From: an uncultured Flavobacteriaceae bacterium | GTDB lineage: Bacteria > Bacteroidota > Bacteroidia > Flavobacteriales > Flavobacteriaceae | Direction of reading: 5' to 3' | Assembly (NCBI GenBank): GCA_913052585.1 | Contig: CAJXEB010000010.1 | Span: forward strand, 1 to 52,426 | DNA length: 52,426 nt | Shown: one piece after another, positions 1-52,426 of the stretch | Numbering within the stretch: position 1 is the first letter of the stretch | Layout: every line of letters begins with the position of its first letter | Notes under the pieces: model-generated | What the model saw: the letters and a program-made list of their open reading frames with translations, nothing else | The model's database searches: none | What the model was told of the DNA's origin: nothing | Translations under genes and position numbers: made by a program

Positions 1-103
1 GATACTTTTTATTTTATCATAAGTTTTTCAAATAACAAAAATTGATTCTTATGTTTATAATTAAATTATAATTTATTTAAGTTTTAATGATTTTTAAAAA
101 CCC

Positions 104-111
104 TAATTTTG
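104..111 (+). promoter_or_regulatory. Putative -7 box (TAATTTTG)
   Basis: The octamer fits the Bacteroidota TAnnTTTG -7 consensus and lies about 40 bases before the ATG at 151. No clean TTTG -33 box is seen at the usual spacing; the bases there are TTTT. The assignment is tentative. Confidence 0.4.
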
Positions 112-150
112 GCTTAGTAATTGCTTTAAGAGATAATATAAAATTATTGA

Positions 151-810
151 ATGAAATTTAAATTATTATTTGTTGTTTTTTTTATGATATGTTGTGAAGC
201 GACCTTGTTTGCACAATTTGAAAACACCAATAACTCGGTTCAATTTGAAGTTGTAGAAGATGACTTTGAAACGCCGGATGGTATGGAACTTCCTGCAATC
301 ACATTACCAAGTATTATAAAATCTAAAAACCCTCTACGAATGAATGATTATTCTGGATTGGGTCTTGAAGAGTCAGAACTACTCGATATAACTTATGAAG
401 ACAGTTTCATGGATTTAAAAACGAATGATGCTCCGAAATACTTCACTAAAGATAAAAAAATAGCTGAAGAATTTGGAAGGGATCAATATTTAGGAGAACT
501 ACGAACGGGCTCATTAAATGTAACTATAATGTATCGCGATCATGAATATGTAGATGGCGATCGAGTTAGAATTTATGTTAATGGAGATATAGTAAAATCT
601 AGTGTTTATTTATCTGCTGGGTTTAATGGTTTTACTTTTCTGCTGCAACCAGGTTTTAATAAAGTAGAATTTCAAGCATTAAATCAAGGTTCGTCTGGTC
701 CAAACACAGCCGAATTAAGAATATTTAACGAAGAAGGTGATGTTATTTCTGCAAATCAATGGAACCTTACCACTGGAAGAAAAGCAACTGTTACTATTAT
801 TCAAGAGTAA
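151..810 (+). CDS. Secreted hypothetical protein
   Basis: A 219-residue exported protein of unknown function. Residues 1-22 form a typical signal peptide (basic start, phenylalanine-rich core, cleavage after LFA before QFEN). The mature part has an acidic, disordered-looking stretch around residues 28-100. A predicted beta-rich module follows at about 115-219, with alternating hydrophobic strands such as VRIYVNGDIV and FTFLLQPGFNKVEF, ending in TVTIIQE. No lipobox, T9SS sorting domain or catalytic motif is visible. The beta module could be a carbohydrate- or protein-binding fold, but that is only a guess. A decayed fragment of another secreted family follows at 840-1001, so this may be a region of turnover in surface proteins. 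Confidence 0.8.
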   Translation: MKFKLLFVVFFMICCEATLFAQFENTNNSVQFEVVEDDFETPDGMELPAITLPSIIKSKNPLRMNDYSGLGLEESELLDITYEDSFMDLKTNDAPKYFTKDKKIAEEFGRDQYLGELRTGSLNVTIMYRDHEYVDGDRVRIYVNGDIVKSSVYLSAGFNGFTFLLQPGFNKVEFQALNQGSSGPNTAELRIFNEEGDVISANQWNLTTGRKATVTIIQE

Positions 811-839
811 TTTATTTATACTAAATTAGGCTAATTTAA

Positions 840-1001
840 ATATCAGTTGTTATATTTTCTTCAAACGCGCAAGTAGGAAATGATACTATTAATCCAAATG
901 CATCTTCAATATTAGAAATAACATCGACCACAAGTGGAATACTTATAGCAAGATTGAATCTTACAAATGTTTATTTTACTACTTCATTAAACAATAACTA
1001 A
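840..1001 (+). pseudogene. Relic of a VGI-type secreted protein
   Basis: The frame is open from a stop at 837-839 to the stop at 999-1001 but has no start codon. Its translation begins with the end of a signal peptide (VVIFSSNAQVG). It continues with NPNASSILEI and TSGILIARLN. That matches, in order, the AQVGI, SAxLEI and GxLxPRL blocks at the start of the intact genes at 15423, 40397 and 41324. The signal-peptide N-terminus and everything after the first 55 or so codons are missing. The match of three ordered blocks is seen directly; that this is a dead paralogue is inference. Confidence 0.6.
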
Positions 1002-1091
1002 TTGAAAACCTGTTAACGAATTATTTTACTTTAGAAGAAAACCTATCATATAATTTAAAGCAAATAGATAAAATACTGGTATTGCTATATG

Positions 1092-1099
1092 TATCTTTG
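1092..1099 (+). promoter_or_regulatory. -7 box of the helicase promoter (TATCTTTG)
   Basis: Exact match to TAnnTTTG followed by C, 17 bases before the helicase ATG at 1117. The leader would be only about ten bases. No clear -33 TTTG was found. Confidence 0.5.
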
Positions 1100-1116
1100 C
1101 ATTTTCAAAATAAAAT

Positions 1117-2235
1117 ATGGTAACATTTAAAGATTTAGGAGTTCATAGCAATTATATTAAAGCATTAAAAGAGCTTCAGATAAAAACTCCAACCGAGATT
1201 CAGGAAAAAACCATTCCGGTTTTACTAAAAACTAAAACAGATTTTATTGGTCTAGCTCAAACTGGTACTGGTAAAACAGCTGCTTATGGTCTGCCGGTAT
1301 TAAATAGTATAGATACTAATTCTGCAGTAGTGCAAGCTTTAATATTATCTCCAACACGTGAATTGGTTCAGCAAATAAAGAAGCAACTTTTTAAGTTTAC
1401 TAAATTTAAAGATGAAAAGATTTTTTTGGAAGCAGTATATGGTGGAGAGAAAATCGAAAAGCAGATGCAAAGGTTACAAAGACCTACTCATATTATTGTA
1501 GCTACTCCTGGACGTTTAATAGATTTAATTGAAAAAGGAACCGTAAACCTTAGAAGTATTAAAACAGTAGTACTTGACGAAGCTGACGAAATGTTAAGTA
1601 TGGGTTTCAAAAAGGAATTAGATGCTATTTTAAATTATACAAGTGGATCTAGAAATACTTGGTTGTTTTCAGCAACGATGCCTGAGGAAATACTGCGAAT
1701 TATTTCAAAATACATGGAACCAAGTGCAGTGAAAGTTAGTGTTAATAAAGAATCACTAGTAAACGCAAATATTAATCATCAATATTTAATCACTTCAATT
1801 AAAGAAAAAACAACTGTAGTTTCGCAATTGTTAGATAAATTTAATGAAGGAAGAGGTATTATCTTTTGTAGAACAAAATTAGGGGTTCAAAAATTAGTAA
1901 AAGAACTTAAAGAAGAAGGTTTTTCTGTAGATGCTTTAGAAGGAGATATGCAGCAAAGAGATAGAGATAAAGTAATGAGAATGTTTAAAAAAGGAACATT
2001 ACAGTATTTAATTTCTACCGACGTATCTGCAAGAGGTATTGATGTAAATAATTTAGCTTTTGTAATGCATCACCAATTACCTGAAAATTTAGAATACTAT
2101 ACCCATAGAAGTGGACGAACTGCAAGAGCCGGAAAAACAGGAATATCTTTGGCATTAATTTTACCAAGCGAATTGCAACGGATTCATGAAATCCAGAAAG
2201 CATTAGGAATAAAGTTTGAAGAACAAATGTTATAA
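1117..2235 (+). CDS. DEAD-box ATP-dependent RNA helicase
   Basis: ATP-dependent RNA unwinding in ribosome assembly, RNA decay or cold adaptation, in the cytoplasm. All core motifs are present: a Q-motif region (F4, PTEIQ around 25-29), motif I AQTGTGKT (47-54), PTRELVQQ (79-86), TPGR (130-133), DEAD (154-157), SAT (185-187). In the second RecA domain are IIFCRT, STDVSARGID and HRSGRTARAG. At 372 residues it is just the two-domain core. The basic C-terminal tail and RNA-binding domain found in DbpA or DeaD/CsdA types are absent, so I give no gene name. The DUF1456 gene follows after 17 bases and is probably co-transcribed. Confidence 0.95.
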   Translation: MVTFKDLGVHSNYIKALKELQIKTPTEIQEKTIPVLLKTKTDFIGLAQTGTGKTAAYGLPVLNSIDTNSAVVQALILSPTRELVQQIKKQLFKFTKFKDEKIFLEAVYGGEKIEKQMQRLQRPTHIIVATPGRLIDLIEKGTVNLRSIKTVVLDEADEMLSMGFKKELDAILNYTSGSRNTWLFSATMPEEILRIISKYMEPSAVKVSVNKESLVNANINHQYLITSIKEKTTVVSQLLDKFNEGRGIIFCRTKLGVQKLVKELKEEGFSVDALEGDMQQRDRDKVMRMFKKGTLQYLISTDVSARGIDVNNLAFVMHHQLPENLEYYTHRSGRTARAGKTGISLALILPSELQRIHEIQKALGIKFEEQML

Positions 2236-2252
2236 AATTAATAGAAATTATA

Positions 2253-2498
2253 ATGGCACTATCTAATAACGATATATTTAAAAAATTAAGAGTAGCCTTA
2301 AAATTAAGAGACGAAGAAATAGTAAATATCTTGAAACTTGTTGATTTTAAAGTAACTAAGAGTGAAATTGGGTCTTTTTTTAGAAATGAAAAACATCCGA
2401 AATATGTAGAATGTGGAGATCAAATTCTTCGAAATTTCTTAAATGGATTGGTCATACATTTAAGAGGCCCCATGCCTAAAAAAGAAACAAAAAAATAG
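2253..2498 (+). CDS. DUF1456 (YehS-like) family protein
   Basis: An 81-residue cytoplasmic protein of the DUF1456/YehS family. It opens with SNNDIFKKLRVALKLRDEEI and keeps the FRNEKHPKY and CGDQILRNFLNGL stretches typical of the family. YehS has two such units, so this is a single-unit version. Function is not established. It starts 17 bases after the helicase stop, which suggests one transcript and possibly a nucleic-acid-related role. The tail is lysine-rich. A hairpin terminator begins within its stop codon. Confidence 0.85.
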   Translation: MALSNNDIFKKLRVALKLRDEEIVNILKLVDFKVTKSEIGSFFRNEKHPKYVECGDQILRNFLNGLVIHLRGPMPKKETKK

Positions 2499-2535
2499 CC
2501 TTTAATTCTTTGCTATTAAAGGCAATTAGTTTTTT
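2498..2535. terminator. Bidirectional hairpin terminator
   Basis: The stem is GCCTTTAAT (2498-2506) with ATTAAAGGC (2515-2523). A T-run follows on the plus strand (2530-2535), and on the minus strand the T-rich complement of 2484-2495 follows. It can end both the helicase/DUF1456 transcript and the minus-strand micro-ORF transcript. Confidence 0.75.
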
Positions 2536-2536
2536 A

Positions 2537-2674
2537 CTATTGATAGAGGGAAGTTTGTTTTACAACAGATAATTCTTTGTTGTAGTTGTAAAAGCTTTCT
2601 AGGTAATGCGTAAGTTTTTTTTGTTTCTTGGTTATTCTAGAAAAATGCTGCTGTATTTGATTGGAAGTTTTCAT
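2537..2674 (-). CDS. Possible 45-residue small protein
   Basis: A minus-strand ORF of 45 codons, too short for usual gene calls. It lies 30 bases after the stop of the 29-residue micro-ORF and ends just before the shared terminator. The peptide starts MKTSNQIQQHFSRITKK and is lysine/glutamine-rich. Its beginning loosely resembles the start of the neighbouring micro-ORFs (M-K/R-T, NQI/NQL, then a serine around position 12-14). It lacks their WN-x-KRR end. It may be a divergent member, a different small gene in the same transcript, or chance. There is no ribosome-binding site to decide. Confidence 0.35.
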   Translation of the reverse strand: MKTSNQIQQHFSRITKKQKKLTHYLESFYNYNKELSVVKQTSLYQ

Positions 2675-2704
2675 TTTGATTAATTTTTTTAAAGCTAAAC
2701 TTTT

Positions 2705-2794
2705 TTATTTTCTGTACCTTCTTTTAGAATTCCATATAAATGTTCTTGTTGCACTTAATTTTTCGGATAATTGATTGGTGTTTAAAGTTCTCAT
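2705..2794 (-). CDS. Micro-ORF A of a tandem family (29 aa)
   Basis: A 29-residue basic peptide starting MRTLN and ending WNSKRRYRK. It aligns without gaps over 28 positions with the ORFs at 2833-2919 and 3181-3282. MRTLN, a threonine at 18, WN at 21-22 and KRR at 24-26 are identical in all three. Arginine 26 is AGG here but CGA and CGT in the others, so codons differ while the residue is kept. This is the strongest evidence for real translation. It follows ORF B by 38 bases, probably in one transcript. No hydrophobic segment is present and the function is unknown. It is not one I recognise. Confidence 0.65.
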   Translation of the reverse strand: MRTLNTNQLSEKLSATRTFIWNSKRRYRK

Positions 2795-2832
2795 GATTGT
2801 TTTGTTTTGTGATTGATTAATTTTATTTACTA

Positions 2833-2919
2833 TTATCTAAATCGTCTTTTTGTATTCCAGTTGTACGTTTTAGTTGTGCTTAATTGTTTTGTAATTTGAT
2901 TGTTATTTAAAGTTCTCAT
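2833..2919 (-). CDS. Micro-ORF B of a tandem family (28 aa)
   Basis: A 28-residue basic peptide starting MRTLNNNQITKQLS and ending WNTKRRFR. Same layout as ORFs A and C: an invariant start, a variable Q/K/S/T middle, an aromatic residue before WN, and a KRR terminus. It has the best promoter of the group (2958-2987), and its leader is A-rich without a Shine-Dalgarno site, as is normal in Flavobacteriia. Likely first gene of a B-A(-45 aa) transcript ending at the hairpin near 2500. Function unknown; the basic aromatic tail could contact RNA, ribosome or membrane lipids, but nothing in the sequence decides this. Confidence 0.65.
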   Translation of the reverse strand: MRTLNNNQITKQLSTTKTYNWNTKRRFR

Positions 2920-2957
2920 TGTTTTAATTTTTGTTGGTTATACTATATAGACGATCA

Positions 2958-2987
2958 TAAATATATTTTGTTACAGTACTATGCAAA
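2958..2987 (-). promoter_or_regulatory. Putative promoter of micro-ORFs B and A
   Basis: On the minus strand there is TTTG (2984-2987), an 18-base spacer and TATATTTA (2958-2965). This resembles the TTTG/TAnnTTTG promoter except for the last base. It lies about 40 bases before the ORF B start. The 12-mer TGTAACAAAATA inside it (2964-2975) also occurs at 3328-3339, at nearly the same distance before ORF C. Confidence 0.5.
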
Positions 2988-3089
2988 ACAAAGTAGTTAA
3001 TTAACATATTTTAACAATTATCACCTATAAAATGTAAATAATAGGAGTGGATTAAAGAAAATTAAAATAATTGATCTGATTAAATTAAA

Positions 3090-3133
3090 AAACAAATGCC
3101 CCTTTCATATATATATGAAAGGGGCATTTGTTT
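3090..3133. terminator. Perfect 44-base palindrome, likely terminator
   Basis: Every base from 3090 pairs with its mirror up to 3133. The core arms are ATGCCCCTTTC and GAAAGGGGCAT, flanked by A-rich and T-rich ends. It lies 48 bases downstream of micro-ORF C on the minus strand and would separate C from ORF B. It has a terminator-like composition and works in both directions. A protein-binding palindrome is a less likely alternative. Confidence 0.7.
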
Positions 3134-3180
3134 GATAGCAATACTATATTAAGTGTCGCTATGGCTAATTCAAATTTTTC

Positions 3181-3282
3181 CTAGTACGTACTTAATTTAT
3201 TGAAACGTCTTTTAGTATTCCAATTAAATGTTTTAGATGTTCTAGATTTTTCTGTTAACTTATCGCTATTTAATGTTCTCAT
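3181..3282 (-). CDS. Micro-ORF C of a tandem family (33 aa)
   Basis: A 33-residue member that starts MRTLNSDKLTEK, carries TFNWNTKRRF and adds a short tail (NKLSTY). It aligns gaplessly with A and B over the first 28 residues. It appears to be its own transcription unit, with the shared 12-mer TGTAACAAAATA 46 bases before the start codon and the 44-base palindrome downstream. The codons for arginine and threonine differ from the other copies although the residues agree, which argues for selection on the peptide. Function unknown. Confidence 0.65.
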   Translation of the reverse strand: MRTLNSDKLTEKSRTSKTFNWNTKRRFNKLSTY

Positions 3283-3427
3283 AATTTTAAAATTTATTTG
3301 ATTCTGTATTTAAGACGTAAAATATTTTATTTTGTTACAAATAAATTGTTAATTATTAAATATCTTTAAATATAGTGCAAAAATACACTTTAAAACACAG
3401 TGTAATTACGAATAGTGGAATATTTAA

Positions 3428-5815
3428 CTAAATTTTAGGCTTAAAATTAACTTTAGTGGATGTATTGATAATCTCTTCTTTGTTCATCTTCATTTTTCTA
3501 AACTTCCCAGTATTAAACATTTCTGCTTGATCTTTATAATGTTTACTAAATTGATTTCCAGATTGTCCTGTAGGTAGTATGCTTATACTATTCTCAATGT
3601 CATTAAAATCTATAATACGTCTTGTAGATGGTCCTGACTTTACATTATAAATACCCGTTTCATCTCTCTTATATGCTAAATTGTTAATTACTTCGGAAGC
3701 ACCATTTACAGGAAAAGGACCAACATTAAATATGCCTCGCAATACTTCTACAGAACCCAATGGATGTTGATGTTCTAAAACATGAACCTTATCCCAAGTC
3801 CAGTGATTCATATCCTCACCTAATTGTATTTCTAATTCAAATACAGTTTCAGTAATTGACTTAGAAAGAATGTTACTTTTTGTTTCTATAACATCTTTAG
3901 TATTTATATCATCCCACCAAATAATTTCATTCGTAAACATTTGATCAGCAATAACTCTTTTAATCATATGAGTTTCTTCAAATTGATGGTATAATTCTTC
4001 ACCCATTTCATCTTGAAAAGTATTTTTTAAATAGATGTAAACAAATTTATTATATATAGTAGGAGCTACCGCGTCAAGATTATTGGCTCCATCCCAAAAT
4101 TGCAATACATCAATAGCACGTTGCTCATTTTTATTAAATGAATTGAAATTGATGTTTTTTCTAAGTTCTTTTATAACGTCTACAGATACTGTTGATGTAA
4201 CATCAGTAATCATGATCATAGCAGAATTTTTATTCCAATTGTTTTTTGGTTCCAATAGACTTACAATTCTTTTTGCTCGATCTTCGGGTAAATAGTATCC
4301 GGGATATATCATTCCAGCAATACTATCGGGTTGATTGTTTGCTGAATAAACATAATTCCAAGCAGGATTTTCGGCCATTGGATTTTCTGAAAAATCTAAA
4401 TATTCAATAATGTCATCTTTTCCTGAAGCACCATCCAGAACAAATTTAGTTTTTACATGAGGTGAAAATTTATATATTTTTGCGGAAGCCCACCAAGCAA
4501 TGTTTCCATTAGAATCGCCATACATAACGTTTAAACCAGGTGCATGAATCATAGATGCTCCAACTTTAAACTCTTCTTTTGAGGTTGCGATAGACATATT
4601 ATGTACAGCCTCAATTAACTTATTATCAAGTTGTGTATATATCCATGATAAAGCAATAGGAGCGCTTTCATTAATGGTGCCCAAAACATCATTCACTATT
4701 GGTCCGTGACGACTACTTTTATAATTAAAAATAACATCCTCTTCATCTTTTACTTTTATGGTTTTTGATGTCGAAACATAAGAATCATAACCAGTAGGAG
4801 TTTTAAATTTAGTAGGGTCTTTAGGATGATTTTCTTCTTTATAAAAATCAATGTCATCATTTTCGAACATCGTTAATCCGTAAGCCTGTTCTCTATTATG
4901 TCCCAAAAGAGGGAAAGGTATATTGGGTAAAAAATAACCATAAATTTCGTAATTAGGTGTTTCTATATGCGCTTCAAACCAAATGGAAGGTTGTGAAAAA
5001 CCAATATGAGGATCGTTTGCAAATAGTACTTTTCCAGATTCCGTTTTATCGCTTCCAATGACCCAGCTGTTACTTCCTATAAAAGGAGGAATAGGGGAAG
5101 TATTCATTATAGTATTGATATTTGAAACCATTTGGCCATAGCTTTCAATATCTGCTTTTGAATTTTTTATAAATAATGTTTCAGGATTAATATCAATATT
5201 CAATGCTTTTAAATATTCTTCACCCAGCTTATTTTGCAAAGAGCTCATTAATGGATCTGTTTTTTGTGCCATAGCAAAACTAAAAGCCATATAACCCAGT
5301 ACATTATAAACATCCTTTATAATAAAATGTTCTTTTTTAAGCCCTATTAATGTATATTCAATAGGAGTAGGGCCTTCATCCATAAATTGGTTGATCCCTT
5401 TTAAGTAAGCTTTCATTAATTGATAAACTTCACTATTGGTATCTAAATTAGTGACAGATTTTTCAGAATATTCATCAATACCCAAACTGGCGAAGAATTT
5501 ATCATTTTCAACAAGATCCTTACCAAATAATTCGGCAAGACGACCAGGGGCAATTCTTCTCATTAATTCCATTTGCCACAAACGATCTTGAGCTTGAACA
5601 TAGCCAAGTGTTACTATAGCATCCATATGGCTATCGGCATAAATATGAGGAATACCAAAATCATCAAAATATACAGTGGTTTCTTTTTCAATAGTTGTTA
5701 ATGATACTTCACCAGAATAACTTGGTTTTAAATGGTTATGATACCAAAAGCCGATAATGGTTATTAACACTAAGATAATTAATAAAAGTTTTAATAATTT
5801 TTTGAGAATTCGCAT
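3428..5815 (-). CDS. Penicillin acylase family protein (Ntn hydrolase)
   Basis: A 795-residue N-terminal-nucleophile amidohydrolase of the penicillin acylase family, acting on acylated amines such as beta-lactams or N-acyl-homoserine lactones. The true substrate cannot be read from the sequence. An N-terminal hydrophobic segment (about 5-25) serves as signal or anchor, so it acts in the periplasm. The alpha-chain part has the FDDFGIPHIYADS and GYVQAQDRLWQMELMRR blocks. The autocatalytic site is GSNSW with the nucleophile Ser250, at the start of the beta chain. Later conserved parts include FANDPHIG, HGPIVND, YGDSNGNIAWW and GPSTRRIIDF. Length is normal for the family. It is a single gene between a terminator-rich gap and a divergent oxidoreductase. 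Confidence 0.9.
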   Translation of the reverse strand: MRILKKLLKLLLIILVLITIIGFWYHNHLKPSYSGEVSLTTIEKETTVYFDDFGIPHIYADSHMDAIVTLGYVQAQDRLWQMELMRRIAPGRLAELFGKDLVENDKFFASLGIDEYSEKSVTNLDTNSEVYQLMKAYLKGINQFMDEGPTPIEYTLIGLKKEHFIIKDVYNVLGYMAFSFAMAQKTDPLMSSLQNKLGEEYLKALNIDINPETLFIKNSKADIESYGQMVSNINTIMNTSPIPPFIGSNSWVIGSDKTESGKVLFANDPHIGFSQPSIWFEAHIETPNYEIYGYFLPNIPFPLLGHNREQAYGLTMFENDDIDFYKEENHPKDPTKFKTPTGYDSYVSTSKTIKVKDEEDVIFNYKSSRHGPIVNDVLGTINESAPIALSWIYTQLDNKLIEAVHNMSIATSKEEFKVGASMIHAPGLNVMYGDSNGNIAWWASAKIYKFSPHVKTKFVLDGASGKDDIIEYLDFSENPMAENPAWNYVYSANNQPDSIAGMIYPGYYLPEDRAKRIVSLLEPKNNWNKNSAMIMITDVTSTVSVDVIKELRKNINFNSFNKNEQRAIDVLQFWDGANNLDAVAPTIYNKFVYIYLKNTFQDEMGEELYHQFEETHMIKRVIADQMFTNEIIWWDDINTKDVIETKSNILSKSITETVFELEIQLGEDMNHWTWDKVHVLEHQHPLGSVEVLRGIFNVGPFPVNGASEVINNLAYKRDETGIYNVKSGPSTRRIIDFNDIENSISILPTGQSGNQFSKHYKDQAEMFNTGKFRKMKMNKEEIINTSTKVNFKPKI

Positions 5816-5926
5816 GAGTAGAATTTATAAATCAAATATAAGTTGAAATGTTAGAATTTTATTAAGATATAATTGGTAATAAATTAAAATGAATTTCAGT
5901 AAATTAACCCCACTAAAAAAGATAAC

Positions 5927-6925
5927 ATGAACAAACAATTAATATTTGTAAAACGTCCAGAAGGACTGCCAGTAAGTGATACTTGGAAGTTAGAAGAAAA
6001 CCCTGTTATAAAACCAAAAGAAGGAGAAATATTGATACAACATCATTATATTTCTTTAGATCCTGCAATGCGAGGTTGGATGATGGATAGAAAATCTTAT
6101 ATACCTCCAGTTCAAATAGGTGAAGTGATGCGTTCTGGAAGTATTGGTAAAGTAATAGAAGCTAACAAACATCCAGATTTTAAAGTTGGTGATTGTATTG
6201 TTAATTGGGGAGGAGTGCAACAATATTATACTACCAATGGAGATAATTGTTATAAAGTAGATGACGCTATTGTTCCGATGCCAAAATATTTAGGCGCATT
6301 GGGAATGCCTGGAATGACTGCTTATTTTGGGATTTTACAAGTTGGTAAAATTAAAGAAGGTGACATCGTTTTAGTATCTGGAGCAGCTGGAGCAGTTGGA
6401 AGTTTAGTTGGTCAAATTGCAAAACTAAAAGGATGTACTGTAATAGGAATTGCTGGAGGAAAAGAAAAATGTGATTACTTAGTAAACGATTTGGGCTTTG
6501 ATGAAGCTATAGATTATAAATCGGAAGATTTAACAGATGCTCTTGATAAAAAATGTCCAAAAGGGATTGATGTGTATTTTGATAATGTTGGAGGAGAAAT
6601 ATTAGATGCAGCATTAACTAAATTAAGATTAAATGCTCGTGTTGTAATCTGTGGGGCAATTTCACAATACAATAATAAAAAGGATATTGTTGCTCCAAAA
6701 AATTACCTGTCTTTATTGGTAAATAGAGCAACAATGCAAGGTATGGTCGTTTTGGATTATGCAACCGAATATCAATCTGCAGCACAAGAAATGGGTATAT
6801 GGATGATGCAAGGAAAAATAAAAAGCCGAGAGGATATTTATGAAGGTATTGAAAATTTTTACGAAACATTTTTACGATTATTTTCAGGAGATAAGAAAGG
6901 TAAGTTGGTTTTAAAAATCATTTAA
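5927..6925 (+). CDS. NADP-dependent zinc-independent oxidoreductase (MDR/PTGR type)
   Basis: A 332-residue cytoplasmic member of the medium-chain dehydrogenase/reductase superfamily, in the leukotriene B4 dehydrogenase/prostaglandin reductase/CurA branch that reduces enone or enal double bonds with NADPH. Seen: YISLDPAMRGWM near residue 45, GMPGMTAYFG near 127, the nucleotide-binding loop SGAAGAVGSLVGQ near 151, DYK near 200 and FDNVGGE near 219. The structural zinc cysteines of alcohol dehydrogenases are absent. Natural substrate unknown; detoxification of lipid-derived aldehydes is the usual inference. Confidence 0.92.
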   Translation: MNKQLIFVKRPEGLPVSDTWKLEENPVIKPKEGEILIQHHYISLDPAMRGWMMDRKSYIPPVQIGEVMRSGSIGKVIEANKHPDFKVGDCIVNWGGVQQYYTTNGDNCYKVDDAIVPMPKYLGALGMPGMTAYFGILQVGKIKEGDIVLVSGAAGAVGSLVGQIAKLKGCTVIGIAGGKEKCDYLVNDLGFDEAIDYKSEDLTDALDKKCPKGIDVYFDNVGGEILDAALTKLRLNARVVICGAISQYNNKKDIVAPKNYLSLLVNRATMQGMVVLDYATEYQSAAQEMGIWMMQGKIKSREDIYEGIENFYETFLRLFSGDKKGKLVLKII

Positions 6926-7011
6926 TTAAAACTAAAGTATCATTGCATTTCACAAAGTTATATTGCTTTAATTCATTCATATTTATATATTTATAGTAAA
7001 AATTATTAGCT

Positions 7012-7524
7012 ATGAAAAAAACAATATTATTACTGATTGTATTTACTTTATTTTCAAATCAAATAACGGCTCAAACAAAAGCAGAAAAAAAGGAACAGAA
7101 AGAACAGAAGGCTCAAAAAAAATATGAGTTGATGAAGGAATTAGTGAATTCAAAGTCATTTGAATTTACTGCTATTTGGATTTCAACATATGGAAAGCGA
7201 ATCAATATTGCTTCAGGATCTAATAGTATTGAAATCTCTCAAGACTCCACAAAAGCTGCTATGCAATATTTTGGAACAGTAACGTCCATTGGCTCTAGAG
7301 GTAGTGAGGGAGTGAGTTTTGATAATGTTATGAAAAACTATGAAGTAAATTTTGATGATCACAAAAAAAAGATAAATGTTTCATTTTCTGTTAAAAATAA
7401 ATCAGAAAATTTTGATGTTAATTTATCCATAAATAAAACTGGATTTACGTACGTTGATGTTTATAGCAACAACAAAAGCAATGTTACTTATGATGGAAAT
7501 ATAGCTGCTCTAAAACCCAAATAA
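7012..7524 (+). CDS. DUF4251 domain secreted protein
   Basis: A 170-residue exported protein. A signal peptide (1-20, ending TAQ) is followed by a highly charged K/E/Q segment (AEKKEQKEQKAQKKYE) and then the DUF4251 domain common in Bacteroidota. The domain runs from about residue 42: SKSFEFTAIW, a short beta-rich body containing GTVTS and GSEGVSFDN, and a final block near VDVYSNNKSNVTYDG. Its function is unknown. It stands alone between the oxidoreductase and an outer-membrane barrel gene. Confidence 0.82.
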   Translation: MKKTILLLIVFTLFSNQITAQTKAEKKEQKEQKAQKKYELMKELVNSKSFEFTAIWISTYGKRINIASGSNSIEISQDSTKAAMQYFGTVTSIGSRGSEGVSFDNVMKNYEVNFDDHKKKINVSFSVKNKSENFDVNLSINKTGFTYVDVYSNNKSNVTYDGNIAALKPK

Positions 7525-7659
7525 TAAATTTATTGTTTTAGATTATATTTAAATTTATTGCAATTAAAACAGGTGTTAATACAAACAAAAACTTTATTAA
7601 AAGGGTCTTTTTTAGGAAAACAACATATAATATAGAATGGTACTAATGGTAATGGATAA

Positions 7660-7737
7660 AAATTATCAAATGGATTGTATTTTATAAAGTTAAAAGGCGA
7701 TCGAAAAAAAACAATATTGGAAGCAATTATAAAATAG
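7660..7737 (+). pseudogene. Possible relic of a T9SS sorting-domain end
   Basis: A short frame closed on both sides by stops reads KLSNGLYFIKLKGD followed by RKKTILEAIIK and a stop. This is the pattern of the last strand of a T9SS type A sorting domain (L-x-x-G-x-Y-x-x-K, a charged turn, then a lysine end). The preceding bases contain in-frame stops, so nothing intact remains. The pattern is short and AT-rich sequence can imitate it. Bases 7530-7760 hold nothing else convincing. Confidence 0.25.
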
Positions 7738-7760
7738 AAGATCAAATCATTTGTTTGACC

Positions 7761-7806
7761 TATGCTTTAACTAATCAAAACACGATTAGTTAAAGCATAT
7801 TTTATT
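7761..7806. terminator. Hairpin terminator
   Basis: Perfect 16-base stem TATGCTTTAACTAATC (7761-7776) with GATTAGTTAAAGCATA (7784-7799), a seven-base loop, then TTTTATT. It lies well downstream of the DUF4251 gene and upstream of the barrel gene. Confidence 0.75.
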
Positions 7807-7873
7807 AAAAGAGGATTATCTATTAGCTATATTATAAAAAAACAGTATTTTAGATTTCAAATAAAAAAATAAA

Positions 7874-8728
7874 ATGGCATTAATTAAAAACAACTTATTA
7901 TTTCTATTTTTTATAGGAGCGATTATTTCAAGTTTTGCACAGGATAATCCGGAAAAATCAATTGCTGAAACTACAAAAACCGAAATTAAAGTAGGAGCTA
8001 AAGTAGGTTACAGTTTAGGAAATTTAACTAGTAGAACAGAAAATGTTTATACAGAAGATTATGAATCTGTAAGTGGTATTGATTTCGGTTTAACTTTTGA
8101 GTTTAAGCTAACAGAACTTATTTCTATGCAAACGGAATTAAATTACACACAACGTGGTGGATTAAGAAATGGCTTGCAACCTGTTACAGGGAATGAATTA
8201 AGCGAACAATTAAATATGTTTTTCCCATTTGTAGGATTGCCTGCAATTACAAATGAAAATCCTTTATATGCAAGTTTTGATAGTGAATCAGATTTGCAAT
8301 ATTTAGAAGTTCCTGCTCTTGTAAAGTTTAGTTGGGGAGATAATTTAAGGTTTTCTGCTGCTATAGGACCTTATGTAGGTATATTATTAAAAGCAACACA
8401 GATAACAAGCGGTACAAGTCAGTTTTTTCTAGATAGTGAAGGAACAAACCCAGTTTTTGTTCCAGGGCCAGATGGTCAACCACCTTATACAACTTTACCA
8501 GCTCAATCACTTGAAGCTAAAACAAATATTAAAGATGATTTAAAAACTGTTAACTTTGGAGGAACTTTTGCTATAGGGATTAGTAAAAAGCTTAGTGATA
8601 CAGGTGAATTATTTTTTGATGCAAGAGCATCATATGGTTTTAACTCTATTCAAATAAAAGATGAATATGGTGAAAGCAATATTGGAGGAGTTATTTTATC
8701 ATTAGGATACGCTCATACACTACAATAG
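7874..8728 (+). CDS. Outer-membrane beta-barrel (PorT-like) protein
   Basis: A 284-residue outer-membrane protein of the porin/PorT type (PF13568-like). A signal peptide is present (1-22, ending SFAQ). Eight or so amphipathic strands follow, beginning IKVGAKVGYSLGNL, with GIDFGLTFEFKL, SMQTELNYTQRGG, LQYLEVPALVKFSW, RFSAAIGPYVGILL and ELFFDARASYGFNS. It ends GVILSLGYAHTLQ, so the terminal barrel strand ends in glutamine rather than an aromatic residue. The motif 'L-Q-Y-L-E-V-P-A-L-V-K' is a hallmark of this group. The specific role is unknown. Confidence 0.88.
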   Translation: MALIKNNLLFLFFIGAIISSFAQDNPEKSIAETTKTEIKVGAKVGYSLGNLTSRTENVYTEDYESVSGIDFGLTFEFKLTELISMQTELNYTQRGGLRNGLQPVTGNELSEQLNMFFPFVGLPAITNENPLYASFDSESDLQYLEVPALVKFSWGDNLRFSAAIGPYVGILLKATQITSGTSQFFLDSEGTNPVFVPGPDGQPPYTTLPAQSLEAKTNIKDDLKTVNFGGTFAIGISKKLSDTGELFFDARASYGFNSIQIKDEYGESNIGGVILSLGYAHTLQ

Positions 8729-8740
8729 TACTTACTTGGG

Positions 8741-8827
8741 TCAATTGCTAGTATTTTTTCTAGCAATTGATCCATTATAGTAATATTAATATATAAATAA
8801 CCGCCTATATTTAATATAGGCTTTTTT
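8741..8827 (+). terminator. Two successive hairpins, second with T-run
   Basis: The first inverted repeat is TCAATTGCTAG (8741-8751) with CTAGCAATTGA (8760-8770), and its loop contains a T-run. The second is GCCTATA (8803-8809) with TATAGGC (8815-8821) followed by TTTTTT. The second is a standard intrinsic terminator for the barrel gene. The rest of 8729-8921 shows nothing else. Confidence 0.7.
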
Positions 8828-8921
8828 ATGGTATCTATTTCGGGTACATACTTTTCAAGTTTTGTAGCTTTTTCTTCTTCAGTTGAAAAATTTATAGAAT
8901 TTATATACTTTTATAATTTTA

Positions 8922-11831
8922 ATGAAAGAACAATTAGCAATTTTTAAATCAAGTTTTGAAGGTGATTTTCACTTCAATAAACTGCATAAATATTTATATG
9001 CTACAGATGCTTCTGTATACCGTAAGCTTCCATTAGCAGTAGCTTTCCCAAAAAGCATTAAAGCGATCCAGCAACTAGTCGAATTTGCAATAAATCATCA
9101 AACCTCATTAATCCCACGTACAGCAGGAACCTCATTAGCGGGTCAATGTGTGGGTGATGGGATTATTGTAGATGTCTCTAAATATTTCACTAAAATAATT
9201 TCAATAGATCAACAAAACAAAACGGTAAGACTTCAGCCAGGTGTTATCCGAGATGAATTAAATAATTATTTAAAACCATTCGGGCTTTTTTTTGGGCCAA
9301 ACACCTCAACATCAAACCGCTGTATGATGGGCGGTATGGTAGGTAATAACTCAAGTGGAACAACTTCTATTCAATATGGAGTTACAAGAGATAAAATTTT
9401 AGAACTTAAAACCATTTTATCCAATGGAGATGAAGCGACTTTTGAAACTTTAAATAAAGAAGAATTCGAAGAAAAAAAGAAATTAAACTCATTAGAAGGA
9501 GAAATTTATAACTCCATTTATAACGAATTAAAAGGCGAAGCCACTCAGTTAGAAATAATTAATAATTTTCCAAAACCTGAAATTCATCGCAGAAACACAG
9601 GTTATGCTGTAGATGAATTGATTAAAACACAAATTTTCAGTGATTCAGAAAAACCAATTAATTTGGCATCGTTATTATGCGGAAGTGAAGGTACATTAGC
9701 TTTTACGACAGAAATAACACTTCAGCTTGATAATTTACCACCGCAATATACAGCAATGGTAGTATCGCATTATTCAAGCTTAGAAAACTGTTTAAAAGAC
9801 GTTTCAACGGTTATGAGCCACAATTTGCATACTTGTGAGATGATGGATGATATTATTTTGGATTGCACCAAAAAGAATAAGACTTACAATGAATATAGAA
9901 AATTTGTTGAAGGAACTCCAAAAGCATTGCTGCTTCTAGAGGTTAAATCTGATATGAAAGATGATTTAGAAAAACAAGTTGACGAATTGTTGATTTCCCT
10001 AAAGATTTCAAAACTAAGCTATGCATCTCCAACTTTAAAAGGAGATGAAATTAACAATGCATTAGAACTTCGTAAAGCGGGACTCGGATTATTAGGTAAT
10101 ATGGTAGGTGATCGTAAAGCTGTTGCATGTATTGAAGATACAGCTGTTTCACTTATAGATTTACCAAACTATATAAGTGAATTTACAGCACTGATGAAGA
10201 AATTTGATCAAAAAGCAGTGTATTATGCACATGCTGGAGCCGGAGAATTACACCTAAGACCCATTTTAAATTTAAAGGACAAAGAAGGGGTTCATTATTT
10301 TAGAGAGATTACTACAGAAGTTGCAAAACTGGTTAAAAAATATAAAGGTTCATTTTCTGGAGAACACGGTGATGGTATGGTAAGAGGAGAGTTTTTACCC
10401 TTAATGATTGGAAATGAAAACTATAAAGTTTTAAAGCAAATTAAAAATGCTTTTGATCCACATAATATTTTTAACCCAGGAAAAATAATTGATGCTTTTC
10501 CAATGGATGAATCGTTTCGTTATAAAACAGATAGACAAGAACCAATAATAGACACATTAATAGATTTTAAGGATTCTGAAGGAATTCTAAAAATGTCGGA
10601 AAAGTGTAATGGGAGTGGAGATTGTAGAAAAACGGAAAACTCAAATGGTGTAATGTGCCCAAGTTATCAAGCTACAAAAAACGAATTGCATACCACACGA
10701 GGTCGGGCAAATGTACTTCGTGAAGTTTTAACCAATAACGAATCTTTAAATAAGTTTGATTCACAAGAATTAAAAGAAGCATTTAACTTATGCTTAAGTT
10801 GTAAAGCCTGTGGTTCTGAATGCCCTAGTAATGTTGATATTGCTACTGCAAAAGCAGAATTTTCATACCAATATTATAAATCTAACAAAAGAAAATATTC
10901 AGATATTTTATTCGGAAAAAGCAGTTATTATAATAGTATTGCTGCTAAGTTTCCAAGATTGTCAAATGCTGTTTTTACAAATAAAATAACAGCATCAGTT
11001 ATTAAAAATATTACTGGTATAGCATCTAAAAGAAGTTTACCTATTGTTTCATCTAAGCCTTTCAGTAAATTACCACAAGATTCAGTATATCAAAATGATA
11101 CATATATAAAAGAAGTGGTTTTGTTTATTGATGAGTTCAGTAATTTTTTAGATGCTTCAATAGCTAAAGATGCATATTTTTTGCTTAAAAATTTAAATTA
11201 TAAAGTAACTATTATAGACCATTTGGATAGTGCAAGAGCACTATTATCCAAGGGTTTTTTAAAAGAAGCACAAGCTATTATAAACAACAACATTGCTTAC
11301 CTAAATGAAAATGTTTTAGCTACTATACCTATTATAGGTATAGAGCCTTCAGCAATCTTAGGGTTTAGAGATGAATATATTCGATTGGCAAAAGACAAAG
11401 AAATTGCTACAACCATATCAAAACAATGCTTTATAGTTGAAGAGTTTCTTGCTTCTGAAATAGAACTAGGTGCTATTAAATCATCTCAATTTACTTCAGA
11501 TAAAAAAGAAATAAAGATACATAATCATTGCCATCAAAAGGCATTGAGTAATCAAAAGGTAACTTTTGACATTTTAAATATTCCTTTAAACTACAAGCCA
11601 ACAATTATTACATCAGGTTGTTGTGGAATGGCTGGTAGCTTTGGTTTTGAAAAAGATAAATACGAAGTATCGATGCAAATTGGAGAGTTAAAACTCTTTC
11701 CAGCTATTAGAAAAGCTAAAAATGAAACTATAATTTCGGCCAATGGAACTAGTTGTAGACATCAGATTAAGGATGGTACTCAGAAAGAAGCTTTTCATCC
11801 AGTAACTATTTTAAGAAATGCATTAAAGTAG
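8922..11831 (+). CDS. FAD-binding and (Fe-S)-binding dehydrogenase, YdiJ-like
   Basis: A 969-residue fused flavoprotein/iron-sulfur dehydrogenase. An FAD-binding PCMH domain (about 30-270) carries IPRTAGTSLAGQ and GGMVGNNSSGT. The FAD-oxidase C-terminal domain (about 280-530) has HAGAGELHLRP and SGEHGDG. Iron-sulfur cysteines follow (CNGSGDC...MCPS near 563-580; CLSCKACGSECP near 624-635). A CCG-type domain at the end has HNHCHQKA near 868, SGCCGMAG near 903 and NGTSCRHQ near 945. The architecture matches E. coli YdiJ, a D-2-hydroxyglutarate dehydrogenase, and the glycolate/D-lactate dehydrogenase family. It probably oxidises a D-2-hydroxy acid and passes electrons to the quinone pool. No transmembrane segment is seen. 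aroC lies 89 bases downstream with its own promoter. Confidence 0.9.
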   Translation: MKEQLAIFKSSFEGDFHFNKLHKYLYATDASVYRKLPLAVAFPKSIKAIQQLVEFAINHQTSLIPRTAGTSLAGQCVGDGIIVDVSKYFTKIISIDQQNKTVRLQPGVIRDELNNYLKPFGLFFGPNTSTSNRCMMGGMVGNNSSGTTSIQYGVTRDKILELKTILSNGDEATFETLNKEEFEEKKKLNSLEGEIYNSIYNELKGEATQLEIINNFPKPEIHRRNTGYAVDELIKTQIFSDSEKPINLASLLCGSEGTLAFTTEITLQLDNLPPQYTAMVVSHYSSLENCLKDVSTVMSHNLHTCEMMDDIILDCTKKNKTYNEYRKFVEGTPKALLLLEVKSDMKDDLEKQVDELLISLKISKLSYASPTLKGDEINNALELRKAGLGLLGNMVGDRKAVACIEDTAVSLIDLPNYISEFTALMKKFDQKAVYYAHAGAGELHLRPILNLKDKEGVHYFREITTEVAKLVKKYKGSFSGEHGDGMVRGEFLPLMIGNENYKVLKQIKNAFDPHNIFNPGKIIDAFPMDESFRYKTDRQEPIIDTLIDFKDSEGILKMSEKCNGSGDCRKTENSNGVMCPSYQATKNELHTTRGRANVLREVLTNNESLNKFDSQELKEAFNLCLSCKACGSECPSNVDIATAKAEFSYQYYKSNKRKYSDILFGKSSYYNSIAAKFPRLSNAVFTNKITASVIKNITGIASKRSLPIVSSKPFSKLPQDSVYQNDTYIKEVVLFIDEFSNFLDASIAKDAYFLLKNLNYKVTIIDHLDSARALLSKGFLKEAQAIINNNIAYLNENVLATIPIIGIEPSAILGFRDEYIRLAKDKEIATTISKQCFIVEEFLASEIELGAIKSSQFTSDKKEIKIHNHCHQKALSNQKVTFDILNIPLNYKPTIITSGCCGMAGSFGFEKDKYEVSMQIGELKLFPAIRKAKNETIISANGTSCRHQIKDGTQKEAFHPVTILRNALK

Positions 11832-11875
11832 CATGATAATGAATATTCGTTTTAATTTTAACAATTACTTTGTCT

Positions 11876-11906
11876 TTTGGATATTGCAATATTTAATATA
11901 CATTTG
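11876..11906 (+). promoter_or_regulatory. Promoter of aroC
   Basis: TTTG (11876-11879), a 19-base spacer and TACATTTG (11899-11906). This is a full match to the Bacteroidota -33/-7 promoter with ideal spacing, 14 bases before the aroC ATG. It is the cleanest promoter in the window. Confidence 0.7.
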
Positions 11907-11920
11907 TTGAAAACGCATAG

Positions 11921-12985
11921 ATGGCAGGAAATACCTTTGGGAACCTTTTTAAACTTACTACTTTCGGTGAATCTCACGGTGAAGCTATTGGCGGTATTAT
12001 TGATGGTTGTCCAGCTGGTTTGGAAATTAATTTTGATGAAGTAGCAACAGATATGGCTCGCAGAAAACCCGGGCAATCCAAAATAACTACTCAACGTAAA
12101 GAACCAGACGAAGTAAAATTTTTATCAGGAATATTTGAAGGTAAGACGACGGGAACTTCAATTGGTTTTATAATTGAAAATACCAATCAGAAATCTAAGG
12201 ATTATTCACATATAAAAGATGTTTATAGGCCGTCTCATGCAGATTTCACCTACGATCAAAAGTTCGGACATCGTGATTATAGGGGAGGTGGTAGAACTTC
12301 TGCAAGAGAAACCGCTTGTAGGGTTGCAGCTGGTAGTATTGCCAAGCAACTTTTAAACAATATTAAAATAAACGCTTTTGTATCTTCAGTAGGAGATATT
12401 TATATAGACAAGCCTTATCAAGAATTAGATTTTAGTAACATCGAAAACAATGTTGTTCGTTGCCCAGATGAAGAAGTTGCTCATCAAATGATTTCTAAAA
12501 TTGAAGAAATTAAAAAAGCAGGTGATACTATTGGTGGCACGGTAATGTGTGTTATACAAAATGTTCCAATTGGGCTAGGAGAACCAGTATTTGATAAGCT
12601 TCATGCGCAATTAGGAAAAGCAATGTTGTCTATCAATGCTGTAAAAGGATTTGAATATGGAGCGGGATTTTGTTCGACAAAAATGAAAGGAAGTGAACAT
12701 AATGACCTTTTTAATAAAGATGGGAGTACCAAAACCAACCTTTCGGGAGGAATTCAGGGTGGTATTAGCAATGGTATGGATATTTACTTTAGAGTAGCCT
12801 TCAAACCTGTTGCAACGCTAATTCAAAAACAAAAGGCCCTAGATAGCCAAGGAAATATAGTAGATATGCAAGGAAAAGGAAGGCATGATCCTTGTGTAGT
12901 ACCTAGAGCTGTACCTATAGTAGAAGCTATGGCTGCATTGGTATTGGCAGATTTTTATTTACTGAATAGAATTAATAAAATATAA
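11921..12985 (+). CDS. aroC: Chorismate synthase
   Basis: Converts 5-enolpyruvylshikimate-3-phosphate to chorismate, the last step of the shikimate pathway, using reduced FMN. Family signatures are all visible: [17 protein letters not shown] near residue 12, RPSHADFTY and [18 protein letters not shown] in the first third, and [20 protein letters not shown] near the end. The length of 354 is normal for bacterial AroC. A symporter gene follows after 33 bases and may share the transcript, though the two are not obviously linked in function. Confidence 0.97.
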
Positions 12986-13018
12986 AAACCAGTATAAATT
13001 GGAATAAAAAAAACTTAT

Positions 13019-14326
13019 ATGAAAAAACTAGCATTGCATTGGAAAATACTTATTGGAATGGCTTTAGGGGTCATCGTTGGATTATTAATGACAATGGTCG
13101 ATGGTGGTATGGGTATCGTACAAGATTGGATTAAGCCTTTTGGTAAAATATTTATTAATTCATTAAAACTAATTGCTATACCATTAATCTTAGCAGCTTT
13201 AATTAAAGGGGTATCCGATTTAAAAGACATTTCCAAGCTTTCTAAAATGGGAACTAGAACTATTTTAATTTACATTTTAACAACTGTAGTTGCGGTATCT
13301 ATAGGTCTAATATTAGTTAATACCATAAATCCAGGAAAATCTATTTCAGAACAAACTAGATCAGAAATGGTAGAAAATTATAGCGGAAATACCGCTAAAT
13401 ACCAAGAGACTGCATTAAAACAGAAAGAATCAGGACCTTTACAAGCATTAGAGGACTTAGTGCCACAAAATATATTTGCTGCTTCTACTAGTAACAAAAA
13501 TATGTTGCAAGTAATTTTCTTTGCAGTTTTCTTTGGTATCGGATTGATTTTAATTCCCGAAGAAAAGGGAGTAGTCGTTAAGAAGTTCTTTGATGGTTTT
13601 AATGATGTAATATTAAAGATGGTGGATTTAATTATGTTAGCGGCCCCTTATGGTGTATTTGCATTATTAGCAGCTTTGGTTGTTGAATCTCCCAGCGCAG
13701 ACCTATTTAAAGCCCTAGGCTGGTATTCAATAACAGTCGTTTTAGGTTTAGCAACTATGATTGGAATTTATATTTTAATCGTAGCATTATATACCAAAAA
13801 GAATCCTAAATTCTTTATTAACGGAATATCTCCAGCACAATTATTAGCCTTTTCAACGAGTTCTTCTGCAGCAACTTTACCTGTTACTATGGAAAGAGTT
13901 ACAGAACATTTAGGAGTAGAAGAAGAAGTAGCTAGTTTTGTTTTACCAATTGGAGCTACTATAAATATGGATGGAACAAGTTTATATCAAGCAGTAGCAG
14001 CTGTTTTTATTGCTCAAGCATTTGGTATGGACCTAAGTTTTGGAACACAATTAGGAATTATTGCTACCGCAACATTAGCCTCTATCGGAAGTGCTGCTGT
14101 TCCTGGAGCAGGTATGGTAATGTTAGTGGGAGTACTTGGTTATGCAGGAATTCCTGAAGCAGGCTTGGCATTAATTTTTGCTGTAGATAGGCCTTTAGAC
14201 ATGTGTCGTACAACGGTTAATGTTACAGGTGACGCTGCTGTATCTATGATTGTAGCTAAATCTATTGGTAAATTAGGAGATCCAAAAGTAAAAGATTGGG
14301 ATGATAATTACGAAGATGTAAAGTAA
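13019..14326 (+). CDS. Dicarboxylate/amino acid:cation symporter (DAACS family)
   Basis: A 435-residue inner-membrane secondary transporter of the GltP/DctA family, importing glutamate, aspartate or C4-dicarboxylates with Na+ or H+. About eight membrane segments and the two re-entrant loops are recognisable. The serine-rich HP1 tip reads STSSSAATLPVTM (residues about 279-291), followed by the NMDGTSLYQA motif of TM7, VPGAGMVML (HP2) and DRPLDMCRTTVNVTGDA (TM8). The arginine in MCRT is typical of acidic amino acid or dicarboxylate carriers. Substrate cannot be resolved further. The terminator just downstream is shared with the convergent mscS-type gene. Confidence 0.92.
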   Translation: MKKLALHWKILIGMALGVIVGLLMTMVDGGMGIVQDWIKPFGKIFINSLKLIAIPLILAALIKGVSDLKDISKLSKMGTRTILIYILTTVVAVSIGLILVNTINPGKSISEQTRSEMVENYSGNTAKYQETALKQKESGPLQALEDLVPQNIFAASTSNKNMLQVIFFAVFFGIGLILIPEEKGVVVKKFFDGFNDVILKMVDLIMLAAPYGVFALLAALVVESPSADLFKALGWYSITVVLGLATMIGIYILIVALYTKKNPKFFINGISPAQLLAFSTSSSAATLPVTMERVTEHLGVEEEVASFVLPIGATINMDGTSLYQAVAAVFIAQAFGMDLSFGTQLGIIATATLASIGSAAVPGAGMVMLVGVLGYAGIPEAGLALIFAVDRPLDMCRTTVNVTGDAAVSMIVAKSIGKLGDPKVKDWDDNYEDVK

Positions 14327-14340
14327 AATTAATATTAAAT

Positions 14341-14385
14341 AAAAATCCCGAATACTACATACATAGTTTTCGGGATTTTTTTTTT
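14341..14385. terminator. Bidirectional hairpin terminator
   Basis: Stem AAAAATCCCGAA (14341-14352) with TTCGGGATTTTT (14369-14380), extended by a T-run to 14385. On the opposite strand the same structure ends in Ts. It separates the convergent symporter and channel genes. Confidence 0.85.
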
Positions 14386-14398
14386 CTAATTAAAAAAC

Positions 14399-15217
14399 CT
14401 AGCTTTTCTTATGAATATCTATTTGAGGATAAGGAATTTCGATACCTGCTTTGTCAAGTTCAATTTTACAAGTTTCCATAATTTCAAAATAAACAATCCA
14501 GTAATCTTCTGTTAAAGTCCAGGGTCTCATTTTAAAATTAACTGAACTATCTGCTAATTCTCCCAATACTACTATAGGTGCAGGTTCTTTTAAGATATTA
14601 GGATGGTCAGTCATGATTTTCATAAGCAAATCTTTTGTTTGCTTAATATCGGCATTATAACTAACCCCCATAGTAATATCAATCCTTCTTGTTTTTTCTG
14701 TCGAATAATTTGTGATATTCCCATTTGAAATAGTTCCATTCGGAATAATCACTTCTTTATTGTCAGTTGTGTTTAATTTTGTTGTAAAAATTTCAATTTC
14801 TTTTACTACTCCCATTTCGCCTTGTGCTTCAATAAAATCACCAATTTTATAAGGTTTAAATATCATTATCAAAACTCCACCCGCAAAATTTGAAAGTGAT
14901 CCTTGCAAGGCAAGTCCAATTGCTAAACCTGCAGCAGCTAATATAGCAGCAAAAGATGTTGTTTCAACACCCATTTGACCCAATATGGCTATAACTAATA
15001 TCACTTTTAAGAGACCAACAATTAAATTTGAAATAAATCGCTCTAAGCTTTCGTCATACTTGGTTTTTGCCATCGCCTTGATAAGCAAGTTTTTTATTTT
15101 TTTAATTAGCCAAGAACCTACAAACCATATAGCCAAAGCCCCAAATATTTTCAATCCAAATTCAGAACCATACTCAAAGAACATGGCTTTCCATTTTTCA
15201 ATATCAATGTTTTTCAT
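14399..15217 (-). CDS. Small-conductance mechanosensitive channel (MscS family)
   Basis: A 272-residue inner-membrane channel that opens under membrane tension and releases solutes on hypo-osmotic shock. The N-terminus has three hydrophobic segments. The last is the pore helix, rich in glycine and alanine (AAILAAAGLAIGLALQGSLSNFAGG, here spanning about 91-115), followed by the beta domain (FKPYKIGDFIEAQGEMGVVKEI, IPNGTISNGNITNYS) and the C-terminal alpha/beta cage. Length and layout match E. coli MscS (286 residues). It is a single gene with its own terminator. Confidence 0.95.
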   Translation of the reverse strand: MKNIDIEKWKAMFFEYGSEFGLKIFGALAIWFVGSWLIKKIKNLLIKAMAKTKYDESLERFISNLIVGLLKVILVIAILGQMGVETTSFAAILAAAGLAIGLALQGSLSNFAGGVLIMIFKPYKIGDFIEAQGEMGVVKEIEIFTTKLNTTDNKEVIIPNGTISNGNITNYSTEKTRRIDITMGVSYNADIKQTKDLLMKIMTDHPNILKEPAPIVVLGELADSSVNFKMRPWTLTEDYWIVYFEIMETCKIELDKAGIEIPYPQIDIHKKS

Positions 15218-15422
15218 AATGTAAATTTTTTAATTGATGCCAAAGAAACAAAACTTTTGTTTTTTGTTAAAATTTATAAGTTTTTTTTTAGTAACTTTAT
15301 CAAAGAATGATTATTAAATATCACATTCTTTAAATTATTCCGATTATCTCTACGTCTTACATTTAAACAATGTAAAATTATCTCCCCATAAAGTTATCTC
15401 CCCTTTTGTTTTTTATTTAATT

Positions 15423-16505
15423 ATGAAAAGGTTTTACTTACAACTCTTATTTTTAATAAGTACTCAATTCTTGTTTTCACAAGTAGGAATTAATACTATA
15501 ACACCTAGTGCTGCTGCGGTATTAGATGTAAGTAGTTCAAGTGATGGAGTTAATTTTGGGGGATTTATGCCTCCTAGAGTAAGTGTTACAGAGAGAAATG
15601 GTATTTCTGCAACAGCTATAGATGATGGGTTGATGGTTTATGTCACGGATGGTACTGATAGGTGCTTGCAAATTTGGAATGGAGTAGATATCTCTTGGCA
15701 AAATGTGTATTGCATGCCAATTAATCAAGCGCCTGTTGCAAATTTGGTTAAGATTACCGGTACTTTTCAAGTTGGGAATATTGTAACCTCAAATTTTTTC
15801 TATACTGATGCAGAAGGAGACTCAGCAGGAACTCATACTTATGTTTGGTATAGAGCAGATGATAATATTGGAACTAATGCGGTTCAAATACAAAGCGGAA
15901 CATCAACTACTTTTACAATAACTTCTAATGAATTAAATAAATATATTTCGGTTGAAGTAACTCCTTTAGCAACATCAGGAACTTCACCGGGAACAACAAT
16001 CCAATCTATTTACTATGGTCCAATTATTAATCCATCAACAACTGCTTTAGATTTATTTATTTCGGAATATGTTGAAGGATCTAGTAATAATAAAGTATTT
16101 GAGATTGCTAATTTTACTGGAAGCTCTATAAATATAAGTAATTATAAAATTAATATTTATTTTAATGGATCGTCAAGTGCAACTGGAGTAAGTTTACCTA
16201 GTGTGACTCTTACAGATGGTGATGTTTATGTGATTTCCCATACTTCAACAGCTTCACCTTGTAACAATAATATTGATTTAATGACTGGCAGTTTATCATT
16301 TAATGGCAATGATGTTATAGAATTAGTAACTATCTCAAATGTCAGAATAGATATCATTGGAATTATTGGAGTTAATGATGTTTTTGCTGAAAATATTACG
16401 CTTAGAAAGAAAACGGGTGTTGGTCCAAACACAAATTATAATACAGGAGATTACGATAGTTATTCAATAGATACTTGTGATAATATAGGTAATCACACTT
16501 ATTAA
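15423..16505 (+). CDS. Secreted VGI-type protein with lamin-tail domain
   Basis: A 360-residue exported protein. Signal peptide 1-20 (ends FSQ). It then has the conserved flavobacterial lead VGINTITPSAAAVLDVSSSSD and a PPR segment, up to about residue 95 (DGTDRCLQIWNGVDISWQNV). Residues about 103-200 look like an Ig-like domain (TGTFQVGNIVTSNFFYTDAEGD, TYVWYRADD). From about 209 (LDLFISEYVEGSSNNKVFEIAN) to the end is a lamin-tail domain, with GSLSFNGNDVIELV and an ending rich in N and Y. No T9SS sorting domain is seen. Surface adhesion or anchoring is a guess. The next gene begins two bases after the stop, so both are co-translated from one message. Confidence 0.8.
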   Translation: MKRFYLQLLFLISTQFLFSQVGINTITPSAAAVLDVSSSSDGVNFGGFMPPRVSVTERNGISATAIDDGLMVYVTDGTDRCLQIWNGVDISWQNVYCMPINQAPVANLVKITGTFQVGNIVTSNFFYTDAEGDSAGTHTYVWYRADDNIGTNAVQIQSGTSTTFTITSNELNKYISVEVTPLATSGTSPGTTIQSIYYGPIINPSTTALDLFISEYVEGSSNNKVFEIANFTGSSINISNYKINIYFNGSSSATGVSLPSVTLTDGDVYVISHTSTASPCNNNIDLMTGSLSFNGNDVIELVTISNVRIDIIGIIGVNDVFAENITLRKKTGVGPNTNYNTGDYDSYSIDTCDNIGNHTY

Positions 16506-16507
16506 AT

Positions 16508-17437
16508 ATGATTTATAATAACTACTTGTCGTTGTTGCTTTTTTTAATAGCAACTATTAATATAAACAGTCAAGTGTCTATTAATGAACCCTCTCCAAGT
16601 GCTGCAACTGTTTTATATTTGGAAGCTCAAAATTTAAATACCACAACCTTTGGTGGCTTTTTAATGCCTATTGTTACAGAAACACAACAGGCTTCGATTC
16701 CTGTTTCTATAATTAATAATAGCGATGATGGTTTAATGATTTTTGTTAGTGATTTAACGACTGGAAAACACTGTTGGGAAATCTATGATGGAGTAGATCA
16801 CGTTTGGAGAAGTATAAATTGTCAAAATAAAACCTGTTCAAACACTATATTATATGAAGAATATTTTGATTCATATTTAGAAGATACTGGAATAACAGGA
16901 GCAAGCACTACAAACGGAAATTATCCTTCAGGAATTACTAAATGGACACTTACAAGTTTTGATTCTTTTGGGAGTAGCATTCCAGCATTACCAGGAACTC
17001 TTATGGATGCTGATGATTATGCTTTGGTGAAATCTGGAGAATTGGTTATTAGAGATTCTAATGGTATTATACGTTTTGAATCTTCGTCTATCGATATTTC
17101 TGGTTATACTGATATCGAAATAACTATGGATATAAGAGAAAGTGGTGATATGGAATATGATGCAAGTGTACATTCAGATGATTATAATTGTGGAGATACT
17201 TTAAATGATTTTATAGATATAGAATATTCTACAAATGGAGGAATTGACTTCACTGAAGTTTCTGATTTTTTTGGATTAGGAAACTTTAATCATACCATTA
17301 TAGGAAACTTGGCTAGTCCGGTAAATTTCATGACTAATGGAATATCTGGTACAACACTAATAGTAAGAATTAGAATTCAGAATTGGGCAGATGATGAAAT
17401 ATTTTATATTGACAATATAGTAGTGAAGTGTAACTAA
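16508..17437 (+). CDS. Secreted VGI-type protein, beta-sandwich C-terminus
   Basis: A 309-residue exported protein paired with the preceding gene. Signal peptide 1-21 (ends INSQ), then the shared lead domain VSINEPSPSAATVLYLEAQN, GGFLMPIV, DDGLMIFVSD and the W-x-x-x-N-C end of the lead (VWRSINCQNK). From about residue 112 a single beta-sandwich-like domain follows, starting LYEEYFDSYLED. It contains SSSIDISGYTDIEITMDI and TLIVRIRIQNWADDEIFYIDNIVVKC, as seen in carbohydrate-binding-like modules of Bacteroidota. No sorting domain or catalytic motif. It overlaps the convergent DCC gene by four bases, leaving no room for a terminator. Confidence 0.75.
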   Translation: MIYNNYLSLLLFLIATININSQVSINEPSPSAATVLYLEAQNLNTTTFGGFLMPIVTETQQASIPVSIINNSDDGLMIFVSDLTTGKHCWEIYDGVDHVWRSINCQNKTCSNTILYEEYFDSYLEDTGITGASTTNGNYPSGITKWTLTSFDSFGSSIPALPGTLMDADDYALVKSGELVIRDSNGIIRFESSSIDISGYTDIEITMDIRESGDMEYDASVHSDDYNCGDTLNDFIDIEYSTNGGIDFTEVSDFFGLGNFNHTIIGNLASPVNFMTNGISGTTLIVRIRIQNWADDEIFYIDNIVVKCN

Positions 17438-17844
17438 TCTATAAACTTCTCTTTTAATTCTGGAGCGGGAATCATACAACTTTCCTCCTTGCCAAACCAT
17501 TTGTAACGGTTTTTAGCAACAAAGTCATAAACCCAATTTCGCATAAATTTTGGAACAATCATAAACCCAAACAAAAGGGGATAAGCACCGGCTAAATCTT
17601 TAGTAATATATAACGCTGCTGAAGACTTTATATAACTTTTCTCACGATAGATTAATATAATAGAATCTGTGTCCTTTGGATTTATAGCATATTTTTTTAA
17701 AGTTTGCTCACCAAAATCACTTTGTAAAGGCGCAAACTTAAAAACTCCTTTTTTGTCATTTCTAATCACAAAATTAACGGAAGCATTACATAAATTGCAG
17801 ACGCCATCAAAAAGAATAACTTTATAATTTGATTCAGTATTCAT
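17434..17844 (-). CDS. DCC family thiol-disulfide oxidoreductase-like protein
   Basis: A 136-residue cytoplasmic protein of the DCC (DUF393, YuxK-like) family, a thioredoxin-related fold. The family motif is intact: ILFDGVCNLCNASVNFVIRN with the CxxC pair at Cys16 and Cys19, then FKFAPLQSDFG, and the C-terminal part containing YDFVAKNRYKWFGK. It probably acts as a thiol oxidoreductase of unknown partner. Its ATG shares one base with the stop of mutS2 (TAATG), so translation is coupled. Its 3' end overlaps the convergent secreted gene. Confidence 0.9.
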   Translation of the reverse strand: MNTESNYKVILFDGVCNLCNASVNFVIRNDKKGVFKFAPLQSDFGEQTLKKYAINPKDTDSIILIYREKSYIKSSAALYITKDLAGAYPLLFGFMIVPKFMRNWVYDFVAKNRYKWFGKEESCMIPAPELKEKFID

Positions 17845-20012
17845 TAAACTTTTTCTAATTCTGTTAAGTTCACATTCGTTTTAAAATTGCCATAGTTTAC
17901 AAAAGCTTTCTTTTTTTCAATCTTATCAATAGTACCAATTGCTATACCATCTTTCATTCGCACTCTATCACCTATTTTTAATATCGAATTAGGTTTTGGT
18001 GGTGGTGTTTTTTTAGCTTCTTCTTTTTCTATTTTTTTCTTTTTTCTTATAACGGCAACATTCTTTTCTAACTCTTGCTTAATTACTTGTTGCTTTACTT
18101 TTTGTACTTTCTTAACTTCTTTTGTTTTTGGCTCAGTTTTTTTAATTTTACTGTTTTCTACCAATACCATTTTAAAAAGTTCATCCATTAAAGGTTTCTT
18201 CTTCTTATTATTAAGGTATTGCCTTGAAAGAGAATCTAATCTTTTTCCTAAACTGATCAATCTCTGATTAGAATCAAATAATTCTTGGTAGCTTTCTAAT
18301 TTAATTTGAATTTTATTATTGGTTTCCTCTAATTGTTTGCTTTGTTCTTTAGCTTTTTGTTCTTCCGTTTTTAGCGATTCTGATGTTTTTCTAAGTTGAG
18401 AACGTTCCTTCTGAAGGTTTGCAATACTTTTATCAAAACGTATTTTGCCTCGTTCAATTTTCTTTTTTGCTCTATTAATTAAGCTGTAAGGGATTCCATT
18501 TTTTTGAGCTACCTCAAAAGTAAAAGAACTTCCGGCTTCACCAAGATGTAATTGATACATTGGTTCTAGCGTTCTATTGTCAAATTGCATGTTTGCATTA
18601 GTAGCAAAAGGTAATTCATTTGCTAACAATTTTAAATTGGCATAATGAGTTGTGATTACCCCAAAAGATTTACGCTCATAAAAAACTTCTAAAAATGTTT
18701 CTGCTAAAGCACCACCCAATTCTGGATCACTACCAGTTCCAAACTCATCGATAAGAAATAACGTGTTTTCTTTGCATTTTTTAAGAAATTGATTCATCTT
18801 CTTTAATCGATAACTATAGGTACTCAACTGGTTTTCGATAGATTGGTTGTCACCAATATCGGTTAATACTTTATCAAACACACAAAATTCACTAAGTGGA
18901 TCTGTAGGTACTAAAAGCCCACTTTGCAGCATAACTTGTAATAAACCAACAGTTTTTAGGGTAATACTTTTTCCTCCAGCATTAGGGCCTGAAATAACAA
19001 TAATCCTGTTATCTGAATTTAATTCTATTGTTTGAGGGAATGTTTTTTCCTTTCTTTTTTTATTAGCCACTAATAGTAAAGGATGGTAAGCATTTTTAAG
19101 ATAAAGTCTTCTTTTATCTGATAATAAAGGTAAAACACCATCTATTTTAACTGCAAATTTTGCTTTTGCATATAAGACATCTATCGTTGTTAAATAATCT
19201 TGATATAATTTTAAAAGTGATTTATAAGGACGGAAATATTCAGTTAAATTCTTTAGAATTTTCTTTATTTCTTCTTGCTCTTCATATATAAGATTGCTTA
19301 ACTCATTAGAATACTCAAGTGTTTCTTGAGGTTCCATATAAACAATACTCCCTGTTTTTGAATTCCCTAAAACGGTACCCTTAATTTTTTTGCGATACAT
19401 CGCTTTAACAGCTAAAACTCTTCGATTATCAACAATAGATTCTTTAATGTCATCTAAGTAATCTTGTTTAATATAATTTGATAAGGATTTTAAGAATGAA
19501 GAATTTATTTTTCCTTTTACATGTTTTAACCGCTTTCGAATTGCAGATAGCTCCATAGATGCATCATCACGAACTAGTCCGTACTTATCTATAATTTTAA
19601 TGATTTCTTCAGATAATAAAGGGTTATAGGTGACGCTTTCTGAATATGAATTTAAATAAATATAGAATGTTTCAAACTTTTTGAAAAATTTAATTAAAGT
19701 TTGTGTTGTTAAAGTAACTGATAGGATTCTCCTAAACCCTAAAACCTCTAAGGAGCTGTTTTCTATCTCTAATAAGAATAACTCTTTTTCTATAGCCTCA
19801 AAGCCATGATTAGGAATTCCATTATCACCACTTAATGAAGCTGTAAATTCTTTTACTCTTACCAGTTCAGGTTTAATCTCTTCAATCTTTGAATAAGGAA
19901 CTATAGATAGCACTTTCTCTTCTCCTAATGAAGTAATACAAGCTGAAGCTACTTGTTGTAAAACCAGTGGGAATTCTAAACTTTCTAGTGTTTTGCTCTG
20001 AATATTAATCAT
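17844..20012 (-). CDS. MutS2-family ATPase lacking a Smr domain
   Basis: A 722-residue DNA-binding ATPase of the MutS2 family, linked to recombination control or to rescue of collided ribosomes (MutS2/RqcU). The clamp and core regions occupy 1-320. The ATPase has Walker A SGPNAGGKS near 341, TDIGDNQSIENQLSTYSY, FLIDEFGTGSDP (Walker B) and THYANLK. Long charged coiled coils (about 510-600) follow. The C-terminus is a lysine/proline-rich linker ending in a small KOW-like stretch (ILKIGDRVRMKDGIAIGTI). The Smr nuclease domain that ends most MutS2 proteins is not seen. It sits in a YfcC-mutS2-DCC transcript, 16 bases after the carrier. Confidence 0.92.
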   Translation of the reverse strand: MINIQSKTLESLEFPLVLQQVASACITSLGEEKVLSIVPYSKIEEIKPELVRVKEFTASLSGDNGIPNHGFEAIEKELFLLEIENSSLEVLGFRRILSVTLTTQTLIKFFKKFETFYIYLNSYSESVTYNPLLSEEIIKIIDKYGLVRDDASMELSAIRKRLKHVKGKINSSFLKSLSNYIKQDYLDDIKESIVDNRRVLAVKAMYRKKIKGTVLGNSKTGSIVYMEPQETLEYSNELSNLIYEEQEEIKKILKNLTEYFRPYKSLLKLYQDYLTTIDVLYAKAKFAVKIDGVLPLLSDKRRLYLKNAYHPLLLVANKKRKEKTFPQTIELNSDNRIIVISGPNAGGKSITLKTVGLLQVMLQSGLLVPTDPLSEFCVFDKVLTDIGDNQSIENQLSTYSYRLKKMNQFLKKCKENTLFLIDEFGTGSDPELGGALAETFLEVFYERKSFGVITTHYANLKLLANELPFATNANMQFDNRTLEPMYQLHLGEAGSSFTFEVAQKNGIPYSLINRAKKKIERGKIRFDKSIANLQKERSQLRKTSESLKTEEQKAKEQSKQLEETNNKIQIKLESYQELFDSNQRLISLGKRLDSLSRQYLNNKKKKPLMDELFKMVLVENSKIKKTEPKTKEVKKVQKVKQQVIKQELEKNVAVIRKKKKIEKEEAKKTPPPKPNSILKIGDRVRMKDGIAIGTIDKIEKKKAFVNYGNFKTNVNLTELEKV

Positions 20013-20028
20013 TTTAATTTTTAAATAT

Positions 20029-21540
20029 TTACAGATAAACAGAAATGGTTAATACCGTCATCGTTAGTATTAAAAGAATAATAACCAGTGGGGTTACAAA
20101 CTTTAACCATTTATCATAACCTACCTTTACAATTGCCAATGATGCTAATATTAGTCCAGTAGGATTAATAAATGCAAATAAGCCCATTCCATATTGATAG
20201 GCATTTACAATATGTTCTCTTGCCACTCCAACGCCATCTCCTAAAGGTGCCATGATGGGCATTGTTAATACCGCCATTCCTGATGATGATGGAATAAAAA
20301 ACGATAATCCACCAAAGGTATATAACATGGTGTTTATAAAAAAACCTTTATTCATTCCGTTTGTTAAACTACTAGAATAATAAAGTAGCGTGTCACTAAT
20401 TAATCCATCTTCCATTAATATAGTAACACCTCTTGCAATACCAATAATAAAAGCAACTCCAAGTAATTCAGTTGCGCCTTTTACAAAAGTATTTACAAAA
20501 ACTCGTTCATTAATTCTTGCAATAAAACCAATCAATATAGAGCCAACAAAGAAAACTGAGGTCATTTCTAAAAACCACCAATCTAATTTAGAAACACCAT
20601 ATATCATTACGAAAAAACAAAAAACAAATACAATTAATATCAATCGCAATCTTAATGTTAGTTTAGTTGACTTATCATTTGATACTACACTTCCAAACAT
20701 TTTCTCGATCTCTTCTTTTTGACTGTAAATTATAGATTTTGTTGGATCTTTTTTTACCTTTTGAGCATACCAAATAATATAAATAATACATGTTAAAAGT
20801 CCCAATGCGAGCATAACAAATCGGCTGTTAATTCCGGCAGTCCAATTAATTCCCGCAGCATCTGAAGCAATTATAGTGCTAAAAGGATTTACTGTAGATG
20901 CCATGGTTCCCATTGAAGAACCTATATAAATTGACGCTAATGCTACGATAGCATCGTATCTAGCAGCAAGGAATACAGGAATTAATATGGGGTAAAATGC
21001 AATGGTTTCTTCGGCTAAACCAAAAGTGGTTCCACCAATTGCAATAAGAGTGGTTACTAAAATAATTAAAATATACTCTTTTCCTTTTAATGCATTGGCT
21101 AACCATGAGATTCCAGCTTCAAAAGCTCCAGTAGAATTTACAATACCAATAAGACCACCAATAATTAGTACCAGAAGAATAATATCAGATACTCCTAGTA
21201 TGCCTTTTAAAGGAGATTTAATAAATGCTAATAATCCTTGAGGGCGAGGTTCTAGTTTTTGGTAAGTTTCAGGAATACTAATTGGTTTCCATATATCACC
21301 GTTGGTGAATTTTTCTAATGGAATTTTAACATTTAAGTCATCTAAAGTCTTTTGAGTACCTTCTAATGTAACAGTTTCTTTTAAATGTGTTCTTGTGAAA
21401 GTATGTACTTCTTTATCATAAGAAAGTCTGTCATACTGTCCAGCTGGTACAAGCCAAGTTAATAAAGCTACCAAACCAGCTATGATTAATAAGATCGTTT
21501 GAGCTGTAGGGAATTTTGATTTATTATTTTTTGAAGTCAA
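20029..21540 (-). CDS. YfcC family carrier (DcuC/ArcD-like permease)
   Basis: A 503-residue inner-membrane carrier of the YfcC/C4-dicarboxylate anaerobic carrier family (PF03606), about 12 membrane segments. Seen: WLVPAGQYDRL after TM1, FLAARYDAIVALA, STVNPFSTIIASDAAGI, GIARGVTILMEDGLI and a final block FFIPSSSGMAVLTMPIMAPLGD with INPTGLILA. The likely substrate is a basic amino acid, peptide or dicarboxylate; this cannot be told from the sequence. The start is TTG at 21540: there is no ATG nearby, an in-frame stop lies just upstream, and the first hydrophobic segment begins close after. It leads the transcript with mutS2. Confidence 0.88.
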   Translation of the reverse strand: MTSKNNKSKFPTAQTILLIIAGLVALLTWLVPAGQYDRLSYDKEVHTFTRTHLKETVTLEGTQKTLDDLNVKIPLEKFTNGDIWKPISIPETYQKLEPRPQGLLAFIKSPLKGILGVSDIILLVLIIGGLIGIVNSTGAFEAGISWLANALKGKEYILIILVTTLIAIGGTTFGLAEETIAFYPILIPVFLAARYDAIVALASIYIGSSMGTMASTVNPFSTIIASDAAGINWTAGINSRFVMLALGLLTCIIYIIWYAQKVKKDPTKSIIYSQKEEIEKMFGSVVSNDKSTKLTLRLRLILIVFVFCFFVMIYGVSKLDWWFLEMTSVFFVGSILIGFIARINERVFVNTFVKGATELLGVAFIIGIARGVTILMEDGLISDTLLYYSSSLTNGMNKGFFINTMLYTFGGLSFFIPSSSGMAVLTMPIMAPLGDGVGVAREHIVNAYQYGMGLFAFINPTGLILASLAIVKVGYDKWLKFVTPLVIILLILTMTVLTISVYL

Positions 21541-21575
21541 GTGTTATAAATAATTAGTTATCTTTTCTTTATTAG

Positions 21576-21583
21576 TAATTTTG
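21576..21583 (+). promoter_or_regulatory. -7 box of the ung promoter (TAATTTTG)
   Basis: Exact TAnnTTTG match, 17 bases before the ung ATG. The -33 region shows no clean TTTG. Confidence 0.45.
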
Positions 21584-21599
21584 TTCAAAAGTACTAATT

Positions 21600-22265
21600 A
21601 TGACTGTAAAAATGGATGCAAGTTGGAAGGAACAATTAGAAGATGAATTCTCTAAAGAATATTTTAAAGATTTAACTCAATTTGTAAAGGAAGAATACAT
21701 ATCAAATGATTGTTTTCCCCCAGGAACATCAATTTTTTCAGCTTTCAATCGAACACCTTTTGATAAAGTTAAGGTCGTAATTATTGGTCAAGATCCATAT
21801 CATGGTTTAAATCAAGCTAATGGTTTGTGCTTTTCGGTAAATGATGGAATTTCTCATCCGCCATCTTTAATGAATATTTTTAAAGAAATTGAATCTGATT
21901 TATTGATCCCGTATCCTGAAAGTGGAAACTTAGAACGATGGGCAGATCAAGGAATTTTACTGTTGAACGCAACCCTTACAGTGAGAGCTCATGAGGCTGG
22001 TAGCCATCAAAAGAAAGGATGGGAGCAATTTACAGATACTATTATTTCATTATTATCAGAGAAAAAAGAAAAAGTAGTTTTTTTGTTATGGGGTGGATTT
22101 GCAAAGAAGAAAGGAGTAAAGATTAACAGCGATAAACATTTGATTTTATCGTGTGGTCATCCTTCACCTTTAAGTGCAAATAGAGGGTATTGGTTTGGTA
22201 ACAAGCATTTTAGCGCAACGAATACATATTTAAAAGAAGTGGGGAGACAACAAATAAGTTGGTAA
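21600..22265 (+). CDS. ung: Uracil-DNA glycosylase
   Basis: Removes uracil from DNA at the start of base-excision repair. Family-1 UDG signatures are intact: the water-activating motif GQDPYHG with catalytic Asp65, the uracil pocket around NGLCFS, LLLNATLTVR, and the intercalation loop HPSPLSANRGYWFGNKHFS near 187 with catalytic His. Length of 221 is normal. It faces the minus-strand transporter operon, with 59 bases between the two starts. A microprotein gene follows on the opposite strand, 11 bases away. Confidence 0.97.
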   Translation: MTVKMDASWKEQLEDEFSKEYFKDLTQFVKEEYISNDCFPPGTSIFSAFNRTPFDKVKVVIIGQDPYHGLNQANGLCFSVNDGISHPPSLMNIFKEIESDLLIPYPESGNLERWADQGILLLNATLTVRAHEAGSHQKKGWEQFTDTIISLLSEKKEKVVFLLWGGFAKKKGVKINSDKHLILSCGHPSPLSANRGYWFGNKHFSATNTYLKEVGRQQISW

Positions 22266-22276
22266 TAGAAAAAGTT

Positions 22277-22381
22277 CTATTCATCTTCTGGCATATGAGA
22301 TTCTGGATCGTTACAGCTAAAGTGAAGTAACAAATAATTTGCTACTAATAGTGTTCCAATAATGATAAATGCTAATTTCAT
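22277..22381 (-). CDS. 34-residue single-span membrane microprotein
   Basis: A short minus-strand ORF. It starts MKLAFIIIGTLLVANYLLL (a basic residue, then one hydrophobic helix of about 17 residues). The tail reads HFSCNDPESHMPEDE and is short, acidic and contains a single cysteine. The clean layout (start, helix, charged tail, stop) is typical of true membrane microproteins. The tail cysteine is probably outside the cytoplasm or at the membrane edge. Similar tiny proteins are, to my knowledge, found in other Flavobacteriia without an assigned role. It ends close to ung on the opposite strand. Confidence 0.6.
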   Translation of the reverse strand: MKLAFIIIGTLLVANYLLLHFSCNDPESHMPEDE

Positions 22382-22446
22382 AATTGTTAGTTAACACTAG
22401 TTAGATGTAATATTTAAAAAAGGGTTGCGTTTTTATTTAACTTTTT

Positions 22447-23301
22447 TTATAATAAATGTAAAAGTTTATCTGTCAGTACTTTGGCATCAATTAATTCTAA
22501 TTTTAAAAGTTTTTCTTGAATTTTTTCGATCTCAATTTCAGAAATTTGCTCTTGCGACCATTCGGTGAGTGAAAGCCAATGCTGAACATCCTCCAATTTT
22601 TGATCGTATCTTTTTGAAATAATTTGATCTAATTCTAACGTAGTTTTAAAGCCGGAAGTAGTTTTATTAATTACTTCTAAAATACTTTTAATACATTCTT
22701 CTTCATTTTCTAATACCTCATTTCTTACTGCAATAACGAAACAAGGCCAAGGGGTAGGGCATTCACCTATAATTCTAAATGTTCCATTATCTACATAAGG
22801 CTTGGTGGTAAATTTTTCCCACATAAAGTAATCGCCAATTCCTTTTGGAAGTCCTTCTAAGGCACCGTTAAGGTTTTTTATAACCTCAAAATTTAAATCT
22901 TTCTCTTGATTCCATTGATGGTTTTCTGCATTAATATATGCCATTAAATGGGAACCGCTTCCAAACCTACTAATAGCTGCTTTAGTTCCTTTTAAATCTT
23001 CTATGGCTCGGTAATTTGAATTAGAAGCAACGTGAATCCCCCATAAAAGAGGCGTTTTTATAAATACCTGAACAATCTTACATTCATTACCTTTTATGAT
23101 ATCTCTAATAATTCCTTCCGAAAGAATTACAGCCATATCAATCTCCTTATTTCTAAGCGCTTTACACATAGCACCAGTTCCTCCATGAAAATCTTTCCAT
23201 CGCAGATTGATGCCTTCTGAAGTATAATCTTTATTCTTTAAAGTTACGTACCAAGGAAGATTGAAATGTTCGGGAACACCACCAATAGTAAATTTTTTCA
23301 T
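22447..23301 (-). CDS. Cytosolic substrate-binding-fold protein (NMT1/THI5-like)
   Basis: A 284-residue protein with a type-2 periplasmic-binding fold (MKKFTIGGVPEHFNLPWYV, DFHGGTGAMCKALRNKEIDMAVI, LKGTKAAISRFGSGSHLMA). It has no signal peptide or lipobox, so it should stay in the cytoplasm and act as an enzyme or sensor, not as an ABC-import receptor. Enzymes with this fold and no signal include MqnA/MqnD and THI5, but specific catalytic motifs of those were not recognised. Its ATG overlaps the stop of the nucleoside phosphorylase by four bases (ATGA), which implies translational coupling and a joint pathway. No ABC permease or ATPase is nearby. Confidence 0.7.
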   Translation of the reverse strand: MKKFTIGGVPEHFNLPWYVTLKNKDYTSEGINLRWKDFHGGTGAMCKALRNKEIDMAVILSEGIIRDIIKGNECKIVQVFIKTPLLWGIHVASNSNYRAIEDLKGTKAAISRFGSGSHLMAYINAENHQWNQEKDLNFEVIKNLNGALEGLPKGIGDYFMWEKFTTKPYVDNGTFRIIGECPTPWPCFVIAVRNEVLENEEECIKSILEVINKTTSGFKTTLELDQIISKRYDQKLEDVQHWLSLTEWSQEQISEIEIEKIQEKLLKLELIDAKVLTDKLLHLL

Positions 23302-24167
23302 TCCACTAATTTGTCAAGGGTATATTTTATAAGTTTTTCAACTACCATTCCTGGATTTTCACTAAATGTTCCATTAGCTCTATTAGCAATTATTGCATTA
23401 AATGACAAAGCTTGATGTCCTAATAATTTAGATAAACCATAAATTGCAGAAGTTTCCATTTCTAAATTTGTAACTCTAAGATCCTTATAATTAAAAGAAT
23501 CCATTTTATTATTTAAACCTGGATCTTCAATAGGCAACCTTAAAACTCTACCTTGTGGCCCATAAAACCCTCCAGCGGTAGCGGTAATTCCTTTAAAGAT
23601 TTGGTCACTTTCAAATAACTTTTCTAGTTCATTGCTATTATTGATAACAATAGGTTTGGCTTTATTTGAACTCCATTGCGTATGTTTAATAAAAGCTTCT
23701 TCTAACAATGGATTTGTAATACCGTCAATTTTATAAAAATGAAGCATTCCGTTTAAATCCAAGCCATGAGTACTTATTAAAAAAGAATTTACTGGTATAT
23801 CAGGTTGCAATGATCCTGAAGTGCCAATTCTAACAATTTTTAAACTTTTTGGATGTTCTTTTAGTGTTCTGTTTTCTAAATCAATATTTACTAAAGCATC
23901 CAACTCATTTAAAACGATATCAATATTATCTGGCCCAATACCTGTTGATATAACTGTTATTCGTTTTCCTTTATAGGTTCCTGTTTGAGTTTTAAATTCT
24001 CTTTTTTGAATAGAGAATTCAATGTCATCAAAGTGTTTCGTTATTTTTTCAACTCGATCTTGATCACCTACAAATAGTATGGTGTCAGCAATATGCTCAG
24101 GTTTTAAATTTAGGTGGTAAACACTACCGTCCGGATTTAATATTAATTCTGATTCTTTTATTCTCAT
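23298..24167 (-). CDS. Nucleoside phosphorylase (uridine phosphorylase-like)
   Basis: A 289-residue cytoplasmic enzyme of the purine/uridine phosphorylase family, cleaving a nucleoside with phosphate to a free base and ribose-1-phosphate. Seen: NPDGSVYHLNLKPEH near the start, FVGDQDRVEKI, STGIGPDN (phosphate/ribose loop), RIGTSGSLQPDIPVNSFL, TAGGFYGPQGR and NLEMETSAIYGL, where the EMET motif binds ribose. These resemble uridine phosphorylase more than PNP. The linked binding-fold protein hints at a less common nucleoside substrate. Confidence 0.88.
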   Translation of the reverse strand: MRIKESELILNPDGSVYHLNLKPEHIADTILFVGDQDRVEKITKHFDDIEFSIQKREFKTQTGTYKGKRITVISTGIGPDNIDIVLNELDALVNIDLENRTLKEHPKSLKIVRIGTSGSLQPDIPVNSFLISTHGLDLNGMLHFYKIDGITNPLLEEAFIKHTQWSSNKAKPIVINNSNELEKLFESDQIFKGITATAGGFYGPQGRVLRLPIEDPGLNNKMDSFNYKDLRVTNLEMETSAIYGLSKLLGHQALSFNAIIANRANGTFSENPGMVVEKLIKYTLDKLVE

Positions 24168-24302
24168 GTAATTATATTGTTTTATTAAACCAGTCGTATT
24201 CAGACAAGCTCAGTAAAGGCATCCAGTTTACTAATGATTATTCATTTGTGGATGAATAATTTTGATATGCTCGTTTGTATGATTTTAAGAAACCTGTTTA
24301 GT

Positions 24303-24629
24303 TTAGCCTCCAACTCTTTTTACTTTAAATCCCTTATCCTTAAGGAAATCCATAATCTTATCACGATAATTTCCTTGTATAATGATTTGTTCATTCTTAA
24401 AGCTCCCACCGACACTTAGCATCTTTTTAATTTCTTTTGCCAATTGTTTGAAGTCTGAATCTGCTCCAGTATAGCCTTCAATAATAGTAGTAGGTTTTCC
24501 TTTTCGCTTTTCATACTTGCAAATCATAGGGTCGTCTTGCAACCAAATTGTAGCATCTTCAACTTTATTTGTTTCTTCAGAAGGTTGATGCTCCGGAAAA
24601 AGGTTTTTTAATTGATCTTGTAAATCCAT
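24303..24629 (-). CDS. SUI1/YciH-type translation initiation factor
   Basis: A 108-residue member of the eIF1/SUI1 (YciH) family found in some bacteria. It has a weakly conserved front, then the core KYEKRKGKPTTIIEGYTG, LAKEIKKMLSVGGSFKNEQI and IIQGNYRDKIMDFLKDKGFKV, the last being the family hallmark (IQGD/N-x-R-x-x-I-x-x-x-L). YciH is thought to affect start-codon selection or to repress translation in stress. Its ATG shares one base with the stop of the upstream oxygenase gene, so the two are co-translated. Confidence 0.93.
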   Translation of the reverse strand: MDLQDQLKNLFPEHQPSEETNKVEDATIWLQDDPMICKYEKRKGKPTTIIEGYTGADSDFKQLAKEIKKMLSVGGSFKNEQIIIQGNYRDKIMDFLKDKGFKVKRVGG

Positions 24630-25573
24630 TATATTAATCCTATTTCTCGTAAACGCTGATTTAAAAACTCACCTGCAGTAATATCATCAAAGCCTTTTGA
24701 ATGATTTTCGTCAATACATTGTTCTAAACAGTTTAGTTTCATTTCACTACGAGGATGCATAAAAAATGGTATAGAATAACGAGGGTTTCCCCATTCTTCT
24801 TTAGGAGGATTCACAACACGATGAATGGTAGATCGTAGTTTATTATTAGTATGTCTTTCTAGCATATCACCAACATTAACCACTAAATTACCTTCTTCAG
24901 GTTTTGCTTCGATCCATTCTCCATCATTTCTAAGAACTTGTAAGCCTCCAGCAGAAGCACCCATTAATAAAGTAATAAGATTTATGTCTCCATGGGCTCC
25001 AGCTCTTACTGCTCCTTTAGGTTCGTTTTCGATAGGAGGGTAATGTATAGGGCGTAAAATACTATTACCATTGGCAATCCATTTATCATAATAAAATTCA
25101 TCCAATCCTATATATAATGAAAGAGCTCTTAATACATAAATACCTGTTTTTTCTAGTAATCGATAAGCTTCTAAACCTACTTCATTAAAAGATGGCTGTT
25201 CACTTACTGTAACGTTATCAGGGTATTCTTCGGTTAAATTTGCATCTTCAGAAGGTACTTGACCAAAATGCCAAAACTCTTTTAAATCTCCTTCTTTTTT
25301 ACCTTTTGCATGTTCCTTTCCAAACGATATGTAACCACGTTGTCCGCCTAAACCTTCCATTTCATATTTCTTTTTCACATCTTCAGGAAGTGCAAAAAAA
25401 TCTTTGACTTCCCCATAAAGAGTATCCATTAGGTCATCACTTAAAAAATGATTTTTAACGGATGCAAATCCTATTTCAGAATAAGCAACTCCAATTTCTT
25501 GAACAAACTTTTCTTTTCTAATTGCGTCACCCGAAAGAAAATCGGCTAAATCAACACTTGGTATATTTGTCAT
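24629..25573 (-). CDS. 2-oxoglutarate/Fe(II) oxygenase, isopenicillin N synthase family
   Basis: A 314-residue non-haem iron oxygenase. The N-terminal cap (DIOX_N-like: ASVKNHFLSDDLMDTL) is followed by the jelly-roll core. Iron ligands are His194, Asp196 and His251 (HGD...H). The 2-oxoglutarate-binding RxS is Arg265/Ser267 in RYSIPFF. Further family marks are GGQRGY near 77 and GDMLERHTN near 235. It probably hydroxylates or desaturates a small molecule; substrate not evident. It starts its own transcript with the SUI1 factor behind it, divergent from the E1 gene. Confidence 0.92.
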   Translation of the reverse strand: MTNIPSVDLADFLSGDAIRKEKFVQEIGVAYSEIGFASVKNHFLSDDLMDTLYGEVKDFFALPEDVKKKYEMEGLGGQRGYISFGKEHAKGKKEGDLKEFWHFGQVPSEDANLTEEYPDNVTVSEQPSFNEVGLEAYRLLEKTGIYVLRALSLYIGLDEFYYDKWIANGNSILRPIHYPPIENEPKGAVRAGAHGDINLITLLMGASAGGLQVLRNDGEWIEAKPEEGNLVVNVGDMLERHTNNKLRSTIHRVVNPPKEEWGNPRYSIPFFMHPRSEMKLNCLEQCIDENHSKGFDDITAGEFLNQRLREIGLI

Positions 25574-25669
25574 TTCTATAAATTTTAATACCGCTAATAT
25601 ACCAAATTAGGCTAAGAATAGAAATGATAAAAAATGAAAAGAAATAGCCTGTTCCATTGGGTTTTTTTC

Positions 25670-25677
25670 TAAATTTG
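25670..25677 (+). promoter_or_regulatory. -7 box of the E1 promoter (TAAATTTG)
   Basis: TAnnTTTG match 19 bases before the E1 ATG at 25696. No clear -33 TTTG. Confidence 0.45.
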
Positions 25678-25695
25678 AACCGTAAATATTTATAG

Positions 25696-27702
25696 ATGAA
25701 TTCTAATACAGTAACTGATATACACTTTGATTACGACCGAAGTAATCTAGATGACAAAACTTTATTAAGCCTTTATAAATCAATACTTAAGCCTCGTTTG
25801 ATAGAGGAGAAAATGTTGATTTTATTACGTCAAGGAAAAATATCGAAATGGTTTAGTGGTATTGGTCAAGAAGCAATATCAGTAGGTTTAACCGCGGTTT
25901 TAGATAAAGATGAATATATTATGCCGATGCACCGTAATTTAGGGGTATTTACTGGGCGTGATATACCTTTAGATAGATTGTTTTCACAATGGCAAGGTAA
26001 AGCTAGTGGTTTTACTAAAGGAAGGGATCGTAGTTTTCATTTTGGTACTAAAGAATATAGTATTGTGGGTATGATCTCTCATTTAGGTCCACAATTTGGA
26101 ATTGCAGATGGGATTGCTTTAGGAAATAAATTAAAGAAAAATAAAAAAGTTTGTGCTGTCTTTACAGGTGATGGAGGTACGAGTGAAGGCGATATTCACG
26201 AAGCATTAAACGTAGCGTCTGTTTGGAAATTACCAGTTTTGTTTTGTATCGAAAACAACGGTTATGGGCTTTCTACTCCAAGTTCACAGCAATTTAATTG
26301 TGAACACTTATCAGATCGTGCTCAAGGATATGGGATGGAATCTCATATTATTGATGGTAATAATATTTTAGAAGTTTATACGAAGCTAAAAGAAATAGTT
26401 GCAGATGTTCGTGAGAATCCTCGACCTGTAATGTTAGAGTTTAAAACCTTTAGGGTTCGTGGCCATGAAGAGGCTAGTGGTACTAAGTATGTTCCAAAAG
26501 AATTATTGCATTCTTGGGATTTAAAAGATCCTTTAGAGAATTATACTGCTTTCCTTAGAGATGAAAATATTCTTACGGAAGAAATTGAAGTAGCCTACAA
26601 GCAAGATATCATGAAGGAAATTCACGATGGATTAGAGATTGCTTTTGCTGAACCAGTAATTGAATCATCTGTAAGTGAAGAATTAAGTGATGTGTTTCAA
26701 CCATTTGAATATAAAGAAGTTAAAGAAAATAATAATCGTGAAAATATACGATTGATTGATGCGATATCTGAAGGATTAAAACAAAGTATGCAACGTCATG
26801 ACAACTTGATTTTAATGGGTCAGGATATTGCAGAATATGGTGGAGTTTTTAAAGTAACTGATGGCTTTTTCGAAGAGTTTGGAGAAGATAGAGTTCGCAA
26901 TACTCCTATTTGTGAGTCGGCAATAGTTTCGGCAGCAATGGGACTTTCTATCAATGGTTATAAGACGATGATGGAAATGCAATTCTCAGACTTTGCAACT
27001 TCAGGGTTTAATCCTATTGTAAATTTATTGGCTAAATCTAATTATAGATGGAACCAAAAAGCGGATGTAGTAATTCGTATGCCTTGTGGCGCAGGAGTTG
27101 GTGCAGGACCATTTCATAGTCAGACTAATGAGGCTTGGTTTACACATACACCAGGTTTAAAAGTAGTATATCCAGCGTTCCCTTACGATGCTAAAGGATT
27201 ATTAACAACAGCTATTGAAGATCCAAATCCAGTACTATTTTTTGAACATAAAGCCTTGTACCGAAGTATACGACAGGAAGTTCCAACCGATTATTATACC
27301 TTGCCTTTAGGTAAAGCCTCCCTTTTAAAAGAAGGAAATGACATTACTATTATTACTTATGGAGCAGGTGTTCATTGGGCTTTAGATACCCTAGAAGAAC
27401 TTTCGGATATTTCAGCTGACTTATTAGATTTAAGAACTTTAGCACCTTTAGATACAGAGGCAATCTATAATTCTGCTAAAAAAACGGGGAAAGTAATCAT
27501 ATTACAAGAAGACTCTATGTTTGGAGGTATTGCTTCCGATATTTCTGCTATGATCATGGAAAATTGCTTCGAACAATTAGATGCTCCAGTGAAGCGTGTT
27601 GCAAGTTTGGATACACCAATTCCTTTTGCAGCTAATTTAGAGGCGAATTACTTATCTAAGAATACTTTTAAGAAAGATTTGTTAGATTTAATAGCATATT
27701 AA
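25696..27702 (+). CDS. Fused 2-oxoisovalerate dehydrogenase E1 alpha/beta
   Basis: A 668-residue fusion of the two E1 chains of a branched-chain 2-oxoacid dehydrogenase complex, decarboxylating 2-oxo acids from leucine, isoleucine and valine with thiamine diphosphate. The alpha part (about 1-330) has [26 protein letters not shown] (GDG 158-160) and ENNGYG (NN 187-188), the thiamine-diphosphate site. The beta part (from about 349) starts with [14 protein letters not shown], then [20 protein letters not shown]-like [28 protein letters not shown] and a C-terminal transketolase-like domain ending in the [13 protein letters not shown] type. The fusion is common in Bacteroidota. E2 and E3 genes are not in this window. 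Confidence 0.94.
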
Positions 27703-27736
27703 TATCATACAGCTACCACATATTGAACCTAACCGA

Positions 27737-28921
27737 TTGGCTGTTAAACTAACAACGGTTGGTGAGCGTAGTGTTAGAAGTGGTCATCCTTGGATATTTA
27801 CAGATAGTATTGAAAAAATAAACAAAGAAGGAGTTTCAGGAGATATAGCTATTATATTTAGTCATTCAAAAAACAAAGCTATTGGAGTGGGTTTATACGA
27901 TCCTGATTCTCCAATACGTATAAAAATGTTGCATCACGATGGTGGAGCAAAATTAGATACCGATTTCTTTTCAAATAAAATAAAAAAAGCTTTTGCTATA
28001 CGTGTTCCTTTGTTGGCAACCAACACCAATAGTTACCGACTCATATTTGGAGAAAATGATAGCTTTCCGGGACTCATTGCAGACGTTTATAATGAAGTTT
28101 TAGTAGTTAAATTATATTCAGCAATATGGTTTCCGTATTTAGAAATTATTTTAAAGCAATTAATAGAAATTAGTCAAGTAAAAACAGTAGTTCTGCGACT
28201 GAGTAGGTCTCTTCAGCAAATGAATAATACCTATGGGCTTTCTGAAGGAAAAGTAATTTTTGGTACCTTAACCAATGAAGTAATTCCTTTTGTAGAACAT
28301 GGAGTCAACTTTTCAGCAAATGTTATAAAAGGTCATAAAACAGGTTACTTTTTAGACCACCGGGATAATCGGAAAAGAGTAGGAGAACTTTCAAAAAACA
28401 AAACTGTTTTGGATGTATTTTCTTATGCTGGAGGCTTTTCGGTACATGCACTAGCCAATCAAGCCAAAGAAGTTACAAGTGTTGATATTAGTAAGCAGGC
28501 TTTAGCTTTAGCCATTGAAAATGGAAAATTAAATTCCTTTTCAGGCACTCATAAAACACTAGCTGGTGATGCTTTTGAAATTCTTCGGAAATTAATTACT
28601 GAAAAGAAAACTTTTGATGTAGTAGTGATTGATCCTCCTTCATTTGCAAAAAGTAAAAGTGAAATAGATATAGCAAAAAAGAAGTACCGGCAATTGGCAG
28701 AATTGGGTGTTCAATTAACTTCAAAAGGAGGTATGTTGGTACTTGCCTCTTGTTCTTCGCGAATTGTTGCAGATAGTTTCTTTCAGATAAATAAAGAAGT
28801 TTTAGACCATCAATCTCGTTCTTATAATCTTCAAAATAAAACCCAACACGATGTGGATCACCCTATAAGTTTTAGGGAAGGTGCATATTTAAAGACTGGT
28901 TACTACCATTTTACAAAATAA
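27737..28921 (+). CDS. RlmI-like class I rRNA methyltransferase
   Basis: A 394-residue SAM-dependent methyltransferase of the RlmI/RlmK family, methylating a 23S rRNA cytosine. A PUA domain (RSVRSGHPWIFTDSIEKI) is followed by the EEHEA-like linker and the Rossmann domain: LDVFSYAGGFSVHALA near 225, TSVDISKQAL, and the catalytic VIDPPSFAKSK near 297, with LASCSSRI. The start is uncertain. The listed start is TTG at 27737; there is no ATG upstream in frame before the stop at 27692-27694. The frame upstream reads QLPHIEPNR directly before LAVKL, and I recall such a lead in related proteins. A rare ATT/ATA/ATC start at 27698-27724 is therefore possible. Confidence 0.9.
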   Translation: MAVKLTTVGERSVRSGHPWIFTDSIEKINKEGVSGDIAIIFSHSKNKAIGVGLYDPDSPIRIKMLHHDGGAKLDTDFFSNKIKKAFAIRVPLLATNTNSYRLIFGENDSFPGLIADVYNEVLVVKLYSAIWFPYLEIILKQLIEISQVKTVVLRLSRSLQQMNNTYGLSEGKVIFGTLTNEVIPFVEHGVNFSANVIKGHKTGYFLDHRDNRKRVGELSKNKTVLDVFSYAGGFSVHALANQAKEVTSVDISKQALALAIENGKLNSFSGTHKTLAGDAFEILRKLITEKKTFDVVVIDPPSFAKSKSEIDIAKKKYRQLAELGVQLTSKGGMLVLASCSSRIVADSFFQINKEVLDHQSRSYNLQNKTQHDVDHPISFREGAYLKTGYYHFTK

Positions 28922-29101
28922 TTTCTTATTTTTAGATTGAAGAAAATTGTTTCGTAAGAATCCGATCCTCAAATCAAATTTAATTACGAAAACTAACATT
29001 CATTATATTTTTTTATAATGATGATTGTTTAGCTCTATTCCTTCAATTTAAATCTGAGAATTATGAACCGAGCATTGCAATAATTTTAATCTTAATTAAT
29101 A

Positions 29102-29133
29102 TTTTTAGCGAACACATAGGTTTCCGCTAAAAA
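29102..29133 (+). promoter_or_regulatory. Hairpin in the leader of the EF-G2 gene
   Basis: A perfect nine-base stem TTTTTAGCG (29102-29110) with CGCTAAAAA (29125-29133), 14-base loop, ending 15 bases before the ATG at 29149. It could be a leader element affecting translation. A terminator for the methyltransferase is a less likely alternative, because only AT-mixed sequence follows rather than a T-run. Confidence 0.4.
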
Positions 29134-29148
29134 TAAAAATTTAAACAT

Positions 29149-31254
29149 ATGAAAATATACGATGACAAACACATTAAAAATGTAGCTTTTGTTGGAGCTC
29201 ATAATAGTGGTAAAACCACCTTAGCTGAGACGATGCTTTTTGAGGCTGGACTCCTCCAAAGACGTGGTACAGTAGAACAAAGAAACACTGTAGCTGATTA
29301 CCACGAAATAGAAAAAGAAAGAGAGACTTCGGTCTTTGGAACTCCACTTCATACAGAGTGGCGTAACTATAAAATAAATATTCTGGATACTCCAGGATTG
29401 GATGATTTTATTGGAGAAATCATATCATCTATAAGAGTTGCAGATAGTATAGTGAATGTTATTAATGGTCAATACGGAGTTGAAGTAGGAACCGAAATTA
29501 TTTGGAATTATATTGACAAGTATCAAAAACCTACACTGTTTGTAGTCAATCAAATAGATCATCCTTCTTGCAACTTTGACGAAAGCTTTAAGAGCATCAA
29601 AGACTTTGTAGGTAACAATGCCATACAAATTCAGTATCCATTAAAAATTGACGGCGCACAATGCATTTTAGATGTATTAAAAATGAAGGTGTATAAGTTT
29701 GGACCTGAAGGAGGGAAGCCTGATAAATTAGAAATACCAGCAGATCAAAAAGAATTTGCAGAATTGCTTCATAATGAGTTGGTTGAAAAAGCAGCAGAAA
29801 ACGATGAAGACTTAATGGAATTGTATTTTGATAAAGGGACTCTTAATGAAGATGAATTACGTCAAGGGATAAAAGCCGGTATGCTTAACCATGAACTTTT
29901 TCCAGTATTCTGTGTTTCTGCTTTAAATGATATAGGGAGTGGACGTTTAATGGGTTTTATAGATAACGTTGCGCCAGCTGCTTCAGATTTAAAACAAGAA
30001 CAAAGTTTAGAAGGAGATTCAATTGAGCGAAAAGTGGAAGCACCAACTGCTTTATTTGTCTTTAAAACTGTTTATCAACCTAATTTGGGTCAGCTAACCT
30101 TCTTTAAGGTTAAATCGGGTGAAGTTAACATCAATGATAAACTGGAAAATTCTCGAAATGATAAAGTAGAGATTTTGAATCAGTTATATATTATGGATGG
30201 TAAAAACAGAGAAGCTGTCACCAAATTAACGGTAGGTGATATAGGAGCAACCCTAAAGCTTAAATTCACGGAAACCAATGATACACTCCATAAAATAGGA
30301 AACCCTATCACTATAAAGCCTATACAATATCCAATGCCTCGTATTAATAAGGCAGTTTCGACAGTAGATAAAAATGATGAAGAAAAACTAAGTGATGCAC
30401 TAAAAAAGATGCATAGTCAAGATCCTACAGTAGTAGTAGCATATTCCAAAGAGCAAAAACAAATGATTTTAGGTTGCCAAGGAGAGCTACACTTAGTAAC
30501 TATTAACTGGGCTTTAAAAAATATTTATGGCATTGAAGCTGAATTTTCCAAACCAAAAATAACCTATAGAGAAACGATTCAACGCTCCACCTCTGCAAGT
30601 TACCGTCATAAAAAACAATCGGGTGGATCTGGTCAATTTGCACAGGTACATATGAAGATTGAACCTTGGCATGAAGCCATGGCAGAACCGGAAGGGTTTA
30701 ATATTAGAGGAAAAGAAGAAGTAGCACTTCCTTGGGGTGGTAAACTCATGTTTTACAACTGTATTGTTGGTGGTGTGATCGATTTACGTTATTTACCAGC
30801 AGTAATGAAAGGTATCTTGGAAGTTATGGAAAGTGGACCATTAACCAATTCATATGTTCGTGATGTACGTGTAATGGTTTATGATGGAAAAATGCATGCG
30901 GTAGATTCTAATGATATTTCATTTAAAATAGCAGGAGCTCACGCATTTAAAGAAGCTTTTTTAAATAGTAAACCAAAGTTACTAGAACCTATTCAAGAAT
31001 TAACGGTAAAAGTACCTGAGGAAATGGTAGGTAATGTAATGACCGATTTACAATCGAGAAGGTCTATTATTTTAAGTTTTGAAAGTAATGAACGCTATCA
31101 AATTTTAAAATGTCACACACCATTGTCAGAATTGTACGGATTTTCAACAGACTTAAGATCCTTAACTCAGGGTAGAGCTACGTTTAGTTCAGAATTCTCA
31201 TCGTTTGAACCCGTACCGGTAAACATTCAAAAAGGATTAGTAGTACAGAAATAA
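29149..31254 (+). CDS. EF-G paralogue (EF-G2-like) lacking the catalytic histidine
   Basis: A 701-residue translational GTPase family protein. All five EF-G domains are present by length. G1 is GAHNSGKT (16-23). The switch region reads EKERETSV instead of EKERGITI. G3 is DTPGL (80-84), where EF-G has DTPGH: the histidine that activates water is leucine. G4 is NQID (134-137) instead of NKxD. Domain IV has SGGSGQFAQVHMKIEP and domain V ends in SFEPVPVNIQ. A Bacteroides EF-G paralogue without GTPase activity (EF-G2), needed in nutrient-limited gut growth, has been described, and the changes here fit that type. It should support translocation without GTP hydrolysis. It is a single gene with its own leader. 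Confidence 0.9.
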   Translation: MKIYDDKHIKNVAFVGAHNSGKTTLAETMLFEAGLLQRRGTVEQRNTVADYHEIEKERETSVFGTPLHTEWRNYKINILDTPGLDDFIGEIISSIRVADSIVNVINGQYGVEVGTEIIWNYIDKYQKPTLFVVNQIDHPSCNFDESFKSIKDFVGNNAIQIQYPLKIDGAQCILDVLKMKVYKFGPEGGKPDKLEIPADQKEFAELLHNELVEKAAENDEDLMELYFDKGTLNEDELRQGIKAGMLNHELFPVFCVSALNDIGSGRLMGFIDNVAPAASDLKQEQSLEGDSIERKVEAPTALFVFKTVYQPNLGQLTFFKVKSGEVNINDKLENSRNDKVEILNQLYIMDGKNREAVTKLTVGDIGATLKLKFTETNDTLHKIGNPITIKPIQYPMPRINKAVSTVDKNDEEKLSDALKKMHSQDPTVVVAYSKEQKQMILGCQGELHLVTINWALKNIYGIEAEFSKPKITYRETIQRSTSASYRHKKQSGGSGQFAQVHMKIEPWHEAMAEPEGFNIRGKEEVALPWGGKLMFYNCIVGGVIDLRYLPAVMKGILEVMESGPLTNSYVRDVRVMVYDGKMHAVDSNDISFKIAGAHAFKEAFLNSKPKLLEPIQELTVKVPEEMVGNVMTDLQSRRSIILSFESNERYQILKCHTPLSELYGFSTDLRSLTQGRATFSSEFSSFEPVPVNIQKGLVVQK

Positions 31255-31277
31255 AAAATAATGCATCATTGTAAAGC

Positions 31278-31332
31278 AAAAACCACTAATATTTGAGATA
31301 AAGTTGCTTTATAAATTTTATAAAGTGGTTTT
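31278..31332 (-). terminator. Possible terminator of the efflux gene
   Basis: AAAACCACT (31279-31287) can pair with AGTGGTTTT (31324-31332), and a T-run follows on the minus strand. The loop is long (36 bases), and the right arm lies inside the end of the coding region, so the call is weak. Confidence 0.35.
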
Positions 31333-32520
31333 ATTTTTTTTAGATAAATAAATTAGAATAAATATAGAACAAACAGAACATACAAAAAAACCTATAAATA
31401 TAGGGAGAACGGTATCCGAAACATACCTACCAATAAAAATACTAATTGGTACTGCCATTAGGGTTGAAATCAAACCTGTAATCGCAGAAGCAATACCAGC
31501 AATATGACCAACAGGCTGCATGGCCATTGCTCTTAAGTTTCCAAATAAGAAACCAATAGAAAAAAATTGAAGGGCAAAAAATAATAATAATACCTCAATC
31601 GATGGATTTTGAGTTTGTGCAAAAAGTAGAATGTAGGTCAAAGAAACCAGCATAAATCCAACAATCGAAAAATGAATGATTTTTTTCATTCCTAATTTCA
31701 TTACAAATATTCCATTTAAAAATATTGCTGAACCCATAGCAATAGCTAGACTTGCAAAGATATATGGGAATTCTTCTTTCATAAAATACTGATTCTGAAA
31801 CACTTGCTGCGAACTGCTTAAATATACCATAAATGAACCTGTTACAAAACCAGATATGATGGTGTAACCAATAGTAGTAGGGTGTTTTATCAATTCCTTG
31901 AATCCATTTACAAATAGGCTTTTGGTAAATTTCACACGGTTTTCTTCGTTCAGGGTTTCGGGCTGTCGCTTCCAAAACCAAAAGGCGATGATAAAGCTAA
32001 AACCTATTTGCGTGTAAAAAATAGCTTGCCAACTAAAGTTATCTAATATATATTTACCCATAGCAGGAGCAATAATGGGTACTAATATAAATACAACTAC
32101 AACAAAGGACATGATTTTTGCCATTCGGTCACCACTATAAATATCTCTTATAATAGCAATACTAATGGTACGAGGAGCAGATAAACCGATGCCTTGCAAT
32201 ATTCTTCCAAAAATCATCATCTCCAAACTATCTGCAAAAACACAAACAATACTGGCAATAAAAAAAACTCCAAAACCTACAAACACCATGGGCTTGCGAC
32301 CCAAACTATCTGAAATTGGACCAAATACTAAAGGTCCAAACCCCAATCCTACAAAGATCATGGTGATTAGCAACTGATTATCAGTAGCATTTTTAGTTTG
32401 AATAGAAACTCCAATAATATCTAGTGCTGGTAATAAAGCATCAATGGCCAATGCTACCACAGACATTAAAGATGCCATCATTGCTACAAACTCAATTTGT
32501 GAGCTATTTTGTTTTTGCAT
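31318..32520 (-). CDS. Bcr/CflA-type multidrug efflux MFS transporter
   Basis: A 400-residue inner-membrane drug:H+ antiporter of the major facilitator superfamily, Bcr/CflA branch. About 12 membrane segments. Motif A reads GPISDSLGRKPM between TM2 and TM3. The TM4-TM5 region carries RILQGIGLSAPRTISIAIIRDIYSGDRMAK, spanning about 108-137. The motif C-type region is VPIIAPAMGKYIL, as in Bcr/CflA. Its drug spectrum is unknown. It is transcribed alone on the minus strand. Confidence 0.9.
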   Translation of the reverse strand: MQKQNSSQIEFVAMMASLMSVVALAIDALLPALDIIGVSIQTKNATDNQLLITMIFVGLGFGPLVFGPISDSLGRKPMVFVGFGVFFIASIVCVFADSLEMMIFGRILQGIGLSAPRTISIAIIRDIYSGDRMAKIMSFVVVVFILVPIIAPAMGKYILDNFSWQAIFYTQIGFSFIIAFWFWKRQPETLNEENRVKFTKSLFVNGFKELIKHPTTIGYTIISGFVTGSFMVYLSSSQQVFQNQYFMKEEFPYIFASLAIAMGSAIFLNGIFVMKLGMKKIIHFSIVGFMLVSLTYILLFAQTQNPSIEVLLLFFALQFFSIGFLFGNLRAMAMQPVGHIAGIASAITGLISTLMAVPISIFIGRYVSDTVLPIFIGFFVCSVCSIFILIYLSKKNKTTL

Positions 32521-32683
32521 AGTGCAAAACTAAGGTATTTAAATTGGTATCTTAATAATACTGGCTATCGAATCTAAAGTATATCGACTTTAAAATATTC
32601 CCTATAAATAGTTTTATAATACACCTTTTTACGAGAATACATTTTTCAACACGACCCAACATAAGTCTTATATAATAAGCATT

Positions 32684-32714
32684 AAAAAAGCCCAATATTA
32701 TATTGGGCTTTTTT
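32684..32714. terminator. Hairpin terminator of the YHYH/MbnPH operon
   Basis: AAAAAAGCCCAATA and TATTGGGCTTTTTT form a perfect stem around a three-to-five-base loop. T-runs follow on both strands. It lies directly downstream of the minus-strand YHYH gene and insulates it from the efflux gene. Confidence 0.85.
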
Positions 32715-32791
32715 ATTTTCAATTTATTTGCATTCCGACAAGTATAGCTAAATGTTTGTTTCTAAACTAAATACCTATGTATATTAAAACA

Positions 32792-34135
32792 TTATTTTTT
32801 TATAATAATTTTATACGTTTTAGAATTATTTTGTTCAGAAACTCTCAAAAAATAAATACCATTATAAAGGGTATGTGTCTCCATAATACTTAATGTACTT
32901 CCCTGTAAAATTTGATTAGTTAGCATAACTTGTCCCAATTGATTAATCAATTCCAATTTTAAATTTTCATTAACCATATTGGATTGTATTGCAATAAAAT
33001 CTTGAGCAGGATTGGGGTAAATCACTAAATTAAGATTGCTTTCGTTAAACGATTCAATACCTAAGGTAGCATCATAATTAGTAGTGTCTTCATCTATTAC
33101 ACTTACATTTTCAGCGACTACATTGCCATAAAAAGTGGGTCCAACTGCATACGGGTATGTAGAATTATGGTTTTCATCCACCGTTGCATAATAGGCATAA
33201 ATTCCTTCAGGATATTCTGGTGTAATTGCGAATCGACCATTGTGATCATCTAAGTAATACCCTTCCGGATGCGATACATAATTATAGTCTTCTCTAAAGT
33301 ACCCTTCAAAGTAAGTGCCATCCACATCTGGTCCATTTACTCTAGTAGTTGCACCGGGCAATTCGTAACTAGAGTTCATTTTAACAATTCCTCCGGTGCC
33401 ATCTGTATTTGCAAAACCATAAGCCCCATAAATTGGAAATCCGTCATATGCAAAACCTATTAAAGGCGAATGACTTTCAGTATCAATTACATATAAGCCA
33501 TCAGCAGGGTAAGTGTCACATATATTAGAAACTACGATTAAATCTAAATTAAATGCGCTTGGGTTTTGATGATGATGATAATTACCCATTGCAGGGTGTG
33601 CTTTGTTACAATCAAAACCTCCCATTTCTGCAGGTATTGCATCTCTATTCCAGTCTTGATTGCCATTAGGTCCTCCTGGACAAGGTGGATTTCCGGGTCC
33701 TCCACATAGATTCATGGTATCATTATTCCACGCCACACCGTCTCTATAATCAAACAAGGATACCCCGTTTATAAATATGCCGATATTACCTCCATTTGTT
33801 TCGGTAGGTGTTCCTGTATTTTCAATTGGTATTAATGGTAATTTATAAATCGCATTTTGGTTTTGCGCTAATGAAGGATTGCCATCTAAAAATGGACCGG
33901 TTATGTAGGCAGGAATTCCTGTTGCAGTTATATAAACCCAATCATCAGAATAATCAACAGATTGAACATTCGCTAAAACAGGATCCTCTATAGGTGTTGA
34001 GTTTCCTTCCACATAATGACGCCCAGTAATTCCAGTTTGATTTTGAATAAATGTTGTGATTATTGGGTTGGTTTGTGCTACAGAAATGCTTGTAAAAGCA
34101 AATAGAGCAATAAGACTTAATACTTTTTTGTTCAT
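32792..34135 (-). CDS. YHYH-domain secreted protein with T9SS sorting domain
   Basis: A 447-residue exported protein. Signal peptide 1-20 (ends VAQ). The YHYH domain occupies about 60-345 and contains the HPAMGNYHHHQNP histidine cluster and GFAYDGFPIYGAYGF, motifs that resemble metal sites. The C-terminal 75 residues form a T9SS type A sorting domain (NLVIYPNPAQDFIAIQS, then GIYFLRVSEQNNSKTYKIIIKK, from about 372). It is therefore sent through the outer membrane and anchored on or released from the surface. It is the last gene of the MbnP-MbnH operon, 20 bases after the peroxidase. The histidines suggest copper or another metal; that is inference. Confidence 0.88.
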   Translation of the reverse strand: MNKKVLSLIALFAFTSISVAQTNPIITTFIQNQTGITGRHYVEGNSTPIEDPVLANVQSVDYSDDWVYITATGIPAYITGPFLDGNPSLAQNQNAIYKLPLIPIENTGTPTETNGGNIGIFINGVSLFDYRDGVAWNNDTMNLCGGPGNPPCPGGPNGNQDWNRDAIPAEMGGFDCNKAHPAMGNYHHHQNPSAFNLDLIVVSNICDTYPADGLYVIDTESHSPLIGFAYDGFPIYGAYGFANTDGTGGIVKMNSSYELPGATTRVNGPDVDGTYFEGYFREDYNYVSHPEGYYLDDHNGRFAITPEYPEGIYAYYATVDENHNSTYPYAVGPTFYGNVVAENVSVIDEDTTNYDATLGIESFNESNLNLVIYPNPAQDFIAIQSNMVNENLKLELINQLGQVMLTNQILQGSTLSIMETHTLYNGIYFLRVSEQNNSKTYKIIIKK

Positions 34136-34155
34136 TGTTTAAATTTTAATAATTA

Positions 34156-35196
34156 TTAATTGCTAGTTGTTTCTCTTGGGTAAGAAAAACGTTTATTATA
34201 TAAAAATTTTTTATCTGTTAAGGTTCTTAAAAAAACGAGTAAGTCTACTTTTTCTTTATGTGTTAGAATAATTGGTTCTTTTAATTCATTTGCTAGCGTA
34301 GCGCTATGTTGAACTCCAGAAGTATAGTGATTTATTACCTCTTGTAAAGTTTCAAAACGACCATCGTGCATATAAGGTTGCGTAAATTGAATATTGCGTA
34401 ATGTTGGTACTTTAAATTTTAATGAATCTTGATGTTTTCTTGTTACTATCATTCTTCCAAAATCATTTAAGGTGCTGTCAACACTCAAACCATTGTTTTT
34501 AAAATTCTTACTAGTAAAAAGTGGTTCTTTATGACAGGAAGCACAATTATTTCTAAAAATAGTTAATCCATTTTTTTCTTGTTCTGTAAATTCACCTCCA
34601 AGTTCATTTCTAATGTATTGATCGTATTTGGAATTATAGGAGTTTAGCATAACTACAAATTGAGTTAATGCCAACAGTGTTTTTTGCCCAGTAACAAGAC
34701 TGTCTTGATGTACTTTATAAAATAAAGATTTATATTTTTTAGAGTTTTTTAGTTTTTCAACAATATTGGCTAAAGATTCATCCATTTCATTTTCACTAAT
34801 AATAGGAGCCAATGCCTGTACCTCCAAATGGTTGACACCTCCGTCCCACATAAATGAAGTATTCCAGGCTAAATTCATTATTGATATAGAATTTCGAGTT
34901 CCTATTCGTCCTTCAATACCATGACTTAAGTCGTGATCTACATGAGTAAAACCAGTAGCTTGCAAATGACAAGATGCACATGAAATTGTATTATCCCTAG
35001 ACAATAGTGGGTCATAGAATAAATGTCGCCCCAACTGAAATTCTTCTTCTGTCATTGATAATTTGGAAAAATTATATTCAGGTTTTGGCCAATATTCAGG
35101 GTATTCAAAAAGCAAGGCTTTGTTTTTAACAATTACAAAACCAAGACACAAAAATATGCCTAGAAAAAAAATGATATGTCTTATAAACTTATTCAT
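34156..35196 (-). CDS. Di-haem cytochrome c peroxidase (MauG/MbnH-like)
   Basis: A 346-residue periplasmic di-haem protein with an N-terminal signal/anchor (about 8-28). Haem c sites are CASCH at 73-77 and CASCH at 218-222. Family marks include FYDPLLSRDNTISCASC, GTRNSISIMNLAWN, FMWDGG, VPTLRNIQFTQPYMHDGRF and the distal end LLVFLRTLTD. Overall it follows the CcpA/MauG pattern. Its gene overlaps the MbnP-like gene by eight bases. MbnH, a di-haem enzyme that oxidises a tryptophan of MbnP to kynurenine for copper binding, is the obvious analogue. Simple peroxide removal remains possible. Confidence 0.92.
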   Translation of the reverse strand: MNKFIRHIIFFLGIFLCLGFVIVKNKALLFEYPEYWPKPEYNFSKLSMTEEEFQLGRHLFYDPLLSRDNTISCASCHLQATGFTHVDHDLSHGIEGRIGTRNSISIMNLAWNTSFMWDGGVNHLEVQALAPIISENEMDESLANIVEKLKNSKKYKSLFYKVHQDSLVTGQKTLLALTQFVVMLNSYNSKYDQYIRNELGGEFTEQEKNGLTIFRNNCASCHKEPLFTSKNFKNNGLSVDSTLNDFGRMIVTRKHQDSLKFKVPTLRNIQFTQPYMHDGRFETLQEVINHYTSGVQHSATLANELKEPIILTHKEKVDLLVFLRTLTDKKFLYNKRFSYPRETTSN

Positions 35197-35917
35197 TTAA
35201 TGAAAATAAAGAAGGGATTATATCTGCTATCTGAATGGCTTCCTTACCCGGTATCATTACTTGGTTCAAGGTATTTAATGAGATAGTATTGAATAAAGTA
35301 GCCATCTCTAAGTCAATTATAAGGACCTTGTTTTTTGTTGTAGAAAAGTCTAAAGTTAGAGATCTGGTAGCAGCGAATGGTTGTTGATAGCCTCCAATAT
35401 GAAATTGAAATTTATTTTTTCTAGTATTACAGCTAGGACTTTTTCCTTCTATTTTAAAATTAATATAACCACTTTGCCAAGACCAATACATACCATTTGC
35501 TGGATCTAATGAGCCAGAAAGCGCTCCTGAAGTATTCATTTTTTCTTCTACTCCAATATTAAATAACAATTGATCTCCTTTTTTATAACTAACATTCTCT
35601 AGTAGTATATTTAATTTTTCATCATTAAACACTTCTATTAAAAAATTACTATTCGGAATGGATTTGGTGTTGCCATCTTTTGTTAAAATTTTAAAATCTG
35701 TTACGTAAAATTTTATTTTTAAAAACTGAAGAGAATCATTATTTCTTGAAACATACCAAGAGTTTTTTGCTAATATTTCTTTATTAAAAACAGGATTAAA
35801 TTCTATTTTTAAGTGACTTTCTTGTGCAAAAAGAACACTATTAGTAATAAGCAGAAGTAGTGTAACTAACTTTAATTTAATAGGTAAAAAGATTTTAATT
35901 GTTCTGGCCATTAACAT
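35189..35917 (-). CDS. MbnP-like secreted metal-binding protein
   Basis: A 242-residue exported protein. The signal peptide lies at about 1-32 (cleavage after LFAQ); the ATG at codon 3 could be the real start. The mature part matches the MbnP family pattern: LKIEFNPVFN, FLKIKFYVTDF and, most telling, GMYWSWQSGYINFKIEG (142-158) with two tryptophans close together. His173 follows in QFHIGG. In described MbnP proteins a tryptophan is turned into kynurenine by MbnH and the protein then binds copper. The partner gene overlaps by eight bases, so the pair is made together. Which tryptophan is modified here cannot be said. Confidence 0.8.
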   Translation of the reverse strand: MLMARTIKIFLPIKLKLVTLLLLITNSVLFAQESHLKIEFNPVFNKEILAKNSWYVSRNNDSLQFLKIKFYVTDFKILTKDGNTKSIPNSNFLIEVFNDEKLNILLENVSYKKGDQLLFNIGVEEKMNTSGALSGSLDPANGMYWSWQSGYINFKIEGKSPSCNTRKNKFQFHIGGYQQPFAATRSLTLDFSTTKNKVLIIDLEMATLFNTISLNTLNQVMIPGKEAIQIADIIPSLFSLNE

Positions 35918-36115
35918 AAAGTTATTTGAGATATAACTTTAGATGGTATTTTTAAAAAAAACTTGCGGTTAAATGGAAAAAAAGAATAAAATTTTTTAAA
36001 CTTTTATAATTCAGCACCATTCCAAATTAAGTGTGAAAGCTTTATTGAAATTCTTGTATTAATATTTCACTCTAAGACTGCTTGCATAAAGTTTTTATAT
36101 TCTGAAAAGGTCTTT

Positions 36116-36862
36116 TTATGGATAGATAACAGTTTCTAAAACTTCCCAAACAGTATTGGCTACAATTTTATGACCTTCCATTGTGGGGTGAATGCCATCA
36201 CTCTGATTTAATTCAGCAATACCTCCCACGTTTTTTAAAATAAAAGGAATAAATTTTAAATCATTTTTTATTGCTAAATCAGAGAAAATACTTCTGAATT
36301 CAGAAGTGTAATCCTGACCCATATTAGGTGGTAATTCCATACCAGCTAGAATAATCGTAGTACTTGGGTTTTTATCAAGTACCATATCGATAATAGCTTG
36401 CAGATTAGCACGTGTTTCAGTTAAAGGAACACCACGCAAACCATCGTTAGCTCCTAGTTCTAAAAGAAAAATATCAATATCTTCATTCAGCACCCATTTG
36501 ATTCTGCTTTTGCCACCTGCGGTAGTCTCCCCACTTAATCCGGAATTTACAACCACATAATCTAATACCAACGAATCCACTCTTGTTTGCAGTAAACTAG
36601 GGAAGGCGTCATTGATATCATCCAATCCATATCCTGCAGTAAGACTGTCTCCAAAGCACAGTATGGTCTTTTTTAAACTAGTCACTATCACTGTGTTTTC
36701 TGCTGTTTCAGGTGTGATGGTTTCAACATCTTTTTTGGTCGTATTTGAGTTGCCACATGAGATGAAAATTAAGGCCATCATAAAATAACAAAACTTTAAG
36801 AGTTTACCTTCCATTTGAGTAGTTAGATTTAAAAGCATTTGTATATTTTTAGCCTTGTACAT
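36116..36862 (-). CDS. TesA-like SGNH esterase/lysophospholipase, lipoprotein
   Basis: A 248-residue SGNH/GDSL hydrolase of the arylesterase/TesA group. Block I is LCFGDSLTAGYG (catalytic Ser), the oxyanion asparagine region is GANDG, and block V is DGIHPTMEGH (catalytic Asp and His). A lipobox-like LIFISCGN suggests a lipoprotein. The listed start at 36862 gives a 16-residue lead before MEGKLLKFCYFMM; the ATG at 36814 is the better start because it places the hydrophobic segment at the very N-terminus. It is divergent from the YbbA/YbbP pair with 25 bases between listed starts, the same gene association as tesA-ybbA-ybbP in E. coli. Confidence 0.9.
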   Translation of the reverse strand: MYKAKNIQMLLNLTTQMEGKLLKFCYFMMALIFISCGNSNTTKKDVETITPETAENTVIVTSLKKTILCFGDSLTAGYGLDDINDAFPSLLQTRVDSLVLDYVVVNSGLSGETTAGGKSRIKWVLNEDIDIFLLELGANDGLRGVPLTETRANLQAIIDMVLDKNPSTTIILAGMELPPNMGQDYTSEFRSIFSDLAIKNDLKFIPFILKNVGGIAELNQSDGIHPTMEGHKIVANTVWEVLETVIYP

Positions 36863-36887
36863 ATTAGTAGAATAAATTTAAATTTAT

Positions 36888-37580
36888 ATGCCAAAGATAT
36901 TAAAGATTAACGGGCTAGAAAAAACATATACTAGCGGTTCTAAACAATTAACAGTATTACAAAATGTGTCTTTTGATGTGGAAAAAGGACAGACTTTTTC
37001 TATTGTTGGACCCTCTGGAAGTGGAAAAACTACCTTATTGGGCTTATGTGCCGGCTTGGATAAACCTGAAGCAGGTACCGTAGAATTATGTGGTTATGAT
37101 TTAAATACCCTTAATGAAGATGAATGTGCACAATTACGGAATAAGGAAGTAGGTTTTATTTTTCAAAACTTTCAATTACTACCAACACTTACCGCACTTG
37201 AAAATGTAAGTGTGCCCTTAGAATTACAAGGCGCAAAGGATGCTGCTATCCATGCTAAGGCATTATTAAAAAAAGTTGGTTTATTAGATCGTTTAGATCA
37301 TTATCCATCTCAGTTATCGGGAGGAGAGCAACAACGTGTAGCCTTAGCAAGAGCTTTTTCAAATAGACCTTCTATATTATTTGCCGATGAACCCACAGGA
37401 AATTTAGATGAAGAAACCGGAGAAAAAGTAATTAAGTTGCTGTTTGAATTGAATAAAGATGCAGGAACAACCTTGGTAATTATTTCTCACGATCTAGAAT
37501 TAGCCAACAGAACGCAACAAATATTGAGACTTAAAGGTGGACAAATAATGACTAACGAACCTACAGCACATTTTGAGTAA
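36888..37580 (+). CDS. ABC transporter ATP-binding protein (YbbA/LolD-like)
   Basis: A 230-residue cytoplasmic ATPase of the MacB/LolD/YbbA group. Walker A GPSGSGKTT (about 39-47), Q-loop FIFQNFQLLPTLTALENV, signature LSGGEQQRVALARAF, Walker B ILFADEPTGNLD and the H-loop ISHD are all there. It pairs with the FtsX-type permease whose start overlaps its stop by eight bases. The export cargo is unknown. In E. coli the equivalent ybbA-ybbP sits beside tesA, as here. Confidence 0.95.
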   Translation: MPKILKINGLEKTYTSGSKQLTVLQNVSFDVEKGQTFSIVGPSGSGKTTLLGLCAGLDKPEAGTVELCGYDLNTLNEDECAQLRNKEVGFIFQNFQLLPTLTALENVSVPLELQGAKDAAIHAKALLKKVGLLDRLDHYPSQLSGGEQQRVALARAFSNRPSILFADEPTGNLDEETGEKVIKLLFELNKDAGTTLVIISHDLELANRTQQILRLKGGQIMTNEPTAHFE

Positions 37581-40116
37581 ACCTAAATTCACATCAAAAA
37601 ACAACAACGCTTGGCTTTTTAAAATGGCTTGGCGTGATGCCAAAGCAAGTCGAGTGCGCCTATTCCTTTTTATGGCGTCCATTATTTTAGGCATTGCAGC
37701 AGTCGTTTCCATTCAGTTATTTAGTAAGAATCTGGAAGATAATATACAGTTACAATCGAAAGCCTTAATGGGTGCCGATTTTATCATTGATAGTCAGCAA
37801 ATACCTACCGATAGAGCACAAGCCATTATTGATTCTTTAGAACCAGATGCTTCTGAAGTTAATTTTGTTTCTATGATTGCTTTTCCAAAGAATGGAGGAA
37901 CAAAATTGGTAAATGTTCGAGGTTTGGAAGGTGGTTTTCCATTTTATGGTACTATTGATTCGCAACCCGTTTCAGCAGCTGCCAACTACCAAAAACTTGG
38001 TGGCGCTTTGGTCGATGCTACACTTATGCTTCAGTTTAATATTAAACCGGGCGATTCTATTAAAATTGGGGAATTAACCCTACCGATTATGGGTTCTTTA
38101 AAAGCCATTCCCGGTAGTTCTGCCATTTCTTCTTCCGTTGCACCACCCATTATTATTCCGTATCGTTTTATAGCGCAAACCAAACTTTTACAGTTTGGGA
38201 GCCGTAAAGAATATCAGTTTTTTTATAAAGCACCAAATTTAGATTTAGCGCTTTTAGATAAAGAACTAGATCCTATGTTGGATGCAGAAAATGCCGATTT
38301 AGATACGCACACAAGCACCAGTAAACGTTTAGGACAGCGATATGTTAATGTAAGTAAGTTTCTAAATCTTGCTGCATTTATTGCCTTATTATTAGGTTGT
38401 GTAGGTATTGCAAGTTCTGTAAATATATACATCAAGGAAAAGCTAAAAGCGGTAGCCGTATTAAAATGTATGGGTGCTACCAGAAAGCAAAGTTTTTTAA
38501 TATTTCTTATACAAATCTCAGGAATAGGAATCATTGGTGGCTTTTTAGGAACCTTAATCGGAGTAACTCTTCAGGAACTCTTTCCTTATATTTTAAAAGA
38601 ATTTTTACCCTTTGATGTTGAAGTCAGTATTACCATGCAGCCCTTGATTATGGGTGTTTTACTCGGCTTTTTTATGTCGGTATTGTTTGCTTTATTGCCC
38701 TTAATACGTACTTGGTATGTTTCCCCTTTAGAGGTGTTACGCATCGGTGGAAGTCCTCAAGAAAAACCTAAGAAAGCGCGTTTAGTAGTTTTTACACTCA
38801 TCCTCGTCTTTCTTTATTTATTTTCATTTTGGTTGCTTCGGGATGCGAAATTTGCCTTTGCTTTCGTCATTGGTATTTTGGTGACCTTTGCTATATTGGC
38901 GGGTATTGCAGTAGTATCTATGAAAGCCGTTAAAACCTATTTTCCTAGGAGCGCAGGTTTTACTATTCGACAAAGTTTATTAAATTTATTTCGTCCAAAT
39001 AATCAAACCTTAGTCTTAATCGTGGCTATTGGTTTAGGGACGTTTTTAATAAGCACCTTATATTTCACTAAAGACATTCTATTAACTAAAACAAACGTTG
39101 GCCAAGCTTCTGAAAATGCAAACCTTATTACTTTAGATGTACAAATAGATCAGCTTGAGGAAATTGTAAAAACATTTGATGCGAACGACTTAATAGTCAT
39201 GGATAATATTCCCTTGGTAACTATGCGAATGCACAGTATTAAAGGAAAACTGGTGAATGCCCTGCGAAAGGATACTACCAGCCAAGTAAGAAGTTGGCTT
39301 TTAAATCACGAATTTAGAACCACCTATCGCGATGCATTGATCCCTTCCGAAGCAATTATAGAAGGAGCGTGGGTTTCAACTCAAACACCTAATGACCCAA
39401 TTAAAATTTCAATCTCAGACAATCTTGCTGCAGATGCCAAAGTAACGGTTGGAGATCCTATTGTTTTCAATGTGCAAGGAGTACTTATGGAAACTACTAT
39501 TGGTAGTATTCGGAAAGTAGATTGGGGCCGAATGCAACTTAATTTTTCTATTTTATTTCCGAAGGGAATATTAGAAAATGCACCACAGTTTAATGTATTA
39601 ACAACCTATGCACCCACTGAAGAAAGTTCGGCAGCATTGCAACGAGATTTGGTGGCAAAATTCCCAAATGTTTCAATTATAGACCTTCGACAAGTTTATA
39701 CCATCGTAGAAGATATATTAGGTAAGGTTTCATGGATCATCAATTTTATGGCTTTCTTTAGTATTCTTACCGGTATTATTGTGTTGATAGGATCGGTGCG
39801 TAATAGTAAATATCAACGGATTAAGGAAAGTGTATTACTTAGAACCTTGGGTGCTAAGAATGCTCAAATATTAAAAATAGCTGCCTTAGAATATTTGTTT
39901 TTAGGTATTTTAGGAAGTTTAGTAGGCATCCTTTTGGCTTTGCTAAGTAGTTTATTGTTAGCTATATTTGTATTTAAAGAACCTTTTATACCTTCTGTAA
40001 TTCCGTTTTTGGTGTTTTTGCCTGGAATTTCACTATTGGTATTGGGGATTGGATTAAGCAATATCCGGACTGTTTTAAAAAGTTCACCATTAGAAGTATT
40101 GCGAAGAGAAGCATAA
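37573..40116 (+). CDS. FtsX-type ABC permease (YbbP-like)
   Basis: An 847-residue inner-membrane permease with two FtsX-like units and about ten membrane segments. The N-terminal helix (about 25-48) and periplasmic domain precede TM2-TM4 (about 260-380), then PLIRTWYVSPLEVLRIGG. A second unit with TMs near 420-470 and 490 follows, and the last three helices lie at about 725-835 with PLEVLRREA at the end. The listed start is TTG at 37573, overlapping the ATPase gene; ATG at 37624 (inside WLFKMAWRDAK) is the alternative. The 3' end of this gene has a truncated second copy at 42703-43047. Confidence 0.9.
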   Translation: MSKPKFTSKNNNAWLFKMAWRDAKASRVRLFLFMASIILGIAAVVSIQLFSKNLEDNIQLQSKALMGADFIIDSQQIPTDRAQAIIDSLEPDASEVNFVSMIAFPKNGGTKLVNVRGLEGGFPFYGTIDSQPVSAAANYQKLGGALVDATLMLQFNIKPGDSIKIGELTLPIMGSLKAIPGSSAISSSVAPPIIIPYRFIAQTKLLQFGSRKEYQFFYKAPNLDLALLDKELDPMLDAENADLDTHTSTSKRLGQRYVNVSKFLNLAAFIALLLGCVGIASSVNIYIKEKLKAVAVLKCMGATRKQSFLIFLIQISGIGIIGGFLGTLIGVTLQELFPYILKEFLPFDVEVSITMQPLIMGVLLGFFMSVLFALLPLIRTWYVSPLEVLRIGGSPQEKPKKARLVVFTLILVFLYLFSFWLLRDAKFAFAFVIGILVTFAILAGIAVVSMKAVKTYFPRSAGFTIRQSLLNLFRPNNQTLVLIVAIGLGTFLISTLYFTKDILLTKTNVGQASENANLITLDVQIDQLEEIVKTFDANDLIVMDNIPLVTMRMHSIKGKLVNALRKDTTSQVRSWLLNHEFRTTYRDALIPSEAIIEGAWVSTQTPNDPIKISISDNLAADAKVTVGDPIVFNVQGVLMETTIGSIRKVDWGRMQLNFSILFPKGILENAPQFNVLTTYAPTEESSAALQRDLVAKFPNVSIIDLRQVYTIVEDILGKVSWIINFMAFFSILTGIIVLIGSVRNSKYQRIKESVLLRTLGAKNAQILKIAALEYLFLGILGSLVGILLALLSSLLLAIFVFKEPFIPSVIPFLVFLPGISLLVLGIGLSNIRTVLKSSPLEVLRREA

Positions 40117-40133
40117 TAACTATAAATCCAGAT
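40051..40133 (+). repeat. Direct repeat, left copy (83 bases)
   Basis: The last 66 bases of the permease gene and 17 bases beyond it. The same 83 bases recur at 42982-43064 with two differences (CCGG/CCAG and AATAAC/AACAAC). Together the copies bracket the two secreted-protein genes and the broken permease tail. Confidence 0.85.
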
Positions 40134-40396
40134 GTCAATTTAGAACTCTTAAAAACCCTTTTAAGGAGCTTTTTGTTTGTTTATGTGAATAACTACATAT
40201 GAGCAACTATTAATTATTTTATAATTAAAGAACAAAACTACATCTAGTATTAAGACAGTTTGTTACTTTAGAAATGTTAACATAAACTGCCCTTTAACGA
40301 ATATAATTGTATTATACCATATATTTATCGTAATATAGCAGAAATAATTAAAGAAAACTTTTTGAGTTTTTCTTTTTAAAATTTATCGCTCCCGCC

Positions 40397-41254
40397 ATGA
40401 ATAATAAATTGTTTTTGTTCTTAACTGAATATAGTAAAAACAGTACTAATGTTTTTATTGCCAAGCCCTTTTTAAACACCTTTCTTTTCTTAATGTTATT
40501 TCCTCTTTGTGGATTTGCACAAGTAGGTATAGGGACAACCGATATTGATTTCTCTGCCATACTTGAAATTAAGAGTACCGATAAAGGAGTATTGTTTCCT
40601 AGCCTTACTATATTAGAAAGAGATGCTCTGGATGCTGCTGCTGCAGCTAGTCCTAATGGAGTGGTTCCTGCCGGTTTATTAATATACTGTGAAGATTGTT
40701 GTCAAAATGGGACTGGTTCTCCATATTATTATAATGGTACCATTTGGAAATCAGTTGATAGCAACTGTATTGATGTAAATGCATTTCCAGAATGTTTAAG
40801 TATGGTAACAACAATAACTAATCTGCATCATATGAACGCTTATTCCCCGCCATTATTTATAGATGGTCTGCTAAATGGTTATACCCAAGCAAACTGGCAA
40901 TTTTGTGAAATGCATGGTGAAGGAGATGATGAGGTGAATTTTAATTTTAATCAAACACTTCCGGCAGGATACAAGATACAGCTGTTTTTTTATAAAGGTG
41001 ATGGTAGTTCTGGAATTTCAGGAGATTTAAAAGATGGTGGAAGTGTGCATCAAACCGTTAGTTCCGATGCGCTTCCAGCCAATGCGACATTGGCGTCAAT
41101 CCCGACTGGTGAACCTCTAGATTTTGTGTTAACAATAACTTTATTATCTGATACCGATGAAGTTTACGTTACCGCGAACGATAAACATCCCTATTTATGG
41201 GAAATAAAGGTATTTGATAGTAATGATGTTGAAGTACCACTTACTTGTCCTTAA
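40397..41254 (+). CDS. Secreted VGI-type protein, single C-terminal module
   Basis: A 285-residue exported protein. The signal peptide is unusually long: about 22 polar residues (including NSTNVFIAKP) precede the core TFLFLMLFPLCGFAQ. The same extended lead is in the next gene, which supports the start. After VGIGTTDIDFSAILEIKSTD comes the lead domain up to WKSVDSNC, including the paired cysteines CEDCC. From about residue 134 a beta-rich module follows (CLSMVTTITNLHH, PLFIDGLLNG, LPAGYKIQLFFYKGD, DFVLTITLLSDTD, WEIKVFDSNDVEVPLTCP). No known family recognised for this module. The 280 bases between permease and this gene hold only AT-rich sequence with a weak hairpin near 40350-40376. Confidence 0.75.
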   Translation: MNNKLFLFLTEYSKNSTNVFIAKPFLNTFLFLMLFPLCGFAQVGIGTTDIDFSAILEIKSTDKGVLFPSLTILERDALDAAAAASPNGVVPAGLLIYCEDCCQNGTGSPYYYNGTIWKSVDSNCIDVNAFPECLSMVTTITNLHHMNAYSPPLFIDGLLNGYTQANWQFCEMHGEGDDEVNFNFNQTLPAGYKIQLFFYKGDGSSGISGDLKDGGSVHQTVSSDALPANATLASIPTGEPLDFVLTITLLSDTDEVYVTANDKHPYLWEIKVFDSNDVEVPLTCP

Positions 41255-41323
41255 TACCCAGCTACAATTAGATAACTTATTATTTTAGACTTTTCTTGTT
41301 TAATAGAAGATAATACCTACAAA

Positions 41324-42712
41324 ATGAAAAATAAATCATTTTATTTCACAACGGCATACTATAGAAATAGTATTGATGTTTTTCTTTCTAGACCCTCTTT
41401 ATACGTGTTTCTTTTCTTAATGTTGTTTCCGCTTTTAGGCGCTGCACAAGTAAGTATAAATACAACCGATATAGATTCTTCTGCTATGTTTCAAGTAGAG
41501 AGTAGTAATAGCGATAAAGGCATATTGTTTCCTAGACTCACTATAGCGCAAAGAGATGCTATGAAAGAGGCGGCTGATCTTGAAGGAGAAATTATGACCC
41601 CCGGATTAACTATTTACTGCACCGATTGTTGTAAAAATGGAACAGGTGCTATGTATTATTTTAATAGTGTTGAATGGAAATCATTTGATAGTGAATGTGA
41701 AGATTTATTTGTGTGTCTCGATGCTGAAACTACAATATCTGCTACATTTAATCTGGTTCCTGCAAGTATTCCTCTTTTTATTGACGGTAATACTGTATTG
41801 GCAGAACAAGATCCAACTGATCTGGCAATATTAGAATTAGAGAAAAGAACTGATGATAGGATTGATATTGTTTTTCCAACAAATCTTCCCATCGGATACA
41901 AGATCCAATTATATTATAATAACAGTCAAGATCCTGGGAATTTAGGAATATTTGCAAGTCCGAGGTTGGGAGCTGGTATTCAAATTGGTCAAAATGCTAA
42001 TACATTTACTGGGGTTTTAAATGGTGCTGTAGAGACAAATACTGGCAATGATTATATGTTAACAATAACTTTGTTGTCAACAATTGATCGAATTAGAGTA
42101 AGATCTGCTGCAGCTAATAGTAACGCTGCAAATGAATATTTTTTAGAAATAAAAATATTTAACAACTTTGATGTAGAAATACCACTTACTTGTGATGTAT
42201 TTGTAACACCACCAGAATGTCTCGATCTTGTGACTACGATTTCTAACTCAGATCATTTTGAGAATGCGAGTAAACCACTTTTAATTGACGGTGATCTTAC
42301 TTTTGCTAGCCAAACTGGTAGTGAAATAAATGATTTAAGAATGCATAGTCCAACTAGGGATATTGTAGATTTTACTTTTCCAGAGGATCTTCCTATTGGT
42401 TATAAGATTCGTTTATATTTTAGTGATAATGAACGCCCAAGGTCTGGTGGTGTGTTTCAACATGGAATCGTTGCTGTTCCAAGTATTGGTGGAGTTGCAA
42501 CTGGTCAAGATGTTAATACACTAACAGGGCTTTTACCGGGTAGTGAAATTACAAGTAATACTAATGATCATTTTGTAACAATAACTTTGAGTGAAATAAC
42601 TGATAATGTTCAAGTAAGCTCAAGTGTTTTTATAGATGGGGATCACGTCATACTTTTAGAAATAAAATTATTTGATAGCAACGATATTGAAATACCACTT
42701 AGTTGCCCTTAA
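41324..42712 (+). CDS. Secreted VGI-type protein, two C-terminal modules
   Basis: A 462-residue paralogue of the preceding gene, with the same long signal lead (YYRNSIDVFLSRP before the core) and lead domain (VSINTTDIDSSAMFQVES, CTDCC, WKSFDSEC). It carries two tandem copies of the C-terminal module. The first is about 128-291 (PLFIDGNTVLAEQ, LPIGYKIQLYYNN, LEIKIFNNFDVEIPLTC). The second is about 300-462 (PLLIDGDLTFASQ, LPIGYKIRLYFSDN, LEIKLFDSNDIEIPLSCP). So the modules have multiplied inside the gene as well as between genes. Its stop codon lies exactly at the join with the broken permease copy (TGCCCTTAAT shared). No T9SS sorting domain is seen. Confidence 0.75.
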   Translation: MKNKSFYFTTAYYRNSIDVFLSRPSLYVFLFLMLFPLLGAAQVSINTTDIDSSAMFQVESSNSDKGILFPRLTIAQRDAMKEAADLEGEIMTPGLTIYCTDCCKNGTGAMYYFNSVEWKSFDSECEDLFVCLDAETTISATFNLVPASIPLFIDGNTVLAEQDPTDLAILELEKRTDDRIDIVFPTNLPIGYKIQLYYNNSQDPGNLGIFASPRLGAGIQIGQNANTFTGVLNGAVETNTGNDYMLTITLLSTIDRIRVRSAAANSNAANEYFLEIKIFNNFDVEIPLTCDVFVTPPECLDLVTTISNSDHFENASKPLLIDGDLTFASQTGSEINDLRMHSPTRDIVDFTFPEDLPIGYKIRLYFSDNERPRSGGVFQHGIVAVPSIGGVATGQDVNTLTGLLPGSEITSNTNDHFVTITLSEITDNVQVSSSVFIDGDHVILLEIKLFDSNDIEIPLSCP

Positions 42713-43047
42713 TCCGTACCTGGTATGTTTCCCCTTTAGAACTGCTACGAATAGGAGGAGTTCCCACAGAAAAACCTAAGAAAAGGCGTTTAGTGGTTTT
42801 TAAGTTGATCATCCTATTTCTATATTCATTTATATTTTTGTTGCTCCGTGATGCGATATTTGCCCTAGTATTGGTAAGTAGTTTATTGTTGGCTATATTT
42901 GTATTTAATAAACCCTTTGGACCCTCCGAAATTTCGTTTTTGGTGTTTTTATTTGGATTTTTACTATTGGTATTAGGGATAGGATTAAGCAATATCCAGA
43001 CTGTTTTAAAAAGTTCACCATTAGAAGTATTGCGAAGAGAAGCATAA
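42703..43047 (+). pseudogene. Broken second copy of the YbbP-like permease
   Basis: A 114-codon frame with no proper start; its first codon is TTG inside the end of the preceding gene. Codons 2-45 or so match the intact permease from PLIRTWYVSPLEVLRIGG to LLRDAKFAFA. The frame then jumps, in phase, to SSLLLAIFVF and the C-terminus IQTVLKSSPLEVLRREA. About 1.1 kb is missing between (roughly 38.86 to 39.94 kb of the intact gene). The left join falls on TGCCCTTAAT, also present in the permease. It lacks the ABC permease core and is taken as a pseudogene. Confidence 0.85.
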
Positions 43048-43064
43048 CAACTATAAATCCAGAT
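42982..43064 (+). repeat. Direct repeat, right copy (83 bases)
   Basis: Second copy of 40051-40133, 81 of 83 bases identical. It ends 32 bases before the glutaredoxin-like gene. The AACTCTTAAAAACC that follows is also shared, so the duplication ran a little past the permease stop. Confidence 0.85.
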
Positions 43065-43096
43065 ATCACTTTCGAACTCTTAAAAACCTTTTAAAA

Positions 43097-43360
43097 ATGA
43101 ATGCTATACCAACTATAAAATTATATGGGGCCGAGGGTTGTCATAAATCAAACTATTATAAATTATTACTGGACAAAACGACCTTGCCCTATCATTTTTT
43201 GGATGTAGAACAACAGGAAGACCATGCGGAAGAACTGCGTGATCTTTATGAAAATAGAAAGCTTAATTTTCCGACGATTACTATTGGTAAAAAGAAATTA
43301 AGAAATCCAGATAAAGAAGAATTAGAAAAATGGTTAAATAAATTAATACCGACTAAATAA
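43097..43360 (+). CDS. Glutaredoxin-like protein (CxxS)
   Basis: An 87-residue thioredoxin-fold protein of the glutaredoxin/NrdH type. It has PTIKLYGAEGCHKSNYYK, with the site Cys-His-Lys-Ser (CxxS, a monothiol form), then YHFLDVEQQED and the cis-proline region LNFPTITIGKKKLRNP. The second cysteine of dithiol glutaredoxins is serine. It probably makes or resolves mixed disulfides. It is followed by msrA after 23 bases and SelO after that, so a redox-repair transcript is likely. Before the insertion it would have followed the YbbP-like gene directly. Confidence 0.88.
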   Translation: MNAIPTIKLYGAEGCHKSNYYKLLLDKTTLPYHFLDVEQQEDHAEELRDLYENRKLNFPTITIGKKKLRNPDKEELEKWLNKLIPTK

Positions 43361-43383
43361 AATTGTAAAAAAGATATATAAAA

Positions 43384-43875
43384 ATGGAAAAATATAAGAA
43401 AGCCTACATAGCAGGCGGTTGTTTTTGGGGAATGGAAGATCTTTTTAGAGTTCGACCTGGTGTTGTAGACACCGAAGTTGGATACCAAGGTGGAGCTAAC
43501 GACCATCCAACTTATCAGAATCATCCAGGGCATGCGGAAGGCATTGAGATCACTTACAATCCAGAAGAAACATCCTTTAAATTACTATTGGATTATTTTT
43601 TTAGAATCCACAATCCAACCACAGAAGATCAGCAAGGAAATGATAGAGGTTCCAGTTATAGGTCTACTATTTTTTATCAAAATAAAGAAGAAAAAAAGCA
43701 GGCGGAAGAATTTATTAAGATAGTAAATACTTCAGGACGTTGGGAAGCAGATGCGGTTACTACTTTAGAACCCTTCGTTCCTTTTTGGGCTGCAGAGCCA
43801 GAACATCAAGATTATTTACTAAAAAAACCAAATGGTTATACCTGTCATTTTGAAAGGTTTGGCACTTTTGTTTAA
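43384..43875 (+). CDS. msrA: Peptide methionine sulfoxide reductase A
   Basis: Reduces the S-epimer of methionine sulfoxide in proteins. The catalytic site GGCFWG with Cys13 lies near the start, with the family blocks [32 protein letters not shown] and [22 protein letters not shown]. Length (163) is typical of single-domain MsrA. The C-terminal resolving cysteines are not obvious; Cys near residue 157 (GYTCHFERF) may serve. It probably shares a transcript with the glutaredoxin-like gene. Confidence 0.96.
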
Positions 43876-43941
43876 GCTATTCTGTAATACTGTTAGAAGT
43901 GCAATTGGACTATAATTATTGAATAATTAGAAATTACCCTT

Positions 43942-45504
43942 ATGAAACTTAATATAGACGATCGATTTACTAAAGAATTACCAGCAGATCCAATTCTTGA
44001 TAACTCAAGAAGGCAAGTACAAAAGGCTTGTTTCTCTTATGTAACTCCTAAAAAAACGGAAAACCCAGAAATACTGCATATCTCACCAGAGATGCTTTCT
44101 GCATTGGGTTTGACGGAAGAAGATGCCACTAGCAAGCAATTCCTAAATGTATTTACAGGAAATAGCGTTTTGCCGAATACCACTCCTTATGCAATGTGTT
44201 ATGGAGGACATCAATTTGGTAATTGGGCAGGACAATTAGGAGATGGTCGCGCGATTAATTTAGCGGAAGTAAAACATGATAACCAACACTGGACACTGCA
44301 ATTAAAAGGGGCAGGGGAAACTCCCTATTCCCGTACCGCAGATGGTTTGGCAGTATTGCGATCTTCTGTTCGAGAGTATTTGTGTAGCGAAGCGATGTAT
44401 CATTTAGGAGTTCCTACCACCAGAGCCTTGTCATTGGCATTATCTGGAGATGAAGTATTAAGAGATATGCTCTACGATGGAAATGCAGCTTATGAAAAAG
44501 GAGCTATTGTTTGCCGAGTATCACAAAGTTTTTTACGCTTTGGTAATTATCAACTATTAGGAGCAAGACAGGACGAAGAGACCTTAAAAACACTGGTCGA
44601 TTATACCATTAAACATCATTTTCCACAGTTGGGAACCCCTTCTAAGGAAACCTATTTAAAGTTTTTTGAAGGGGTGTTAAATAGTACTTTAGAAATGATC
44701 ATTCATTGGCAACGTGTTGGTTTTGTACACGGGGTGATGAACACCGATAATTTATCCATTCTTGGGCAAACCATAGATTATGGACCTTACGGTTGGTTAG
44801 AAGGTTACGATCACAATTGGACTCCCAATACTACAGACAGTCAGTTTAAACGCTATCGGTATGGAGCGCAAATGGAAATTGGACATTGGAATTTGTACCA
44901 GTTGGCAAATGCTTTATATCCATTAATTGGAGAAGCAGACGACTTAGAACGTATTTTACATAGCTATCATGAAAAAGCCCAAGGACAGTATTTAGTGATG
45001 ATGCGAAGTAAATTAGGATTGTTTACAGAAGATAAAAATGATGTGGAACTAATTGGGAATTTAGAAAACATCTTGCAATTAACAGAAACGGATATGACCA
45101 TATTCTTTAGAAATTTAAGCGATTTTTCTACGGAAAGCCCTTTAGAAGGATTGACGATTGTTACCGATGCTTTTTATCTACCCAATGATATCTCCGATTT
45201 GATAAAACAAAAATGGAATTCCTGGTTTTTGGACTATGCAACACGTTTACAAAAAGAAGAACACACTTCTAAAGAACGAAAAGAGCAGATGAACCAAGTA
45301 AACCCCAAATATGTACTCCGTAATTATATGGCGCAATTAGCCATCGATGCTGCTAATAAAGGGGATTATAAATTAATCGATGACTTATTTAAATTGCTAA
45401 AAAAACCATACGATGAGCAGCCAGAAAACGAGCAATGGTTTGTAAAACGTCCAGATTGGGCTCGACATAAAGCAGGATGTTCGATGTTGTCTTGTAGCTC
45501 TTGA
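43942..45504 (+). CDS. selO: Protein adenylyltransferase SelO (YdiU)
   Basis: A 520-residue pseudokinase-fold enzyme that transfers AMP to proteins. Family blocks: YAMCYGGHQFGNWAGQLGDGRAI, LQLKGAGETPYSRTADGLAVLRSSVREYL, FLRFGNYQLL and the active-site region GVMNTDNLSILGQTIDYGPYGWLE near 267. The C-terminal CSMLSCSS carries the terminal cysteines seen in SelO, where the eukaryotic form has selenocysteine. Known SelO targets include glutaredoxins, and a glutaredoxin-like gene is two genes upstream. It follows msrA by 66 bases. Confidence 0.95.
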   Translation: MKLNIDDRFTKELPADPILDNSRRQVQKACFSYVTPKKTENPEILHISPEMLSALGLTEEDATSKQFLNVFTGNSVLPNTTPYAMCYGGHQFGNWAGQLGDGRAINLAEVKHDNQHWTLQLKGAGETPYSRTADGLAVLRSSVREYLCSEAMYHLGVPTTRALSLALSGDEVLRDMLYDGNAAYEKGAIVCRVSQSFLRFGNYQLLGARQDEETLKTLVDYTIKHHFPQLGTPSKETYLKFFEGVLNSTLEMIIHWQRVGFVHGVMNTDNLSILGQTIDYGPYGWLEGYDHNWTPNTTDSQFKRYRYGAQMEIGHWNLYQLANALYPLIGEADDLERILHSYHEKAQGQYLVMMRSKLGLFTEDKNDVELIGNLENILQLTETDMTIFFRNLSDFSTESPLEGLTIVTDAFYLPNDISDLIKQKWNSWFLDYATRLQKEEHTSKERKEQMNQVNPKYVLRNYMAQLAIDAANKGDYKLIDDLFKLLKKPYDEQPENEQWFVKRPDWARHKAGCSMLSCSS

Positions 45505-45575
45505 TGGTGTTGTTGGATCAATTATTAAAATTAAGATTGCCTATTTTAAATTATATTTGAAAAAATAAATTCAAC

Positions 45576-46148
45576 ATGATGATATTGAAACGTGTGTTAT
45601 TCCTAATTGCTATACTTTTTACTTTACAAAGTATGGGTCAAGAAAATGAACCCGCTACTTCTTTTTGGAATACGCTAAAATCCCACTGTGGTAAAGCCTA
45701 TGCTGGAGTACTTGAAATTCCGGAGGAAGATGAAGCCTTTGGAGGAAAGAAACTGGTGATGCACGTGAGGTCTTGTTCGGAGAATGAAATAAAAATTCCT
45801 TTTTATGTGGGAGATGACAAGTCGCGAACCTGGATTTTATCAAGGAATGAAGGAATTATTTCCTTAAAACACGATCACCGTCATGAAGATGGAACTATGG
45901 ATGCTGTTAATTTTTATGGTGGAACTGCTTCGAATCAAGGAAAGGCAAACATTCAATTTTTTCCAGCAGATGTTCATACACAAACACTTATACCAGATGC
46001 AGCAACAAACGTTTGGTGGATTACCATCGACGAAAAAACTTTTACCTATAATTTACGTCGTTTAGGAACAGACCGTGTTTTTAAAGTCGTTATGAATCTT
46101 ACAGAAGCAATTGAAACTCCAAAAGCACCTTGGGGCTGGGAGGATTAA
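45576..46148 (+). CDS. Secreted protein of unknown function
   Basis: A 190-residue exported protein. Signal peptide 1-22 (ends MGQ). The mature part starts with a WNTLKSHCGKAYAGVLEI block and contains HVRSCSEN, ISLKHDHRHEDG (histidine cluster) and FYGGTAS. It ends with WWITIDEKTFTYNLRRLGTDRVFKVVM and a PWGWED tail. The two cysteines near residues 36 and 66 may form a disulfide. I recognise no named family. Its role beside SelO is unclear; the spacing of 71 bases leaves co-transcription open. Confidence 0.75.
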   Translation: MMILKRVLFLIAILFTLQSMGQENEPATSFWNTLKSHCGKAYAGVLEIPEEDEAFGGKKLVMHVRSCSENEIKIPFYVGDDKSRTWILSRNEGIISLKHDHRHEDGTMDAVNFYGGTASNQGKANIQFFPADVHTQTLIPDAATNVWWITIDEKTFTYNLRRLGTDRVFKVVMNLTEAIETPKAPWGWED

Positions 46149-46194
46149 GTAAAATATTATTTTAGCAATGGATACTTTTACTTCCGCAGCAAAA

Positions 46195-46226
46195 AAAAAC
46201 ACGCTCCAAAATTGAAGTGTGTTTTT
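46195..46226. terminator. Bidirectional hairpin terminator
   Basis: AAAAACACGCT (46195-46205) pairs with AGTGTGTTTTT (46216-46226) except one G-T position. It is A-rich on the left and T-rich on the right and lies between two convergent genes. Confidence 0.7.
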
Positions 46227-46253
46227 ATTATTTAGTAAAGATGGAAGGCTATA

Positions 46254-48017
46254 CTATTCTTCCATTTTTTTACCATTTATTTCTTGTCCACCTTGAAAAA
46301 GAGTCACACTATCAATGTTGCCTTCCTCATTTTTATTAAAGACTAATTGTGCATTAATCACTTTTAAATAAAATTCATTTTCAGTTTTCGGAAAAATATC
46401 AAATGCTGGTTGCCCTGTAGCTTGTGTTTTTAATTGGTTTCCTTCTTTGGTAACCGTAAGAATAAAACTAGGCATGAGTTCGTATTTTCCAATGTAAGTT
46501 TCTAAAACAGCATCAGCTATTATTACTTCTTTTTCCAAATCGCTTACATCATCACCTAATTTCTTTAAAAAATCGAGACCGTTTTGGTTATTAGGGTTTA
46601 ATACTACCGATTTTCTATAGTTTTTAATGGCTAGATCGTTTTTACCTAATTTCATTAAACTCTCCCCTAAACTATCGTAGGCATTTGAGGAGGTAGGGAA
46701 TTCTTCAGTAATAAGCTGAAATACTTTGGAAGCTTCCGCTACTTTATCAGCTCCCATAAGTTGATATCCAATAGCATTCATTTCTCTTTCACTTAAACTA
46801 TACGTTTCATCATCTTTAATGGTATTATAATATGCAATTCCAGCATCAACTCCTTTATCTTCAATTACAGCCATTACCGCATCCGCTACAGACTTTTTAG
46901 GCATATCGTAGTCTTTACCACGGATGATGCCTCGAATGGCTTTAGTCATATTGTCAAGTGGTGCTCCACCTGTATTATTTAAAAGCACAATCAAAGATTT
47001 ATTTGAAGTTGCTCTAGAAATATTAGTATTAAATCCGTTAATACCTCCACCATGTCCAATGGTATAAATACTATCGGTAGAAGTTCCTATTTTGGAATAA
47101 CCAACAGCCCAACCATACGCATAATCTGCGCTACCAAAGGCGGTGATATAAGGCTTAAAATATAGGGTCATATATTTTTTAGGTAAAAGGGTAGTGGTAT
47201 ATAAAGCTTGATCCCACTTATATAAATCTTCAACAGTGGAATACATAGAGCCTGCTGCATAAGGAATAGTCATATCTAAATACCTAGAATTCACATAGTC
47301 TCCTCCTTGTTTTTCGTAACCTGTGGCTCTATTTTTTAAAATGTCGCTATGATTATCATAACCCGTTTCCTTCATATTTAATGGAGTAAAAATTTTATCC
47401 TGAAGCATTTGCTCATAGCTTTTTCCAGATAATTTTTCAACTAGGACGCCGAGAAGAAAATATCCCGAATTACTATAACTAAACTTTTCGCCAGGTGCAA
47501 AATCCAATTCCTTTTCATCAAACTTTTTTACAAATTCTTCTGGAGTATATGGATTGCGGCTTTCATCTTGCATAAACTTAGGAAATGCAGTGTAATTTGG
47601 TATTCCTGAAGTATGTGTTAGTAAATGATGGGTTGTGATAATATCGCCGGTTGCTTTTGGATAGTCTGGTAAATAGGTAGTAATAGGCTTTTGTAAATCT
47701 AATTTTCCATCGGCTACTAATTGTAAAATAAGCATTGCTGTAAATTGTTTGGTGACAGAGCCCAAACGATGTTTTGTATTGGCTTGGTTGGGAATGTCCC
47801 ATTCCATATTTGCCAAGCCAAATCCTTTTTTATAAATAACGGTTCCTTGGTCTGCTACCAAAACAGAACCATTAAACTTACCGTATTCTTGATAGGTACT
47901 TATAAGTTCATCGATTTGCTCAACTTTCGTTTGAGCAAAAGACATAGTGCTTACAAATACTAAAAAAAGCATTAAAATGCCATTTTTAAATAATGGATAA
48001 TTTAAATTTAATTTCAT
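46254..48017 (-). CDS. Serine hydrolase (class C beta-lactamase fold) with TPR
   Basis: A 587-residue exported protein of the beta-lactamase/D-Ala-D-Ala peptidase family (PF00144). Signal peptide 1-29 (ends SFAQ). Active-site motifs are SVTK (Ser87-Lys90), YSN (181-183) and GHGGG near 322 in place of KTG. A tetratricopeptide-like part (about 425-480, SLGESLMKLGKNDLAIKNYRKSV) and a C-terminal lipocalin-like segment (YIGKYELMPSF onward) follow. Cell-wall peptide or small ester cleavage is likely, and resistance to beta-lactams is not implied. A paralogue at 49297 shares the architecture. Confidence 0.9.
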   Translation of the reverse strand: MKLNLNYPLFKNGILMLFLVFVSTMSFAQTKVEQIDELISTYQEYGKFNGSVLVADQGTVIYKKGFGLANMEWDIPNQANTKHRLGSVTKQFTAMLILQLVADGKLDLQKPITTYLPDYPKATGDIITTHHLLTHTSGIPNYTAFPKFMQDESRNPYTPEEFVKKFDEKELDFAPGEKFSYSNSGYFLLGVLVEKLSGKSYEQMLQDKIFTPLNMKETGYDNHSDILKNRATGYEKQGGDYVNSRYLDMTIPYAAGSMYSTVEDLYKWDQALYTTTLLPKKYMTLYFKPYITAFGSADYAYGWAVGYSKIGTSTDSIYTIGHGGGINGFNTNISRATSNKSLIVLLNNTGGAPLDNMTKAIRGIIRGKDYDMPKKSVADAVMAVIEDKGVDAGIAYYNTIKDDETYSLSEREMNAIGYQLMGADKVAEASKVFQLITEEFPTSSNAYDSLGESLMKLGKNDLAIKNYRKSVVLNPNNQNGLDFLKKLGDDVSDLEKEVIIADAVLETYIGKYELMPSFILTVTKEGNQLKTQATGQPAFDIFPKTENEFYLKVINAQLVFNKNEEGNIDSVTLFQGGQEINGKKMEE

Positions 48018-48420
48018 AATTAAGTTTTTGATTGGTTGTTATTAGTTAGTAAATTACTTGTATATGACGAACTATGGCTTTGATATGTTACAGAATAATA
48101 CATTAATTACAACAATTGATATATGTTAGGTTTTTTTATTTTGAATTCATTTAACAAGAATTGTGTATTTATTTAGTGTTAATGGATTGATTTTCTTTCC
48201 GCAGTAATTAAAAAAAATGGACATCGATTACTGATATTGTGTGTGTTACAAAAACAATGCCGAAATCATTTTATTTTTAAAACTGAAGTCAAACCTTTCG
48301 TAGCAACTACCGTAGCTAAGTAGCTATTATACAAGCTTCTCTAGATGGGCTTTTAACATAGCTTTAACCTTCAAAAACGGATAATGTGAATCTAATTTCT
48401 TATCTTAACTGAGAATATAA

Positions 48421-48549
48421 AACATCATAATTGGAAAAATTATTAATGATTTAAAATTTAAAACTAAAGTAAAACAAACATACCCTACGAATCCAAATGG
48501 AGAAACAATATCAAGAATAGAATATTTAATATCGACAAAATACCGTTGA
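48421..48549 (+). other. Start-less open stretch, possible gene relic
   Basis: A 42-codon frame between stops at 48418-48420 and 48547-48549 with no ATG. It reads GKIINDLKFKTKVKQTYP and NPNGETISRIEYLI, which looks protein-like but matches nothing I can name. The rest of 48018-48633 is AT-rich sequence, and I see no gene, RNA or repeat in it. Confidence 0.2.
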
Positions 48550-48633
48550 TGAAAACCAAATTAAAATATAGCATAAAAAAAGACAATATAATATCATTTT
48601 TAAAATGTAGGTATCAATTTTAACAGAAAGCAT

Positions 48634-48846
48634 ATGAAGACCAAGATAGAACTGGAACAGCATATAATAAAGATCACAGGCATCATTTACAATGAATACC
48701 CTGAGTTATCTAAATACATTATTGAAATACCAATAAACGATTCCCAAGGAGATGAAATTAATCTCAAAAACCTTGAGGATTACTATCATTCTTTAGAGGA
48801 GATTGTAAGTAAATATGCTAAAAATACACATATAAGTAGGAAATGA
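48634..48846 (+). CDS. Small protein upstream of HPF/RaiA
   Basis: A 70-residue cytoplasmic protein of unknown function: MKTKIELEQHIIKITGIIYN, then PELSKYIIEIPIND and a helical LKNLEDYYHSLEEIVSKY. It is mostly helical and acidic. The HPF/RaiA gene follows after 80 bases, and I recall similar genes in front of such factors in other Flavobacteriia. Its stop overlaps a 15-codon ORF by three bases. A stress or stationary-phase role is inferred only from context. Confidence 0.65.
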   Translation: MKTKIELEQHIIKITGIIYNEYPELSKYIIEIPINDSQGDEINLKNLEDYYHSLEEIVSKYAKNTHISRK

Positions 48847-48890
48847 AAAGTGCATTAATCAAAAAATACGTTAAAGAATCTAAAGCTTAA
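48843..48890 (+). CDS. Possible 15-residue ORF coupled to the 70-aa gene
   Basis: ATG at 48843 overlaps the preceding stop in AAATGA, the pattern of translational coupling. The peptide reads MKSALIKKYVKESKA and then stops. It is basic and could form one helix. It is very short and may be chance; no homology argument is available. Confidence 0.25.
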   Translation: MKSALIKKYVKESKA

Positions 48891-48926
48891 AAAAAAGAAT
48901 AATTAAACCAATAAAAAAAAACAAAC

Positions 48927-49256
48927 ATGAAAATTCAATTTAATACGGATAAAGCGATAAGTGGAAATGAAAGAGATCAGCAATACTTTAGCTCTCTGAT
49001 AGCTGAAGGACTAAAGATATATGAACCTCATATTACAAGAATAGAAGTCCATTTATCAGATAAAAACGGAAAAAAGGAGGAACTTAATGATTTGCGATGT
49101 TTGCTGGAAACCAGAATTGAAGGTAGGCAACCTTTAGCAGTTTCATGTCAGGCTGATACTGTTGAACTTGCCGTATCAGGTGCTATTGACAAACTCACCG
49201 CTTCTTTAGAAACAATTCTAGGGCGGATGCAAAATCAAGAAAAAACTACTTTATAA
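48927..49256 (+). CDS. HPF/RaiA family ribosome-associated protein
   Basis: A 109-residue member of the HPF/YfiA/RaiA (sigma-54 modulation) family, binding the 30S subunit and dimerising or silencing ribosomes in slow growth. Family pattern: KIQFNTDKAISGNERDQQYF at the start, then ITRIEVHLSDKNGKK (first helix and strand), CLLETRIEGRQPLAVSCQAD and VELAVSGAIDKLTASLETIL. It is a short form without a long C-terminal dimerisation tail. It may act together with the 70-residue protein upstream. Confidence 0.85.
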   Translation: MKIQFNTDKAISGNERDQQYFSSLIAEGLKIYEPHITRIEVHLSDKNGKKEELNDLRCLLETRIEGRQPLAVSCQADTVELAVSGAIDKLTASLETILGRMQNQEKTTL

Positions 49257-49296
49257 AAATAAAAACACCACATAAATAAGTATCTGAATGGAACAT

Positions 49297-51264
49297 TTAA
49301 TCGCAACTATTTTTCAAAACAGTTATTGCTTTTAAATTGTTCCATACTTTATGTACATAGTTTTTAGGCGAAATTCTAAATAATAGGATTGACTTGCTGT
49401 TTTTTTCGCAAAGATTTTGTTCAATATAAAAGTTTAATACCAGTGGTTTTTTAGTAATAAAGGTATCGTAAATGCTTGCTTTACCAATAAAAGCGCCCTC
49501 TTTAGTTTTTGTGATTTCTACTGTTGTTTTTGGTAATACAAGGTCTTTTTCTTTATTAACACCTTCTAATAAACCATCGTAATATTTTTTTATATAATCT
49601 TCTACTTGTCTTAGTGTTACTTCTTTATCAATATTGACTTTCCAAGCAAACGTGTAGGTCCAAAAATTAGGACTGGCGGTATCGTTCCAACCTTTTGGAA
49701 ATCGTGCATCTTCGAAACCTTTAAGTTTAATATCTTGGGCAAAATGTAATGGAATTGCAAAGAGTTCTTTTTCCCAAGTATCATCCACCTTTAAGAGATC
49801 TGTACTGTACGTAATTCCTAATTTTGCGAGCATTGCAATAGCGTTATTATTCTTAGGATTTAATGCTAAAGATTTTTTATAATTAATAATTGCTTCCTCA
49901 TTTTTCCCTAACATCATTAGCGCTTCAGCATAACTATCGTAAGTATTGTCTCTGTCTGGAAACACTTCAGTAGCTAATTTGAATATTTTGGCAGCATCTT
50001 GGGCACTTCCAGCATGCAAAAACCGGTAACCTGCAACAATGAGGTCTTGTTCGCTTTTTCGATATTCTGGCGCATCTTTATGTTTGTTATAAAATTGAAT
50101 ACCTGTATCGATGCCTTCCTTTTCAATAGTTTTAACCATAAATTGAGCTAAAGGAATTAGCGGTAAATCGTATGGTTTATCATATAAAACACCTGTAATC
50201 GCAGTGGTAATAGAGGTGCGAAAGGAATGACTGGAATTATTTAATATGATAATTGAAGCATTGCGAGACGGAATTTTAGTATATAACGAACGAAAACCAT
50301 CAATAGAACCACTATGACCTATCGTTCCTATATTTTCTGAAGTATTACCAATGGGTTTATCCATGAATTCCCAACCATAGCCATAATGTCCTCCATAACT
50401 TGGATCTACTATTTGTTTAGTAAAAATTTGATCCATATATTTTTTTGGTAATAATGTTTCAGTATTTAATGATTGATCCCAAAGAAATAAATCTTCAACT
50501 GTAGCATAGATAGCTCCTGCAGCATATGAAGTTGACTCATCTGAATTATCCGTATTATAGTATTCGCCAAAACTTCTATTGTAACCAGAGGCCATATTTT
50601 TAATAAGCGGACTGTGTTTATAAAACCCAGAGTTTTTCATCCCTAAGGGTTTAAAAATATTTTCCTGCAATGCGTCTTCATACGATTTTCCTGTAATGGT
50701 CTCTATAATGTAACCTAATAGCGTGTATCCAGAATTGCTATACTTAAAGCGTTCTCCTGGACTAAACTCAAGGGCTACACTTGCAAACTGATTGACCATT
50801 GCTTCAGGTTGATTGTGTTTTTCTTTGTCTGATCTATCTTGTCCAATTCCTGCTGAGTGGTTGAGTAGGTGATGAATGGTAATCTGATTCCCATTTACTT
50901 TAGGATAATTTGGTAAGTATGATGAAATAGGTTGATGTAACTCTAATTTATTTTCAGCAACTAATTGCATAATTAGCATGGCTGTAAAAGCTTTGGTCAA
51001 CGAAGCAATTTGGAATTTGGTATTTATTGTATTAGGAATGTCCCATTCCATATTGGCGAATCCTAATCCTTCTTTGTATATAATTTCACCTTGATCTGCT
51101 ACTAGAATTGCTCCATGAAACATATCATATTCTGAATACAAACCAAGAAGTTCATTTATTTTAACAACTTTACTTGTTGTATCATTTTTAACTTGTGCAT
51201 TAATACAAGCAGTACTAGATAATGTTAATATCAGAAGTATTCCAATCCATAAAATCTTATTCAT
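49297..51264 (-). CDS. Serine hydrolase (class C beta-lactamase fold), longer paralogue
   Basis: A 655-residue exported paralogue of the protein at 46254. The signal is 1-24 or so (TACINAQ), with a cysteine at 20 that is not in a good lipobox. Active-site motifs are SLTK (Ser88-Lys91), YSN in KYSNSGYTLLG near 185, and GHSGS near 325. A TPR-like part (AEALMMLGKNEEAIINYKKSL) follows, then an additional C-terminal domain of about 150 residues (WTYTFAWKVNIDKEVTL, FYIEQNLCEKNSKS) instead of the lipocalin-like segment. The two genes are separated by the HPF region, so the duplication is not tight. Confidence 0.9.
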   Translation of the reverse strand: MNKILWIGILLILTLSSTACINAQVKNDTTSKVVKINELLGLYSEYDMFHGAILVADQGEIIYKEGLGFANMEWDIPNTINTKFQIASLTKAFTAMLIMQLVAENKLELHQPISSYLPNYPKVNGNQITIHHLLNHSAGIGQDRSDKEKHNQPEAMVNQFASVALEFSPGERFKYSNSGYTLLGYIIETITGKSYEDALQENIFKPLGMKNSGFYKHSPLIKNMASGYNRSFGEYYNTDNSDESTSYAAGAIYATVEDLFLWDQSLNTETLLPKKYMDQIFTKQIVDPSYGGHYGYGWEFMDKPIGNTSENIGTIGHSGSIDGFRSLYTKIPSRNASIIILNNSSHSFRTSITTAITGVLYDKPYDLPLIPLAQFMVKTIEKEGIDTGIQFYNKHKDAPEYRKSEQDLIVAGYRFLHAGSAQDAAKIFKLATEVFPDRDNTYDSYAEALMMLGKNEEAIINYKKSLALNPKNNNAIAMLAKLGITYSTDLLKVDDTWEKELFAIPLHFAQDIKLKGFEDARFPKGWNDTASPNFWTYTFAWKVNIDKEVTLRQVEDYIKKYYDGLLEGVNKEKDLVLPKTTVEITKTKEGAFIGKASIYDTFITKKPLVLNFYIEQNLCEKNSKSILLFRISPKNYVHKVWNNLKAITVLKNSCD

Positions 51265-51506
51265 AACTTAATTTTTATAATAGCTGCAATAATACAAGCA
51301 CTATTTATGAAGCTCAAAACTAGGTTTTATAAGCCCATTAAGTGTCAAACAAATGTAAAAGAAGTGTCAATAATTGTAAAATTTCATCCATAAAAACAAA
51401 CTCTTGGAGCAACCCACGAGCATCTCCAAAACATTTTTATTAGCCATGTTTTAATGAATCTCCATGCCATCAAGGCAGGTAGGTGGTTTTTAAAAAGTTT
51501 TATGCT

Positions 51507-52151
51507 TTATTTAAATGTATGGCGTTTCTCATCTGTAGAAGATGCGCTTAGTAATTGGTTAAATGTTCTTATGGTATTAAAATCGCGGGTAATTTCATCA
51601 GAAACCGCAATCCCAGGAATACCAGTTTTTACTATATCTGCAACATCTTTTGTAGTGATCCCTCCAAAACCAATAATTGGAGTTTCAGTTTTTAAGGCCT
51701 CTGTGATTGCAGTAAATCCGTTTAAACCTAAAGCCGGACTTAAATTGTCTTTAGTTGAATTAATTCTAAAAGGGCCTAAACTAATATAATCGACTACGTT
51801 ACTAATTAATGTTTCGCAATCTTGTAAGGTATTTGCGGTTACACCTATAATTTGCCAAGTGTATAAATGCCTTCTAGGTATTATAAGAGAAGTATCATGC
51901 TTCTCAAAATGAACTCCATCTGCTTTAACTGCTCTTGCTATTTTATAATAATCGTTAATAATTAACCTAGTTTGAAAGTAAGATGTCATTTCTCTAGCCT
52001 CTGTAGCTAGCTTTAAAACATTTTTTTCTGAAACATTTTTTAAACGTAATTGCACTAATTCTGCACCAGATGCACATGCTTTTTGAATGTTTTCCAGGTG
52101 TTCTATTGGAGTGCTTCCCTGTGATATATAATGTAGTTTAGGTATAGTCAT
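51507..52151 (-). CDS. Thiamine phosphate synthase-like (ThiE/TenI family) protein
   Basis: A 214-residue TIM-barrel protein of the ThiE/TenI family. Visible parts are LHYISQG near the start, ELVQLRLKN, LIINDYYKIARAVKADGVHF, VDYISLGPFRIN and PIIGFGGITTKDV. ThiE joins HMP pyrophosphate to the thiazole phosphate. However, the GVHxGQxD motif reads GVHFEKHDTS, and GxSxH reads GVTAN, so the typical phosphate-binding residues are changed. A TenI-like or ThiE-like paralogue is therefore as likely as an active ThiE. No other thiamine gene is in the window. Between this gene and the upstream hydrolase (51265-51506) I see no gene. Confidence 0.8.
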   Translation of the reverse strand: MTIPKLHYISQGSTPIEHLENIQKACASGAELVQLRLKNVSEKNVLKLATEAREMTSYFQTRLIINDYYKIARAVKADGVHFEKHDTSLIIPRRHLYTWQIIGVTANTLQDCETLISNVVDYISLGPFRINSTKDNLSPALGLNGFTAITEALKTETPIIGFGGITTKDVADIVKTGIPGIAVSDEITRDFNTIRTFNQLLSASSTDEKRHTFK

Positions 52152-52349
52152 GCCTTATTGTTGTTATTGAATCTGCATTTATGACAATATAAATACTTTA
52201 TTTATAAATAAGATTCCATTTCTAAAATTAAAAAGAAATTTGATTCATTTATTAATCAGAGCAAAAATGATAAATAAAAGATAGTATACAAGGTAAAACA
52301 AGATTATTCGAAATAAATATAATAGTTTTTAAATTTGATTTATTGGCAC

Positions 52350-52357
52350 TATCTTTG
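52350..52357 (+). promoter_or_regulatory. -7 box of the cold-shock gene (TATCTTTG)
   Basis: Exact TAnnTTTG match followed by C, 37 bases before the ATG at 52395. This gives a leader of about 30 bases. Confidence 0.5.
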
Positions 52358-52394
52358 CAAACTAATAAGTATTAATAAATTAAATTACATTACA

Positions 52395-52426
52395 ATGAGT
52401 AAAGGAACAGTAAAATTTTTCAATGA
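52395..52426 (+). CDS. Cold-shock protein, 5' end only
   Basis: The first ten codons read MSKGTVKFFN, the classic start of CspA-type single-stranded nucleic-acid-binding proteins. The gene runs past the window end, so nothing more can be said. The leader is short, unlike the long cold-shock leader of E. coli cspA. Confidence 0.85.
   Translation, partial: MSKGTVKFFN

Follow-up and report, generated by a model that had tools for sequence, protein, structure and literature searches.

Many marine Flavobacteriaceae carry a family of very short basic proteins, here named family A, that are conserved under selection as peptides and encoded in arrays whose first copy alone is preceded by a control region of fixed geometry. 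Three elements of this control region recur at three regulator operons. The family was recognized from small ORFs in one contig of an uncultured Flavobacteriaceae bacterium, which was analysed over a stretch of 52,426 nucleotides (hereafter the window). On the basis of sequence comparisons, the ORFs are almost certainly real genes maintained by selection. What is new is how the arrays appear to be controlled from their upstream region; together with a second small-protein family and the division of the window copies into two transcription units, it goes beyond the initial annotation of this DNA. The existence of the genes and their common control elements are well supported, and their molecular action is what we infer.

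The three minus-strand ORFs in the window comprise 29, 28 and 33 codons (copies 1, 2 and 3; Table 1). The initial annotation had reported them as micro-ORFs that align without gaps over 28 residues, which was borne out, coordinates included. MRTLN, T18, W21-N22 and K24-R25-R26 are identical in the three copies as claimed, and Arg26 is indeed encoded by AGG, CGA and CGT. Family-wide, this invariance holds only in part: position 18 is mostly G, S or T, and one member has W-D instead of W-N. The view of the three copies as a single tandem could be kept for copies 2 and 1, which lie in the same unit together with a 45-codon ORF, but not for copy 3, which forms a unit of its own because an inverted repeat with a T-rich tail separates it from copy 2. 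Copy 3 has its own promoter element and a strong terminator behind it, and a penicillin amidase gene (3428-5815) lies upstream of it on the same strand. No Rfam match was obtained for the window at gathering scores, and a sigma-70 consensus scan of positions 2200-3600 gave 5 promoter-like sites versus a shuffle mean of 10.7.

Table 1 Features of the two family A transcription units in the window
Feature	Position	Strand	Remark
ECF-sigma-type promoter element TGTAAC-N16-CGTC, unit 1	3314..3339	-	starts 57 nt before the copy 3 ATG
Copy 3, family A, 33 aa	3181..3282	-	
Terminator-like site, unit 1	3090..3133	-	22-nt perfect inverted repeat and T-rich tail
Direct repeat TGTTAA-N4-TGTTAA, period 10	3001..3016	-	also upstream of the RprXY-like operon
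Palindrome TACTTTGTTTTGCATAGTA	2977..2995	-	ends 1 nt before the -35; also upstream of PadR-PspC genes
ECF-sigma-type promoter element TGTAAC-N16-CGTC, unit 2	2950..2975	-	
Copy 2, family A, 28 aa	2833..2919	-	
Copy 1, family A, 29 aa	2705..2794	-	
Family B small protein, 45 aa	2537..2674	-	last gene of unit 2
Terminator-like site on both strands	2498..2523	both	common to unit 2 and the convergent DUF1456 gene

A profile of the three window copies identified six copies in the same genome, three of them on another contig (E 1.6e-16 to 6e-14). Elsewhere in the genus, 11 of 18 genomes had a hit at E < 1e-6. Since the same profile finds copies elsewhere in the genome and the genus, the similarity of the three ORFs is far beyond chance. 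With this profile, no match better than 0.06 was observed in 23 genomes from other families of the same order. A search for homologues outside this genome, which the initial annotation had suggested as a check, succeeded on a larger scale with a wider profile: 105 of the 299 genomes in a Flavobacteriaceae sample (own genome counted), from 84 of 236 genera, matched at E ≤ 1e-3, and 343 genomic contig stretches were found. A sample of the phylum contained four matching genomes out of 296, all Flavobacteriaceae and the own genome among them; the kinship of most genomes in that sample is not listed, so that the outer limit of the family is only roughly fixed. Among the best 80 of the 343 matches, the named carriers included Aquimarina, Hyunsoonleella, Algibacter, Mesoflavibacter, Jejuia, Flavivirga, Xanthomarina, Winogradskyella, Bizionia and Seonamhaeicola.

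Removal of identical copies reduced 236 hits to 216 non-redundant members (183 distinct peptides), of which 182 are exactly 28 residues long; loci L001-L035 and L084-L090, which repeat places already in the set, had been excluded beforehand. These members form 109 arrays of 1-6 copies (42 single, 43 double, 13 triple and 11 larger), with copies spaced 103 to 254 nt apart, mostly 115-160. The highest number among the genomes listed was nine members, in G023. It should be noted that the arrays are not independent, many of them coming from related species with a bias to close matches (the best 80 of 343), and that one array (L147) had too little upstream sequence, which leaves 108 for the upstream counts below. 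The initial annotation knew of no described family of this kind, and our searches agree with it. No match could be found in Pfam for the three window copies, in NCBIfam and PHROGs for these copies and two relatives, or in PDB with a family A profile of 32 sequences; the 33-residue copy had no match in phages and one 28-residue relative none in plasmids. Four family A peptide strings were absent from the literature searched, and small-protein catalogues may list such peptides unnamed.

The initial annotation had ascribed the substitution pattern to selection on a protein, and this was confirmed: synonymous sites are favoured and pN/pS is well below 1. Of the two outcomes that it had named as refuting, a lack of homologues elsewhere and a lack of preference for synonymous changes, neither was obtained. 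For the three window pairs, synonymous and non-synonymous differences per site were 0.57/0.20, 0.44/0.25 and 0.69/0.18. Across 209 distinct sequences, pN/pS increased with the distance class, from 0.06 in the closest through 0.21, 0.37 and 0.42 to 0.48 in the most distant, pN lay below pS in 97-100% of pairs, and most changes fell at third positions. Residues conserved family-wide are M1 R2 T3 L4, W21 N22 and K24 R25 R26, followed by [YF] and [RK]; W21 N22 is invariant in this set by construction, as the filter (28 residues and W-N at 21-22) retained 211 of the 216 members and dropped three short ones (L050, L111, L113), one cut by a contig end (L068) and the one with W-D (L097). R2 is encoded by AGA in 198 of the 209 sequences, a preference that may reflect the initiation region.

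Codon usage was compared by the share of C-ending codons (two-fold and Ile choices), which was 0.49 in family A, 0.38 in ribosomal S7 genes (17 genes, one of 18 S7 loci being unreadable) and 0.22 in neighbour ORFs (0.25 for their codons 2-28 only). The share in family A was 0.44 without the first eight codons; arrays from the same genome set as the S7 genes had 0.44, which fell to 0.36 when these eight codons were left out. At 97 of 103 loci the arrays exceeded their own neighbours. The window copies had 6 of 20 C-ending codons versus 0.18 in their neighbours, and family B, described below, had a share of 0.30. Codon usage like that of ribosomal genes points to strong expression, though with less certainty for the group to which the window belongs, and the family A product would be high in abundance.

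The upstream consensus of the arrays is TGTTAA-N4-TGTTAA ... TACTTTG-N5-CATAGTA-C-TGTAAC-N16-CGTC-TA. Its downstream part, TGTAAC-N16-CGTC, resembles promoters recognized by ECF sigma factors in the form known from B. subtilis. This element was present within 200 nt upstream of 84 of the 108 first copies, the commonest distance to the ATG being 57-61 nt, and upstream of none of the 107 later copies (110 nt searched); in letter shuffles of the array upstreams it occurred in a mean of 0.0 of 108. Of the 24 first copies missing the exact element, eight had one mismatch and 16 had three or more, and 15 of these 16 were single copies, the remaining one (L105) probably not being the true first copy. 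These 16 are mostly divergent singles, a set that would accordingly be under different control or under none. At one locus (L048, around 7272), TGTAAC is kept, a hairpin-like stretch takes the place of CGTC, and the control region looks interrupted. A variant with N17 also occurs on the minus strand of the window at 48066-48092; given this spacing, it is probably a chance occurrence.

Genome-wide, TGTAAC-N16-CGTC-TA was found 20 times in six genomes versus twice for a reversed control. A looser form (N16-17, without TA) occurred at 1.5-2.2 times the control in 10 of 12 genomes, at seven times in one, and below the control in G117 (11 versus 17). Single sites of the looser form therefore prove little. 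Among 17 loci with further element sites, six precede an ECF sigma gene that is followed by a small gene and DUF4252-type genes. The sigma gene could be identified in 28 of 30 genomes searched; the exact element lies within 200 nt upstream of it in 26 of the 28, and the other two have one mismatch in the -35 (an earlier search, now superseded, had found the element in 9 of 10 anchorable loci, 18 of the 28 not being anchorable). The sigma protein belongs to the NCBIfam 'GFO_1088 family ECF-type sigma factor' (sigma_PG0214; NF058625, 242 versus a cut-off of 130) and its DUF4252 partner to 'GFO_1090' (NF058626, 212.8 versus a cut-off of 150). The sigma gene was detected in 8 of 10 array-free genomes and in the array genomes (20 searched), with the exception of G017. 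It is thus present with or without arrays, which suggests that the circuit was in place before the arrays became part of it.

Other genes behind the element encode a TonB-plug outer-membrane protein and rhodanese proteins and, as judged by eye, thioredoxin-like neighbours and ABC transporter operons, so that the set looks like a candidate envelope regulon. The arrays carry -35 and -10 sequences with the same spacing as in the sigma operon, as would be expected of a target promoter of the PG0214-type regulon, and it is very likely on this sequence evidence that they are controlled by an ECF sigma factor of the PG0214/GFO_1088 type. Several individual loci deserve mention. Two successive ECF-type elements belong to an outer-membrane/TonB-plug gene at L071 (about 4003-4270) and at L073 (about 3948-4215), the second element being preceded by a TGTTAA direct repeat and, in L071, containing one mismatch. 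The element also stands before operons that by eye resemble those of ABC transporters and MacB-like permeases (L204, L210, L211, L214, L212 and L215) and before a CPBP-like membrane protein (L213).

The second element, the palindrome TACT-N11-AGTA, was observed at 46 of 108 arrays, that is, under half of them, compared with 0.8 in shuffles. In 43 of the 44 arrays having both elements it ends 1 nt before TGTAAC, and a protein bound there would therefore touch the -35. The own genome contains one other exact site. It lies upstream of a gene that, as judged by eye, encodes a small membrane protein, and genes for PadR (PF03551) and PspC (PF04024) come next. Of 30 genomes searched, 29 have PadR, irrespective of whether they carry arrays. 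The palindrome was present within one mismatch at 28 of the 29 PadR loci (six exact), in all 28 at 415-1207 nt upstream of the PadR start, and the 29th had none; five shuffles per locus were never better than two mismatches. An earlier search, superseded by this one, had found an exact TACT-N11-AGTA in 9 of the 29 loci, not all within the promoter. The palindrome is thus common to the PadR operon and many arrays, as is expected of a PadR regulon, and a link between PadR and the arrays appears likely. For PadR combined with PspC/HAAS proteins, a role as a switch responding to membrane stress has been proposed (PMC11237479).

The third element is the direct repeat, which was found at 70 of 108 arrays (0.1 in shuffles), with a period of 10 in most. 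It recurs in front of a histidine kinase gene that has an OmpR-type regulator gene behind it, and the strict repeat could be identified upstream of 12 of 14 RprX-like kinase genes; of the two failing loci, L294 has a partial repeat and L295 was matched only from residue 146, so that its true upstream lies outside the match. The best NCBIfam match of the regulator was RprY (NF051850), with 276.6 bits against a cut-off of 370, and it is therefore named RprY-like only. At E 1e-60, no kinase was found in 16 of the 30 genomes, nine of which have arrays. In three of these (G017, G024 and G035) the arrays carry the direct repeat all the same, and in array genomes of this kind the repeat may be served by a kinase of more remote similarity or by a different regulator. 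For this reason the RprXY link, the weakest of the three inputs, was downgraded from fairly likely to somewhat better than even. In L276, a GLPGLI-family gene (TIGR01200) is divergent from the RprXY-like operon, and genes resembling it are divergent from the direct repeat in L274, L275 and L277.

The 45-codon ORF at the end of unit 2 resembles ORFs at the equivalent place in other arrays. This second family, family B (43-45 residues), was detected by a profile at E ≤ 0.05 behind 56 of the 109 arrays, namely 47 of 67 multi-copy and 9 of 42 single-copy arrays. The search covered 130 nt from the last family A copy, and the profile had been retrained on the hits that it gave. The six family B members with the weakest scores (E 0.01-0.05) are doubtful, one of them being a 25-residue form. 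A few further arrays end with an ORF under the threshold that has the W-x-G-x-K-R-Y tail; the window member is divergent and lacks this tail. For 35 distinct members of 44 residues, pN/pS was 0.36 over 100 pairs of at least 45% identity, and family B has an amphipathic basic helix tendency (z +1.28). Profile-profile comparison of families A and B gave an hhalign probability of 4%; by eye, the two have only a W..KRY tail in common. In L054, L066, L140, L156, L161 and L168, an ORF of 22-25 codons (M-[KR]-x-L-[ST]-[KR]-I type) stands in the place of family B and is perhaps a shortened form; L168 was counted among the 56.

Taken together, we consider it slightly favoured by the sequence data that family A is an abundant cationic microprotein induced by envelope stress, probably binding a polyanion such as RNA/ribosome or the membrane surface. 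Its operons consist of one to six family A genes in a row ([A]1-6), in many cases with a single family B gene behind them. Envelope stress would lead a PG0214/GFO_1088-type ECF sigma factor to transcribe the arrays, a PadR repressor coupled to the PspC membrane protein would gate the -35 at palindrome arrays, and an RprY-like response regulator would be a third input. The product would be made in stoichiometric amounts, with copy number setting the dose. The C-terminal tail W-N-x-K-R-R-[YF]-[RK], which bears most of the charge, might bind the polyanion. Binding of RNA or ribosomes might then protect or slow translation during envelope repair, and family B, with its tendency to an amphipathic basic helix, might sit at the membrane.

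Several alternatives were weighed against this scheme. The peptides are 28-33 residues long with a net charge of about +7, and residues 17-28 carry +4.8 of the +6.4 summed over residues 1-28 in the absence of helical amphipathicity (mean z -0.85, below their own shuffles). For this reason RNA/ribosome is preferred to membrane insertion and put first among the targets, at clearly less than an even chance. Between RNA and a protein partner our results show no preference, and the one argument against lipid is the missing amphipathicity. An AlphaFold model of the 33-residue copy (helix 17-29; pLDDT 65.9, pTM 0.24) was poor and was not used as evidence. It is rather less probable, though a serious alternative, that family A under the same stress control coats the inner leaflet, or another anionic polymer of the envelope, by electrostatic attraction and stabilizes the membrane, much like PspA but in a different way. 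In its favour, the linked regulators resemble envelope/membrane-stress types, PspC with PadR has been proposed as a membrane-stress switch (PMC11237479), family B has amphipathic basic helix character and family A a strong positive charge. Against it, no run of family A free of polar, charged or Gly residues exceeds 4 (mean hydrophobicity 0.09), and its amphipathicity is as low as given above. The most complete version of our preferred scheme is doubtful as a whole. In it, Flavobacteriaceae-specific RNA-/ribosome-binding microproteins would be the main effector of envelope stress, with ECF sigma, PadR-PspC and a two-component system acting on one promoter, family B as a membrane-bound partner from the same transcript and dose set by copy number.

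Conservation of W-N and of K-R-R would suit residues that make a specific contact, and many known bacterial microproteins act by binding one protein partner. A peptide that binds a sigma/anti-sigma factor, a protease or RNA polymerase and so tunes the stress response would fit both points; multiple copies per array, multiple arrays per genome and the codon usage of an abundant protein suggest a stoichiometric role instead, and we regard such a regulator as unlikely. Short, cationic and multi-copy products might also be exported antimicrobial or signalling peptides made under stress, which is quite improbable, as no signal sequence was seen by eye, Cys occurs in only 4 of 179 peptides, no ORF of at least 80 residues constantly adjoins the 109 arrays within 3.5 kb, and W-N-x-K-R-R is kept across many genera and is not diversifying. 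Tandem copies of short ORFs resemble the Ldr and Ibs loci, which would make family A a type I toxin with an antisense RNA. Those toxins are hydrophobic membrane peptides, family A is hydrophilic and basic, and with no Rfam match in the window at gathering scores this reading is highly improbable. Short ORFs do stand ahead of other genes at some loci, as attenuator leader peptides would. This reading, like that of a DNA/RNA repeat instead of genes, is hardly tenable: it is contradicted by pN/pS and by the absence of a constant downstream gene, the commonest co-directional one (at least 80 residues) lying behind only 21 of 109 arrays, and in the window each of the two units has a terminator-like site at its end.

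Roughly one in three Flavobacteriaceae genomes in the sample carries these genes, which are named by no gene library searched. Their promoters offer a readable binding code for the envelope-stress regulators of Bacteroidota, the response is directly testable in culturable strains, and the arrays may be among the strongest outputs of the envelope-stress response.

Among known systems, RMF, Sra and bTHX are small basic ribosome-associated stress proteins that family A resembles in size, charge and presumed abundance. It differs from them in its ECF-type promoter and tandem copies, and no sequence match was found in Pfam, NCBIfam or PDB. The ECF sigma operon of the PG0214/GFO_1088 type (sigma, putative anti-sigma and DUF4252) shares its promoter element with the arrays. 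Strain FLL361 of P. gingivalis shows a joint 8-11-fold increase of PG_0214, PG_0215 and PG_0216 (DUF4252) under a stress that is taken to be peroxide (PMC10101095). The operon itself is without the microproteins of families A and B, of which no description was found. With the RprX-RprY system the arrays may have in common the direct repeat, which lies upstream of an RprXY-like operon whose regulator is closest to RprY but scores under the curated cut-off. The P. gingivalis RprY has been connected with sodium, iron and oxidative stress (PMC5706477). Finally, the PadR-HAAS-PspC membrane-stress systems share with many arrays the palindrome upstream of their PadR genes; they have been described mainly from gene neighbourhoods, and the available portion of PMC11237479 names no microprotein target.
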